DNA of 40,111 nucleotides, taken from positions 1 through 40,111 of the IMG/VR virus record IMGVR_UViG_3300006931_000019. The stretch is one strand, 5' to 3'. The notes under the pieces were generated by a model, which was not told the DNA's origin, did not search any database, and was given only the letters and a program-made list of their open reading frames with translations. This DNA comes from a virus. The translations under genes and the position numbers were made by a program. Each line of letters starts with the position of its first letter. The first letter of the stretch is position 1. Of this stretch, positions 1-40,111 are shown piece after piece.

Positions 1-120
1 CCGTGCGCCGGGCAGGCTGTGAAATCATAGGGAATGACACATCCACACCATCTAGACCAAAAGTGATGGATGACCCTATCAATGACATTAAAATTGCTGT
101 AGAAAGGCTATCGTCACGCG
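1..120. repeat. Terminal direct repeat (left copy), circular overlap
   Basis: Bases 1-120 are identical to 39992-40111. A gene that starts at 39799 reads in frame through this sequence and stops at 155, so the two copies are one locus and the molecule closes into a 39,991 bp circle. A 120-bp exact overlap is what an assembler leaves when it closes a circular or circularly permuted genome. A true short terminal repeat of the virion DNA cannot be excluded from sequence alone. Confidence 0.95.
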
Positions 121-155
121 CGCCGCGCAGGGGAAAACGCAAGTATGGCACCTGA
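1..155 (+). CDS. 3' part of small conserved-type gene between portal and scaffold (continues from 39799)
   Basis: This is the C-terminal part of the protein that starts at 39799. Its codons begin at base 3 in this window and end with TGA at 153-155. The gene overlaps the scaffold-like gene start at 145 by 11 bases, typical of translational coupling. Joined across the circle it encodes about 117 residues, with a basic C-terminus rich in Arg/Lys. No catalytic motif is visible. Its place between portal and scaffold suggests a small morphogenesis protein, but that is inference from position only. Confidence 0.85.
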   Translation, partial: VRRAGCEIIGNDTSTPSRPKVMDDPINDIKIAVERLSSRAPRRGKRKYGT

Positions 156-1239
156 AGACGATCTGGAAGCCGATATTCGTGCCGCGCAAGAATCCGTTTC
201 GGGTAGCTCGTCGGTCAGCCCGGAGCCTGTCGCCGGGGATGTCACCCCACCTTCTCCGTCCCCGGCGACTGAGGCCGCCCCAACTGCGCCAGAGTTCAAG
301 ACTGAGGCGGAACGCGCCCGCGATGAGGCCGGGCGGTTCAAGGCTAGGGATGATAAGACGCCCGAGGCGCCGAAGGCTGAAGCCAAGCCTGAGGCGCCAA
401 AGCCTGCCGATCAGGCCGCGCTTAAGACAGATGCGGCGCCTGAAATATCCCCACCCACCAATTGGAAGGGCGCCGGCAAGGTTGACTGGAAACGCCTGCC
501 CAAAGCTGTCCAGCAAGAGATTTTCCAAGATTACACGCGCGCCACCGAAACGCAGGCCAAGCTGCAAAAGCTTGAGTCCGCCATCGGGCCGGAGCGCATG
601 CAAGTATTAGCTGCCACGTATGGCTCGGTAGAACAAGCGGTCCAAAACTTGTTCGCCATGTCTGATATGGCAACAAAGAACCCGCCAGGATTTATCCTGT
701 GGTTCGCCCAACAGCGCGGCATCAACTTGGCGCAGATGGTAGGTCAAACGTCGCAGCAGCAGGAAGGCCAGCAAGTGCAGCCTAACCCAGCGCAGCAGCC
801 AGACCCCATCATGCAGAAGGTGAGCCAGCTTGAGACGATGATCCAAGGCCTACTGCAACAGACGCAGCACGCCTCACAAGCACCCATCCTGTCCGAAATA
901 GACCGTTTTGCCGCCGATCCGGCGCACCCCTACTGGAACGATGTCCAAGACGACATCAAAACCCTTTTACAGGGCGGACGTGTCCAGGGCGGTTCTCCAT
1001 CGGAAAAACTGCAAAATGCCTATGACATGGCCGTATGGGCGCACCCTGAAATCCGCAAGACTCTCATCGAGAGCCAGCGGCAATCATTCGTGAGCCAGCA
1101 GGCAGAAGTAGCCAGTAAAGCCTTGAACGCATCGTCCTCCATCAGCGGTTCCCCGGCTGGCGCGAAAATCGCCAACCAGGAGCCTGACGAAACCCTGGAG
1201 CAGACGATAATCCGAGCACAAAAGATGCATTCGGGTTGA
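145..1239 (+). CDS. Scaffolding-like protein
   Basis: 364 residues. The first 110 or so are rich in Pro, Ala, Glu and Lys and look disordered. The middle is helical (WKRLPKAVQQEIFQDYTRA, about residues 117-135), followed by a Gln-rich segment (about 205-245) and a helical C-terminus. Low complexity plus coiled-coil helices directly upstream of the major capsid gene is the usual look of a podovirus scaffolding protein, which guides procapsid assembly and leaves before or during packaging. No protease motif is seen, so a fused maturation protease is unlikely. The ATG at 145 overlaps the previous gene by 11 bases. Function is inferred from composition and position. Confidence 0.75.
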   Translation: MAPEDDLEADIRAAQESVSGSSSVSPEPVAGDVTPPSPSPATEAAPTAPEFKTEAERARDEAGRFKARDDKTPEAPKAEAKPEAPKPADQAALKTDAAPEISPPTNWKGAGKVDWKRLPKAVQQEIFQDYTRATETQAKLQKLESAIGPERMQVLAATYGSVEQAVQNLFAMSDMATKNPPGFILWFAQQRGINLAQMVGQTSQQQEGQQVQPNPAQQPDPIMQKVSQLETMIQGLLQQTQHASQAPILSEIDRFAADPAHPYWNDVQDDIKTLLQGGRVQGGSPSEKLQNAYDMAVWAHPEIRKTLIESQRQSFVSQQAEVASKALNASSSISGSPAGAKIANQEPDETLEQTIIRAQKMHSG

Positions 1240-1265
1240 CCTGCTCCTAACAAGGAGACTGGCCA

Positions 1266-2237
1266 ATGGCCTCACCCAATAGTTCGTGGACAGACATCCT
1301 GACCACGACGCTCAATAGTCGCACCAAGAAATTGGCCGACAACATGAGCAACAACAACGCCATTCTTTTCCGCATGGAAGAGAAGGGTAAAATCCGCACC
1401 GCTTCTGGCGGTGTGTCCATCCTGCAGGAACTGGAATATGCCGCCAGCACGAATGCCATGTGGTATTCTGGCTACGAGCAGGTTGCCATCAACCCGCAGG
1501 AGCTTTTCACCGCAGCCGAATATGCCTGGAAACAGGCGGCGGTCGCCGTCACCATTTCAGGCCTGGAGATGTTGCAGAACTCCGGCCCGGAACGGCAGAT
1601 TGCGCTGCTTCGCGCCCGCGTCTCGAATGCCGAAAAGAGCATGAACAATCTCGTCGCCACCGGCATGTATTCGGATGGCACGGGTTCGAGCGGCAAGACC
1701 ATCGGTGGGTTGCAGCTTATCGTCGCGGACACCAACACGAACACGGTGGGCGGGATTTCCGGCTCTACCTATACGTGGTGGAAGAATGTCAGCTACGATC
1801 TGTCCTCGCTGGGTTCCACTGCGTCATCGACAAACATCCAGACGCACATGAACGCAACCTATGTCCAGCTTTGCCGCAATAATGAAGGCCCTGACCTGAT
1901 CCTGACCGACAACGTGTACTACACGAAGTATCTCGGTTCGCTTCAGACCATCCAGCGCATCACGAACGACAAGATGGCACAGGCCGGCTTCCAGAACCTG
2001 AAATACATGGGTGCCGATTGTGTGCTGGACGGTGGCCGTGCTGGCAACTGCCCTGCATCCCACATGTACTTCCTGAACACGGACTATCTGTTCTGGAGGC
2101 CACATGCCGAGCGCAACATGGTTCCGTTGGACCCGGATCGTTTTTCGACAAACCAAGATGCTCTCGTGAAGATCATCGGGTTGGCGGCAAACATGACGTG
2201 CTCCAACAGATTTCTCCAGGGGGTCATGAAGGCGTGA
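1266..2237 (+). CDS. Major capsid protein
   Basis: 323 residues, HK97-fold type major capsid protein of the podovirus/PM-like group by overall pattern. The N-terminal helix (SWTDILTTTLNSRTKKLADN) leads into an E-loop-like segment with GYEQV and a conserved-looking long helix (AAVAVTISGLEMLQNSG). The C-terminal part contains LILTDNVYYTKYLGSLQTIQR, with P-domain and A-domain-like strands, and MYFLNTDYLFWRPHAERNM. A strong Shine-Dalgarno AAGGAG lies 8 bases before the ATG, consistent with high expression. It follows the scaffold gene after a 26-base gap. I recognise the family by architecture and gene order, not by a search. Confidence 0.85.
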   Translation: MASPNSSWTDILTTTLNSRTKKLADNMSNNNAILFRMEEKGKIRTASGGVSILQELEYAASTNAMWYSGYEQVAINPQELFTAAEYAWKQAAVAVTISGLEMLQNSGPERQIALLRARVSNAEKSMNNLVATGMYSDGTGSSGKTIGGLQLIVADTNTNTVGGISGSTYTWWKNVSYDLSSLGSTASSTNIQTHMNATYVQLCRNNEGPDLILTDNVYYTKYLGSLQTIQRITNDKMAQAGFQNLKYMGADCVLDGGRAGNCPASHMYFLNTDYLFWRPHAERNMVPLDPDRFSTNQDALVKIIGLAANMTCSNRFLQGVMKA

Positions 2238-2268
2238 TGTCACGGCTTTCTAGGAAAGGACCAATGAA

Positions 2269-2799
2269 ATGAGCACTTACACAATCAATGGCATCATCGG
2301 CGTGGACGTGACCAAAGCGGCCACAACCACGGCGGGTTATGCAGTAGGAACAATCGTCGCCCAGGCCGATGGCTCACAGTGGCGGTATGTTTCCATCCCG
2401 ACCAGCACCACGATTATCCAGTATGCCTGTTATGCGATTGCGTCGGGTGGCAACACCACCGGCAACGTCGCGGCCTTGACAAGCACTATCGGCTTGCGCG
2501 GTGTTTCGATCTGTATCGCACAGCAGGCCGTCACTTCGGACACGAGCAACGTCCAGTATTGCTGGATGTTGATCGCCAACCCGGAAGCCTCGACGGACTA
2601 CAAGGTGCGCGTGGCGGCCTCGTGCGCCATCGATGCCAAGCTGGCCACTACGGCCTTCGGCGGCACGCTGGATGACACAACCGCCGGCACCGTGCTGCGT
2701 ATCGATGGCATCGTGCTGACCGATTCTCAGCCTTCCGGTTCGTCCGGGTCGCGGACCTTCCGCACCAGTTCGTTCCCGCTTGGCTGGGGTGCCGTCTAA
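2269..2799 (+). CDS. Capsid-associated (decoration-like) protein
   Basis: 176 residues, rich in Thr, Ser, Ala and Gly and predicted mostly beta. It has no charged coiled coil and no signal peptide. The ATG at 2269 is preceded by GAAAGGA, about 8 bases away, and its stop overlaps the next start (TAATG at 2797-2801). A small beta-rich protein immediately after the major capsid gene is usually a head decoration or stabilising protein. No specific motif proves this. Confidence 0.6.
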   Translation: MSTYTINGIIGVDVTKAATTTAGYAVGTIVAQADGSQWRYVSIPTSTTIIQYACYAIASGGNTTGNVAALTSTIGLRGVSICIAQQAVTSDTSNVQYCWMLIANPEASTDYKVRVAASCAIDAKLATTAFGGTLDDTTAGTVLRIDGIVLTDSQPSGSSGSRTFRTSSFPLGWGAV

Positions 2800-3587
2800 T
2801 GACTGATGTAGCCTGGATGCTGAATGCGGTTACGCCGCCGTCAGTATTCCGGCGCTATATCGATCATAACATGGATCGCGGGCTGGAAGAGATCGCGGTG
2901 GGAGAGCCAAAAGACGGCCCTCTCTACATCGTCTGTTCCGGCCCGTCGCTCCTTGAAATGTGGCGTGAATTGCTGGACGAAAACGGCAAACCAAAGGGCG
3001 AGATTTGGGCGCTCAATGCCGCGTTTGACTGGCTTTGCGACAAGGGCATCAGGCCCGACTATGGGATATGCCTGGCCCCGGAAAACCCGGTGCTGCGGTA
3101 TTTCCAGAGGATTGAGATCGGAGACAGGTTTTTGTTCGCCGCGACAACGCATCCGGACTTGATAGACCGCGCGCTTGATCGCGGCGCCGATGTCACGCTT
3201 TGGCAGTCAGCCCAGCCGGCAGATTGGAAGCTGCCTGTCCATCCCGGCCCGCACATTTATGGGGGTGGAACAGTAGGCACGCGGGCGCTGGATCTGGCAT
3301 GGACGCTGGGGTGGCGCGATCTGCACGTCATCGGCATGGACGCCTGCCTGTCTATTGACGGCAGGGTATCGGTGGATAGCCAGATTGCCGAGCACGACAG
3401 AGAACGGCTCAAGACGTTTATTTGCAATGGGCGTGCTTTCGTAGCCCTCCCATCGCACGCAAGACAGGTGGAGGATTTCGCGGCCATCACCCGTCCACTG
3501 ACTGACACCGCGATAACGCTTTATGGCGACGGTCTGCTGCAATGGTCACAAATGCAGCCGCCCGGAAGCCACAAAAACGCCAACTAG
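2799..3587 (+). CDS. DUF115/MptE-like protein, first paralogue
   Basis: 262 residues. YIVCSGPSLLEM (about residues 43-54) is the glycine/Pro/Ser loop characteristic of the DUF115 family (MptE-like, Maf-type glycosyltransferase relatives), where it sits at the nucleotide or nucleotide-sugar site. It is followed by GEIWALNAAFDWLCDKGIRPDYGICLAPE and a GGGTVGTRALDLAWTLGWRDLHVIGMD segment, the second family signature. A related protein is encoded at 4236-5021. The gene sits inside the head module. A phage-encoded transferase acting on a glycan or on virion proteins is a plausible role, but substrate and activity cannot be read from sequence. Confidence 0.75.
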   Translation: MTDVAWMLNAVTPPSVFRRYIDHNMDRGLEEIAVGEPKDGPLYIVCSGPSLLEMWRELLDENGKPKGEIWALNAAFDWLCDKGIRPDYGICLAPENPVLRYFQRIEIGDRFLFAATTHPDLIDRALDRGADVTLWQSAQPADWKLPVHPGPHIYGGGTVGTRALDLAWTLGWRDLHVIGMDACLSIDGRVSVDSQIAEHDRERLKTFICNGRAFVALPSHARQVEDFAAITRPLTDTAITLYGDGLLQWSQMQPPGSHKNAN

Positions 3588-3595
3588 GAGACACC

Positions 3596-4246
3596 ATGCA
3601 TAACGAATCGCTTCCCATCCTTCACCAGAATGGCTCCGACCGGAATGTTCTCGAATTTTGGGAGGACACCAAGCCAAACGGCCTCAATGCCGGACAGTTC
3701 AACAGTGTTCTGATGGTGCGGGTATCCGTGCCAGGCGACAACAAATCATCCGCCGAGTATTGGGTGGAGGAACAGTACCCGAAGGAATTTCCGCACCCGA
3801 TCTTCAAGGGCTCGCGCCGCAATGAGGAAATCTACAAGCGGTTCGAGTCCTCCATCGAGCAGTACAAGAAAAACTCCACCAACAGCATCCAGGCTGGCAC
3901 GCCTCTGGAAGCATGGCCGATGGTCACGCGCGCCCAGGTCGCCAAACTGAAATACAATGGCGTTCACACTGTCGAAGCTCTAAGCGGGTTGACCGACGAG
4001 CATATCAGCAGATTGGGCATTGATGGAAGAACTCTTGTCCAGCAGGCCAAGGATTATCTGGAGAACGCCAAGAACTCCAAGGCGGCCATGGAGGCGATGG
4101 ACCGCGAGCGCAAGACGGAAGCCAGGTTCGCCGCGCTGGAGGAAAAATACAATGATCTGGCATCGGCATTTGCCGAATTGCCGGAAGAGAAGCAGGCGGA
4201 AATCAGGGCAAAACTCGGCAGGGGCAAGCACAGGAATGCAGCCTGA
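3596..4246 (+). CDS. Hypothetical head-module protein with coiled coil
   Basis: 216 residues. I start it at 3596 because AGGAG lies 6 bases upstream. An earlier in-frame ATG at 3542 falls inside the previous gene and has no such site. The N-terminal half contains FNSVLMVRVSVPGD and a WVEEQYPKEFPHPIFKG segment. The middle (VAKLKYNGVHTVEALSGLTD, then LGIDGRTLVQQAKDYLE) resembles a helix-hairpin-helix/SAM-like fold. The C-terminus is a charged coiled coil. It lies between the two DUF115 paralogues and overlaps the second by 11 bases. Function unknown. Confidence 0.7.
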   Translation: MHNESLPILHQNGSDRNVLEFWEDTKPNGLNAGQFNSVLMVRVSVPGDNKSSAEYWVEEQYPKEFPHPIFKGSRRNEEIYKRFESSIEQYKKNSTNSIQAGTPLEAWPMVTRAQVAKLKYNGVHTVEALSGLTDEHISRLGIDGRTLVQQAKDYLENAKNSKAAMEAMDRERKTEARFAALEEKYNDLASAFAELPEEKQAEIRAKLGRGKHRNAA

Positions 4247-5021
4247 ACGCTACACGCTGGCCATGGCGCAGATGCGGGCGAATTGCGCCCGTGATCTGCC
4301 ATGGTTTGTCGGATCGAAAGTGGGGGCCGGCAAACAGTTCGTAATTGTTGCCGGAGGCCCTTCCATGAAGGATCGCGTCCAGCACATTGCGGCCCGGCAG
4401 AAGAAAGGCGCCTGTGTCCTGGCCTGTAACGGGGCGGTGAAGTTCCTTCTCGACCACGGGATCAAGCCGGACATATGCGCCTTTTTGGATATCTCGCCTG
4501 CGGTCTTAGGCTTCATTCCAGAACCTGATCCAGGTTCGCTATATCTGGTGGCATCCATCGTCAATCCTGCCGTGCTGGACGCGCTGGAGGGCCGCAGAGT
4601 GTGTCTCTGGCATGTGGATTATGGGCAGGAACGCACCCTTGACCAGGCAGCTATCCTGCGGGACTTCCCTGAAAAGCCGGGATCGCTGATCGGAGGCGGA
4701 AACACGATTTCCATGCGGGCGCCGCACTTGGCCTACCTCATGGGCTTCCGCGACATCCACTTTTACGGGCTGGATTCGTCCATTACAGCGGACGGCAAAG
4801 ACCACGCCTATCAGAAGCACGATGGCCCGGAGCCCGAGGCCGTGACCGTCAAGTTCGGCGGCCGCGATTATCTTTGCTCGCCCTGGATGGTCAAGCAGGC
4901 CGGGGAATTTGAGTTCTATTACCGGCAGTTCGAGAGCCTAGGGGTTACGCTGATGGTGCATGGCACAGGCCTCATTCCAGATCTGTGGCGCGCGTTGCGG
5001 GCGCAGAAGGTGGCGGCATGA
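4236..5021 (+). CDS. DUF115/MptE-like protein, second paralogue
   Basis: 261 residues. FVIVAGGPSMKDR (about residues 32-44) is the same Gly-Pro-Ser loop as in the paralogue at 2799. It is followed by ACNGAVKFLLDHGIKPDICA and by SLIGGGNTISMRAPHLAYLM plus GFRDIHFYGLDSS, the second DUF115 signature. The start at ATG 4236 overlaps the previous gene by 11 bases. The two copies diverge widely but keep the same motif order, so they are old paralogues or separate acquisitions. A nucleotide-sugar dependent transferase is the family-level guess. Confidence 0.75.
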   Translation: MQPERYTLAMAQMRANCARDLPWFVGSKVGAGKQFVIVAGGPSMKDRVQHIAARQKKGACVLACNGAVKFLLDHGIKPDICAFLDISPAVLGFIPEPDPGSLYLVASIVNPAVLDALEGRRVCLWHVDYGQERTLDQAAILRDFPEKPGSLIGGGNTISMRAPHLAYLMGFRDIHFYGLDSSITADGKDHAYQKHDGPEPEAVTVKFGGRDYLCSPWMVKQAGEFEFYYRQFESLGVTLMVHGTGLIPDLWRALRAQKVAA

Positions 5022-5716
5022 CCGCGCTTTCAGTTGTGCAGAACGCCTGCCAGAAACTTGGCATTGCCAGGCCCACGGTTGCCTTTGCCTCGACGGATAA
5101 TCAGGTTCTACAGCTTTGCGCCCTGGCGAATGATGAACTGCGCGACCTGTCCCGCGCCCATAGCTGGACACGCTTGCTCAAGCAGCAGACTTTCACCACC
5201 GTCGCGCAAGCCGTGCAGACCGGCGCCGTGCCTACGGATTTCAACTGGTACATGAATGACACCATGTGGAACCGAGGGACGCAGGTTAAGGTAGGTGGAC
5301 CTGTCAGCCCGGAGGATTGGCAGGCATTTCAGGCCATATCTCTGCTGGCAATTCCCAATGCGGTGTTCCGCTTCCGTGGCGGCGATATTCTGATCTATCC
5401 GACGCCGGCAGCGGGCCAGACATGCGCCTACGAATACGGCACGACATATACGGTTCTAAGCGCCGCATCCGCCTCACAGACAGAATATCTGGCTGATACC
5501 GACACGGCCGTTCTGGACGAAACAATCGTGGCCCTCGGCGTGCGCTGGCGGTTCCTGAAGTCCAAGGGCATGGATTATTCGGAGGATTTCCGGTCGTACG
5601 AGATCGCCAAGCAGCAAGCTATTTCGCGCGATGGCGGCAAGCAGAAGGTCTATCTCGGCGGGTATCCGCGCAACCCGTGGAATTTCAATATTCCACAAAG
5701 CAACTGGCCGGGCTGA
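5018..5716 (+). CDS. Head-tail adaptor (P22 gp4/T7 gp11-like tail adaptor family)
   Basis: 232 residues. The pattern SVVQNACQKLGI at the N-terminus, then WTRLLKQQTF, PTDFNWYMNDTMWNRG and DILIYPTPAAGQTCAYEYGTTY, is that of the adaptor that docks under the portal in podoviruses. The C-terminal helix carries ALGVRWRFLKSKGMDYSEDF. It starts at 5018, overlapping the preceding stop as ATGA. It lies directly before the hub gene, as expected for a tail-assembly order of adaptor then nozzle/hub. Confidence 0.75.
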   Translation: MTALSVVQNACQKLGIARPTVAFASTDNQVLQLCALANDELRDLSRAHSWTRLLKQQTFTTVAQAVQTGAVPTDFNWYMNDTMWNRGTQVKVGGPVSPEDWQAFQAISLLAIPNAVFRFRGGDILIYPTPAAGQTCAYEYGTTYTVLSAASASQTEYLADTDTAVLDETIVALGVRWRFLKSKGMDYSEDFRSYEIAKQQAISRDGGKQKVYLGGYPRNPWNFNIPQSNWPG

Positions 5717-6108
5717 TGGCAAGCAGAAAAGAACTTCCCGGCAATCTTCATATCAATCAGAACTTAGCACCCAAAACGGCTAATCCTGACATTCGCCCGC
5801 TTGCACCCGGTGAATTTCTTGAAAACCCAAATGGCAGTTGGTCGAGCGAGATAACCGCTTCTGTTGCTGATCCCGGTCTTAACGGTGGGGCCGCTACCAA
5901 CGTGCCAACGCTTTGGCTGATAAAAGGCAAGCCAACGCAGGTTTCAGAGGATGAAGCAGCAATTCTTGCCGCTCAATCAGGCCTGCCGTTCCCGGCCCAC
6001 CCTTCCATGGATGCAGCCAACGCTGCCGCAATTGAGCGCGAAAAGATGTGGCAGACCATGAAGCCACAAGATGCCATCGCTGCGTCGCCGTTATGGGGTG
6101 CCCCATAA
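5716..6108 (+). CDS. Hypothetical protein between adaptor and tail hub
   Basis: 130 residues, starting at the ATG that overlaps the previous stop (TGATG at 5714-5718). The N-terminal half is polar, with NPDIRPLAPGEFLENPNGSW and a WLIKGKPTQVSEDEAAILA stretch. This resembles small phage proteins with a 'pretend-to-be-parameter' fold often found near tail hubs. No catalytic residues are recognised. Likely a minor virion or assembly factor by position. Confidence 0.6.
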   Translation: MASRKELPGNLHINQNLAPKTANPDIRPLAPGEFLENPNGSWSSEITASVADPGLNGGAATNVPTLWLIKGKPTQVSEDEAAILAAQSGLPFPAHPSMDAANAAAIEREKMWQTMKPQDAIAASPLWGAP

Positions 6109-7652
6109 TGCTCGCAGCGCTCAAACAGAATAAGACTATGGCGCGCACCTCGCGGGGCTATTCCATACCCGCGCCGGTTGGCGGGCTGAATGCCGTCGAT
6201 CAATTCGCCGACATGGACCCCAGCGATGCGCTGGTGCTCGATAACTTCTTTCCTGACGCCTACAACGTAGTTCTCCGCAAGGGCTATTCTTCTTTTGCCA
6301 CTGGTATGGGCGCGCATACCATCGAAACCCTTATGACGTGGAACGGCCCGACATCCTCAAAGATGTTCGCGGCGGTCAACGGCAAGATATTCGATGTCAG
6401 TTCTGCTGGGTCAGTAAGCTCCGCCGTGGTTTCCAGCCTTGGCTCAAACCGCTGGCAAACGACAAACTTTTCCACCTCGGGCGGTAATTTCCTTGTGCTG
6501 TGCAATGGCACCGACGCGGTGCGGAATTATGATGGCACGAACTGGACAAGCCCAAGCATCGGCAGCGTATCATCCTCCGCGCTGATAAGCGTTTGTCCGT
6601 TCAAATCCCGGCTGTGGTTTGTCCAGAAAAACACCAGGGATGCATGGTATCTGCCTGCCTCATCGATTGCCGGGACGGCGGTGAAGTTTCCGCTTGGGTC
6701 TTTCTTCCAGTTGGGCGGCAAGCTGGTTGCCATTGGAACCCTGTCCAGCACGGCAGGCATAAACCCGGATGATTATATCTGCTTTGTTTCGTCGCGCGGG
6801 GAGGTGCTTGTCTATCAGGGAACAGACCCGGCAAGCTCCGCCACGTTTGCACTGGCTGGGCGTTACCGGACAGGTATCCCGATAGGCGACAGGCCGCTTC
6901 TGTCTTTCGGCGGTGATCTTATCATCATCACATCGGATGGCGCGGTTTCTATGGCGCGCACCATGAACGTGGATCGCGCGCAGGATCAGAAAGCCGCCAT
7001 CACCTACAAGATACAGACGCTTTTCAACCGGGCGGCGCAGAATTATTCGGCGAATTTCGGCTGGCAGGCACAGCTTTACCCGAAGGGCAATTGGGCGCTC
7101 TTCAATGTCCCGACCTCCACCACGGCCTACGAACAATACGTCATGAATGCCATCACCGGATCGTGGTGCCACTTCACGAACTTGAACGGCGCCTGCTGGG
7201 GAATGCTGAATGAGGACATCTATTTTGGCGGCACAAACGGCGTCGTCTACAAGGCCGATACCGGATACACGGACAATACCGGCCCCATCACAGGGAACAT
7301 TAAAACGGCATGGAATTATCTCAACTCCAGAGGGACAAACAAATTCATCACGATGATTCGGCCCATAATCCAATCGAGCGGATCACCGTCTGTCCTCATG
7401 GCCGTCAACACGGATTTTGGCAATCTGACGCCCACCGGAACCATCAGCGTAACGCCCCCAGTTGGATCGCTTTGGGGAACCGCGAAATGGGGGACTGGAA
7501 CATGGGCTGGAAGCTCCACCATCATCACGAATTGGTTTTCCGGTGGGGCAATCGGGTACTGCATTTCCATACGCATCAATGTTGTGGCGCAGGGACAAAG
7601 CTTTTCGCTTAACAGCTTCGACCTACAGGGCGAGATTGGCGGTCCACTATGA
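6108..7652 (+). CDS. Tail hub/packaged-DNA stabilisation (P22 gp10-like) protein
   Basis: 514 residues from the ATG at 6108 (TAATG overlap). The ATG at 6138 is an alternative start that begins MARTSRGYSIPAPVGGLNA. The PAPVGGLNAVDQFADMDPSD... LDNFFPD opening is the common signature of this phage family. The remainder is a run of beta blades (FVSSRGEVLVYQGTDPAS, IYFGGTNGVVYKADTGY) that looks like a beta-propeller nozzle. In P22-like and T7-like virions the equivalent protein closes the tail after packaging. The family call is by signature and gene order. Confidence 0.75.
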   Translation: MLAALKQNKTMARTSRGYSIPAPVGGLNAVDQFADMDPSDALVLDNFFPDAYNVVLRKGYSSFATGMGAHTIETLMTWNGPTSSKMFAAVNGKIFDVSSAGSVSSAVVSSLGSNRWQTTNFSTSGGNFLVLCNGTDAVRNYDGTNWTSPSIGSVSSSALISVCPFKSRLWFVQKNTRDAWYLPASSIAGTAVKFPLGSFFQLGGKLVAIGTLSSTAGINPDDYICFVSSRGEVLVYQGTDPASSATFALAGRYRTGIPIGDRPLLSFGGDLIIITSDGAVSMARTMNVDRAQDQKAAITYKIQTLFNRAAQNYSANFGWQAQLYPKGNWALFNVPTSTTAYEQYVMNAITGSWCHFTNLNGACWGMLNEDIYFGGTNGVVYKADTGYTDNTGPITGNIKTAWNYLNSRGTNKFITMIRPIIQSSGSPSVLMAVNTDFGNLTPTGTISVTPPVGSLWGTAKWGTGTWAGSSTIITNWFSGGAIGYCISIRINVVAQGQSFSLNSFDLQGEIGGPL

Positions 7653-8116
7653 GGACGGTCAGGAACGATAGCGCCAATGTCGCGCGCTGGGTGGCGGATC
7701 ATATCCCAGAGGTGCGCGAGCAGGGGTTTCTCTCGGCCAAGGCAATCGGGGTTATTTCAGAAAATGGAGAGCCGTTAGGTGGAGTAGTGTTTCACAATTA
7801 CCAGCCAGGTTTCCGCACCATTTCTGTTTCCGTCGCAGCCGTCTCTCCACGCTGGCTCACACATCGGATTATCGCAGACATTCTGTCATATCCATTCGAG
7901 GAAGTCGGATTATTCAAGGTATGGAGCGCCATATCCATAAAGAACGAACGCTCCCATAGATTTTGTTCTGGGATTGGCTTCACCAAGGAAGGTACGTTGC
8001 GTCATCAGTTCGGATACAAAAATCACGCCGTTATGTTTGGCATGACCGCGCCAGAGTTCGCGGCGAAATATCGCAAGGAAAGTCATGGAAAAGCCCAAGC
8101 CGCCCACGCCGCCTGA
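7649..8116 (+). CDS. GNAT-like acetyltransferase
   Basis: 155 residues. The central strand-helix pattern GGVVFHNYQPGFRTISVSVA, then helix with ILSYPFEEVGLFKVWSAISIKNERSHRFCSGIGFTKEG, matches the RimJ/RimL branch of N-acetyltransferases. The acetyl-CoA pyrophosphate loop is not textbook (R/Q-x-x-G-x-G/A), so activity is uncertain. Such genes recur between hub and internal virion protein genes of podoviruses and may modify a virion or host protein. It starts at ATGA overlap and overlaps the next gene by 32 bases. Confidence 0.65.
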   Translation: MRTVRNDSANVARWVADHIPEVREQGFLSAKAIGVISENGEPLGGVVFHNYQPGFRTISVSVAAVSPRWLTHRIIADILSYPFEEVGLFKVWSAISIKNERSHRFCSGIGFTKEGTLRHQFGYKNHAVMFGMTAPEFAAKYRKESHGKAQAAHAA

Positions 8117-9044
8117 TCCTACGGTCACGGCCAATGCACAAACTGGGTCGAACATCGACACGGCGGTTGCGAACTCATATCTTGGCGCGACCAATCAGAA
8201 CACGCCTTTCGGCAGCGTGAATTTCAGCCAGACGGGAACGCAGAATGTTGGCGGCCATGATGTTCCAACCTTCACTTCCACCCAGACGCTTGATCCGAAA
8301 TACCAGCAAATACTGGACAATGTTACCGGGATCGTGAACTCGCCATTTAGTTTGGGCGGACTTCCAAGCCTCAATTCCGACCTGGACAGGAACAAATATA
8401 CCGACCAGCTTTTGCAGAGGACAAACCAGGATTTCGCGCGCGACGATGCGGCAAACGATGTCAAACTTGCCAACCAGGGCATAGGGGTTGGCTCCGAGGC
8501 CTATTCGGCGGACAAAACCAACCTCGCCCGCGCCCTCACAGACGCGAGAACGCAGGCATATCTGAGTAGTGGACAGGAACAATCCCGGCAATTCGGACTT
8601 AACCTTTCCGCTCGCCAGCAGGGCATTGCAGAAAACCAGACGGCGCGGCAGGAGCCGATCAATGAACTGGCTACGCTCTTGGGCTTCACGCCGGGGCTTC
8701 AGACCAGCAAGGGTGCGGTTGCGCCGACTGATATTGCCGGGATAACGCAAAATTCATTTGCTGATCAGCAGGCGAATTACCAGCAGCAGATGGCGCAGCA
8801 GAACGCATTGTGGAGCGGTCTGTTTGGCCTCGGAACGGCTGGCATTCTTAAGTCAGACCGCCGCCTGAAATCCAATATTAGGCGCGTCGGTGAACTGCCA
8901 TCCGGCCTTCCGGTCTACGCCTACGAGAAGTTCGGCAGACCGGAAATCGGCGTCATGGCCCAAGATGTCGAGAAGGTCATGCCATGGGCTGTCTATGAAA
9001 TGCCGGACGGCTTTAAGGCCGTGGATTACATGGAGCTCAGGTAA
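8085..9044 (+). CDS. Virion protein with C-terminal S74-type intramolecular chaperone
   Basis: 319 residues. The N-terminus is Pro-rich (PKPPTPPDPT). The centre is helical and Gln-rich (about 100-245). The C-terminus carries SDRRLKSNIRRV (from Ser257) and GRPEIGVMAQDVEKVMP, the hallmark of the peptidase S74 / intramolecular chaperone of endosialidase fold. In known members, a Ser-Lys dyad cleaves just before the Ser of SD, so release of roughly the last 63 residues is expected. The domain usually ends trimeric fibres. Here it closes a helical protein sitting in front of two internal virion proteins, so it may assist an ejection protein or a tail needle. Confidence 0.75.
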   Translation: MEKPKPPTPPDPTVTANAQTGSNIDTAVANSYLGATNQNTPFGSVNFSQTGTQNVGGHDVPTFTSTQTLDPKYQQILDNVTGIVNSPFSLGGLPSLNSDLDRNKYTDQLLQRTNQDFARDDAANDVKLANQGIGVGSEAYSADKTNLARALTDARTQAYLSSGQEQSRQFGLNLSARQQGIAENQTARQEPINELATLLGFTPGLQTSKGAVAPTDIAGITQNSFADQQANYQQQMAQQNALWSGLFGLGTAGILKSDRRLKSNIRRVGELPSGLPVYAYEKFGRPEIGVMAQDVEKVMPWAVYEMPDGFKAVDYMELR

Positions 9045-10462
9045 TGTCTATCTCCTGGACAGACCTTCTCACATCATCCCAGAAGCCCGGAGTTGGGCGC
9101 GGTAATAACTCCGCGATTGCCAATCTGTTGCTTCAGCAAAGCACGGATGGTTCGCCTATCCAAAGCCCGGTCCAGGGTCTTGCGAAGCTTGCCCAGGCCT
9201 ATGTTGCCAAATCCCTCATGGAGAAAGACCAGGCGCAGCAGCAGGCCGGAAATACCGCGCTTGCGAGCGCCCTTGCGCCTGAGAAGGTGGAAACGACAGG
9301 CGGCGGCCCGTCCGCGCCGCTTCCCATCGGTGGCGGTCAATCCATTGATTATGCGCCTCCCGAAATCAGCCGCGATGTCAACACGGACAAGCGGGCGCAG
9401 CTTGCAACACTCCTTAATACCGGCGCGCTTACTCCACAATCCGTGGCTCCGCAACTTATGCAATCGCTTGGAATCGGGCCGGAGCGCGCTCCGATCAAGG
9501 GCTCGCCAGGTGATGTTTTCTATGATCCGGCAACTCATGCGCCCATTCCTGGCATGTCCGTGCCTGTCAAACCGGACAAGCCGGAAGCAACGCCTGACAT
9601 CCTGCAAATCGCGCAATCACTGTTCCCGAACGATCCGAAGGCGCAGCATGATTATGTGGTGAAAAACTCGCCGTCCAATATTCGTTCGATCACAAATGAA
9701 GCGCCAAAGCATAGTTGGCAGATTCTGACTGACCCGAGCAATAACACTCAGTACCGTTATGATCTGGATAGCGGTCAGGCATTGACGCTGGATGGCAAGC
9801 CTTATGCGCCGGGAGGGGCCGGCAAGATAAACAGCGGTGCGGTTCGCTCACCAGCATCTCTTGCTGCACAAAGGTATCTCCAGGAACACCCCGATGCCAC
9901 GGCAGAGGATTTGACCAAGTTCGCCGCCGATTATGGCAAAACTGTAAAATCAACCTCTGCTTTCGGCACCGGCAAGCAGGGCGATCTTATTCGTTCGTTC
10001 AATGTCGGGATTTCGCATTTGAACACGCTCGGCGGACTGGTGGACGCCCTCGGCAATGGCGATATCCAGGCCTTCAACAAGCTTGGTAACGCCTATTCCC
10101 AGCAGACCGGCTCGCCTGCCCCGACGAATTTTGACGCGGCAAAAGCCATCGTGGGAGACGAGATTATCAAGGCCATCGTTGGTGGTGGTGGTGCGCTTGC
10201 TGACCGCGAAAACGCCCAGAACCAGATCAACCGCGCCAATTCCCCACAACAGCTTCGCGGCGTGATCCAGACATACAAGGGCCTTATGGCCGGCCAGCTC
10301 AAGGGCCTCGCCAAGCAATATACCGACACGACAGGCCTTAACGATTTCAATTCCAGGCTTGCGCCGGAGACGATCAAGGAACTTGAAACGGAACAGCCGG
10401 GAGGCGCCCCCGCATCTGCTGACACCGACGCCCTTTTGAAAAAATACGGAGTAACGAAATAG
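9044..10462 (+). CDS. Internal virion/ejection protein
   Basis: 472 residues, rich in Gln, Ala, Gly and Ser. Long stretches are predicted as disordered or helical (AQAYVAKSLMEKDQAQQQAG). A helical domain lies near 300-440, containing SFNVGISHLNTLGGLVDALGNGDIQAFNKL. The latter segment is common in podovirus proteins ejected into the cell with the DNA. It overlaps its neighbours by a base or so on both sides, giving one transcription unit. The function is inferred from composition and from its place after the tail genes. Confidence 0.65.
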   Translation: MSISWTDLLTSSQKPGVGRGNNSAIANLLLQQSTDGSPIQSPVQGLAKLAQAYVAKSLMEKDQAQQQAGNTALASALAPEKVETTGGGPSAPLPIGGGQSIDYAPPEISRDVNTDKRAQLATLLNTGALTPQSVAPQLMQSLGIGPERAPIKGSPGDVFYDPATHAPIPGMSVPVKPDKPEATPDILQIAQSLFPNDPKAQHDYVVKNSPSNIRSITNEAPKHSWQILTDPSNNTQYRYDLDSGQALTLDGKPYAPGGAGKINSGAVRSPASLAAQRYLQEHPDATAEDLTKFAADYGKTVKSTSAFGTGKQGDLIRSFNVGISHLNTLGGLVDALGNGDIQAFNKLGNAYSQQTGSPAPTNFDAAKAIVGDEIIKAIVGGGGALADRENAQNQINRANSPQQLRGVIQTYKGLMAGQLKGLAKQYTDTTGLNDFNSRLAPETIKELETEQPGGAPASADTDALLKKYGVTK

Positions 10463-12093
10463 TGGCAACCGAAGAGCAACTCCTTGCTGGACTGAAAGCG
10501 GCGGACGCTGCGGGCAATACCGCAGATGCCCAGCATTTTGCCGATCAGATCAAGGCATTGCGTTCCGGGCCGTCACAGCAAGCAGGACCGCAACCAACCG
10601 TCATGCAGACTATCGCCGCAAGCCCCGTCGGTCGTGGGATACACGACACCATCATTGCCCCGCTTGAAGGTGTGGTTAATCTCCTGCATCCGGTGGATTT
10701 CAGCTTCGCGGAAAAACCGTATCAGAACGCTATCGCCGCCCAGCAAAATAGGCCGGGATACGGTGACGCTCTCCAGCAGGCGCAGGGCATTGCTGCAAAG
10801 CGCCCAACCGGCCTCACGGACCAGATGCTTGCCCCGTTTGCGCCCGCCATGGCTGGGGTCGCTGGGCTTGCCACGGGTGGTCTAAACGGCATGAATGCGG
10901 CGGCTGATGTGCAAGCTGCTGGACAGAAAGACTACCAGCAGGCAAATCCCATAAAATCCACGGTGGCCCAAATTACGGGCGGCTTGTTGGCGATGCCCGC
11001 TGGCGGACCCGCCGCGCTTCCTGCCGCCACAAGCGGCCCAGGCAAGGTGCTGGAGAAACTTGGCGGAAATCCTGTTCTCCCAAACAATGCCGCCGCCGTC
11101 CAGAAAATGACCATTGACCAGATCAATGCGGCGAAAGACGCAAAATATCAGATCGTGGACAATTCTCCGATGCGGGTTGCAGCGCCGGAAATTCAAAATC
11201 TTCACGCTGATCTGCAAGCCAAGCTAGCACGCCGTGGACTGAATGAAGATACAATGCCGGAATTGGCACCAAAGCTTAATGCCGCCATGAAATCCCTGAA
11301 AAAGGCTGGAACATCCGATCAGACATTGCAGGATTTGGATATTCAGCGGCGGATTGCCGGTATAGCGGCGGGGTCAATCGATAAAACGGAGCGCTCTGCT
11401 GCGCGCATCGTCCAGGATGGAATTGACGATCTGATCTCCAATCTGAAACCAAACCAATTGAGCGGTCCAGTTGACCAGGCGGCGATTGACGCCTTGCCAG
11501 AGGCACGTGACCTCGCAAGCCGCTCATTCAAAGCCCAGCAGTTGCAGGACATCATCAACAAGGCGGGAAATAACGCGACAGGCTTCAGCCAATCAGGCTA
11601 TGAAAATGCCCTGAGAAACGGCTTTCGTAAGCTTTTGAATAATGACCGCGCCATCAGGAGATTTAATCCTGATGAGGTAGCGGCCATCAAACAGGTGGCC
11701 ACGGGCGGAAATTCTATTTCCGCAACAAATCTCCTGCGCCAAATCGGCAAGCTATCCCCGCAGGGTGCTATACCGCTCTTAGCCGAGGGCGGGGCTGTCC
11801 TGAAATATGGGCCTGCTGCACTTGCGGCCCCTGCGGCTGGACTCGCCGGAAGAGCGGGCGCAACAGCTTTGCAGAAGGCGGCGGCGAGCCGGGCGGTCGA
11901 TTTAGCATTGAGTGGAGCGCCATCAGCAGCAGCGCCTGCGGCACTATCAGCGCCAGCAATAACATCTGCCAGCCGGATACCTTATGGGGTCGCTGCATCA
12001 TTGGCCAGCATCCTAGCATCACAGCCCGCCGCAGCGCAAAGCCCAGACCGGCAATCGCTGGCGGCCATCCTATCTCAACAGGGGAACAGATAA
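10462..12093 (+). CDS. Large internal virion (ejection) protein
   Basis: 543 residues beginning with GTG at 10462, directly at the previous stop. The N-terminus (TEEQLLAGLKAADAAGNTAD AQ) is an alpha-hairpin seen in many phage ejection proteins. The middle holds two hydrophobic Ala/Gly segments (about 117-140 and 155-185) that could cross a membrane. The C-terminus is very Ala-rich (about 430-520). Such proteins form a conduit for genome entry. No lytic transglycosylase motif is visible. Assignment rests on composition and neighbourhood. Confidence 0.65.
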   Translation: MATEEQLLAGLKAADAAGNTADAQHFADQIKALRSGPSQQAGPQPTVMQTIAASPVGRGIHDTIIAPLEGVVNLLHPVDFSFAEKPYQNAIAAQQNRPGYGDALQQAQGIAAKRPTGLTDQMLAPFAPAMAGVAGLATGGLNGMNAAADVQAAGQKDYQQANPIKSTVAQITGGLLAMPAGGPAALPAATSGPGKVLEKLGGNPVLPNNAAAVQKMTIDQINAAKDAKYQIVDNSPMRVAAPEIQNLHADLQAKLARRGLNEDTMPELAPKLNAAMKSLKKAGTSDQTLQDLDIQRRIAGIAAGSIDKTERSAARIVQDGIDDLISNLKPNQLSGPVDQAAIDALPEARDLASRSFKAQQLQDIINKAGNNATGFSQSGYENALRNGFRKLLNNDRAIRRFNPDEVAAIKQVATGGNSISATNLLRQIGKLSPQGAIPLLAEGGAVLKYGPAALAAPAAGLAGRAGATALQKAAASRAVDLALSGAPSAAAPAALSAPAITSASRIPYGVAASLASILASQPAAAQSPDRQSLAAILSQQGNR

Positions 12094-12860
12094 TGCCATT
12101 TAGCGGAGGTACCTATACCGCCCCAAGCAGCAGTTGGAACCCTGCGGTTGATAACACGGATATATCGTCAACCGATTGGGCGGCACTGCTGGCCGATCTT
12201 TCGACGGCGCTCTCAACCACTATCTGCAAGGATGGGCAGACTATCATTGCGGCCAATATTCCGATGGCGGGTTTCAAGCTAACAGGGCTTGGAAACGCCA
12301 CGGCGGCGGCGGATGCGGTTGCATATGGTCAATCCCCAGTCCTGCTTCAGACGCTCACGGCCTCAACATCAGCAGCCCTGACATTCACATCATTTTCCTC
12401 AACATTCAGCACATACGAATTTGTGTTTAGTGGGATTCTCGCCGCTACGGATAACGTCAATTTCGAGGCCCAACTATCATCTGATGGCGGATCAACATGG
12501 CTGACGGCAGCGCATTATTTTTACGGTGGAAACTACTGGAATAACAGCACCATAGCGACGGGTGGATCATTTGCCACCACCGGGGCCAATACATTGTGGT
12601 TGCTCAACCTTGCGACAGGCGCCCAGCTTTCAAACGCCAATGCGTTCAACGGAAAGATGCGGATTCAGAATATGAACTCTGCGTCTCTTGTCCAGATGTT
12701 CAGTAGCGACTTTGCTTATCTACGCAAGGAACTGGATTATTATTATGCCGGTACAGGACAGGGCGTCTATGAAACTGCAGGCGTCAAAAACGGCATCAAG
12801 TTTTTCATGTCGTCTGGAAATATTACCAGCGGCACTATCAAGGTTTATGGGATTCCTTAG
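12093..12860 (+). CDS. Tail fibre/receptor-binding-like protein
   Basis: 255 residues. The N-terminus (SSSWNPAVDNTDISSTDWAALLADLSTALS) resembles the helical virion-attachment motif found in phage fibres that run into beta structure. DGQTIIAANIPMAGFKLTGLGN (about residues 47-68) is a typical fibre-shaft signature. The C-terminal half is a beta-sandwich-like receptor domain (YEFVFSGILAATDNVNFEAQ). It overlaps the previous stop and is followed by GGAGAACGTC before the next ATG. Confidence 0.75.
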   Translation: MPFSGGTYTAPSSSWNPAVDNTDISSTDWAALLADLSTALSTTICKDGQTIIAANIPMAGFKLTGLGNATAAADAVAYGQSPVLLQTLTASTSAALTFTSFSSTFSTYEFVFSGILAATDNVNFEAQLSSDGGSTWLTAAHYFYGGNYWNNSTIATGGSFATTGANTLWLLNLATGAQLSNANAFNGKMRIQNMNSASLVQMFSSDFAYLRKELDYYYAGTGQGVYETAGVKNGIKFFMSSGNITSGTIKVYGIP

Positions 12861-12869
12861 GAGAACGTC

Positions 12870-13883
12870 ATGAAAAAGATCATCACGGCACTGTTGTCCT
12901 CCGGGGCGCTAATCTTGGCGTATTCCATACCGGCTGGGGGTCAAACAAACTCCACCATATTTGCCATACCGACCGCTTCATGCGGGGCTGGAAGCCTCAC
13001 GGCGAATGGGCAGCCCGTTCCAGTTACCCAGGACTTGACCGGAAATCTTTGCACAAACGCCACTGGCGGCGGTTCTAGCGGCGGCGGCTCAAGCTCCCTC
13101 ACCATCAACCAGAACTTGCCCACTATTGCGACGGCAACGGCAGTTCCTGTCGGCTCAAAAGCGGGTGCGGCCTATGTACAGCCCGTGTTTGGGTCTGGAA
13201 CGGGTGGTGGTGCCCAAGTTGGTTTAGCCACCGGCTTACCAATTCAGGGTGCCGGGGCCTCAGCGCAGGCCGTTGCTGTCACAGCCACATCTATGGGCGT
13301 CAATATCAACCAGTTCAACGGCGCGACAATTGGGACGGGTATTCCAGTCTTTGCTACATCCCTGGCTGTTACCAGTGGATCGACGGATGGAACATCAAAG
13401 ACCGGCTTGCAGTATTCCGGTATTGCTGGCGTTGCTGAAACTTCCGCTACATCATGCACAACCGCGACGCAATGCTATGTAAGCCTTGATCCCAACAACC
13501 GCGCGCTGCGGGTGGATAATGCGCCTGTGACTGCAGGTGGCCTTTCTATCTCCAGCAACTACATCCCGGCATCTGCTGCCGCCATCGCAATCGATGCCTC
13601 TCCGGGCCAGATTTACAAGGTTGAGGCGTACAACAACAACGCCACCATCCTGTACCTGAACTTCTTCGACTCTTCATCTGGTTCAACAGTTTGCGGCACA
13701 ACTGGTTCTGCCAAGTACCGCATGATGGTTCCGGCCAACTCCACTTCAGGCGCTGGCGTGATAACGCAAGATGTGTTCGGCCTACCATTCGCCACGGCCA
13801 TCACGATGTGTCCCGGCATCACGTTTGGGGCTACTGGTCTGCCTACTGCCGACGAATACATTGTCAATATCTTTTACCGCTAG
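12870..13883 (+). CDS. Exported fibre-like protein with Sec signal peptide
   Basis: 337 residues. The first 24 or so residues (KKIITALLSSGALILAYSIP) are basic then hydrophobic, and look like a cleavable signal peptide. A Gly/Ser linker follows (about 70-80). The body is beta-rich and repetitive, and the C-terminal domain (QIYKVEAYNNNATILYLNFF) resembles phage beta-sandwich domains. GGAG lies 8 bases upstream of the ATG. A signal peptide on a gene within a phage tail module is unusual. The protein may be exported and added to the virion or cell surface. Cysteine residues in the mature part could form disulfides, consistent with the periplasm. Confidence 0.65.
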   Translation: MKKIITALLSSGALILAYSIPAGGQTNSTIFAIPTASCGAGSLTANGQPVPVTQDLTGNLCTNATGGGSSGGGSSSLTINQNLPTIATATAVPVGSKAGAAYVQPVFGSGTGGGAQVGLATGLPIQGAGASAQAVAVTATSMGVNINQFNGATIGTGIPVFATSLAVTSGSTDGTSKTGLQYSGIAGVAETSATSCTTATQCYVSLDPNNRALRVDNAPVTAGGLSISSNYIPASAAAIAIDASPGQIYKVEAYNNNATILYLNFFDSSSGSTVCGTTGSAKYRMMVPANSTSGAGVITQDVFGLPFATAITMCPGITFGATGLPTADEYIVNIFYR

Positions 13884-13888
13884 AAATC

Positions 13889-14440
13889 ATGGGAAAGAAG
13901 ATTCTAAAAGAACCATCTAAGCACACCCTTTATATGAGGGAGTGGCGCGCAAAAAATCCTGACAATTTGGTGTATATGCGGAAGAAAAACGCTGAGTATG
14001 CGACAGACGAAGATTTTGCGAAGGCTGCGAGAGAAAGAGCAAAAGCATGGTATGCGGCAAACAAAGATCGCGCCAGGGCTAACGTAAAAAAATACGCCAA
14101 ATCAAATATTGAAAAAATCCAAGCAAGTAAGAAAGCCTGGGTCATGGCCAATATGGAAGCGCGCAGAGAATATATGCGCAACTATGTGCATTTGCGCAGA
14201 GCAAAGATAAGAGGAAATACTATCGGCCAGATAGACTTAGATGCCGTTCTCGCACGCTGCAATGGCGTCTGTGGAATATGCGGAAAGTCAATCGAAGGAA
14301 AGTATCACTTCGATCACATCATTCCAATTGCGAAGGGCGGTCCGCACATAGAAGAAAATCTACAAATGGCGCACCCGCGCTGCAATCAACTTAAAAGCGC
14401 GACTATTGGGTTTTCTCTTATTGAGACGGAGGCCGCCTAG
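13889..14440 (+). CDS. Free-standing HNH homing endonuclease
   Basis: 183 residues starting at ATG 13889, five bases after the previous stop. The longer in-frame reading from 13691 lies inside the fibre gene and is not used. The N-terminal 110 residues are Lys/Arg/Tyr/Trp-rich repeats (YMREWRAKNPDNLVYMRKKN, then KAWYAANKDRARANVKKYAK) as in DNA-binding NUMOD-like modules. The C-terminus is a zinc HNH: CNGVCGICGKS, FDHIIPIAKGG, ENLQMAHPRCNQLK. The stretch is visibly more A-rich than the flanking fibre genes, which suggests recent entry. It separates two exported fibre-like genes. Confidence 0.9.
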   Translation: MGKKILKEPSKHTLYMREWRAKNPDNLVYMRKKNAEYATDEDFAKAARERAKAWYAANKDRARANVKKYAKSNIEKIQASKKAWVMANMEARREYMRNYVHLRRAKIRGNTIGQIDLDAVLARCNGVCGICGKSIEGKYHFDHIIPIAKGGPHIEENLQMAHPRCNQLKSATIGFSLIETEAA

Positions 14441-14442
14441 CC

Positions 14443-15267
14443 ATGCGCGCGATTAAAGCACTCGCAGTATTTCTGGCGTGCTTACTGTTCTGCACCCCGT
14501 CCTATGCTGGCCTTACGCTTAATTGGCATACGACAGCATCCGGAACCACATTCTCATGGGGGTCTGGAACCTCCATGTCTGTTGGCACGGAACACGCCGC
14601 TTCATCTTGCGGGACGTTTTCCAACAATGATGTCGGCACCATAGAGGTATCAAACTGGACTAACGGCGGCGGCACTCCAAGCTCCTACGTCGCACCAGCT
14701 GGCTGGACTAAGCTATTTGAAGATTTTGATACCAATGCCGGTGATACAGGTGGCGCATTCTTCTATAAGAAGCTGAGCGGGTCTGAAAGTTGTCCACTGA
14801 CTGTCTCGTGGACAAATTCATCGGCGGGCGGTGGCCAGGCATGGCAAATTCAAGAATGGACATGCACCGGAAGTAACCCATCAAGTGTGGTGGATAACTC
14901 TGCGCACGCTGGTGATTTTATCGCTGCCGGCGCCGAAACGGCGCCCTCTATTGCATCGCTTACTAATTCAACCGATCAACTCATGCTGATTTATTTTGAC
15001 CAAGGAAAGGGCCAGCCATATGTGCAGCCAACTGGCGCAACTGCAATCGACAATACAATTGGCACAAACCCAGGAAACCAAGGCGTTACTCAGCTTCTCA
15101 CTTCTTACAAAACTCTATCCAGTAACGCCGCGACCGGCGCAATTACGGCGTCGCAATCTAGTACATTTGTGCGATATGTCGGTGCCCAAGTGGCACTGAA
15201 TGTCTGCACAGGCGGTTCTAGCTCATCCTATGGCGGCTTAATGCTTGGTACGGGAGTTGGGCATTGA
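14443..15267 (+). CDS. Exported fibre-like protein with Sec signal peptide (second)
   Basis: 274 residues. The first 22 residues (RAIKALAVFLACLLFCTPSYA) form a textbook Sec signal with an A-x-A-like cleavage site. The rest is Ser/Thr/Gly-rich beta sequence with paired Cys, carrying YVAPAGWTKLFEDFDTNAGD and a C-terminal SFVRYVGAQVALNV-type strand, a pattern found in phage and bacterial surface beta-jelly domains. It overlaps the next gene as TTGA at 15264-15267. Function unknown. An exported or surface-displayed tail accessory is the best guess. Confidence 0.65.
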   Translation: MRAIKALAVFLACLLFCTPSYAGLTLNWHTTASGTTFSWGSGTSMSVGTEHAASSCGTFSNNDVGTIEVSNWTNGGGTPSSYVAPAGWTKLFEDFDTNAGDTGGAFFYKKLSGSESCPLTVSWTNSSAGGGQAWQIQEWTCTGSNPSSVVDNSAHAGDFIAAGAETAPSIASLTNSTDQLMLIYFDQGKGQPYVQPTGATAIDNTIGTNPGNQGVTQLLTSYKTLSSNAATGAITASQSSTFVRYVGAQVALNVCTGGSSSSYGGLMLGTGVGH

Positions 15268-16499
15268 TCCTGAAAAGGCTCCTGGTTGGCGTCTCTGCAT
15301 TTGCCCTGGCAAGCTGCACAAGTCCATCTAATGCCGCGCTATTTAGCAGTAACGGAAGGGGATCATCGCCGCCGCCGGCAACATGCCCAAATCAGGGTGC
15401 CGGGTATGCTGATGGATGCCTGACAGCCACGCATACAGGGCTTATTCAGGATTCGTCGCATTTCACCAATACCGCGAATTTCAACGGCAACACGCCAGCC
15501 GCAAGGCCGCCTTGGGATGTTCCGTATGTGGATTATGCGATTGGGCAATATACCGCGACTGGCTCGCTGGCAGATCCGACTAACAACTCCAACCTCCCGC
15601 CCAGTTGTTCCTATTCGTCCAGCGATCATGTCATCAACTGCACGGGGTCAGGCTCGACCTCCATCACCATCACGGGTCTATATTTCAATAACAGCATGAT
15701 CTATTTCCACAGTGGGTACTCAAGTATCACGATTGTTGGAAACAAGTTCACCAATGGCGCTGCCGTTGCATCGAACTTCTACCAGATAAGAATTGACGAT
15801 CAGGCTGCATCTGTCGATGTCGAATGGAACACGATAGACGAGCTTCTGACCACGGTAACGCCATTCTCTGCAACCGTTTCCGACAATCGGACAACTGCTC
15901 ATGGCGCATTGGGGTCAACTTACAAATACAATGCTGTGCAGAACATTGTCGGAAAGTTCATCATCCAAGTCGGATGCCAAAGCCCGACCATCAAGTATAA
16001 CGCATATCTGGGTTTCCCAGCTCCTGCTGGTGACGGCAACCATGCAGAGGTTGGGCTTTTCTGCTTTGATGCCAGTGGCACGCTCGCGCTTTTCGATGAT
16101 GAATTTAACTTCGCGTTCTTGCCCGCGACGATGGACAATACCGCAATCAATGATGGTGGTGCGACAACCGTTGATTACTTCTCCAGCGGTCAAAACACCA
16201 GCGCGACATGGACGCACACGATTGCCAGTTACAATTATTACAACACCAACCTGAACAACAATATCTCATTAGGCACTAGTCCGACAAAGGTCCAGGCTGC
16301 GTCGGCTTTCTTCTTTCAGCAGGCAACATTCACAACGGTTGATATGCAGGAAAATTGGATTTTCCCGCATGGCAACTTCTTCTGCATGACCACATCAAGC
16401 TCTCCGATTACCACGCTCAATATGACCGGCAACCGCAATATGTGGGATAATTCCACGATACCGGATTTCACGGCCTCGAACTGCGCGGGTCATAGCTGA
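15264..16499 (+). CDS. Putative lipoprotein with right-handed beta-helix-like fold
   Basis: 411 residues starting with TTG at 15264, overlapping the previous stop. The first 18 residues end in ALASC, a lipobox, so lipid attachment at Cys18 is predicted. The body contains regular strands with Asn ladders (TSITITGLYFNNSMIYFHSG, SSITIVGNKFTNG, TLNMTGNRNMWDNS), as in parallel beta-helix tailspikes. A lipoprotein signal on a tailspike-like protein is odd for a phage. Either the start is upstream in a different frame or the protein really is anchored in the host envelope. Some of its fold pattern resembles polysaccharide-degrading spikes, but no catalytic residues are identified. Confidence 0.65.
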   Translation: MILKRLLVGVSAFALASCTSPSNAALFSSNGRGSSPPPATCPNQGAGYADGCLTATHTGLIQDSSHFTNTANFNGNTPAARPPWDVPYVDYAIGQYTATGSLADPTNNSNLPPSCSYSSSDHVINCTGSGSTSITITGLYFNNSMIYFHSGYSSITIVGNKFTNGAAVASNFYQIRIDDQAASVDVEWNTIDELLTTVTPFSATVSDNRTTAHGALGSTYKYNAVQNIVGKFIIQVGCQSPTIKYNAYLGFPAPAGDGNHAEVGLFCFDASGTLALFDDEFNFAFLPATMDNTAINDGGATTVDYFSSGQNTSATWTHTIASYNYYNTNLNNNISLGTSPTKVQAASAFFFQQATFTTVDMQENWIFPHGNFFCMTTSSSPITTLNMTGNRNMWDNSTIPDFTASNCAGHS

Positions 16500-17638
16500 T
16501 GCACGCGCGGGTCCAATATGGCGCAATCGAATGGGATTCGCTTTCCCGTGCCATTGGCTGCATTGCGCTCATTCTCGCGCCGTTCGCCATGTTGATGGCA
16601 TGGCCCAGCGCATTCAGCCCATACATGGAGGGCAAGACAGTTGTGTTTCGCGCGCTGTCCGCTATTTGGTCCACCTCCATGCTGGCGACGCTGGCTATCA
16701 AGCCTCGCATGGCTCCCAATGCTGTATGGCTCTATGGCTTCTTCGCGCTGATCCTTGGGCTTGCGGATCTGGCGCCTGTCTATAGCCGTGAGTTTTCGTT
16801 CTGGGGCGATCCGGCGCGGCAGGAAGGATTTATCGCCATCGCCTCATATCTGTCCTATTTCATGGCACTGACGCTTCTCCCCGAAGGCGAGCGCGTGTGG
16901 AAATGGATCATTGGCGGCTGGGCAATATCTGGCGTCATCATGGCACTGGCGAGCTGTATACAGCTTCTGAACGAGATCACGACATATCAGCCCGTCATCC
17001 GGGCCTATGGTCTGATCGGCAATCCTGTCCTGTTCGGGGATTTTCTGGCGCTCACGATCATCTTTACGATATGGGCCGCGCGGCGCTCAGAACTATGGCT
17101 GGCGTGGACATTAGCGGCTGGACTTCAAGGAGCCGTCCTGCTCACGACGGCAACGCGGTCTGCCATGGCCGGTCTATTGGCCGGCATGTTTTTCCTCATT
17201 CCGGGCCGCTCGAAATGGCTTGCAGCGGGGGCCGGGATCATCGGCATTCTTCTCTACAATAGCCAATGGCATAACACTCTGTCATTCGACATGGCGCACC
17301 GGGTTGATTGCGCTGGGAAGTATCTAACCTACATCGGACAGCATCCGCTCCTTGGCTGGGGTCAGGATAATCTCAAGGTGATGTGCGCGCCTGAAGTGTT
17401 CGACAGGGCACACAATTGGGCGCTTCAGGTGCTTGGGGATGGGGGCGCTTTAGCCCTCGGAGCTTATCTGGCATTTCTGGCCGGCGCGTTAAAAAGCGTT
17501 GTGTTTCAGCCTTTTGCGCTGGCGATATTCGCGGCCTATATCCTAATGGTGACAATCGAACCGGATGCAATAACGACAACTGTGCCAATGCTCACGGCCT
17601 TGGGGTGGGCGAACCGGAAATATAGGGCAGCTTACTGA
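16499..17638 (+). CDS. O-antigen ligase/polymerase family membrane protein
   Basis: 379 residues with about ten hydrophobic segments. The characteristic Wzy/WaaL region is present: TATRSAMAGLLAGMFFLIP, then HPLLGWGQDNLKV, then DRAHNWALQVLGDGGALALG. The conserved Arg (TRSA) and the His-Asn of AHNW are residues expected at the periplasmic active site of O-antigen ligases, which transfer O-antigen from undecaprenyl phosphate to lipid A-core. It overlaps the preceding stop and is followed by the lysis genes. It most likely alters host surface polysaccharide during or after infection, giving exclusion or serotype change. That role is inferred. Confidence 0.8.
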   Translation: MHARVQYGAIEWDSLSRAIGCIALILAPFAMLMAWPSAFSPYMEGKTVVFRALSAIWSTSMLATLAIKPRMAPNAVWLYGFFALILGLADLAPVYSREFSFWGDPARQEGFIAIASYLSYFMALTLLPEGERVWKWIIGGWAISGVIMALASCIQLLNEITTYQPVIRAYGLIGNPVLFGDFLALTIIFTIWAARRSELWLAWTLAAGLQGAVLLTTATRSAMAGLLAGMFFLIPGRSKWLAAGAGIIGILLYNSQWHNTLSFDMAHRVDCAGKYLTYIGQHPLLGWGQDNLKVMCAPEVFDRAHNWALQVLGDGGALALGAYLAFLAGALKSVVFQPFALAIFAAYILMVTIEPDAITTTVPMLTALGWANRKYRAAY

Positions 17639-18039
17639 TGACATGGGCGTTTGACGTTGCAGCTAGAACCCTTTGCCAAGAGGCCCGTGGCGAGCCCATA
17701 GAGGGCCAGACAGCGGTGGCATGGGTGATAAAGAACAGGCTGGCAGATGGCCGCTGGGGTCATTCCTTAGCCTCTGTATGTCTTTGGCGCGGGCAGTTCT
17801 CGGGCTGGTATGTCCCCAGCGATCCAAACTTCGCCTATGCCTGTTCATTGGCTGATACTGACGCCACCCTGAGCCATATGCAGAGCTTACTGCAAACCGT
17901 TCTGGATAGCGATGATGACCCAACAAACGGGGCGACACATTATTTCAATCCGGTTATAGTTAAAGCTCCTGCATGGGTTGAAGACGCCACGCCATGCGGG
18001 AAGTTCGGGCGGCAATCTTTTTACAAGGGGGTTAACTGA
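17638..18039 (+). CDS. Endolysin, SleB-like cell-wall hydrolase (Hydrolase_2)
   Basis: 133 residues. ARTLCQEARGEPIEGQTAVAWVIKNRL (about residues 8-34) carries the conserved E-A-R-G-E of the Hydrolase_2/SleB catalytic domain, whose Glu is the acid catalyst of muramidase or amidase-like cleavage. THYFNPV and the closing IGxH-like region (GRQSFYKG) complete the domain. No signal peptide is present, so release depends on a holin. It starts at ATGA-type overlap and precedes holin and spanin genes, which fits a lysis cassette. Confidence 0.85.
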   Translation: MTWAFDVAARTLCQEARGEPIEGQTAVAWVIKNRLADGRWGHSLASVCLWRGQFSGWYVPSDPNFAYACSLADTDATLSHMQSLLQTVLDSDDDPTNGATHYFNPVIVKAPAWVEDATPCGKFGRQSFYKGVN

Positions 18040-18040
18040 C

Positions 18041-18355
18041 ATGGCGGCAATTCCTCCGTGGATCACTGATTACGGCGCTGTAAGTTTTGCCGCCTTGTTT
18101 GGTAGCTTGGCCAATGGATCGCGCTGGAAAAACGAGGCCGGGGCCTTTGACCGTGCGCGGATTGTCACGGAAACAGCCACCGCCGCAGCCCTATCAATTG
18201 GCATCATGGCGGCTGGAGAATATAGTCACGGTCTACTGGATTTGAAAATATTAGCCGGTTTGGGCGTTGTAGCTGGGTGGCTTGGTCCCAAGCCTGTCGC
18301 GGATTATGCCTTGCGGAAATTCGGATTTGTGAAACCGGAGGATAAACAACCATGA
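18041..18355 (+). CDS. Holin candidate
   Basis: 104 residues from the ATG at 18041, which is preceded by a GGGGG tract as ribosome binding site. The middle contains two short hydrophobic stretches (YGAVSFAALFGSLANG and TATAAALSIGIMAAG), then ILAGLGVVAGWLGPK, giving two to three possible membrane segments and a charged C-terminus. Small size, helices and position directly after the endolysin argue for a holin, but no specific family is recognised. Confidence 0.65.
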   Translation: MAAIPPWITDYGAVSFAALFGSLANGSRWKNEAGAFDRARIVTETATAAALSIGIMAAGEYSHGLLDLKILAGLGVVAGWLGPKPVADYALRKFGFVKPEDKQP

Positions 18356-18663
18356 TGATGTTTGATGCGCCGCGTGTACGTGCTGGCGGATATGTAATTG
18401 CTGCGTTTTTTGTTGGTCTTGCCATTGGAAACTATGATGTCACCAGCAAATCTGTGGATCATGTGGCGGCTCAATATGGCGAAGCAAAAGTGCAGGTAAA
18501 GAATCTGCAACAGGTCCAAGCCAAAGTGGTTCCTGCCCTAAAGGCTGAAGCTGACTGTGAACATTGGCGCGCGGAGGTTAACGAGGCTTTAGCGCTTCAG
18601 AAAACCGAGGTTAAACCTCAAGACCTACCCGCCGATTGCCCCCACCCTGAGGCCACGAAATAA
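18352..18663 (+). CDS. Small membrane-anchored protein of the lysis cassette (i-spanin-like)
   Basis: 103 residues, ATGA overlap with the holin gene. One N-terminal hydrophobic segment (GGYVIAAFFVGLAIG, about 12-26) is followed by a long charged helix with AAQYGEAKVQVKNLQQVQAK and two Cys. This is the usual shape of an inner-membrane spanin (Rz-like) with a periplasmic coiled coil. The following gene at 18663 could play the same role, so which one partners the nested lipoprotein is open. Confidence 0.55.
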   Translation: MMMFDAPRVRAGGYVIAAFFVGLAIGNYDVTSKSVDHVAAQYGEAKVQVKNLQQVQAKVVPALKAEADCEHWRAEVNEALALQKTEVKPQDLPADCPHPEATK

Positions 18664-18917
18664 TGTGGGCCAGCATCCTCTCAGCCTTTAGAGACTCGCT
18701 GCTGAAGGGGCTGTTTAGCCTCATTTCCCAAGAGCTTGAGCGCCGGAATCTCATTGCACAGGGCCGCGCGGCGCAATATGCTGCGGACCTCCAAGCCAGT
18801 GTGGATCAAGCCAGAGATGCAGCGGTTATCAGGGAACAGGTGGCGGCTATGCCTATCTCTGATGTTGACAATCAGCTTGAGCGCTTGCGCCACCCCTCCA
18901 CCGCCAATCCCAAGTAG
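18663..18917 (+). CDS. Small helical protein overlapping the o-spanin gene
   Basis: 84 residues, starting at the previous stop (AATAATG). It is largely helical, with an amphipathic N-terminus (LSAFRDSLLKGLFSLISQEL) and a coiled coil of Arg/Gln/Ala. Its 3' half overlaps the lipoprotein gene at 18817 in another frame, the nested layout known for Rz/Rz1 pairs. It could be the coiled-coil partner. No transmembrane segment is clear, so I call it only a lysis-cassette protein. Confidence 0.55.
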   Translation: MWASILSAFRDSLLKGLFSLISQELERRNLIAQGRAAQYAADLQASVDQARDAAVIREQVAAMPISDVDNQLERLRHPSTANPK

Positions 18918-19044
18918 CTGTTCATGGTTGACGCTGATTGTCCCCGATGAAGGCTTCCAGAATCGCTGGACCGACAGGGAAAAGCGGGACATTCTAAGCC
19001 TAGATAACCAAATCACCAAGTTTTGCAGAACCCCGAACCCATAG
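18817..19044 (+). CDS. Outer-membrane spanin lipoprotein (Rz1-like)
   Basis: 75 residues from ATG 18817. A short hydrophobic leader ends in the lipobox ISLSAC (Cys24), immediately followed by a proline-rich ATPPPPIPSS segment. These are the two hallmarks of Rz1-type outer-membrane spanins. The remainder (EGFQNRWTDREKRDILSLDN) is a short helix suited to bind an inner-membrane partner. The start is nested out of frame within the gene at 18663-18917. Later Met codons (18862 on) would still give the lipobox, so the exact start is uncertain. Confidence 0.75.
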   Translation: MQRLSGNRWRLCLSLMLTISLSACATPPPPIPSSCSWLTLIVPDEGFQNRWTDREKRDILSLDNQITKFCRTPNP

Positions 19045-19053
19045 GAGACACAA

Positions 19054-19368
19054 TTGAGCTTCTTTTCCTCCCTCTCAGCCGCCATATCTGCCGGCATCAA
19101 AGCCCTTGGCGACGGTCTTGCCAATCTAGCCGCCCATATCAAGCCACTGGTTATCGCCACGGGCGAAGAATTGGGTCAGGCTGCTCTTGCCGCCGTCCTA
19201 CAGCACGCCCCATTGGTCATGACAGGCCAGGAGAAGCTCGACAGCGCCATTGCCACGGTCAAGACTGGCTTGGCGGCACAGGGTAAATCAGCCGCCCTGA
19301 CGGTCATTCAATCGGCTATACAGGAAGCATACGATGAGCTTTCCAGGGCCATCCACCCGCCTCAGTAG
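19054..19368 (+). CDS. Hypothetical helical protein closing the late operon
   Basis: 104 residues starting with TTG at 19054, preceded by AGGAG with a 6-base gap. It is Ala-rich and almost entirely helical, with LSAAISAGIKALGDGLANLAA and VLQHAPLVMTGQEKLDSAIA. No charged catalytic motif is seen. It lies just after the spanin genes, so a minor lysis or membrane role is possible. It faces the AAA+ ATPase gene tail to tail with only 11 bases between stops, and no terminator is visible there. Confidence 0.6.
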   Translation: MSFFSSLSAAISAGIKALGDGLANLAAHIKPLVIATGEELGQAALAAVLQHAPLVMTGQEKLDSAIATVKTGLAAQGKSAALTVIQSAIQEAYDELSRAIHPPQ

Positions 19369-19379
19369 CCGTCCCCTTT

Positions 19380-20360
19380 CTATCGGCCAAAGCCGAGGTT
19401 GTTTCGCTTCTTGCCGCCTTCACCGTCTGAGGAAAGGCGTTCTGTCCGCATGGCGTCTAGCCGCGTGAAAACTTCCGCCTCGGGCTGCTCAAAACACCGT
19501 ATGGCGACAATGACTTCTCGAAGGTGGGCCACGCTGTAACCATCAGTCTTGTCCACCCACCGCTTGAGCGTAACTTCGTCAATGTCCGGGTCTTTGGCTT
19601 TGAGGTATGACCGGCGGGCATCATCACCCGGCATGTCGATCAGCATGATCGTATCGAAGCGCGAAGGCCGATCCACAAACCGCTTATCCAACTTCTCCGG
19701 GTAATTGGTGGTGGCGACATGCACCACTTCATTAGTCTGTGTTTCGCCGTCCAGCATAGCGAGAAACTCATGCTCGCCATGACGTTCGATCAGCGCATCA
19801 ATATCCTCATAGACGCAGATCAGTGGGCGCGTCGGCTCAATGCGCCGTATCAGCCCGAGGCAAAGAGCGGATAGACCAGGATGCTCGATGAATAGAACAA
19901 TCCCGTCTTGGTCTTTCACCAAGGATTGCGTCATCTGCCAGATTGCGGAAGTTTTGCCGGAACCCGGCGGCCCCCACAGCAACATACCGCGTTTGAAGGT
20001 AAAGCCGTGCTTGCGGAAATTGTCCCGTAGCGTCCAGAATGTCTTGAACTCTGCCAAGAGCGCCTCGCTGGCGCTATCGGGAAGGTGAAGTAGGCTGTCA
20101 ATCTCAATCGGCATCTTTTCTAGGTACGGCCCACGATTACTATCGCGGCCCCGATAAGCGCCAGCTGGGAGTTTCTCGACAACTTCCGTAACCGGGAAAA
20201 AACCATCACCAGATTGCGCCCAGCACCGCGCCGCCGCCGCTATAGACACCCAATCGCTATTGCCCCCCACAGTGGCTTGGGGCGCTTCTCCGCCATAGTT
20301 GCGCGGAGTCCGCGTGGCGGTTCCAACGCGCTCTGCAAATGCCTCAAGTCCTTTGCTCAT
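19380..20360 (-). CDS. AAA+ ATPase
   Basis: 326 residues. The Walker A GPPGSGKT (about residues 131-138), Walker B LICVYEDID (about 182-190), a sensor-1-like VATTNYPEKLD and RRFD-like arginine region (VDRPSRFD) identify a BCS1/katanin-like AAA+ ATPase. In such phage early regions a single AAA+ protein commonly acts as a helicase loader or replication/transcription remodeller. The start at 20360 is preceded by AAAAGGGGACGGC. It is the last gene of the leftward early operon and carries its own N-terminal extension with WVSIAAAARCWAQSGDG. Confidence 0.8.
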   Translation of the reverse strand: MSKGLEAFAERVGTATRTPRNYGGEAPQATVGGNSDWVSIAAAARCWAQSGDGFFPVTEVVEKLPAGAYRGRDSNRGPYLEKMPIEIDSLLHLPDSASEALLAEFKTFWTLRDNFRKHGFTFKRGMLLWGPPGSGKTSAIWQMTQSLVKDQDGIVLFIEHPGLSALCLGLIRRIEPTRPLICVYEDIDALIERHGEHEFLAMLDGETQTNEVVHVATTNYPEKLDKRFVDRPSRFDTIMLIDMPGDDARRSYLKAKDPDIDEVTLKRWVDKTDGYSVAHLREVIVAIRCFEQPEAEVFTRLDAMRTERLSSDGEGGKKRNNLGFGR

Positions 20361-20372
20361 GCCGTCCCCTTT

Positions 20373-20606
20373 TCAGCGGTATTGCTGTTTTTCGATTGCG
20401 CAGTATTCGGAAGAAGCAGGCAGTGGGTTTCGATCAAACAACCGATCAACTACAGCACCGAAAAACATTGGTGCCCACAACACTGTGATGCCGATAAAGC
20501 CCGCATCGCCAGGCGTGACCTTGCACCGTGTGTAGGTGTCCAGCCAATTTCCGAACGCGAAGGAGCTTCCCAGCGACAGATATAGAAACAGCCATCCAAT
20601 TTTCAT
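20373..20606 (-). CDS. Small membrane protein
   Basis: 77 residues. The N-terminal hydrophobic stretch (GWLFLYLSLGSSFAFG) and a second one (FIGITVLWAPMFFGAVVD) predict two membrane segments or a signal peptide plus one. AGAGGGA lies 6 bases before the ATG at 20606, and the leader is the end of the 109-bp repeat at 20610-20718. Function unknown. It could be an early host-membrane effector. Confidence 0.6.
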   Translation of the reverse strand: MKIGWLFLYLSLGSSFAFGNWLDTYTRCKVTPGDAGFIGITVLWAPMFFGAVVDRLFDRNPLPASSEYCAIEKQQYR

Positions 20607-20609
20607 CCG

Positions 20610-20718
20610 CCGTCCCTCTAGAGTTGATGCCGGACCGCGACCATGCGGCCTTGTCCGTCCAGCCCTGACGCTCCTGTTTCATCCGCAAAGGCTAATAGCG
20701 TCAGCATTTTTCGTCCCC
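20610..20718. repeat. 109-bp exact direct repeat, copy 1
   Basis: Identical over 109 bases to 22050-22158, offset 1440. Each copy contains a 29-codon reading frame on the - strand and ends at the ribosome binding site of the next downstream gene. Perfect identity suggests a recent duplication or ongoing gene conversion. Confidence 0.95.
20618..20707 (-). CDS. Putative 29-residue peptide, copy 1 (duplicated)
   Basis: ATG at 20707, TAG at 20618, preceded by AGGGGACGAAAA, the same leader type as its neighbours. The peptide begins MLTLLAFADETGASGL and ends in a basic RMVAVRHQL tail. An exact duplicate lies at 22058-22147. The frame is supported by its ribosome binding site and by its preservation in both copies, although identity by copying cannot prove selection. 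No function known. Confidence 0.5.
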   Translation of the reverse strand: MLTLLAFADETGASGLDGQGRMVAVRHQL

Positions 20719-20922
20719 TTACGCCGGTTGTTTCTTGGCGGCCGCATCTTTAGCCATTTCGCAAGTGATGCCGCCGTTATGCGTGTGATAGCAGTGCTGG
20801 GTACGCCACTTCGGATCACCAAGTTTGCGATCCTCGAACCTGACACGCTCGAAATGGCCCGCACCAGCGGGGACATGAAGTCCGCATCGGTAGCAAGTGC
20901 CAGCATATTGGTTGCGTGCCAT
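20719..20922 (-). CDS. Small Cys/His-rich (zinc-binding-like) protein
   Basis: 67 residues. The CYRCGLHVPAGAGHFERV pair (C-x2-C, about residues 10-13) and a second Cys/His set (HCYHTHNGGITC) suggest a small zinc-binding fold, like phage recombination endonuclease-type or ribosomal-type zinc fingers. It begins at ATG 20922, with AAGGCGGA a few bases upstream. Function unknown. It is one of a run of small early genes. Confidence 0.6.
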   Translation of the reverse strand: MARNQYAGTCYRCGLHVPAGAGHFERVRFEDRKLGDPKWRTQHCYHTHNGGITCEMAKDAAAKKQPA

Positions 20923-20931
20923 CGGTCCGCC

Positions 20932-21258
20932 TTATGTGAGGTTGGAATTGATGGGGGAGCCAGCTACCGGGAGAGTTCCGGTCGTCGCTGGCTCCGCCCT
21001 TGCGTTCCCCGTCTCTCCCGAGTTTTCCATCGGCGGGTGCGGCAACTGTTTCGCCAAAGCATCGGCCAGGACGGCCTTCAATTCTGGCGGTGTCGTGTCC
21101 TGCGGGGTGACGCATCCCGGATCGCAGTCAGAATAATCGTCATCGTCGCTGTCGAAATCTTCGTCATCGGACCAGCACTCCGGGCAAGCGCAATGATCGC
21201 AGCCGCAGCCCTCGAAGGCATCGTAGGCACAACAGAGAAATCCGCAGGCGTTACACAT
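20932..21258 (-). CDS. Cys-rich and acidic small protein
   Basis: 108 residues with an unusual N-terminus: eleven Cys in the first 50 residues (MCNACGFLCC, then GCGCDHCACPECW), followed by a strongly acidic run (SDDEDFDSDDDDYSDCD). The C-terminal half is ordinary polar sequence with Pro. AGGGACGG lies upstream of the ATG at 21258. Metal binding is likely; DNA mimicry by the acidic run is a possibility only. No family recognised. Confidence 0.6.
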   Translation of the reverse strand: MCNACGFLCCAYDAFEGCGCDHCACPECWSDDEDFDSDDDDYSDCDPGCVTPQDTTPPELKAVLADALAKQLPHPPMENSGETGNARAEPATTGTLPVAGSPINSNLT

Positions 21259-21268
21259 CGACCGTCCC

Positions 21269-21445
21269 TCAGAAATCTATTGATGGAATAGGTTTTTGCT
21301 GGTCATGAAGATATTTAGCTCTATCTAACCAATGTTGGCATTGATCGAGTGATCCGCCTTTCTTCATAGATTCAGCAATCCGCTCTCCGTACCAGCCGAT
21401 GGTTTGCATAATCTCCGCGTTGTGTTCGTAATTGTTGAACTCCAT
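21269..21445 (-). CDS. Small hypothetical early protein
   Basis: 58 residues, ATG at 21445 preceded by TAGGGGACAGCA. Helical, with EFNNYEHNAEIMQTIGWYGE and a C-terminal AKYLHDQQKPIPSID. No motif recognised. It is shorter than 60 codons but is supported by its leader, tight packing between neighbours and coherent composition. Confidence 0.6.
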   Translation of the reverse strand: MEFNNYEHNAEIMQTIGWYGERIAESMKKGGSLDQCQHWLDRAKYLHDQQKPIPSIDF

Positions 21446-21454
21446 TGCTGTCCC

Positions 21455-21625
21455 CTATTCCGCCGCCAGAGCGGCATCAATTTCGTGGAGGATGTTCGCG
21501 GCCGGTATGGCGTCAGGCCAATGATTGCGACGAACCATGTCTATGTATTCGCGCGCGTCATTCAGCGTTGCCTTCAGCCGGTCAATTTTGGCATTCAGCT
21601 TTTTATTCTTTCTCGGCTTCGGCAT
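21455..21625 (-). CDS. Small basic coiled-coil protein
   Basis: 56 residues, ATG at 21625 with AAAGGGGACGCC upstream. The N-terminus is very basic (PKPRKNKKLNAKIDRLKATL) and helical, and the C-terminus ends in an Ala/Glu helix. It resembles small phage DNA- or RNA-associated proteins but nothing specific can be assigned. Confidence 0.6.
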   Translation of the reverse strand: MPKPRKNKKLNAKIDRLKATLNDAREYIDMVRRNHWPDAIPAANILHEIDAALAAE

Positions 21626-21635
21626 GGCGTCCCCT

Positions 21636-21785
21636 TTACCTTTCGTCTTTGATGCGTGGATTGATGATTGCGTCCATGCGGTTCATGTGACGCTCGTAGC
21701 CGCACTTCCTACATCTGACGACGCAGTTTTCTCCTGCGGCCCAGATGACCCGCCAAGATTTTTGATGAAATAGCCAGCACCACAT
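21636..21785 (-). CDS. Small Cys-containing protein
   Basis: 49 residues, ATG at 21785 with AAAGGGGACGTTGAAA upstream. It carries CVVRCRKCGYERHMNR (three Cys near residues 21-28), a minimal zinc-ribbon-like pattern, in a Trp-rich context (WCWLFHQKSWRVIW). Function unknown. Confidence 0.55.
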   Translation of the reverse strand: MWCWLFHQKSWRVIWAAGENCVVRCRKCGYERHMNRMDAIINPRIKDER

Positions 21786-21800
21786 TTTCAACGTCCCCTT

Positions 21801-22046
21801 TCAGGCCTTCCAGCGCATGACAAGCGCTCTTAAATTTAAGCCGGTTTCTATGTCGAGTTTTGAAGCTACCTCCAATGCCCACGCTCGACCGCGCCGCAAG
21901 AATATTCCGCGTAGGTCAACAATGGCTGTCAGGCACCGGTCGCAATACAAACCATCTTCTCGTCCTTCGGCGGTCGCTGAAGTTATCGGCACACCGCATT
22001 CAGCACAGGGATTTGCGCTATCCGGGAATTTGAGTATCGCGTTCAT
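21801..22046 (-). CDS. Small zinc-ribbon-like protein
   Basis: 81 residues. CAECG and CDRC (about residues 14-18 and 35-38) form a C-x2-C/C-x2-C zinc ribbon, followed by a helical C-terminus (LEVASKLDIETGLNLRALVM). The ATG at 22046 is preceded by TAGAGGGACGG at the end of the second 109-bp repeat copy. Likely an early regulator or adaptor; no specific family. Confidence 0.6.
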   Translation of the reverse strand: MNAILKFPDSANPCAECGVPITSATAEGREDGLYCDRCLTAIVDLRGIFLRRGRAWALEVASKLDIETGLNLRALVMRWKA

Positions 22047-22049
22047 CGA

Positions 22050-22158
22050 CCGTCCCTCTAGAGTTGATGCCGGACCGCGACCATGCGGCCTTGTCCGTCC
22101 AGCCCTGACGCTCCTGTTTCATCCGCAAAGGCTAATAGCGTCAGCATTTTTCGTCCCC
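22050..22158. repeat. 109-bp exact direct repeat, copy 2
   Basis: Identical to 20610-20718. Recombination between the two direct copies would delete 1440 bp, removing one peptide copy and the six genes from 20719 to 22046. Confidence 0.95.
22058..22147 (-). CDS. Putative 29-residue peptide, copy 2 (duplicated)
   Basis: Same 29-codon frame as 20618-20707, with ATG at 22147 and TAG at 22058, preceded by TAGGGGGACGAAAA. Its leader differs from that of copy 1 only outside the 109-bp identity. The two copies sit before different small genes, so the block may be a duplicated gene plus leader unit. Confidence 0.5.
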   Translation of the reverse strand: MLTLLAFADETGASGLDGQGRMVAVRHQL

Positions 22159-22413
22159 CTATTGTGCCGCGATATAGGCGTGTTCGGTTATCCGCATGGC
22201 TGGGCCGTGTCCTGTGACAAGATGGCGAAACGGCCACTCCGCATCGAACAAAACCTCAAGCAATGCATCGGCATCCTGCTTTCGGGAAAATTGCAGCGCA
22301 TTGTCAATCTTGTCCGTCCATTTGAAGCTTGAGTGGTGACCAATGCGCGGCGCCCCCATGTAGTGGGGTGGTTGCCATGGCGCCTCGATTACCCAGAATG
22401 TTTTGTCGGTCAT
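22159..22413 (-). CDS. Hypothetical early protein
   Basis: 84 residues from ATG 22413, which has TAGAGGGACC upstream. An upstream in-frame start at 22488 would overlap the preceding gene and has no comparable site. FWVIEAPWQPPHYMGAPRIG and the helix ALQFSRKQDADALLEVLFD resemble short phage proteins often annotated next to recombination genes. Function not known. Confidence 0.6.
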   Translation of the reverse strand: MTDKTFWVIEAPWQPPHYMGAPRIGHHSSFKWTDKIDNALQFSRKQDADALLEVLFDAEWPFRHLVTGHGPAMRITEHAYIAAQ

Positions 22414-22426
22414 AGTTTTGGTCCCT

Positions 22427-22894
22427 CTAGAACTTATAGTTTCTGCGAAGTGTTGATTCCGGTATTCCGAGAATGAAAGATTTCTCATCCCAGGTTAGGC
22501 GGCTGGCGCACACGCGCTCCACGATCTCGTCAGACACGGCAGCGTTGCGCCGCGCCTTCTCGGTCACACCCTTGCGATAGCCGCCTATGCGGCCACGCTT
22601 GCGCGCCGTGCGCGGATCACATGCGCCATTCTTCGATGACAGGATCTTGAGCGCGCGGTGTTCGAGTTCGTGCGGGTTGGTTTCGCCCGTCACGACATCG
22701 CAGAGACCAATCTTGCCAGTGTGAAGCGCTTTGGTGACGCCGAAGATATCCTGCCGCGCCTGGCCGAATATCGTCAGATCGTCAGCGACCTTGAGAACAC
22801 CTGGCCGGCCACGGAATGAACGTAGGCACCAATCCATATTTTCAGCGCCACGACCGCGCATATAGATGGATTTCGGCTCAACACCATTCGCCAT
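22427..22894 (-). CDS. Hypothetical protein with C-terminal helix-turn-helix
   Basis: 155 residues from ATG 22894. The N-terminal half has DDLTIFGQARQDIFGVTKAL and GEINP-like conserved small-domain features. The C-terminal 45 residues (VSDEIVERVCASRLTWDEKS then GIPESTLRRNY) form a resolvase-like helix-turn-helix. A basic segment (RTARKRGRIGGYRKGVTEKAR) lies before it. The gene overlaps the upstream 42-codon gene as TGATG. DNA binding is likely, partner unknown. Confidence 0.6.
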   Translation of the reverse strand: MANGVEPKSIYMRGRGAENMDWCLRSFRGRPGVLKVADDLTIFGQARQDIFGVTKALHTGKIGLCDVVTGETNPHELEHRALKILSSKNGACDPRTARKRGRIGGYRKGVTEKARRNAAVSDEIVERVCASRLTWDEKSFILGIPESTLRRNYKF

Positions 22895-23022
22895 CAAGCG
22901 GCTTCACCCTCGCGATTTACACAAAAACCGCGCGTCACTGGCAGGTTGATTTGGGGTGGCGTGGGAGAGCTATTGACGCTCCGTCTCCCACCCCCCTGCT
23001 TTCTGTAATCTGCGCGGGTCAT
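22894..23022 (-). CDS. Small basic hypothetical protein
   Basis: 42 residues. It starts at ATG 23022 inside the stop of the HNH gene (ATGA) and its own stop overlaps the next start (TGATG), so it is translationally coupled on both sides. The Gly/Arg-rich start (RADYRKQGGGRRSVN) is followed by Pro-rich sequence. No motif. The exact coupling is the main support. Confidence 0.5.
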   Translation of the reverse strand: MTRADYRKQGGGRRSVNSSPTPPQINLPVTRGFCVNREGEAA

Positions 23023-23378
23023 GGGGAGGTTCGCCTTGAGAATGGCCGCGACGGTATCTTGCGCCCGGATGACTTCATGGGATTGCGGGATGGTTTTGGA
23101 TTGGTGAGCCTGCGGGCCTTGGCTATAGCGTGCTTGTCCGAGCCATAGCTTGTTGCCGGCGTGCCGTTAGTCTGCCGCGCATGGGCTTTGGAAAGGCTGT
23201 AGGCCGCGTTTGTCGGATCATCCTTGCCGCCTAGAGCTAACGGAATCGGGTGTTCCCGCTCAAGCGTTTTGACGGTTTCCAGGGTGATAAGCTCCTTGGT
23301 CCGAAAGCAGCGGATTGTGTTGCCCGTGCGGATCAGGGTTTCTATTACTTGGCGTTCTGTGAAGCGCTTACGGCTCAT
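23019..23378 (-). CDS. HNH-family nuclease-like protein of the recombination operon
   Basis: 119 residues from ATG 23378, overlapping the ninB-like gene as ATGA. The in-frame extension to 23630 lies antiparallel in other genes' space and is rejected. LEREHPIPLALGGKDDP and YSLSKAHARQTNG match the compact HNH/recombination endonuclease type found beside ninB, with an E-H-P-x-P catalytic-site pattern and a second His. The C-terminus is basic. It probably acts with the recombination proteins on DNA ends. Confidence 0.75.
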   Translation of the reverse strand: MSRKRFTERQVIETLIRTGNTIRCFRTKELITLETVKTLEREHPIPLALGGKDDPTNAAYSLSKAHARQTNGTPATSYGSDKHAIAKARRLTNPKPSRNPMKSSGRKIPSRPFSRRTSP

Positions 23379-23764
23379 GCCGCTACCTCGTGATCCCAAG
23401 GCAGTTTGATATTCTGCCGCGCGCAAAAAGCCTCCATGAGCGCCATAAGCTCGCTGAATTCGGTCTTGGATAGCTTGGAGGTGGATCGGCCTATCGGGAT
23501 CATGCCGCCATCCTCGAATGGCATCCACTTTTCGCCCCGGTAGGCGTGCATAAAATAATCTTTCCATTCCTCTTGCGTGTAGCGCTGGCCATGCCAGTTG
23601 AGCTTGGAGACAAGCTCTAATATTTTCCACATCCGGCTGTTCTGGTCAGTCGAGCGCGCCTTGTCCCGAAATTCAAGGCGCATTCCGGCCGGGGCGGCAG
23701 CAACGTACTTTCGCGCCCGCTCCCGGTCTGTCTCATTCCAGAGTGTCAGGGCATACCGGCTCAT
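23375..23764 (-). CDS. ninB: NinB-like recombination protein
   Basis: 129 residues. RSTDQNSRMWKILELVSK, WKDYFMHAYRGE and IGRSTSKLSKTEFSELMALM are the signature blocks of lambda NinB/Orf, a recombination mediator that replaces or assists RecFOR functions. It overlaps both neighbours by 4 bases: YqaJ upstream and the HNH-like gene downstream. The order ERF, YqaJ, NinB is a typical phage recombination cassette. Confidence 0.85.
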   Translation of the reverse strand: MSRYALTLWNETDRERARKYVAAAPAGMRLEFRDKARSTDQNSRMWKILELVSKLNWHGQRYTQEEWKDYFMHAYRGEKWMPFEDGGMIPIGRSTSKLSKTEFSELMALMEAFCARQNIKLPWDHEVAA

Positions 23765-24375
23765 GCGTAGGACGCCTTGAGCGTGGTCACGGTCTGGTCA
23801 ACTTCTGCAAGGAATATCTGAATTTCGTTTGTCAGGATTGCGAGTAAGGTATCGTCCCGCATAACCCGCTTAGTGAATAGGCGCATAGACTCGGGCATCC
23901 GGGGATCGTAGGAAACCCAATCGCACCAATCCCGGCCAGTACAGGCCATTTGCCACTGCATCTGGTAATTATATTTCCCCGGCACCACTCCGCCCAAAAG
24001 CGTTTCAATGTGCGTTGCGGTATTTGGGCATTTTATTTCCACAAGCCCATCATCGCCCACTAGACCGTCAGGGGAGGCCCCAGACTGGCTTATCGTTGGA
24101 TGGGGTACAAATCCTACCTCAGCAACGGAAAGGCCACTGTAGAACTCGTATGCGGCTCTAGCCTGAGGCTCAGTTTCAGTGCCCCATTTCATTGCGGCAT
24201 TTGAGAAAGTTTCTGCCGGCGTGCCTGTCAGGCGCTCAGCCACCAGTTGGGCGGCATAATTGGCGCGGGAAGCCCCCCAGCCGCTCTTTGTCTGGGCCAT
24301 GAGGTCGCCAATGCGGGAGGCCGTGACCTTTCCACAGCGCTCGGCAAACCATTCTTCGGAGCCCTGTTCGATCAT
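23761..24375 (-). CDS. YqaJ/lambda-exonuclease family recombinase
   Basis: 204 residues. EQGSEEWFAERCGKVTASRI (about 3-22) is the YqaJ N-terminal signature. MKWGTETEPQARAAYEF, SPDGLVGDDGLVEIKCPN (the E-x-K of the nuclease core) and YNYQMQWQMACTGRDWCDW complete the PD-(D/E)xK catalytic domain. It resects dsDNA ends 5' to 3' for annealing by the ERF protein encoded just upstream. It overlaps ninB and erf genes by 4 bases each. Confidence 0.9.
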   Translation of the reverse strand: MIEQGSEEWFAERCGKVTASRIGDLMAQTKSGWGASRANYAAQLVAERLTGTPAETFSNAAMKWGTETEPQARAAYEFYSGLSVAEVGFVPHPTISQSGASPDGLVGDDGLVEIKCPNTATHIETLLGGVVPGKYNYQMQWQMACTGRDWCDWVSYDPRMPESMRLFTKRVMRDDTLLAILTNEIQIFLAEVDQTVTTLKASYA

Positions 24376-25145
24376 TTTGCCTTAGCCTTCTGGCTACGGG
24401 TGTTGATGACTTCGATTGCGCGGGTATATGCAGAGGCAGGAAGCTCCAAGATGCTCGGAACGCCCATGTATTTGCAGAAGCTGGGAACATCGGCATTATC
24501 ACGCGTCAACATCCCAAGCAGGGTTTCCGCCTGTTCCTCTGAAACGGCGTTGATCTTTCCGCCTTCGGCGCCGTCATCATCTTCACCCTTAGTGCGAATA
24601 TTGAGCAGAAGAGTTGCGGTGTACCGCTTCCCATAGCTGGTGCTGGACCCGACAGCCTGGACGGCATTTTTGCTGCCCGTGCTGTCATGTGGAAGGGTCA
24701 TCGTGGTTTCTTCGCTATGGCCCTGCTCATGGCTCAGAACGCCAGTGACAGTGATGCGGTTGTCCTGGGTGACGCCAGAGCGGAATGTGAGCGCAAACCC
24801 ATGTTCGTTAAGGAGCGGGGTGATTTGCGCGTCGATATCTTCCCACTTGGCGAATGAGGTTGACTGCTGAATTTCCCCATCACGATTGCCGCTGGCGGTC
24901 TTGGCGCGAACCTCAATCCGGCCCTTGCGGTCGATTACCGGAAGCTTTGGCTTAAGCGCCACCAACGCCCGAATGTAAGCCGCCTTGGCGTCATCGGCCC
25001 GGACTTCACGCGCCATGGTCATAAGCCGTTCCAGCTTGCCGACATCCGTGTTAGGGTCTTGGGAGGCACGCGCGATGATGTCCATAAGCGTCGGCGCAGC
25101 GGGCTCTGTCGGCAGATGGTCCGTGGCCTTGGTCATGTGGTTCAT
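24372..25145 (-). CDS. ERF-family single-strand annealing protein
   Basis: 257 residues from ATG 25145, chosen because GGGAG lies about 7 bases upstream. The longer in-frame reading to 25253 lacks a site. The motif GSKNAVQAVGSSTSYGKRYT (about residues 140-159) with the ALLNIRTKGEDDDGA run is the core of the ERF superfamily (P22 Erf). FAKWEDIDAQITPLLNEHGF is a second conserved block. It anneals ssDNA produced by the YqaJ exonuclease. No C-terminal OB or SSB-binding motif is seen. Confidence 0.9.
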   Translation of the reverse strand: MNHMTKATDHLPTEPAAPTLMDIIARASQDPNTDVGKLERLMTMAREVRADDAKAAYIRALVALKPKLPVIDRKGRIEVRAKTASGNRDGEIQQSTSFAKWEDIDAQITPLLNEHGFALTFRSGVTQDNRITVTGVLSHEQGHSEETTMTLPHDSTGSKNAVQAVGSSTSYGKRYTATLLLNIRTKGEDDDGAEGGKINAVSEEQAETLLGMLTRDNADVPSFCKYMGVPSILELPASAYTRAIEVINTRSQKAKAK

Positions 25146-25200
25146 TGAAAACTCCCAATAATGATTAACGCGCCAGCCGCCATCCCCGCCAAAGCTAAAG

Positions 25201-25287
25201 CTATATAGATGGATAGACGGGCTTGGATTTGCGGGGCGTGATGCTGGCGACATGAAGCCAAGGACCGTCGAGTTCGTAGCGGGTCAT
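25201..25287 (-). CDS. Very small putative gene
   Basis: 28 residues, ATG at 25287 with GGAG 7 bases upstream, TAG at 25201. The peptide is TRYELDGPWLHVASIT-type. Reading frame, start site and tight placement between neighbours are the only support. No function is suggested. Confidence 0.4.
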   Translation of the reverse strand: MTRYELDGPWLHVASITPRKSKPVYPSI

Positions 25288-25288
25288 G

Positions 25289-25525
25289 CTAATTCTCCGG
25301 CGTGAGAATGTGAGTGCTGATGTCTTTGCGAAGATCACTGACAATCTTGCCGAGCGTTTCCCATTCTTCCGGCGAGAATGACAATGCAGAAAGATTTATC
25401 AAGTCCATGTTGCGCGCCGTTTGCAGGATTGAGATTTGGTATTGATCCTCACCGGCTTTAGTCATGCCGCGCATTACAGTCACCCGGAAGTCCTTGTGCT
25501 TTTCTTCGGCTGAAACGCTATTCAT
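25289..25525 (-). CDS. Small hypothetical early protein
   Basis: 78 residues from ATG 25525, preceded by GGGAGATAGAG. A longer frame to 25621 would run into the gene at 25563 and has no ribosome binding site. RVTVMRGMTKAGEDQYQISI forms beta strands, followed by a helix (EEWETLGKIVSDLRKDIS). No motif is recognised. Confidence 0.6.
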   Translation of the reverse strand: MNSVSAEEKHKDFRVTVMRGMTKAGEDQYQISILQTARNMDLINLSALSFSPEEWETLGKIVSDLRKDISTHILTPEN

Positions 25526-25562
25526 CTCTATCTCCCGCCTGACAGCCATAAGGGTTTGTGGG

Positions 25563-25727
25563 TCATGGAATTTGAAGCCCCATCTTGCGCAGAACGTTGT
25601 CGATTGACTGCTCAGCATCATAAACCCGCTGCGGTGGGCGAAGGCGCTTTGATACAGGCCGCGCGAATGGGAAGCTGTCGGATTGATCCCAGTCCAGATA
25701 GTCGGGGGGATTGTGGAGGTCGTTCAT
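25563..25727 (-). CDS. Small hypothetical early protein
   Basis: 54 residues, ATG at 25727 with GGGGATTAAATA upstream, TGA at 25563. Polar and Pro-rich (NDLHNPPDYLDWDQSDSFPF), with a helical C-terminus (EQSIDNVLRKMGLQIP). Placed by its start site and the tight abutment to the next gene (25728). Function unknown. Confidence 0.55.
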   Translation of the reverse strand: MNDLHNPPDYLDWDQSDSFPFARPVSKRLRPPQRVYDAEQSIDNVLRKMGLQIP

Positions 25728-25961
25728 TTATTTAATCCCCGAACCGATTGGCTCTTGTGATTGAAAGCGCTCGACCAGTGTGCGATATTCGGTCTGGATG
25801 TGTGGCAGTATGACGGGCCGGATAAATGCCGCGTCTTTGTCGCAGCCCATTTGTAACAGGGTACCGGCGACCCCATACCTTGATGTAGTCTCGGGCCAAC
25901 ATTTCGGTACCGCATTCAATATGGCTTGCCTGACCAAAAATTCCCTGCTCGGCATTGTCAT
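25728..25961 (-). CDS. First gene of the leftward operon, hypothetical
   Basis: 77 residues. The ATG at 25961 has GAGG 6 bases upstream. The longer reading to 26078 would begin inside the promoter. SREFLVRQAILNAVPKCWPE and a C-terminal helix (ILPHIQTEYRTLVERFQSQE) are visible. A different frame (GTG 26049 to 25732) is also open, but its start would lie only a few bases from the predicted transcription start. I prefer the framed start at 25961. Confidence 0.5.
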   Translation of the reverse strand: MTMPSREFLVRQAILNAVPKCWPETTSRYGVAGTLLQMGCDKDAAFIRPVILPHIQTEYRTLVERFQSQEPIGSGIK

Positions 25962-26049
25962 GTCTTGCCTCATGAGCGGCCCAGTCCGGCTGGGTATGGG
26001 GTAGACCGGACTGGGTTTGCACAAACCGCTCAAACGCAGCGGCAAACAC

Positions 26050-26078
26050 AACGTAAGACGGCGCTTGACAAAGGTCAA
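26050..26078 (-). promoter_or_regulatory. Leftward early promoter
   Basis: On the - strand, TTGACC (26078-26073) and TACGTT (26055-26050) are separated by 17 bases, a good sigma-70-like spacing. It lies about 90 bases upstream of the first leftward gene start (25961). It overlaps the palindrome at 26065-26078. Confidence 0.5.
26065..26078. promoter_or_regulatory. Palindromic operator candidate TTGAC-AAAG-GTCAA
   Basis: Perfect 5-bp inverted arms around a 4-bp centre, located between two divergent gene sets. It covers the -35 of the leftward promoter and, on the + strand, a TTGACA that could serve as -35 of a rightward promoter (best -10 near 26087-26092, TTAGGT). The adjacent gene encodes a ribbon-helix-helix protein, which makes autoregulation plausible. 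Confidence 0.45.
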
Positions 26079-26099
26079 GGGCTATTTTAGGTTTCTTGC

Positions 26100-26252
26100 A
26101 TGAAAAAGATGGTCAACTTCCGCGCGCCAGATGACATGTTGAAAAGGCTCAAGAAAATCACGGATAAGCGCCGTGATCCTTTAGCCCCTAGCATCACACA
26201 GGTTTTATTGCGCGGTCTTGAACTATCATTGCGCGAGGTAGAACGGAAATGA
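26100..26252 (+). CDS. Ribbon-helix-helix (Arc/CopG-like) regulator
   Basis: 50 residues. Strand VNFRAPDDML followed by two helices (KRLKKITDKRR, then ITQVLLRGLELSLREVE) fits the ribbon-helix-helix fold, which binds DNA as a dimer through the N-terminal strand. No ribosome binding site is visible. The start lies 8 bases after the best rightward -10, so the mRNA may be leaderless. It overlaps the next gene as ATGA. Likely repressor of the divergent early promoters. The family call is by pattern. Confidence 0.65.
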   Translation: MKKMVNFRAPDDMLKRLKKITDKRRDPLAPSITQVLLRGLELSLREVERK

Positions 26253-26500
26253 TGCCACAAGAGCCGGGAAAATATTGGGCGCGAGATGTATCCATAGACA
26301 TGCTTGGAAACAGGCTGCTTTCTTTGCCATATAAAGTTAATGTGGTTGCCGACATTCCAAACCCTCGCGGCCATAAATTATTGGTCGAGACAGGGCTTAA
26401 TGCACCAAAATTTCGTGGGCTCGGGTGCTATGAATTTGGTGCGCCAAGTGTCTCTGAGATTGAGATGCTTCAATCTTTCGCTAATCAATTTGCAACATGA
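26249..26500 (+). CDS. Hypothetical early protein
   Basis: 83 residues, ATGA overlap on both sides (26249 and 26497). The sequence is mixed alpha/beta with YWARDVSIDMLGNRLLSLPY and SVSEIEMLQSFANQFA. No family is recognised. It is part of the rightward operon starting with the RHH gene. Confidence 0.6.
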   Translation: MMPQEPGKYWARDVSIDMLGNRLLSLPYKVNVVADIPNPRGHKLLVETGLNAPKFRGLGCYEFGAPSVSEIEMLQSFANQFAT

Positions 26501-26700
26501 CCCGCTACGACACATGTCCGACCTGTAACAGGCGCTATCGCAGCGAGAAGGCGCGGCAAGCTGCTGAGAACTACAAGCGCATCCATGACGATTTGCGCGC
26601 CACATGCGCGCCGCTCATTACATATTCCCATTCCGACATATCGCGCACGGACAGACATCGCCTATCGAGCCAGGAATTTCGCAGGACAGGTGGGGTATGA
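26497..26700 (+). CDS. Small Cys-containing early protein
   Basis: 67 residues with an N-terminal C-x2-C (TCPTCNRRYRSEKARQ) and a helical middle; the C-terminus is basic (SRTDRHRLSSQEFRRTGG). A single C-x2-C is too little to claim a zinc finger by itself. Overlaps both neighbours as ATGA. Confidence 0.55.
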   Translation: MTRYDTCPTCNRRYRSEKARQAAENYKRIHDDLRATCAPLITYSHSDISRTDRHRLSSQEFRRTGGV

Positions 26701-27125
26701 GCGGACGCGAGCGGGGCTGGACGGATGAGCGGGTAGAAACCCTCAAAACCATGTGGGCCGCTGGCAACTCATGTTCTGTCATTGCTGCTGCACTTGGTGA
26801 CATTTCACGGAATGGGTGCATAGGGAAAATCCACCGTCTTGGCCTACCTGTTCCAGATGCGAAGCGGCGAGCGTTTCTATCACGGCCTCCAAAGCCGTCC
26901 ATTCCGCGCCCACTTCCTCCGCCGGCACCGCCCCCGCCAGACGCACCCCCATCACTGGATCTGACCATCGAAGCCCTTAGCGATAAGACATGCCGGCACC
27001 CTTACGGAACGCAGGCGCCATACAGATTTTGTGGTGTTTCGACAGAGAGAGGCTCGCCCTACTGCCCATTCCACAAAGCCCAGAACATGCCATTAGGCAA
27101 GCCGCTGATAAAGGCGCGGAAATGA
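26697..27125 (+). CDS. gcrA: GcrA-like cell-cycle regulator
   Basis: 142 residues. GWTDERVETLKTMWAAGNSC, then IAAALGDISRNGCIGKIHRL, is the GcrA N-terminal DNA-binding signature of Alphaproteobacteria. A Pro-rich linker (PRPLPPPAPPPPDAPPS) and a C-terminal CRHPYG... YRFCG... SPYCPFHKA Cys-rich segment follow, as in GcrA. GcrA in Caulobacter-type hosts binds sigma-70 and methylated GANTC sites (CcrM) to drive cell-cycle transcription. Start at ATG 26697 with GGTGGGG upstream. A phage copy would let the virus redirect host cell-cycle or its own promoters; that is inference. Confidence 0.85.
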   Translation: MSGRERGWTDERVETLKTMWAAGNSCSVIAAALGDISRNGCIGKIHRLGLPVPDAKRRAFLSRPPKPSIPRPLPPPAPPPPDAPPSLDLTIEALSDKTCRHPYGTQAPYRFCGVSTERGSPYCPFHKAQNMPLGKPLIKARK

Positions 27126-27301
27126 GCGACACGATCATTGATTTGACTGACCCCGCAATCCAAGCTTGGCAGAGAAACAATATACAACTTTCTCTTGCCG
27201 GCTGGGCGCTTATCACGGAATTTACGGAAGATGGCTGTAAATTCTACGCGGAATTGAATGGTGAAAGAATTGATAACACGCCGCCTAAGTGCGGTCCATG
27301 A
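27122..27301 (+). CDS. Small hypothetical protein
   Basis: 59 residues from the ATG at 27122 (ATGA overlap). TDPAIQAWQRNNIQLSLAGW is helical and ALITEFTEDGCKFYAEL gives strands. No motif; coupled to the next gene by ATGA overlap at 27298. Confidence 0.55.
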   Translation: MSDTIIDLTDPAIQAWQRNNIQLSLAGWALITEFTEDGCKFYAELNGERIDNTPPKCGP

Positions 27302-27462
27302 CGCTCGGCGGCAACACTCCAAAGCCCACTGTCCGCCCCGCCTGGGTTTGGGATCGTGAGCTTATGCTCTGGTGCCACTGGGCCATCGTTTATGACCAGG
27401 ACGGGAATCGCATCTACCTGCCATTTATCTACCACTATAGCGAAATTGATTTCTCCCAATGA
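27298..27462 (+). CDS. Small hypothetical protein
   Basis: 54 residues, ATGA coupling at both ends. Trp- and Tyr-rich, WVWDRELMLWCHWAIVYDQD. No family recognised. Its integrity across two overlaps argues that it is a real gene. Confidence 0.55.
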   Translation: MTLGGNTPKPTVRPAWVWDRELMLWCHWAIVYDQDGNRIYLPFIYHYSEIDFSQ

Positions 27463-27779
27463 ACCACAAATACCGAGGTGCGCCCCTTATCGGCTGGTCT
27501 CCCAAAGAGATCGTGTGGCTCCAGGCCGCGCTAACCCTCCCGGCCTATGACTTTCTCCTAGCCTGTGAGGATATCGCCGGCATGAACGGCAGGACGGTCT
27601 CAGCCATACGGGCCAAGGCGCGGGCTCTGAGGCAGGCTACAGCGCCATACAAACCGGTCTGCACCAAGTACCCGCCAGCTCCAAAAGGGACGCCAGCGGT
27701 GTTTGTAGAGCCTCCAGAGGCTATTCCAGCCATCCGCCAGCTTACCAAAGCTGAATTGATGGTTGGGAGGGCGCGCTAA
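27459..27779 (+). CDS. GcrA-like/SANT-type small protein
   Basis: 106 residues. GWSPKEIVWLQAALTL, then DIAGMNGRTVSAIRAKARAL, resembles a homeodomain-like helix-turn-helix of the kind found in GcrA N-termini and SANT-like proteins: a Trp-anchored first helix and a recognition helix with a basic tail. A Pro-rich C-terminus follows (YPPAPKGTPAVFVEPP). It could bind DNA and may be a paralogue or partner of the GcrA homologue four genes upstream. Confidence 0.5.
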   Translation: MNHKYRGAPLIGWSPKEIVWLQAALTLPAYDFLLACEDIAGMNGRTVSAIRAKARALRQATAPYKPVCTKYPPAPKGTPAVFVEPPEAIPAIRQLTKAELMVGRAR

Positions 27780-27812
27780 ACGCCCATCCTGTGAATTAGT
27801 TCCTAAAGTTCC

Positions 27813-27838
27813 TTGACGATGTGAGCAATTTAGCTCAC
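27813..27838 (+). promoter_or_regulatory. Promoter-operator candidate upstream of C4-like RNA
   Basis: TTGACG (27813-27818) could be a -35, though no good -10 lies 16-18 bases downstream. GTGAGCAATTTAGCTCAC (27821-27838) is an inverted repeat with 6-bp arms, located where a repressor would block the promoter. Not a CRP site: its spacing is wrong. Sequence only; no regulator identified. Confidence 0.35.
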
Positions 27839-27846
27839 CCTGTGCG

Positions 27847-27914
27847 CACCGGAGTTGCTGCCGGTGGCATAGGGGTCTGGCTGGGTTCGGTTAACACCCG
27901 TTCCCGGCCCAGCC
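27847..27914 (+). ncRNA. Candidate C4-like antisense RNA (P4 CI / P1 c4 type)
   Basis: Two hairpins: CACCGG/CCGGTG at 27847-27866 with an AGTTGCTG loop, and GGCTGGG/CCCAGCC at 27879-27914 enclosing GGTTAACACC. Both loop sequences look like the recurrent C4/P4-CI antisense RNA pattern. ACCCGTTC (27896-27903) is exactly complementary to GAACGGGT at 27929-27936, just ahead of the ATG at 27943, as in antisense RNAs that block the downstream leader. Any reading frame across this stretch (GTG 27821) is rejected as coincidental. Family assignment is from memory, not from a covariance search. Confidence 0.5.
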
Positions 27915-27942
27915 GACTTCCCTATTTTGAACGGGTACACTC

Positions 27943-28557
27943 ATGTCAGCTTGGATGCCCTTATATTGGGGCGATTATTTTAAGAAAACACAGCACTTTT
28001 CCACATTCCAACATGGTTGCTATCTTTTGATGATAGCCGCCTATTGGGAGCGCGGCGGCCCACTCCCAAACAACCCTCAAGAACTTGCCAGAATTTGCAG
28101 AACTTCTAGCGATAAGCTTGCAAGGTGGGGAAATCCCGTCATTGCAATGTTCTCTTGCAAGGATAACTTGCTTTACCACCAACGTATTGATTCTGAACTA
28201 AGTAAGGCATGCTTACGCAGTGCTAAGGGCATTGCCGGTAGCAATGCTCGATGGCATCCCCAAGCAATGCTACCCACAACCACATCCATAAAGGAAGAAG
28301 ATAATATTCTTTCTTTTAATGGGAAAGTGCCGGGAAAAAGTAATGGTAACGGCCATGTCACCATCAAAGACCCTAAAGACCGGCTTGATCGGTTCCAAAA
28401 ATGGCTCGCAGAGGCCATAGGAGGCCCGCAGGGCTGGGTTTTAGTGGATGAGGCTGCCGACCCTGCCAAACCCAACCATCTGGCTTCCCTTGCCTTCTGT
28501 AAGGCTGAGGCGAAGCGGCTGGGTAAGGGCTGGCCGAATCAGTGGCCGGCGCGCTGA
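27943..28557 (+). CDS. DUF1376-type replication protein
   Basis: 204 residues. WMPLYWGDYFKKTQHFSTFQ and GCYLLMIAAYWERGGPLPNN (about residues 4-45) are the DUF1376 signature, a winged-helix-like N-terminal domain found in phage replication-module proteins. The C-terminal half is basic and low in conservation (KDRLDRFQKWLAEAIGGPQG). It directly follows the C4-like RNA and its putative target. No DNA polymerase or helicase gene is visible here, so it may help host replication factors load on phage DNA. Confidence 0.8.
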   Translation: MSAWMPLYWGDYFKKTQHFSTFQHGCYLLMIAAYWERGGPLPNNPQELARICRTSSDKLARWGNPVIAMFSCKDNLLYHQRIDSELSKACLRSAKGIAGSNARWHPQAMLPTTTSIKEEDNILSFNGKVPGKSNGNGHVTIKDPKDRLDRFQKWLAEAIGGPQGWVLVDEAADPAKPNHLASLAFCKAEAKRLGKGWPNQWPAR

Positions 28558-28676
28558 AAATAATTTGCGCCACACGCTTGACGTAGGCCACATATCAAGG
28601 CAACATAGTAGCAGTTTTAAGGTGCTATGTGGACACAAATGGGCCAGTTTCAGACCAGCCGCAATATGCAAAAAAC
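28558..28676. other. Intergenic stretch with inverted repeats
   Basis: No coding frame. CCACATA and TATGTGG, and ACATAG...GCA with TGC...TATGT, form overlapping inverted repeats between about 28588 and 28635 that could fold as a transcription terminator after the replication gene, without a clear U-tract. The IS element begins immediately after. Confidence 0.35.
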
Positions 28677-28704
28677 TGGCGATAGTATACTTAGCGTAGG
28701 AACC
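28677..28704 (+). repeat. Left terminal inverted repeat of the IS element
   Basis: 28 bases beginning TGGCGATAGTATACTT. Matches the complement of 30542-30569 at 25 of 28 positions. Its distal end runs into a stem CCTGTTTAGA / TCTAGACAGG (28703-28727). Confidence 0.85.
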
Positions 28705-28743
28705 TGTTTAGAATCAATCTAGACAGGCCGCCGCTAAGACCAG

Positions 28744-28794
28744 CGGGATGGCTCCCGATATACGATCCGCCAATTTTACAAGGGAGCCGTCCCG
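28744..28794. other. Strong hairpin inside the IS left end
   Basis: CGGGATGGCTCCC (28744-28756) and GGGAGCCGTCCCG (28782-28794) pair at 12 of 13 positions across a 25-base loop. No U-tract follows on either strand, so this is not a simple terminator. Subterminal hairpins can block outside transcription or aid transposition in IS elements; that role is only suggested. Confidence 0.5.
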
Positions 28795-28986
28795 TTAGGA
28801 CTGCCCTATGGGTGGATTCAGGCTTACGGCGTTTGTTTCCGAAACTGAGAGGCAAGCCCTGCAAGAAACTCCGCGATCTCGCGGGCTTCGCCAGCGCGCC
28901 TCTCAATTTCTCCGATCTCTTGCGTCTGGCGCGAGCGGCGAAATTCCCCACGCGCCGAAAACCGAACAGACATTGGATGCCCCGCA

Positions 28987-29217
28987 TCATCCTTGATCCA
29001 CGCCGCGCTCTCCATAAAGGATTGCGTGCGCGCCACGTTCATAGACAACGCCCAGCATGTCGCTCACCTGGGTCAACCTGCCGGAAAACAATCTGTCCTC
29101 ATCAATCGGGCTTGAGGGGTTGAACAGCCGCTGTGTACTCGCGCTTGCGATCCCCCATGCCTGATCGTCCCAAACATCTCGACTTGGTAAATCGCTGAAG
29201 AGGTCCAACGTGGTCAT
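28987..29217 (-). pseudogene. 5' fragment of an AAA-type ATPase gene
   Basis: 76 residues from ATG 29217 (GAGG upstream). LFNPSSPIDEDRLFSGRLTQ and AHAILYGERGVD match the N-terminus of STAND/AAA-like ATP-binding proteins up to the start of Walker A. Instead of the expected G-K-T/S after GERGV the frame runs into DQG and stops. The gene is therefore broken at the P-loop, probably by the rearrangement that built this element. It is a cargo fragment with no activity. Confidence 0.7.
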
Positions 29218-29308
29218 GCCGCGCCTCACTTTGTATAAGCAGGAATGCTTTTCGTATAATTAGCAGAACAGTTCGTATATTTGGAGTCTCATTTGGTAGA
29301 TTTATGTG

Positions 29309-29337
29309 TTGACACTCAAGCATTTTGTCCATAACGT
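29309..29337 (+). promoter_or_regulatory. Promoter of the IS1-type transposase
   Basis: TTGACA (29309-29314), 17 bases, TAACGT (29332-29337). The transposase ATG at 29344 begins about 6 bases past the -10, so the transcript would be leaderless or nearly so. No ribosome binding site is seen. Confidence 0.55.
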
Positions 29338-29343
29338 CAATAT

Positions 29344-29898
29344 ATGAACCGGCTGCCTTTCGAAAAACGTAGACAAATCATCCACTTAATGGTGGAGGGC
29401 AATTCCATCCGGGGTATCGCACGGCTTGTGGACATCTCCCCGGTGACAGTCCTGCGGTATCTGGAAAAGGCTGGCGCGGCCTGCATGGCTCATCACGACA
29501 ACGCCGTGGTGGGCGTGAAGGCCAGCCGCATCGAATGCGATGAAATCTGGTCTTTCAACTACTGCAAGAAGGCCAACCTGGCCCATGCCAAGGCCGCTCC
29601 CGCTGATGCTGGCGACGCTTGGACGTGGACGGCCATAGACGCCGATAGCAAGCTGATCGTGTCCTACCTGATCGGCGGGCGCGACGCGGAAGCCGCCAAG
29701 GATTTCATGTTTGACGTAGCGGATAGGCTTGCCACTCGCGTCCAGCTAACCACAGACGGGCATGGGGCCTATCTGCAAGCCGTGGCGGGCGCTTTCGGCT
29801 TTGATGTGGACTATGCCCAACTGGTGAAGCATTACGGCGAGAGCGGCAACAGCGCCGGTAAACTTGTATGCGGGCGCGCCATCGGTATGCAGGGTTGA
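29344..29898 (+). pseudogene. IS1-family transposase, C-terminally truncated
   Basis: Real similarity runs from residue 1 to about 173, then 11 unrelated residues to the stop. EKRRQIIHLMVEGNSIRGIA is the helix-turn-helix opening, ASRIECDEIWSF gives the first catalytic Asp, TTDGHGAY the second. The region holding the third acidic residue is gone. Family members are about 230 residues. The break coincides with the truncated IS1595 gene on the other strand (near 29862). It cannot be an active transposase as it stands. Confidence 0.85.
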
Positions 29899-30501
29899 AG
29901 CGGGGTCCACATTGGCGCGGATCGCGGCAACAATCTCATGCTTGGTATTGCCGCCCAGCTTGAAGGAACGGATTTGGCCGCCGCGCTCGACCAGGCTCAG
30001 GACGGTGCGCTTGTGACCATAGCCGCCCGAACCAGCATGCTTGCGGCCCTTGGGGCCATCTTTCTTGCCGATATAGGCTTCGTCAGCTTCAACCACGAAA
30101 CCGTCACCACCAAGGGGCGGCTCAGAGCCAGCAACGGGGGCCATAGCCTCGCGGATACGATGGGCGAGAAACCAAGCCGACTTATAGGAGACGCCCAACA
30201 TGCGGCTCAGTTGGTGGCTGGAAATGCCTTTCTTTGAGGAATTAAGCAGGTGGTTCGCATAGAGCCAGATATTCAGGGGGATATGGCTGCGCTCCATAAC
30301 GGTGCCCACGGTCACGCTAAAGGGCTTCTGGCAGGCGTTGCACCAGTAGACGCCGGGGCGGGTAGATTTGCCCTTGAGGGCCGTGGAGTCGTCCAGAACG
30401 CCACAATGGGGGCAATTGCGGCCATCCTGCCAAAGCAGGGCCTCCAAATGCTTGCGGGCGGCCTCGGGATTGGTGAAGCGGGTGGGGATTTTGGCGACCA
30501 T
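29746..30501 (-). pseudogene. IS1595 (ISXO2-like) transposase, C-terminally truncated
   Basis: ATG at 30501. Residues 1-214 look authentic: zinc ribbon CPHCG ... CNACQKPF (about 30-60), then GISSHQLSRMLGVSYKSAWF, VEADEAYIGKKDG (first Asp) and STLHTDGAPAYKF (second Asp). From residue 215 on the frame is antisense of the IS1 gene. The C-terminal catalytic part with the DDNK/E motif is absent. Tail-to-tail fusion with the IS1-type gene shares a short region of overlap around 29860. Confidence 0.85.
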
Positions 30502-30541
30502 GGCTGGTTTTCCTTATTACCCAGCAAATCTAGGCCGAATC

Positions 30542-30569
30542 GGCTCCTACGTCAAGTATACTATCGCCA
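30542..30569 (-). repeat. Right terminal inverted repeat of the IS element
   Basis: Complement of the left repeat with three differences. It ends the element 26 bases or so before a 19-codon frame that precedes the next phage gene. No matching 8-bp target duplication is visible. Confidence 0.85.
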
Positions 30570-30592
30570 AATATTTGGTGCGGATTTTAGAT

Positions 30593-30652
30593 ATGGCAGG
30601 CAACGAGCTTTATTGTGACGACGCTTGGAAGGTTAAGGAGAGGAAGCTATGA
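30593..30652 (+). CDS. Possible 19-residue leader peptide or gene remnant
   Basis: ATG at 30593 to TGA at 30650-30652, overlapping the next start as ATGA. The frame is also open upstream into the IS end, so it may be the C-terminal remnant of a gene interrupted by the insertion. Sequence MAGNELYCDDAWKVKERKL shows no motif. Confidence 0.3.
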   Translation: MAGNELYCDDAWKVKERKL

Positions 30653-31179
30653 CGGTGGGCTTGGGTAGGATGGCAGGAGCGGGCCAAGAAAAAGGACAAG
30701 CCATGAGCATTACAGACGCGGAACTGCACGACATATACGCGAAAGAGTTTATGAAGCTTTTTGACCCGCCTTACGAGGTGAATTACGGAGTTGTCGCATT
30801 AGCGGCCATGCGCGAAGTCGAGCGCCGCGCCTCCACACATCCCAGCAATGGGGAGATACGGGAAGATCGTGTGGCGGGGGCAATACAGGCGGCGCTTTCT
30901 CAAGTCGGTATTGATCGCTCACAAATGACGGATGATGAGCGATTGCATGTTGCCCGCGTTGCCATTCAATCGGTTTCCGCCCAATCCCCCGCCCCCAGCA
31001 ATGGGGTGGTGACGATCACGGATGAAAGGGTAGAGGCGTGCAGTCGCGTTTATGAGCCTATATTTTGGAAAGTGGTTGACGCTCACCCTGGAATTACAAG
31101 CGACCAGCTAAAAACGATGTTCCTCGACAAGGCCCGCGCAGCCCTCCAAGCGGCCCTCTCCCCAGAGCAAAAGACATGA
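30649..31179 (+). CDS. Hypothetical protein with helical domain
   Basis: 176 residues from ATG 30649, which has AAGGAGAGGAAGCT upstream. An internal ATG at 30703 also has a good AAGGA site and would drop the first 18 residues. The centre holds ADELHDIYAKEFMKLFDPPY-like helices and MTDDERLHVARVAIQSVSAQ; TITDERVEACSRVYEPIFWK is a second helix pair. Resembles two-helix phage proteins of unknown function often found near DUF551 genes. Confidence 0.6.
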   Translation: MTVGLGRMAGAGQEKGQAMSITDAELHDIYAKEFMKLFDPPYEVNYGVVALAAMREVERRASTHPSNGEIREDRVAGAIQAALSQVGIDRSQMTDDERLHVARVAIQSVSAQSPAPSNGVVTITDERVEACSRVYEPIFWKVVDAHPGITSDQLKTMFLDKARAALQAALSPEQKT

Positions 31180-31469
31180 GTGAGTGGAAACCTTTTGATT
31201 TAGCCCCCAAGGACGGATCGGTTATAATCGCTTATGCGCCAAAAGGCTGGCACAGCGGTGGCGGAGGACTAATTTACTGCCTTTTGATGTGGTCGCAACT
31301 ATACGGCGCGTGGGATGTGGGACCAAAGTGGCAGCAGCCATCAGATGGCGCGACATTTACACACTGGATGCCATTACCAGACCCACCCAGCCAATCCGAA
31401 GCACCAAACATATCCGCAGCCCTTAAACAGGCTCATGCAAATCGCGAGAGATGGAGGGGGTTAGAATGA
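31176..31469 (+). CDS. DUF551-like protein
   Basis: 97 residues. WKPFDLAPKDGSVIIAYAPK, then FTHWMPLPDPPSQ, is the DUF551 pattern: WxP...DG start and the HWxPLPxPP ending. This family is frequent in phage accessory regions; function unknown. Overlaps previous gene as ATGA and the following as ATGA. Confidence 0.75.
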   Translation: MSEWKPFDLAPKDGSVIIAYAPKGWHSGGGGLIYCLLMWSQLYGAWDVGPKWQQPSDGATFTHWMPLPDPPSQSEAPNISAALKQAHANRERWRGLE

Positions 31470-31786
31470 AGGCTCTGATTTTGGCTGCTAGTGTCGCAAT
31501 CCCGATGGGAGTTACCTCATCTGGTGAATATACGATTGTGAAGCCGAGTATTCTTACCCAAGTAAAAATAACTGGCTTTCATTGTGAAGCGCGCGAAAAA
31601 AAGACAATGTATCTAAAGATTTATGGTGATGGCGTCTTGGTTTATACTGGACGAATCACACCGTTTGAGACCGCGATGGGTGCCAATTTTCCCGCTCCGC
31701 TTCTCATTAGAAACCCACGCTTTCACCAAGACAAAGGGCTGGATTGCGACATCAGCGTAAAGCTCCAAGACCTTCCCCAGCAGTGA
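31466..31786 (+). CDS. Small protein with signal-peptide-like start
   Basis: 106 residues from ATG 31466 (GGAGGGGG upstream). The N-terminus KALILAASVAIPMGVTSSGE is hydrophobic and short, with no lipobox. Beta strands follow (YTIVKPSILTQVKITGFHCE). An earlier in-frame start at 31451 lacks its own site. May be exported. No family recognised. Confidence 0.55.
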   Translation: MKALILAASVAIPMGVTSSGEYTIVKPSILTQVKITGFHCEAREKKTMYLKIYGDGVLVYTGRITPFETAMGANFPAPLLIRNPRFHQDKGLDCDISVKLQDLPQQ

Positions 31787-31893
31787 AACAAAACCGCGCC
31801 CAAGACGGTCTAGGCTGTGGCGGTATTATCGTCTTGCTCATAGCTCTTTGGGTGACGGTGATTTATATGGCGACTTATCTGTTGAAACAATGA
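31783..31893 (+). CDS. Small membrane protein
   Basis: 36 residues starting with GTG at 31783 (GTGA overlap). One hydrophobic segment, GGIIVLLIALWVTVIYMA, flanked by polar ends. Too short for the usual length cut-off but coupled on both sides. Confidence 0.5.
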   Translation: MKQNRAQDGLGCGGIIVLLIALWVTVIYMATYLLKQ

Positions 31894-31958
31894 GCTATGT
31901 TATTGGAACGATTGTGGTTATGGTGCTCATCATCGCGCTTTACGCCAGCAGGCCATGA
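31890..31958 (+). CDS. Tiny membrane peptide
   Basis: 22 residues, ATGA overlap with the previous frame. Almost entirely hydrophobic (VIGTIVVMVLIIALYA). Such minimal membrane peptides often occur in tandem near lysis or superinfection genes; here a role is not known. Confidence 0.4.
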   Translation: MSYVIGTIVVMVLIIALYASRP

Positions 31959-31973
31959 CGCTACACTTCCGGC

Positions 31974-32072
31974 ATGACGATAAAGCAGATATTGCTGGCG
32001 TCCGCTGCTATCTGGCTTGTGATTGTTGATGTTTTCCTGGCTATTTTCCGGTGGGCGCCGAGGTTTCTATAA
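31974..32072 (+). CDS. Small membrane protein
   Basis: 32 residues from ATG 31974 to TAA at 32072. Single hydrophobic segment (ILLASAAIWLVIVDVFLAIF) with a basic C-terminus. A frame from ATG 31955 in another phase gives only 24 residues and is less convincing. Confidence 0.4.
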   Translation: MTIKQILLASAAIWLVIVDVFLAIFRWAPRFL

Positions 32073-32084
32073 CAAGGGCATTTC

Positions 32085-32480
32085 GTGACCGGCTTTGCCA
32101 ACCTAGCCCAGCGCACCTATTCCTGGCCCCTCACGGCCATCATTTCCACAACCGACGCTACCGCCACCACCATCTTCTCCGTGGTTATCCCCCCAACCAC
32201 CACGGTATTCATTACCGCTGACGTAGCCGCCAGGCGGACAGGCGGATCATCCGGCACAGCCGAAGATGGTGCGGCCTACAAAATATATGGCGCTTTCAAG
32301 AATGTTTCTGGTTCTGCCACGCTCATCGGCCAGGGCACAACATTCGTGGCAGAGGATCAGGTGGCATGGGGAATTTCCTTTTCCGTCACCGCAGACACAG
32401 CTATCCTTCAAGTCACTGGCGCGGCAAACAATAACATAAACTGGACAGCGACTTATCAATCCGGCACGAGGGCTTCCTGA
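32085..32480 (+). CDS. Beta-rich virion-like protein, paralogue A
   Basis: 131 residues starting with GTG at 32085, AAGGG 7 bases upstream. Thr/Ala-rich beta sequence (FSVVIPPTTTVFITADVAAR), ending with ILQVTGAANNNINWTATYQS. The C-terminal 'VTG...NW' pattern repeats in the next gene, so the two look like tandem duplicates. Small pseudo-fibre or head-fibre proteins have this composition. Function inferred only. Confidence 0.55.
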   Translation: MTGFANLAQRTYSWPLTAIISTTDATATTIFSVVIPPTTTVFITADVAARRTGGSSGTAEDGAAYKIYGAFKNVSGSATLIGQGTTFVAEDQVAWGISFSVTADTAILQVTGAANNNINWTATYQSGTRAS

Positions 32481-32887
32481 TGCCAGCCACACGCCGTTCC
32501 ATGATTACCTCGAATTGCAGCCGGCAGGACATCACACTTGCCCCGCTGATAACCACCAATGCCACGCCGACGGATATGTATACCTCGACCACCTCGGTTC
32601 CACCCAGCAATACCATCTATCTTGAGGCCGTGATTACCGTCTCGAACAGCACCTACAGCCAATGCTCGAACATTTTTGTCAGCGCTTCTGCCTGCCGCGC
32701 ATCCAGTGGAAATATAAGGCTTATTGACACGAATTTCCTGAGGGCAGTTGGAGAAATCAAGGCTGTTGACGCTAGTGCCGTCTGGCGCGTCGATACCGCC
32801 ACGCAAAAGTTCTTTCTCACGGTCACAGGCAAGGCCGGCACCACCTATAACTGGACCGGCTATCTGACAACCTATAGGGCTTTCTAA
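32480..32887 (+). CDS. Beta-rich virion-like protein, paralogue B
   Basis: 135 residues, ATG overlapping the previous stop. VPPSNTIYLEAVITVSNS and FFLTVTGKAGTTYNWTGYLT parallel the blocks of the gene upstream (IPPTTTVFITADVAA and VTGAANNNINWTATY), giving a tandem paralogue pair. Part of a small structural module placed before terminase. Confidence 0.55.
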   Translation: MPATRRSMITSNCSRQDITLAPLITTNATPTDMYTSTTSVPPSNTIYLEAVITVSNSTYSQCSNIFVSASACRASSGNIRLIDTNFLRAVGEIKAVDASAVWRVDTATQKFFLTVTGKAGTTYNWTGYLTTYRAF

Positions 32888-33276
32888 TGCCGGTCACATT
32901 CTCCTCGAATTTCGTGACGCTTCCGGGCCAATACCTGACCACGGCATCAGCCTCGACGGACGATTATTTCGTGGCCTCTTCAGCGCTTATCGTAACCGCC
33001 ACAAACGACATGGACGCGATAACGGGCCTGGCCGCAGACCTACCCCCAGATGGCTCATTCCCGTCAGACGGCACGCTGCTGTTTGTCATCAACGCATCTC
33101 CGGTAAATACCGTAATCATTCCAAGCAATAGCGCCTCATCAACGGTAGGCAACAGATTCCAACTCGCCCCCTTCACAACCCTGACGCTGGCTCCAAACCA
33201 CGCCCAACTGTTTTTCCTTGTGCCGGACGGCCCCGCGCCAGGCTGGTACCCCTATATCCCAGGGGTATTGTCATGA
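32887..33276 (+). CDS. Beta-rich small protein
   Basis: 129 residues. SALIVTATNDMDAITGLAAD and NTVIIPSNSASSTVGNRFQL fit a jelly-roll-like strand pattern; Pro-rich C-terminus (VPDGPAPGWYPYIPG). It follows the paralogue pair with one-base overlaps. Probably a virion or fibre accessory. Confidence 0.55.
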   Translation: MPVTFSSNFVTLPGQYLTTASASTDDYFVASSALIVTATNDMDAITGLAADLPPDGSFPSDGTLLFVINASPVNTVIIPSNSASSTVGNRFQLAPFTTLTLAPNHAQLFFLVPDGPAPGWYPYIPGVLS

Positions 33277-33316
33277 CGCGCTTGTTTCACGCCAACCACA
33301 GTGTTAATTAGGCGGC

Positions 33317-33880
33317 ATGGCGGCACCGAGGCCATTCTTCGTATACGAACTGATCGATCCGAGAGATTCCAAGCCTTTTTATGTTGGAAAGGGTAGCGGA
33401 AAGCGGATTTCAGATCATTTCCGTGAAGCCGCCAGTGGGAAAAATAGTCATAAATGCAACAAGATGCGATCAATCCAAGCCATCGGACTTGAGATTCAGA
33501 CAAGGATTGTTAAGGAATTTCGCACTGAAGACGCGGCCTATCGGTTCGAGGCGCGCCACATCAAAGCAATAGGCATGGACAACCTGACAAATCTTGCACC
33601 AGGCGGGCGTGGCCCAGGCGGCAGGGCAGCAGACCCAGACCTATCAGACATCGACATTTTCGTTCTAGCCGTGAAGAAAACAGCCGGCTTTACACGCCTT
33701 CCCATCCTCATGTTCGGGGGCGAGCGCATAGAAATTGGTAAGGCTTTATTCGACATCGGCTATAATCTCTATTACAAACTCGTGAAATCACGCGGAGAAC
33801 AATGGGTTAGAGAAAAACTGGCCCGCAAAAATGTCACCGTAGAATATATTGAACATCAGGCCGTTAACAATGCCGTTTGA
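33317..33880 (+). CDS. GIY-YIG endonuclease
   Basis: 187 residues. FFVYELIDPRDSKPFYVGKG (about 8-27) is the GIY-YIG core, where the two Tyr (VYEL, FYVG) and Gly are the signature, followed by Arg (SGKRISDH), a Glu (EAASG) and an ARHI helix with further conserved residues. No LAGLIDADG or HNH motif. The C-terminal 70 residues may hold a DNA-binding domain. Free-standing, it lies between small structural genes and a terminase-associated gene, a typical homing location. Start ATG 33317 has only a weak GGCGG upstream. Confidence 0.85.
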   Translation: MAAPRPFFVYELIDPRDSKPFYVGKGSGKRISDHFREAASGKNSHKCNKMRSIQAIGLEIQTRIVKEFRTEDAAYRFEARHIKAIGMDNLTNLAPGGRGPGGRAADPDLSDIDIFVLAVKKTAGFTRLPILMFGGERIEIGKALFDIGYNLYYKLVKSRGEQWVREKLARKNVTVEYIEHQAVNNAV

Positions 33881-34187
33881 GCCGGGTAAATCAGGCAACC
33901 CTGGCGGTCGGCCCAAAGGCAAGGATGAGGTCAAGGCCTTAGCGCGTGCGCATGGCGCGGAAGCTATTGATAAGCTTGCCGCTTGGATGAGATCAGATAA
34001 CCCCGCCGCTTCCGTTAAAGCGTCTGAGATTTTACTTGAACGTGGGTGGGGTAAGGCGGAACAGACGATTACTGGCGATATCGACCATCACCACTACATC
34101 TCACGTATTCCAAGCCCTTCTGCTGATATTTCCACTTGGCGCGATCAGCAACAGGCTGTTTTGCTGCCGGGGCCTAAGCCTGAGTAG
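33870..34187 (+). CDS. DUF5681-type protein next to terminase
   Basis: 105 residues from ATG 33870, overlapping the nuclease gene by 11 bases. PFEPGKSGNPGGRPKGKDEV is the DUF5681 opening (F-x-x-G-x-S-G-N-P-x-G-R-P). The centre is helical (EAIDKLAAWMRSDN) and the C-terminus polar. DUF5681 genes commonly precede large terminase and may act as small terminase, recognising the packaging site. No HTH is evident in the short form here. Confidence 0.75.
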   Translation: MPFEPGKSGNPGGRPKGKDEVKALARAHGAEAIDKLAAWMRSDNPAASVKASEILLERGWGKAEQTITGDIDHHHYISRIPSPSADISTWRDQQQAVLLPGPKPE

Positions 34188-34262
34188 GGCCTACTTGTAG
34201 AACCTACTCCGGCCATGGTAGGTGCTACGCATGAAACCGCCCATCGAATACCGCCAACCTCG

Positions 34263-34336
34263 TCCTGCCTCGTCTAGCGGTAGGACGGCTGAATTTGGAT
34301 CAGCAAAGCCGGGTTCGAATCCTGGGACGGGAACCA
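34263..34336 (+). tRNA. tRNA-Gln (anticodon TTG)
   Basis: 74 bases with encoded CCA at 34334-34336. Acceptor TCCTGCC/GACGGGA with a T1-A72 pair typical of Gln and one C-A mismatch at the sixth pair. D-stem GTCT/GGAC with AGCGGTA loop; anticodon stem GCTGA/TCAGC with ATTTGGA loop giving TTG; T-arm CCGGG-TTCGAAT-CCTGG. Phage structural proteins here are Gln-rich, which may explain its retention. It lies between the DUF5681 gene and terminase. Folding by hand only. Confidence 0.85.
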
Positions 34337-34353
34337 AGCTTGTTGAGGAATAT

Positions 34354-34479
34354 TTGCGCGCACAAGCCGGGACCGTTTTCCCAAATGCTTTAGCTGACAT
34401 AGCTATTTTGAAACATAAGCGTGCTGTCAAAGCCGCCCAGATGCGCCGCTACCGTGCAAACAAGAAGGCTGGGAAATGA
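34354..34479 (+). CDS. Putative small basic protein after the tRNA
   Basis: 41 residues from TTG 34354, with GAGGAA 4 to 5 bases upstream. The same frame is open through the tRNA from 34222, but that part is not protein-like. ILKHKRAVKAAQMRRYRANK is basic and helical. It ends in ATGA overlapping the next gene, which supports a real coding end. Start uncertain. Confidence 0.4.
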   Translation: MRAQAGTVFPNALADIAILKHKRAVKAAQMRRYRANKKAGK

Positions 34480-34682
34480 GCGATAACCACGCGCAAATCA
34501 TGGCATTACTGGACAAGCGCATGAAAGAGGCAGAGCAAAAGATTACGTACAGCCCACAATTTCAGCGAATGAAGGCCCATTTAGAGCACACTTTCATGGC
34601 CCACGGTTCCGCTGAAGTCTGCCGCTGTCCCGAATGGGAAGACGCTTGGAAGCCATTTTTAAACGACTTAGATGCCCCCTGA
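34476..34682 (+). CDS. Small helical protein before terminase
   Basis: 68 residues. HAQIMALLDKRMKEAEQKIT and FQRMKAHLEHTFMAHGSAEV are amphipathic helices. It overlaps the terminase start by 11 bases. Could be a terminase-associated protein, but no specific family is seen. Confidence 0.55.
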   Translation: MSDNHAQIMALLDKRMKEAEQKITYSPQFQRMKAHLEHTFMAHGSAEVCRCPEWEDAWKPFLNDLDAP

Positions 34683-37140
34683 TCCCATAGTCATCTGGGA
34701 AGCCCAGCCTAGGCAATCTGCATTCATTTCATGCCCGGCTGATGATGTTGGGTTTGGTGGGGCCCGTGGTGGGGGCAAGTCCGATGCCGTCATGGGTGAT
34801 TGGCTATCTCATGAGGATCTGTACGGGCAGCACGCCATCGGTATGGCATTCCGCCGCGAGCGCACCCAGCTTGTAGAGTTGATTGAGCGCTGCCGGCAGG
34901 TTTTGCCGCTCCTTGGCCATAAATGGCATGAGCAGGACAAATACTTTCGAGGCCCAAACGGCGGCCGCCTGCGCTTCAGCTACCTCGAAAACGACAGCGA
35001 CGCCGACGCTTATCAGGGCCACTCTTATTGCGTTGCAATGGGAACTAGAATTCTCATGGCAAACGGCTCTATGCGGGCCATTGAGATGGTGCAGCGCGGC
35101 GATTATGTGGCCACGCTAGAGGGGCCTCGGCGCATCCTGGCGAGTGTCAGCCCCTATCCGGCGCCTTGCGTGCGGGCCGTTGTCCGCGATAGCGCGGGAT
35201 TGGCGCTAGGGGATCAAGTCCATCCGATTTGGCACCCTGTTTTAACCACCGCCGGATTGATTTGGTCACGGTCACCTCATGGACGCAGAAGCGACGAGCA
35301 ACCACAGTCCGCGCAACCCGCTTCTTATAAACAAGATCAAGTATTTCCTTGCAATGAGCATCCAAAGCCCCGGGGCTGGCGCGCTTGGTCAACAGATGTC
35401 CGAATCTCTCATAAAGGGTTGCCACAGACACCCGAAGAACTGATGCGGCCTGAGCGGTTGACCGTCCCTGTAATGCTTCACGCACAATCTGCTCGGTTAG
35501 CAGCCTTGAAACGCCGCGCTGACCGCAAGATACCCACTCAAAGCCATTTTCCTCGCAAATTGCGCGGATGGTGGTTGGGCTTGCTGGCACAGTATCGAGA
35601 GATTTTGTTGGGTCGCCAGCCGCTTGCCGAACTAGCTCTATCAACACGGGGTCTTGGCGCCCCCGCCCGTGCCAATGTTCTTTCAGATGCTCAGAATGGC
35701 TGGCGTGTAGCGCGAGATTTTCTCGCCTGTTATCGGTCCGGTCGTGGTTTAGGTGATGGACACGCTCTTGAGAAGATAGAAAACGGCCAAGCGATTCCTC
35801 CATTACAAGCCGATGCTGAAAATAGACCCCCTGGCTCGCCTTCGGATGTGTCGGACACCACTCCATCACATAACCACTTTTCGTCAATGTGCTGGGAGCA
35901 TCCCTATACCGGCGAGGCGCGGCATCTATCGGAGGAAGTGACTTGGGGAACGATGGAATTGACGCGGTGTGGTTTTGCATTGGTTTGCGATCTCTCAGTT
36001 GAAGGCGCAAACCACTATATCAGTGAAAGCGGACTAATAAACAAGAACACGCGGCTATACCCTGAAGAAATGGGTACGTTTCCTAGCGAGACGCCCATAA
36101 ACAAGCTCCAGGCCACGCTGCGGTCAGGTAACGGCGTGCCATGCCAAATGAAGGGTACATGCAACCCTGGCGGCCCTGGCCATCAGTGGGTCAGGGCGCG
36201 CTACCGCCTGGCTGAATATCCCAATGGGCTGGAGATATTCCGGTATGAGTTTGAGAACCCTTTCACCAAAAACAAGATTGAAAAGACGCGGGTTTTCATT
36301 CCCAGCAAGGTTTCGGACAACAAATTCCTTGGGGACGATTATGTGGCCAATCTCGCCCAAGTGGGGTCCGAGCAGCTTGTGCGGGCATGGCTCTCGGGCG
36401 ATTGGTCAGTCATCGAAGGCGCGTTCTTTGACGGCTGGTCAACCGAGAAGCACGTCATCAAGCCATTTGCGATTCCGAAGGAATGGGTCCGCATCCGGGC
36501 CGGCGATTGGGGCTATGCCAAACCCTTCTCGATTGGCTGGTGGGCTATTGTACCGGAACAAATTGTAGTTCATGGTGTGACCCTCCCTAGGGGCTGTATG
36601 GTCCGCTATAGGGAGTGGTATGGCTGCAAGGCGCCAAACGAGGGGCTCAGGCTTGATGCCGAGGACGTTGCTGCGGGGATCAAGGAACGTGAGGCTGGCG
36701 AGAAAATCGACCGCGCCGTGCTTGATCCTTCCGCCTTCGCACAAAATGGCGGCCCTTCCATTGCTGAACGAATGTACACCAGCCACAAGGTATTATGGCA
36801 TCCAGCCGATAACACCAGAGTCGGTATCCGAGGAGCCATGTCAGGCTGGGACGCAATGCGAGGCCGTCTCGCTGGCGACGGTGATGGCCATCCCATGCTG
36901 GTTGTATTTTCAACGTGCACGGATTTTATCCGTACGGTCCCATTTATGCAGCACGATGGAACGCGGCCTGAAGACATTGATACCGACGCTGAAGACCATG
37001 CCTGTGACGAAGCTAGATATGCCTGCAATTCAAGGCCGTGGACGCGGGGAGCAACGCCTAAGCCCGCTCCCGGCCCGCGCCTTATCCAAAACGCCACCCT
37101 CGACGATCTATGGAGCGCCAACAAACGCAGTACGGGGTAG
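34672..37140 (+). CDS. terL: Large terminase subunit containing an intein
   Basis: 822 codons. Residues 1-119 and 460-822 form the spliced terminase (482 residues), and residues 120-459 are an intein. Walker A GGARGGGKSD (about 29-38); TRLYPEEMG after the splice gives the Walker B region (Glu465, Glu466); the RNase H-like nuclease domain has Asp612 (RAGDWGY), Asp685 (AVLDPSA) and Asp775/779 (EDHACDEARY). The spliced junction reads ...AYQGHSY|TRLYPEE..., the usual terminase sequence, so splicing restores it. Terminase cuts and packages DNA through the portal, encoded two genes downstream. It starts at ATG 34672 by 11-base overlap. Confidence 0.9.
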   Translation: MPPDPIVIWEAQPRQSAFISCPADDVGFGGARGGGKSDAVMGDWLSHEDLYGQHAIGMAFRRERTQLVELIERCRQVLPLLGHKWHEQDKYFRGPNGGRLRFSYLENDSDADAYQGHSYCVAMGTRILMANGSMRAIEMVQRGDYVATLEGPRRILASVSPYPAPCVRAVVRDSAGLALGDQVHPIWHPVLTTAGLIWSRSPHGRRSDEQPQSAQPASYKQDQVFPCNEHPKPRGWRAWSTDVRISHKGLPQTPEELMRPERLTVPVMLHAQSARLAALKRRADRKIPTQSHFPRKLRGWWLGLLAQYREILLGRQPLAELALSTRGLGAPARANVLSDAQNGWRVARDFLACYRSGRGLGDGHALEKIENGQAIPPLQADAENRPPGSPSDVSDTTPSHNHFSSMCWEHPYTGEARHLSEEVTWGTMELTRCGFALVCDLSVEGANHYISESGLINKNTRLYPEEMGTFPSETPINKLQATLRSGNGVPCQMKGTCNPGGPGHQWVRARYRLAEYPNGLEIFRYEFENPFTKNKIEKTRVFIPSKVSDNKFLGDDYVANLAQVGSEQLVRAWLSGDWSVIEGAFFDGWSTEKHVIKPFAIPKEWVRIRAGDWGYAKPFSIGWWAIVPEQIVVHGVTLPRGCMVRYREWYGCKAPNEGLRLDAEDVAAGIKEREAGEKIDRAVLDPSAFAQNGGPSIAERMYTSHKVLWHPADNTRVGIRGAMSGWDAMRGRLAGDGDGHPMLVVFSTCTDFIRTVPFMQHDGTRPEDIDTDAEDHACDEARYACNSRPWTRGATPKPAPGPRLIQNATLDDLWSANKRSTG
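35147..35980 (-). CDS. HNH homing endonuclease encoded antisense inside the terL intein
   Basis: 277 residues from ATG 35980, with GAGAG about 10 bases upstream; the longer frame to 36010 starts with TTG. GYVMEWCPTHPKASQGVYFQ then HRLVMEESLGRFLSSQERVHH, and NHDRTDNRRENLALHASHSEH, are the standard phage HNH domain, with the catalytic His pair and conserved Asn in order (nuclear positions about 35.75 kb). Two helix-turn-helix segments follow (SVATLYERFGHLL; HEVTVTKSIRRWLKQG), suited to DNA recognition. It lies entirely within the intein and opposite to terL. A likely target is an inteinless terminase gene, but this is inference. Confidence 0.85.
   Translation of the reverse strand: MQNHTASIPSFPKSLPPIDAAPRRYRDAPSTLTKSGYVMEWCPTHPKASQGVYFQHRLVMEESLGRFLSSQERVHHLNHDRTDNRRENLALHASHSEHLKEHWHGRGRQDPVLIELVRQAAGDPTKSLDTVPASPTTIRAICEENGFEWVSCGQRGVSRLLTEQIVREALQGRSTAQAASVLRVSVATLYERFGHLLTKRASPGALDAHCKEILDLVYKKRVARTVVARRFCVHEVTVTKSIRRWLKQGAKSDGLDPLAPIPRYRGQRPARKAPDRG
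36014..36019 (-). promoter_or_regulatory. Possible -10 for the antisense HNH gene
   Basis: On the - strand, TATAGT (36019-36014) matches TATAAT at five of six positions and would start transcription near 36007, giving a leader of about 27 bases to ATG 35980 with GAGAG as ribosome binding site. No convincing -35 is present. It lies in the intein's last coding block. Confidence 0.3.
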
Positions 37141-37143
37141 GGC

Positions 37144-37353
37144 ATGAGCGACTACCAAACTCGGCCCGGATTTAAGTATTTTTGCCGTCTGGAAGAGGAT
37201 GAGAAATGGGCCGTGGTTGCTGGCCTTGGTGTCATTATTGCCAACCCAGAAAGGGGTTGTTTCTTGGTTCATGATGACGGGTCAAGAGAGCCACTATTAT
37301 CGGATGAAAATGCTGTTTGGCATCGGCACCCGGCCCTGTGGATGTCACCATGA
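37144..37353 (+). CDS. Small hypothetical protein
   Basis: 69 residues. KYFCRLEEDEKWAVVAGLGV gives strands and a helix; C-terminal HRHPALWMSP. No family is recognised. Follows terminase by 3 bases. Confidence 0.55.
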   Translation: MSDYQTRPGFKYFCRLEEDEKWAVVAGLGVIIANPERGCFLVHDDGSREPLLSDENAVWHRHPALWMSP

Positions 37354-37592
37354 GTGAAATGGTTAAGCGCGTGGCACAAGCTTTATATGCAAACGAATAT
37401 AAGGGCTCTACCGATGCCATGACTAAAAATGGCTGGTTTGTTTATAGTGAGGCAGCGCGCGCGGCGATTGAAGCGATGATAGAGCCTACCCTCGCGATGG
37501 TTTCAGCTGGCCGCCAAAAAGACATCGATTTAAGCTTCCACGCTGGTTCGGAAGATCATTGGGAAGCTATGATAAAACAGGCCCTTAAATGA
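37350..37592 (+). CDS. Small hypothetical protein
   Basis: 80 residues from ATG 37350 (ATGA overlap). Helical, with MVKRVAQALYANEYKGSTDA and AARAAIEAMIEPTLAMVSAG. ATGA coupling to the portal gene suggests co-translation. No motif. Confidence 0.55.
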   Translation: MSEMVKRVAQALYANEYKGSTDAMTKNGWFVYSEAARAAIEAMIEPTLAMVSAGRQKDIDLSFHAGSEDHWEAMIKQALK

Positions 37593-39802
37593 GTTCCTAC
37601 GGCATAGCCCAGGACATGGAGACGGACCCGGATGTTCGTTTCTGGCTCAACCAGATTGAGGCCGCAACCAAATGGCACAAAGACTGGTACGACCAGGGCA
37701 AGGATGTAAACGACCGCTTTATCAACAAGCAAATCACGGCCTTAGCTTCTCCCAACAGCTTCCGCATGAATGTCCTCTACTCGAATGTGGAGACGCTGAA
37801 GCCGGCGCTATATGCCAAGACGGCCACGCCGAATGTGACCAGGCGGTTTCGTGACCGTGATCCGGTTGGGCGTTGGGCCGCCATCGTGCTTGAGCGCGTA
37901 GAAGAATATGAGCTCGACACCTATGACGATGATTACAATTACCGCTCAGCGATAGAGGACTATCTCCTTCCTGGCCGTGGGCAAATCTGGGTCAATTACG
38001 ATCCGACCGTGCAGGGCAAGAAGGATGATTTACGCGATCCCCAGCGCTTAATCTGGGAGTGCTGCAAGGTCAGGCACATCAACTGGCGCGACTTCCTGAC
38101 CAATCCAGCCCGAACATGGGATGAGGTCTGGTGGGTTGCCAAGCGTGAATATCTGACGGTTGAGGAAGCCAAGGCCCAGCGTCTTGATACCTCGGCCATG
38201 ACATTCGAGGCCCAGAAGAACGATCCACAGGCCGCGAACAAGGAAGACACAAGCTCTCCTGAGAACATCAAAAAGGCTGCGGTTTGGGAGATTTGGTCAA
38301 AGACCCACGGCAAGGTCTATTTTGTCTCGAACAACAGCCCGAAGATATTGCGCACGCCTGCCGCGCCTGGATTGAAATTCAGTTCATTCTTTCCCTGCCC
38401 AAGGCCGCTGACCACGACCACCACACCAGACAGCATCATCCCGATCCCTGACTATCTCCAGTACAAGGACCAGGCCAAGGAGATTGACCGCCTAACGCAG
38501 CGCATTAACCTTTTGACCAAGGCGCTGCGGGTGGCTGGTGTTTATGACGCTTCCCAGGACAGCCTTTCCCGGCTGCTTGAGGACACAGACAACAACATCC
38601 TCGTTCCTTGCGAGACGTATGCAGTTTTGGCCGGACAGGGCGGGGTGGAAGGCTCGATTTCCTTCTTCCCGATCAAGGACCTGATCGCCGCATTGCAGCA
38701 ATGCTACGAGAGCCGGGACCAAGCGATACAGGTTATGTATCAGGTCACGGGGATTTCAGACATTGCCCGTGGCGCGACTGACCCAAGGGAAACCCTCGGC
38801 GCCCAGCAGCTTAAAAGCCAGTGGGGATCGCTTCGCATCCGTGACAGGCAGCGGGAGGTGCAGCGCTTTATCCGCGATACATTCAGGCTCAAGGCCGAGG
38901 TCCATGCCCAGCAGTTCCAACCTGATACCCTCCTTGCCATGTCGAATGTCCCGCTGGCGACCAAGGAGCAAAAGGCCCAGCTTCAGCAGCGGGTTCAGAT
39001 CCAGCAACAGGCTCAGGCCATGGCGCAGCAGAATCCGCAAGCCGCGCAACAGATCGCCCAATCAAACCCACAACTGGCCCAGCAAATCATGCAGCCCTTG
39101 ACGCCAAAGGAGCAGGAGCAGCTAAAAGAGCCATCCTGGAATGATGTGGTGGCGCTTCTACGCAGCAGCGAGCTACGGGGCTTTGCGGTGGACATTGAAA
39201 CAGATTCCACCATCCAGGCCGATGAAATGGCTGAGAAGCAGGCCCGCACCGAATTTGTCACCGGCATGACGCAGTTCGTGGAGCAATGGGGGCCGATTGT
39301 TCAGCAGCAGCCCAAGGCGGCGGCGCTGGCCGGCGAGCTTATGCTATTCAGCGCCAGGGCCTTCAAGACAGCGGACAGCCTTGAGACGGCGATTGAGGAA
39401 TTTGTGGACGATATCCAGAAATCACCCCCAGCGCCGCCACCGGGACAGGCCCAGAACCCCAAGGACATAGCGGAGGCGCAAGCCATCCCGGCCCGGCTTC
39501 AACTGGACGCCCAAAAGCAGCAATCCGAGGCGGCTAACAAACAGCTTGCCATAAAGACCGAAGCGCAAACCAAACTGGCGACCCATGCCATGACCCTACA
39601 GGCTGACGCGGCCCAAGGCCATGCGGATCGGGCTGCGGATAGCGCCCAGGCCGAGGCGGAAGGACAGCGCCAGCAGACGGGCGAAAACCGCGAACTTCAG
39701 GCCATCATGTCAGCTATCCAGGGCCTTACGCAACAGCAGATGCAACTGGCCAATCGGCTGGATAGCATTACCCAGGCCATGAACCCGGTGGGTAGCGCAT
39801 GA
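37589..39802 (+). CDS. Portal protein
   Basis: 737 residues. The N-terminal block WLNQIEAATKWHKDWYDQGK and TLKPALYAKTATPNVTRRF with DRDPVGRWAAIVLERV is typical of podovirus portal proteins. LPGRGQIWVNYDPT is a second signature. The C-terminus (about 460-520) is a Gln-rich barrel/coiled-coil tail. It forms the dodecameric DNA channel to which terminase docks. Starts by ATGA overlap and ends by ATGA overlap with the next gene. Confidence 0.9.
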   Translation: MSSYGIAQDMETDPDVRFWLNQIEAATKWHKDWYDQGKDVNDRFINKQITALASPNSFRMNVLYSNVETLKPALYAKTATPNVTRRFRDRDPVGRWAAIVLERVEEYELDTYDDDYNYRSAIEDYLLPGRGQIWVNYDPTVQGKKDDLRDPQRLIWECCKVRHINWRDFLTNPARTWDEVWWVAKREYLTVEEAKAQRLDTSAMTFEAQKNDPQAANKEDTSSPENIKKAAVWEIWSKTHGKVYFVSNNSPKILRTPAAPGLKFSSFFPCPRPLTTTTTPDSIIPIPDYLQYKDQAKEIDRLTQRINLLTKALRVAGVYDASQDSLSRLLEDTDNNILVPCETYAVLAGQGGVEGSISFFPIKDLIAALQQCYESRDQAIQVMYQVTGISDIARGATDPRETLGAQQLKSQWGSLRIRDRQREVQRFIRDTFRLKAEVHAQQFQPDTLLAMSNVPLATKEQKAQLQQRVQIQQQAQAMAQQNPQAAQQIAQSNPQLAQQIMQPLTPKEQEQLKEPSWNDVVALLRSSELRGFAVDIETDSTIQADEMAEKQARTEFVTGMTQFVEQWGPIVQQQPKAAALAGELMLFSARAFKTADSLETAIEEFVDDIQKSPPAPPPGQAQNPKDIAEAQAIPARLQLDAQKQQSEAANKQLAIKTEAQTKLATHAMTLQADAAQGHADRAADSAQAEAEGQRQQTGENRELQAIMSAIQGLTQQQMQLANRLDSITQAMNPVGSA

Positions 39803-40111
39803 GCCGGGAAACCTATGTTTTCGACCGCGCGCTCGGCAAAATGGTGCCAGCCGCCGAGTTCTATGCCCGCAAGTATGCCGGGACCAAGACATCAGATCTG
39901 CCGCGCCCCATGATTATCAGCGACAACCTCGACCATGTGATGAACATGGCGGACGGTAAGCGCTACTCCTCCAAAGCCGCCTACTACAAGGCCGTGCGCC
40001 GGGCAGGCTGTGAAATCATAGGGAATGACACATCCACACCATCTAGACCAAAAGTGATGGATGACCCTATCAATGACATTAAAATTGCTGTAGAAAGGCT
40101 ATCGTCACGCG
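39799..40111 (+). CDS. 5' part of small gene after portal (continues at base 3)
   Basis: First 104 codons of the same protein described at 1-155. SRETYVFDRALGKMVPAAEF, then FYARKYAGTKTSDLPRPMII, SDNLDHVMNMADGKRYSSKA and YYKAVRRAGCEIIG are small-phage-protein blocks seen between portal and scaffold in this kind of genome. Reading continues at base 3 to the TGA at 153-155 on the circle. Confidence 0.85.
   Translation, partial: MSRETYVFDRALGKMVPAAEFYARKYAGTKTSDLPRPMIISDNLDHVMNMADGKRYSSKAAYYKAVRRAGCEIIGNDTSTPSRPKVMDDPINDIKIAVERLSSR
39992..40111. repeat. Terminal direct repeat (right copy), circular overlap
   Basis: Exact second copy of bases 1-120. It lies inside the coding sequence of the small gene that begins at 39799, whose reading frame is preserved across the join. 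This supports permuted circular closure rather than a separate repeat element. Confidence 0.95.

Follow-up and report, generated by a model that had tools for sequence, protein, structure and literature searches.

The terL gene and its intein

The window analysed here is a stretch of 40,111 nucleotides, comprising positions 1 to 40,111 of the IMG/VR virus record IMGVR_UViG_3300006931_000019. On its plus strand, an open reading frame of 822 aa (34672-37140) encodes the large terminase subunit TerL (phrog_979, 2e-23) and contains an intein of 340 residues (35029-36048). The N-extein (34672-35028) and the C-extein (36049-37137), both parts of this frame, comprise 119 and 363 residues and add up to a protein of 482 aa. 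The intein begins with CVAMGTRILMANGSMRAIE and ends with CDLSVEGANHYISESGLINKN, followed by Thr, and is inserted into the ATPase core of TerL, where it immediately precedes TRLYPEE, the presumed Walker B. Intein-free TerL relatives, which are 57-85% identical to the TerL of the window, lack the insertion and align through the empty site DADAYQGHSY/TRLYPEE (a slash marks a joint), in agreement with the joint AYQGHSY/TRLYPEE named in a preliminary description of this DNA. Among 99 TerL loci that were checked, the site is uninterrupted in 98.

An intein with splicing blocks at both ends and without an endonuclease in its sense frame had been proposed in that description, and both statements hold. 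Cys1 and Asn340 are invariant among 18 aligned inteins, the +1 residue is Ser or Thr, and weak Hint matches were obtained for all 18. A search of the intein's own sense frame for a nuclease gave no Pfam or PHROG match. In the AlphaFold model the ends are confident (about residues 1-75 and 290-340), with pLDDT values of about 86-94 over residues 1-70 and 85-90 over residues 301-340, and the middle is mostly disordered. The best Foldseek matches of this model are the PI-SceI, Prp8, DnaB and gp41-1 inteins (E about 7e-4, probability 1.00). According to the model, the insert carries the HINT splicing fold, and the intein is most probably removed by protein splicing. Three parts can be delimited by the AlphaFold model and by the codon-position map described below: an N-terminal splicing part (35029-35253, codons 1-75) and a C-terminal splicing part (35914-36048, the last 45 codons), both constrained in the sense frame, and between them a stop-free linker (35254-35913), mostly with pLDDT <50, which is the sense translation of a nuclease region.

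A penultimate His and a block B of the form TxxH are common among inteins, but not universal. The window intein ends in KN instead of the usual HN; all aligned inteins of its family have this penultimate Lys, and their block B reads PxxH, not TxxH.

Within the otherwise poorly modelled linker, intein codons 142-164 (window 35452-35520) form one confidently modelled strand-helix, LTVPVMLHAQSARLAALKRR, in which V146, P147, L150 and H151 are invariant. These sense residues face the conserved antisense sequence REALQGR, so that their conservation may be forced from the other strand; here the sense and the antisense reading may both matter. About 800 bases upstream of terL, at 33317-33880, the window contains a GIY-YIG endonuclease gene (LEM-3-like, 5e-12), possibly a second homing nuclease near the intein.

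An HNH-HTH endonuclease gene on the opposite strand

On the minus strand, the intein DNA contains a gene of 277 codons (35147-35980), read from an ATG at 35980; a TTG at 36010 is a possible alternative start. Its assignment as an HNH-HTH endonuclease gene follows from Pfam and PHROGs matches and from 41 homologs. The HNH domain with its flanks covers residues 36-102 (35675-35875, HNH_3, 5.8e-9), followed by a first helix-turn-helix at residues 164-190 (35411-35491, HTH_28, 2e-5) and a second one at residues 213-249 (35234-35344, HTH_23, 5e-7), all on the minus strand. The complete HNH endonuclease with two helix-turn-helix segments that had been read from 35980 to 35147 in the preliminary description is therefore recovered by these domain matches. 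The C-terminal tail of the protein (35147-35233, minus strand) faces the N-terminal splicing part of the intein, and there the sense frame dominates.

Pfam matches to the HNH domain and to both HTH segments were found in all of the 18 aligned family members, in which H75, H76, N84, N88 and H98 are invariant. Conservation was read from the alignment, strict regular expressions for HNH being misleading, as they fail at non-catalytic positions. The structure model of the nuclease has a mean pLDDT of 79. Since its Foldseek matches in the PDB are weak (I-HmuI is among them), the assignment as a nuclease rests on Pfam and on conservation. A promoter for the antisense gene was looked for and none was convincing, and the ribosome-binding matches of the antisense nuclease genes are variable; the gene is probably expressed.

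Two reading frames on shared DNA

The two genes face each other in the codon phase given in the preliminary description: position 1 lies opposite position 1, antisense position 2 opposite sense position 3, and antisense position 3 opposite sense position 2. The same description held that the middle of the intein has to be free of stops on both strands. We held the antisense protein fixed and redrew its codons from the codon usage of the window: 10.7 sense stops are expected opposite the nuclease, none is observed, and not one of 20,000 draws lacked stops. The open sense frame is thus not a product of chance. For the middle of the intein in 12 divergent members, simulations predict 3-12 sense stops per member, and each of them has none. 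A trace of this is visible in the nuclease itself. In this phase, an antisense Phe followed by a codon starting with A always creates a sense stop, and because of this property of the genetic code the antisense proteins lack such pairs: none of their 305 Phe residues precedes I, M, T, N or K, versus 4 of 14 in free-standing HNH proteins.

Selection on the two frames was examined by a codon-position map of 24 distinct inteins, all of the same length. Within codons 1-75 and 301-345 the differences gather at sense position 3, and in codons 76-300 at sense position 2, which is antisense position 3; codons 46-60 show a mixed pattern. Counts of isolated changes in 12 independent pairs gave, for the middle of the intein, 244 changes that are silent in antisense and changing in sense versus 27 of the reverse kind, where 81 and 84 are expected under neutrality. 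The relation is inverted in the N flank (12 versus 98) and in the C flank (4 versus 30). In a close group, the tail of the nuclease has 14/72/41 differences at antisense positions 1/2/3, versus 95/53/403 in its core. Map and counts therefore indicate that the ends of the intein are selected as a splicing protein and its middle as a nuclease. As judged from these substitution patterns, the computation shows that both reading frames are maintained by selection.

Relatives of the element and its mobility

Relatives were collected in IMG/VR by an HNH alignment search and afterwards by a search with the HNH-HTH family. This yielded 41 contigs with homologs of the window nuclease at 46-61% identity. 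Most of these homologs are almost complete, five are truncated where their contigs end, and a few lie on contigs that are near-copies of one another. In all 41, the nuclease gene lies antisense within an intein that occupies the homologous position of TerL, and wherever a contig has both ends the joints follow the pattern DA..YQG..[YL]/C ... GL[IV]NKN/[ST]. The facing frame contains no stop in any of them, as opposed to 2-21 stops in the other two opposite-strand frames. A broken antisense frame in relatives, which the preliminary description had put forward as an observation that would speak against it, occurs in none of the 41. Between groups of this family the exteins diverge down to 34-40% identity.

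Beyond IMG/VR, a tblastn search of 50,697 phage records gave no match for the intein and only domain-level matches for the nuclease, none covering most of the protein. The scanned contigs of 84,980 prokaryote genomes contained no full-length member of the nuclease family, and DNA-pattern searches for the intein/extein joints returned one chance match in one case and nothing in the other.

Three TerLs (L183-L185) are 97-98% identical to the intein-bearing L118 and precisely lack the insertion. In addition, nuclease and extein trees disagree: the exteins of L139 and L145 are 95% identical and their nucleases 70%, and a grouping of L139 with L145 is rejected by the nuclease data, one of L139 with L135 by the extein data. 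This would fit a replacement or transfer of the element. A second conflict, at L130, is less firm (AU test: p 0.008 with nuclease data and p 0.22 with extein data), and since the extein test is not significant, the argument from trees rests on L139 and L145. Intein-free alleles of up to 98% identity together with the tree conflict indicate mobility; from these sequence comparisons, computation shows a patchy presence of the element and its transfer between hosts. What the presence pattern and the tree conflict demonstrate is movement, not that this nuclease drives it.

One contig, shared by L041 and L126, contains a terL (L041:1874-5497) with two inteins, a LAGLIDADG-type intein at Walker A (GGARGGGK/...HN/T) and an antisense-HNH intein before Walker B. 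A second intein, apparently LAGLIDADG-like, is also present in L050.

A wider group of inteins with out-of-frame nucleases

A screen of HNH-domain loci revealed further inteins with an out-of-frame nuclease in L050 and L068 (both at TerL Walker A), in L077 (clamp-loader P-loop) and in L108. A final HNH scan seeded with these gave 80 additional HNH loci, and in each of the 80 the gene lies antisense within a longer host ORF in the phase position 1 to position 1. As this set was found by similarity to known antisense nucleases, it demonstrates dedication to the site and not the frequency of the arrangement among all HNH genes. Most of the hosts are TerL Walker-A inteins, and a small number are clamp-loader P-loop inteins. 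A pattern identified the C-terminal splice junction in 76 of the loci, and inspection by eye added L270 and L273; in the family of the second scan ("Family 2"), the C-terminus of the intein is mostly HN. The hosts that were tested match Terminase_6N or terminase PHROGs, or the clamp loader in the case of L317, and for a few of those tested a terminase match was absent.

The switch of constraint from sense to antisense and back to sense is repeated in three more TerL lineages. Stop avoidance is repeated in the wider set as well, the test being weaker in GC-rich members (P 0.02-0.06). In a tree of HNH sequences, which is short and poorly resolved, the antisense-intein nucleases are strongly clustered, with 3 changes versus about 25 for shuffled labels, and one or a few origins are possible on this sequence basis. 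Overall, the arrangement was found in more than 120 IMG/VR contigs. The relatives of the same design that the preliminary description had suggested looking for thus comprise the 41 contigs of the TerL-intein family and the 80 further loci. Its view that no standard intein class is built in this way stands insofar as we found none in the open-access literature; the arrangement is not unique to the window. Probably, these elements represent a widespread and undescribed class of phage inteins, situated at the Walker A and Walker B sites of TerL and at the clamp-loader P-loop, in which a dedicated HNH-HTH homing endonuclease, expressed independently of the host gene, is encoded on the opposite strand in a single phase; the shared DNA would then be kept open for translation in both directions.

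Antisense HNH ORFs were also observed inside giant ORFs of 1,700-2,100 aa (L072, L094, L099 and L101). These are in a different phase, with HNH position 3 opposite host position 1, and stops are below chance in L099 only. Owing to the phase and to stop counts within chance, L072, L094 and L101 were rejected as cases of the same design.

Proposed mechanism and alternative explanations

We regard it as highly probable that the element is a homing intein whose HNH nuclease is supplied in trans from the opposite strand, the sense translation of the nuclease region being a disposable linker. The sense strand would be translated through the whole segment, and terL would survive only if the frame is free of stops. 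The two ends of the intein would fold as the splicing domain, and the middle would be discarded as a linker along with the intein. From the antisense strand, an HNH endonuclease with two HTH modules would arise as a protein of its own, separate from TerL and unattached to the intein. In intein-free terL, this nuclease would introduce a cut or nick close to where the intein inserts, and repair of the gene would copy the whole element in. Several features count against this mechanism: a penultimate Lys and a block B in which Pro replaces Thr are atypical of splicing inteins, no promoter found for the antisense gene was convincing, and the ribosome-binding matches vary.

Among the alternatives, a real nuclease that is merely housed in the intein and has another role, as a free-standing HNH protein that aids packaging or excludes competing phages, appears unlikely. 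HNH proteins adjoining terminases do aid packaging (PMC11855218). Against such a role, every family member among the loci recovered sits in an intein at a conserved site, either a P-loop or Walker B, and close intein-free relatives exist, so that the nuclease gene is dispensable for packaging. We consider it very improbable that the insert is not spliced at all and stays as a tolerated loop in the sense product while a hidden nuclease drives homing. Insertions of this ShiLan type exist (PMC11855218), and the unusual penultimate Lys and block B Pro would suit such a loop. This is opposed by the strong conservation of both splicing blocks under sense selection, with C1, N340 and a +1 Ser/Thr in all members, by insert ends that model as a HINT fold, and by the position of the insert, which interrupts the ATPase core immediately ahead of Walker B. 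Still less credit can be given to the antisense ORF being a relic or shadow, with a functionless HNH reading on an ordinary intein that has an unrecognised sense insertion domain. Long antisense ORFs do occur by chance in GC-rich genes, and the confidently modelled sense residues 142-164 with their invariant positions could be read in this way; but the HNH and HTH matches in 18 of 18 members, the invariant catalytic HNH residues and a middle whose changes are overwhelmingly silent in antisense and not in sense argue against it, and its strong form is already refuted. Removal at the RNA level, with the segment as a group I intron that holds the nuclease gene in antisense, a situation known from nuclear group I introns (PMC9548176), can practically be dismissed, as neither strand has an Rfam match at E up to 1 and the sense frame is open, with ends selected as protein.

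Returning to the homing intein with a nuclease supplied in trans, the elements seem to constitute a kind of selfish genetic element that is widespread and has received little notice so far.

Comparison with known systems

In the textbook view, inteins are fusions, and the homing nuclease domain is made each time the host protein is made. Here, nuclease and intein are uncoupled onto opposite strands, which could allow the nuclease to be produced at a different moment from its host protein, such as ahead of terL, a late gene. The nuclease gene and the host gene each limit the changes open to the other. The group offers a large, natural case of antisense overlap that is replicated over more than 120 loci and at least three insertion sites, with a single phase and a sharply drawn selection boundary. 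It also suggests that homing nucleases are missed wherever the annotated strand alone is read.

An unfused nuclease located between intein halves is also reported for split inteins, the 'fractured genes' that Dassa et al. are said to have presented in 2009, in which a nuclease gene lies between the halves and the host gene is broken in two. In contrast, terL in the window remains one continuous frame through the antisense gene.

Canonical HINT inteins (PI-SceI type; mycobacteriophage TerL, PMC5050341) share with the window intein the HINT fold, C1, the C-terminal Asn and the +1 Ser/Thr, as well as insertion into the TerL ATPase core, a nuclease coded between the splicing halves and a patchy distribution. 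However, their nuclease is an in-frame domain, whereas in the window it is a separate protein of the opposite strand and the sense frame is a linker; their penultimate residue is His and not Lys. In the mycobacteriophage intein survey (PMC5050341), the words antisense, opposite and reverse are all absent. A published antisense-nuclease intein was not found in the open-access literature, the preprint 10.1101/2025.01.02.630785 on non-canonical actinobacteriophage inteins lying outside that scope.

I-DsqI is encoded by an antisense homing endonuclease gene in a nuclear group I intron, and its expression and cutting have been shown (PMC9548176). Like the window nuclease, it lies opposite to the host gene strand within a self-splicing mobile element. 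Its host element is an RNA intron in rDNA, whose strand need not be open, whereas both strands code for protein in the window; moreover, I-DsqI is a His-Cys nuclease and the window nuclease is of the HNH type.

In 2025, Arsenault, Gosselin and Gogarten described the ShiLan domain along with further HNH insertions hidden in the methylases of phages (PMC11855218). ShiLan likewise is mobile and has an HNH gene out of frame in a host gene with an open frame. It differs in that its HNH gene uses a different frame of the host strand, a splicing domain was not detected and the insert is retained, while the window has the opposite strand and an insert that is an intein.

Several methylase loci were encountered beside these systems. 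L108 contains a DNA methylase intein (L108:513-2372) whose HNH endonuclease is read from the same strand but in a different frame; 19.8 stops are expected in the host frame and none is seen, which makes it a same-strand counterpart of the antisense design. In Mycobacterium phage MKC-IRE-02 (PP711298.1), an annotated methyltransferase (L027:1444-3021) contains an antisense HNH ORF (L027:1815-2360); splicing blocks are not visible in it, and it forms an antisense equivalent of ShiLan, here in a phage that has been cultured. In the Mycobacterium phages Bombitas and KashFlow (L026 and L034), an annotated DNA methylase is accompanied by an HNH ORF that uses a different frame of the same strand, and in both the methylase is annotated as two pieces.
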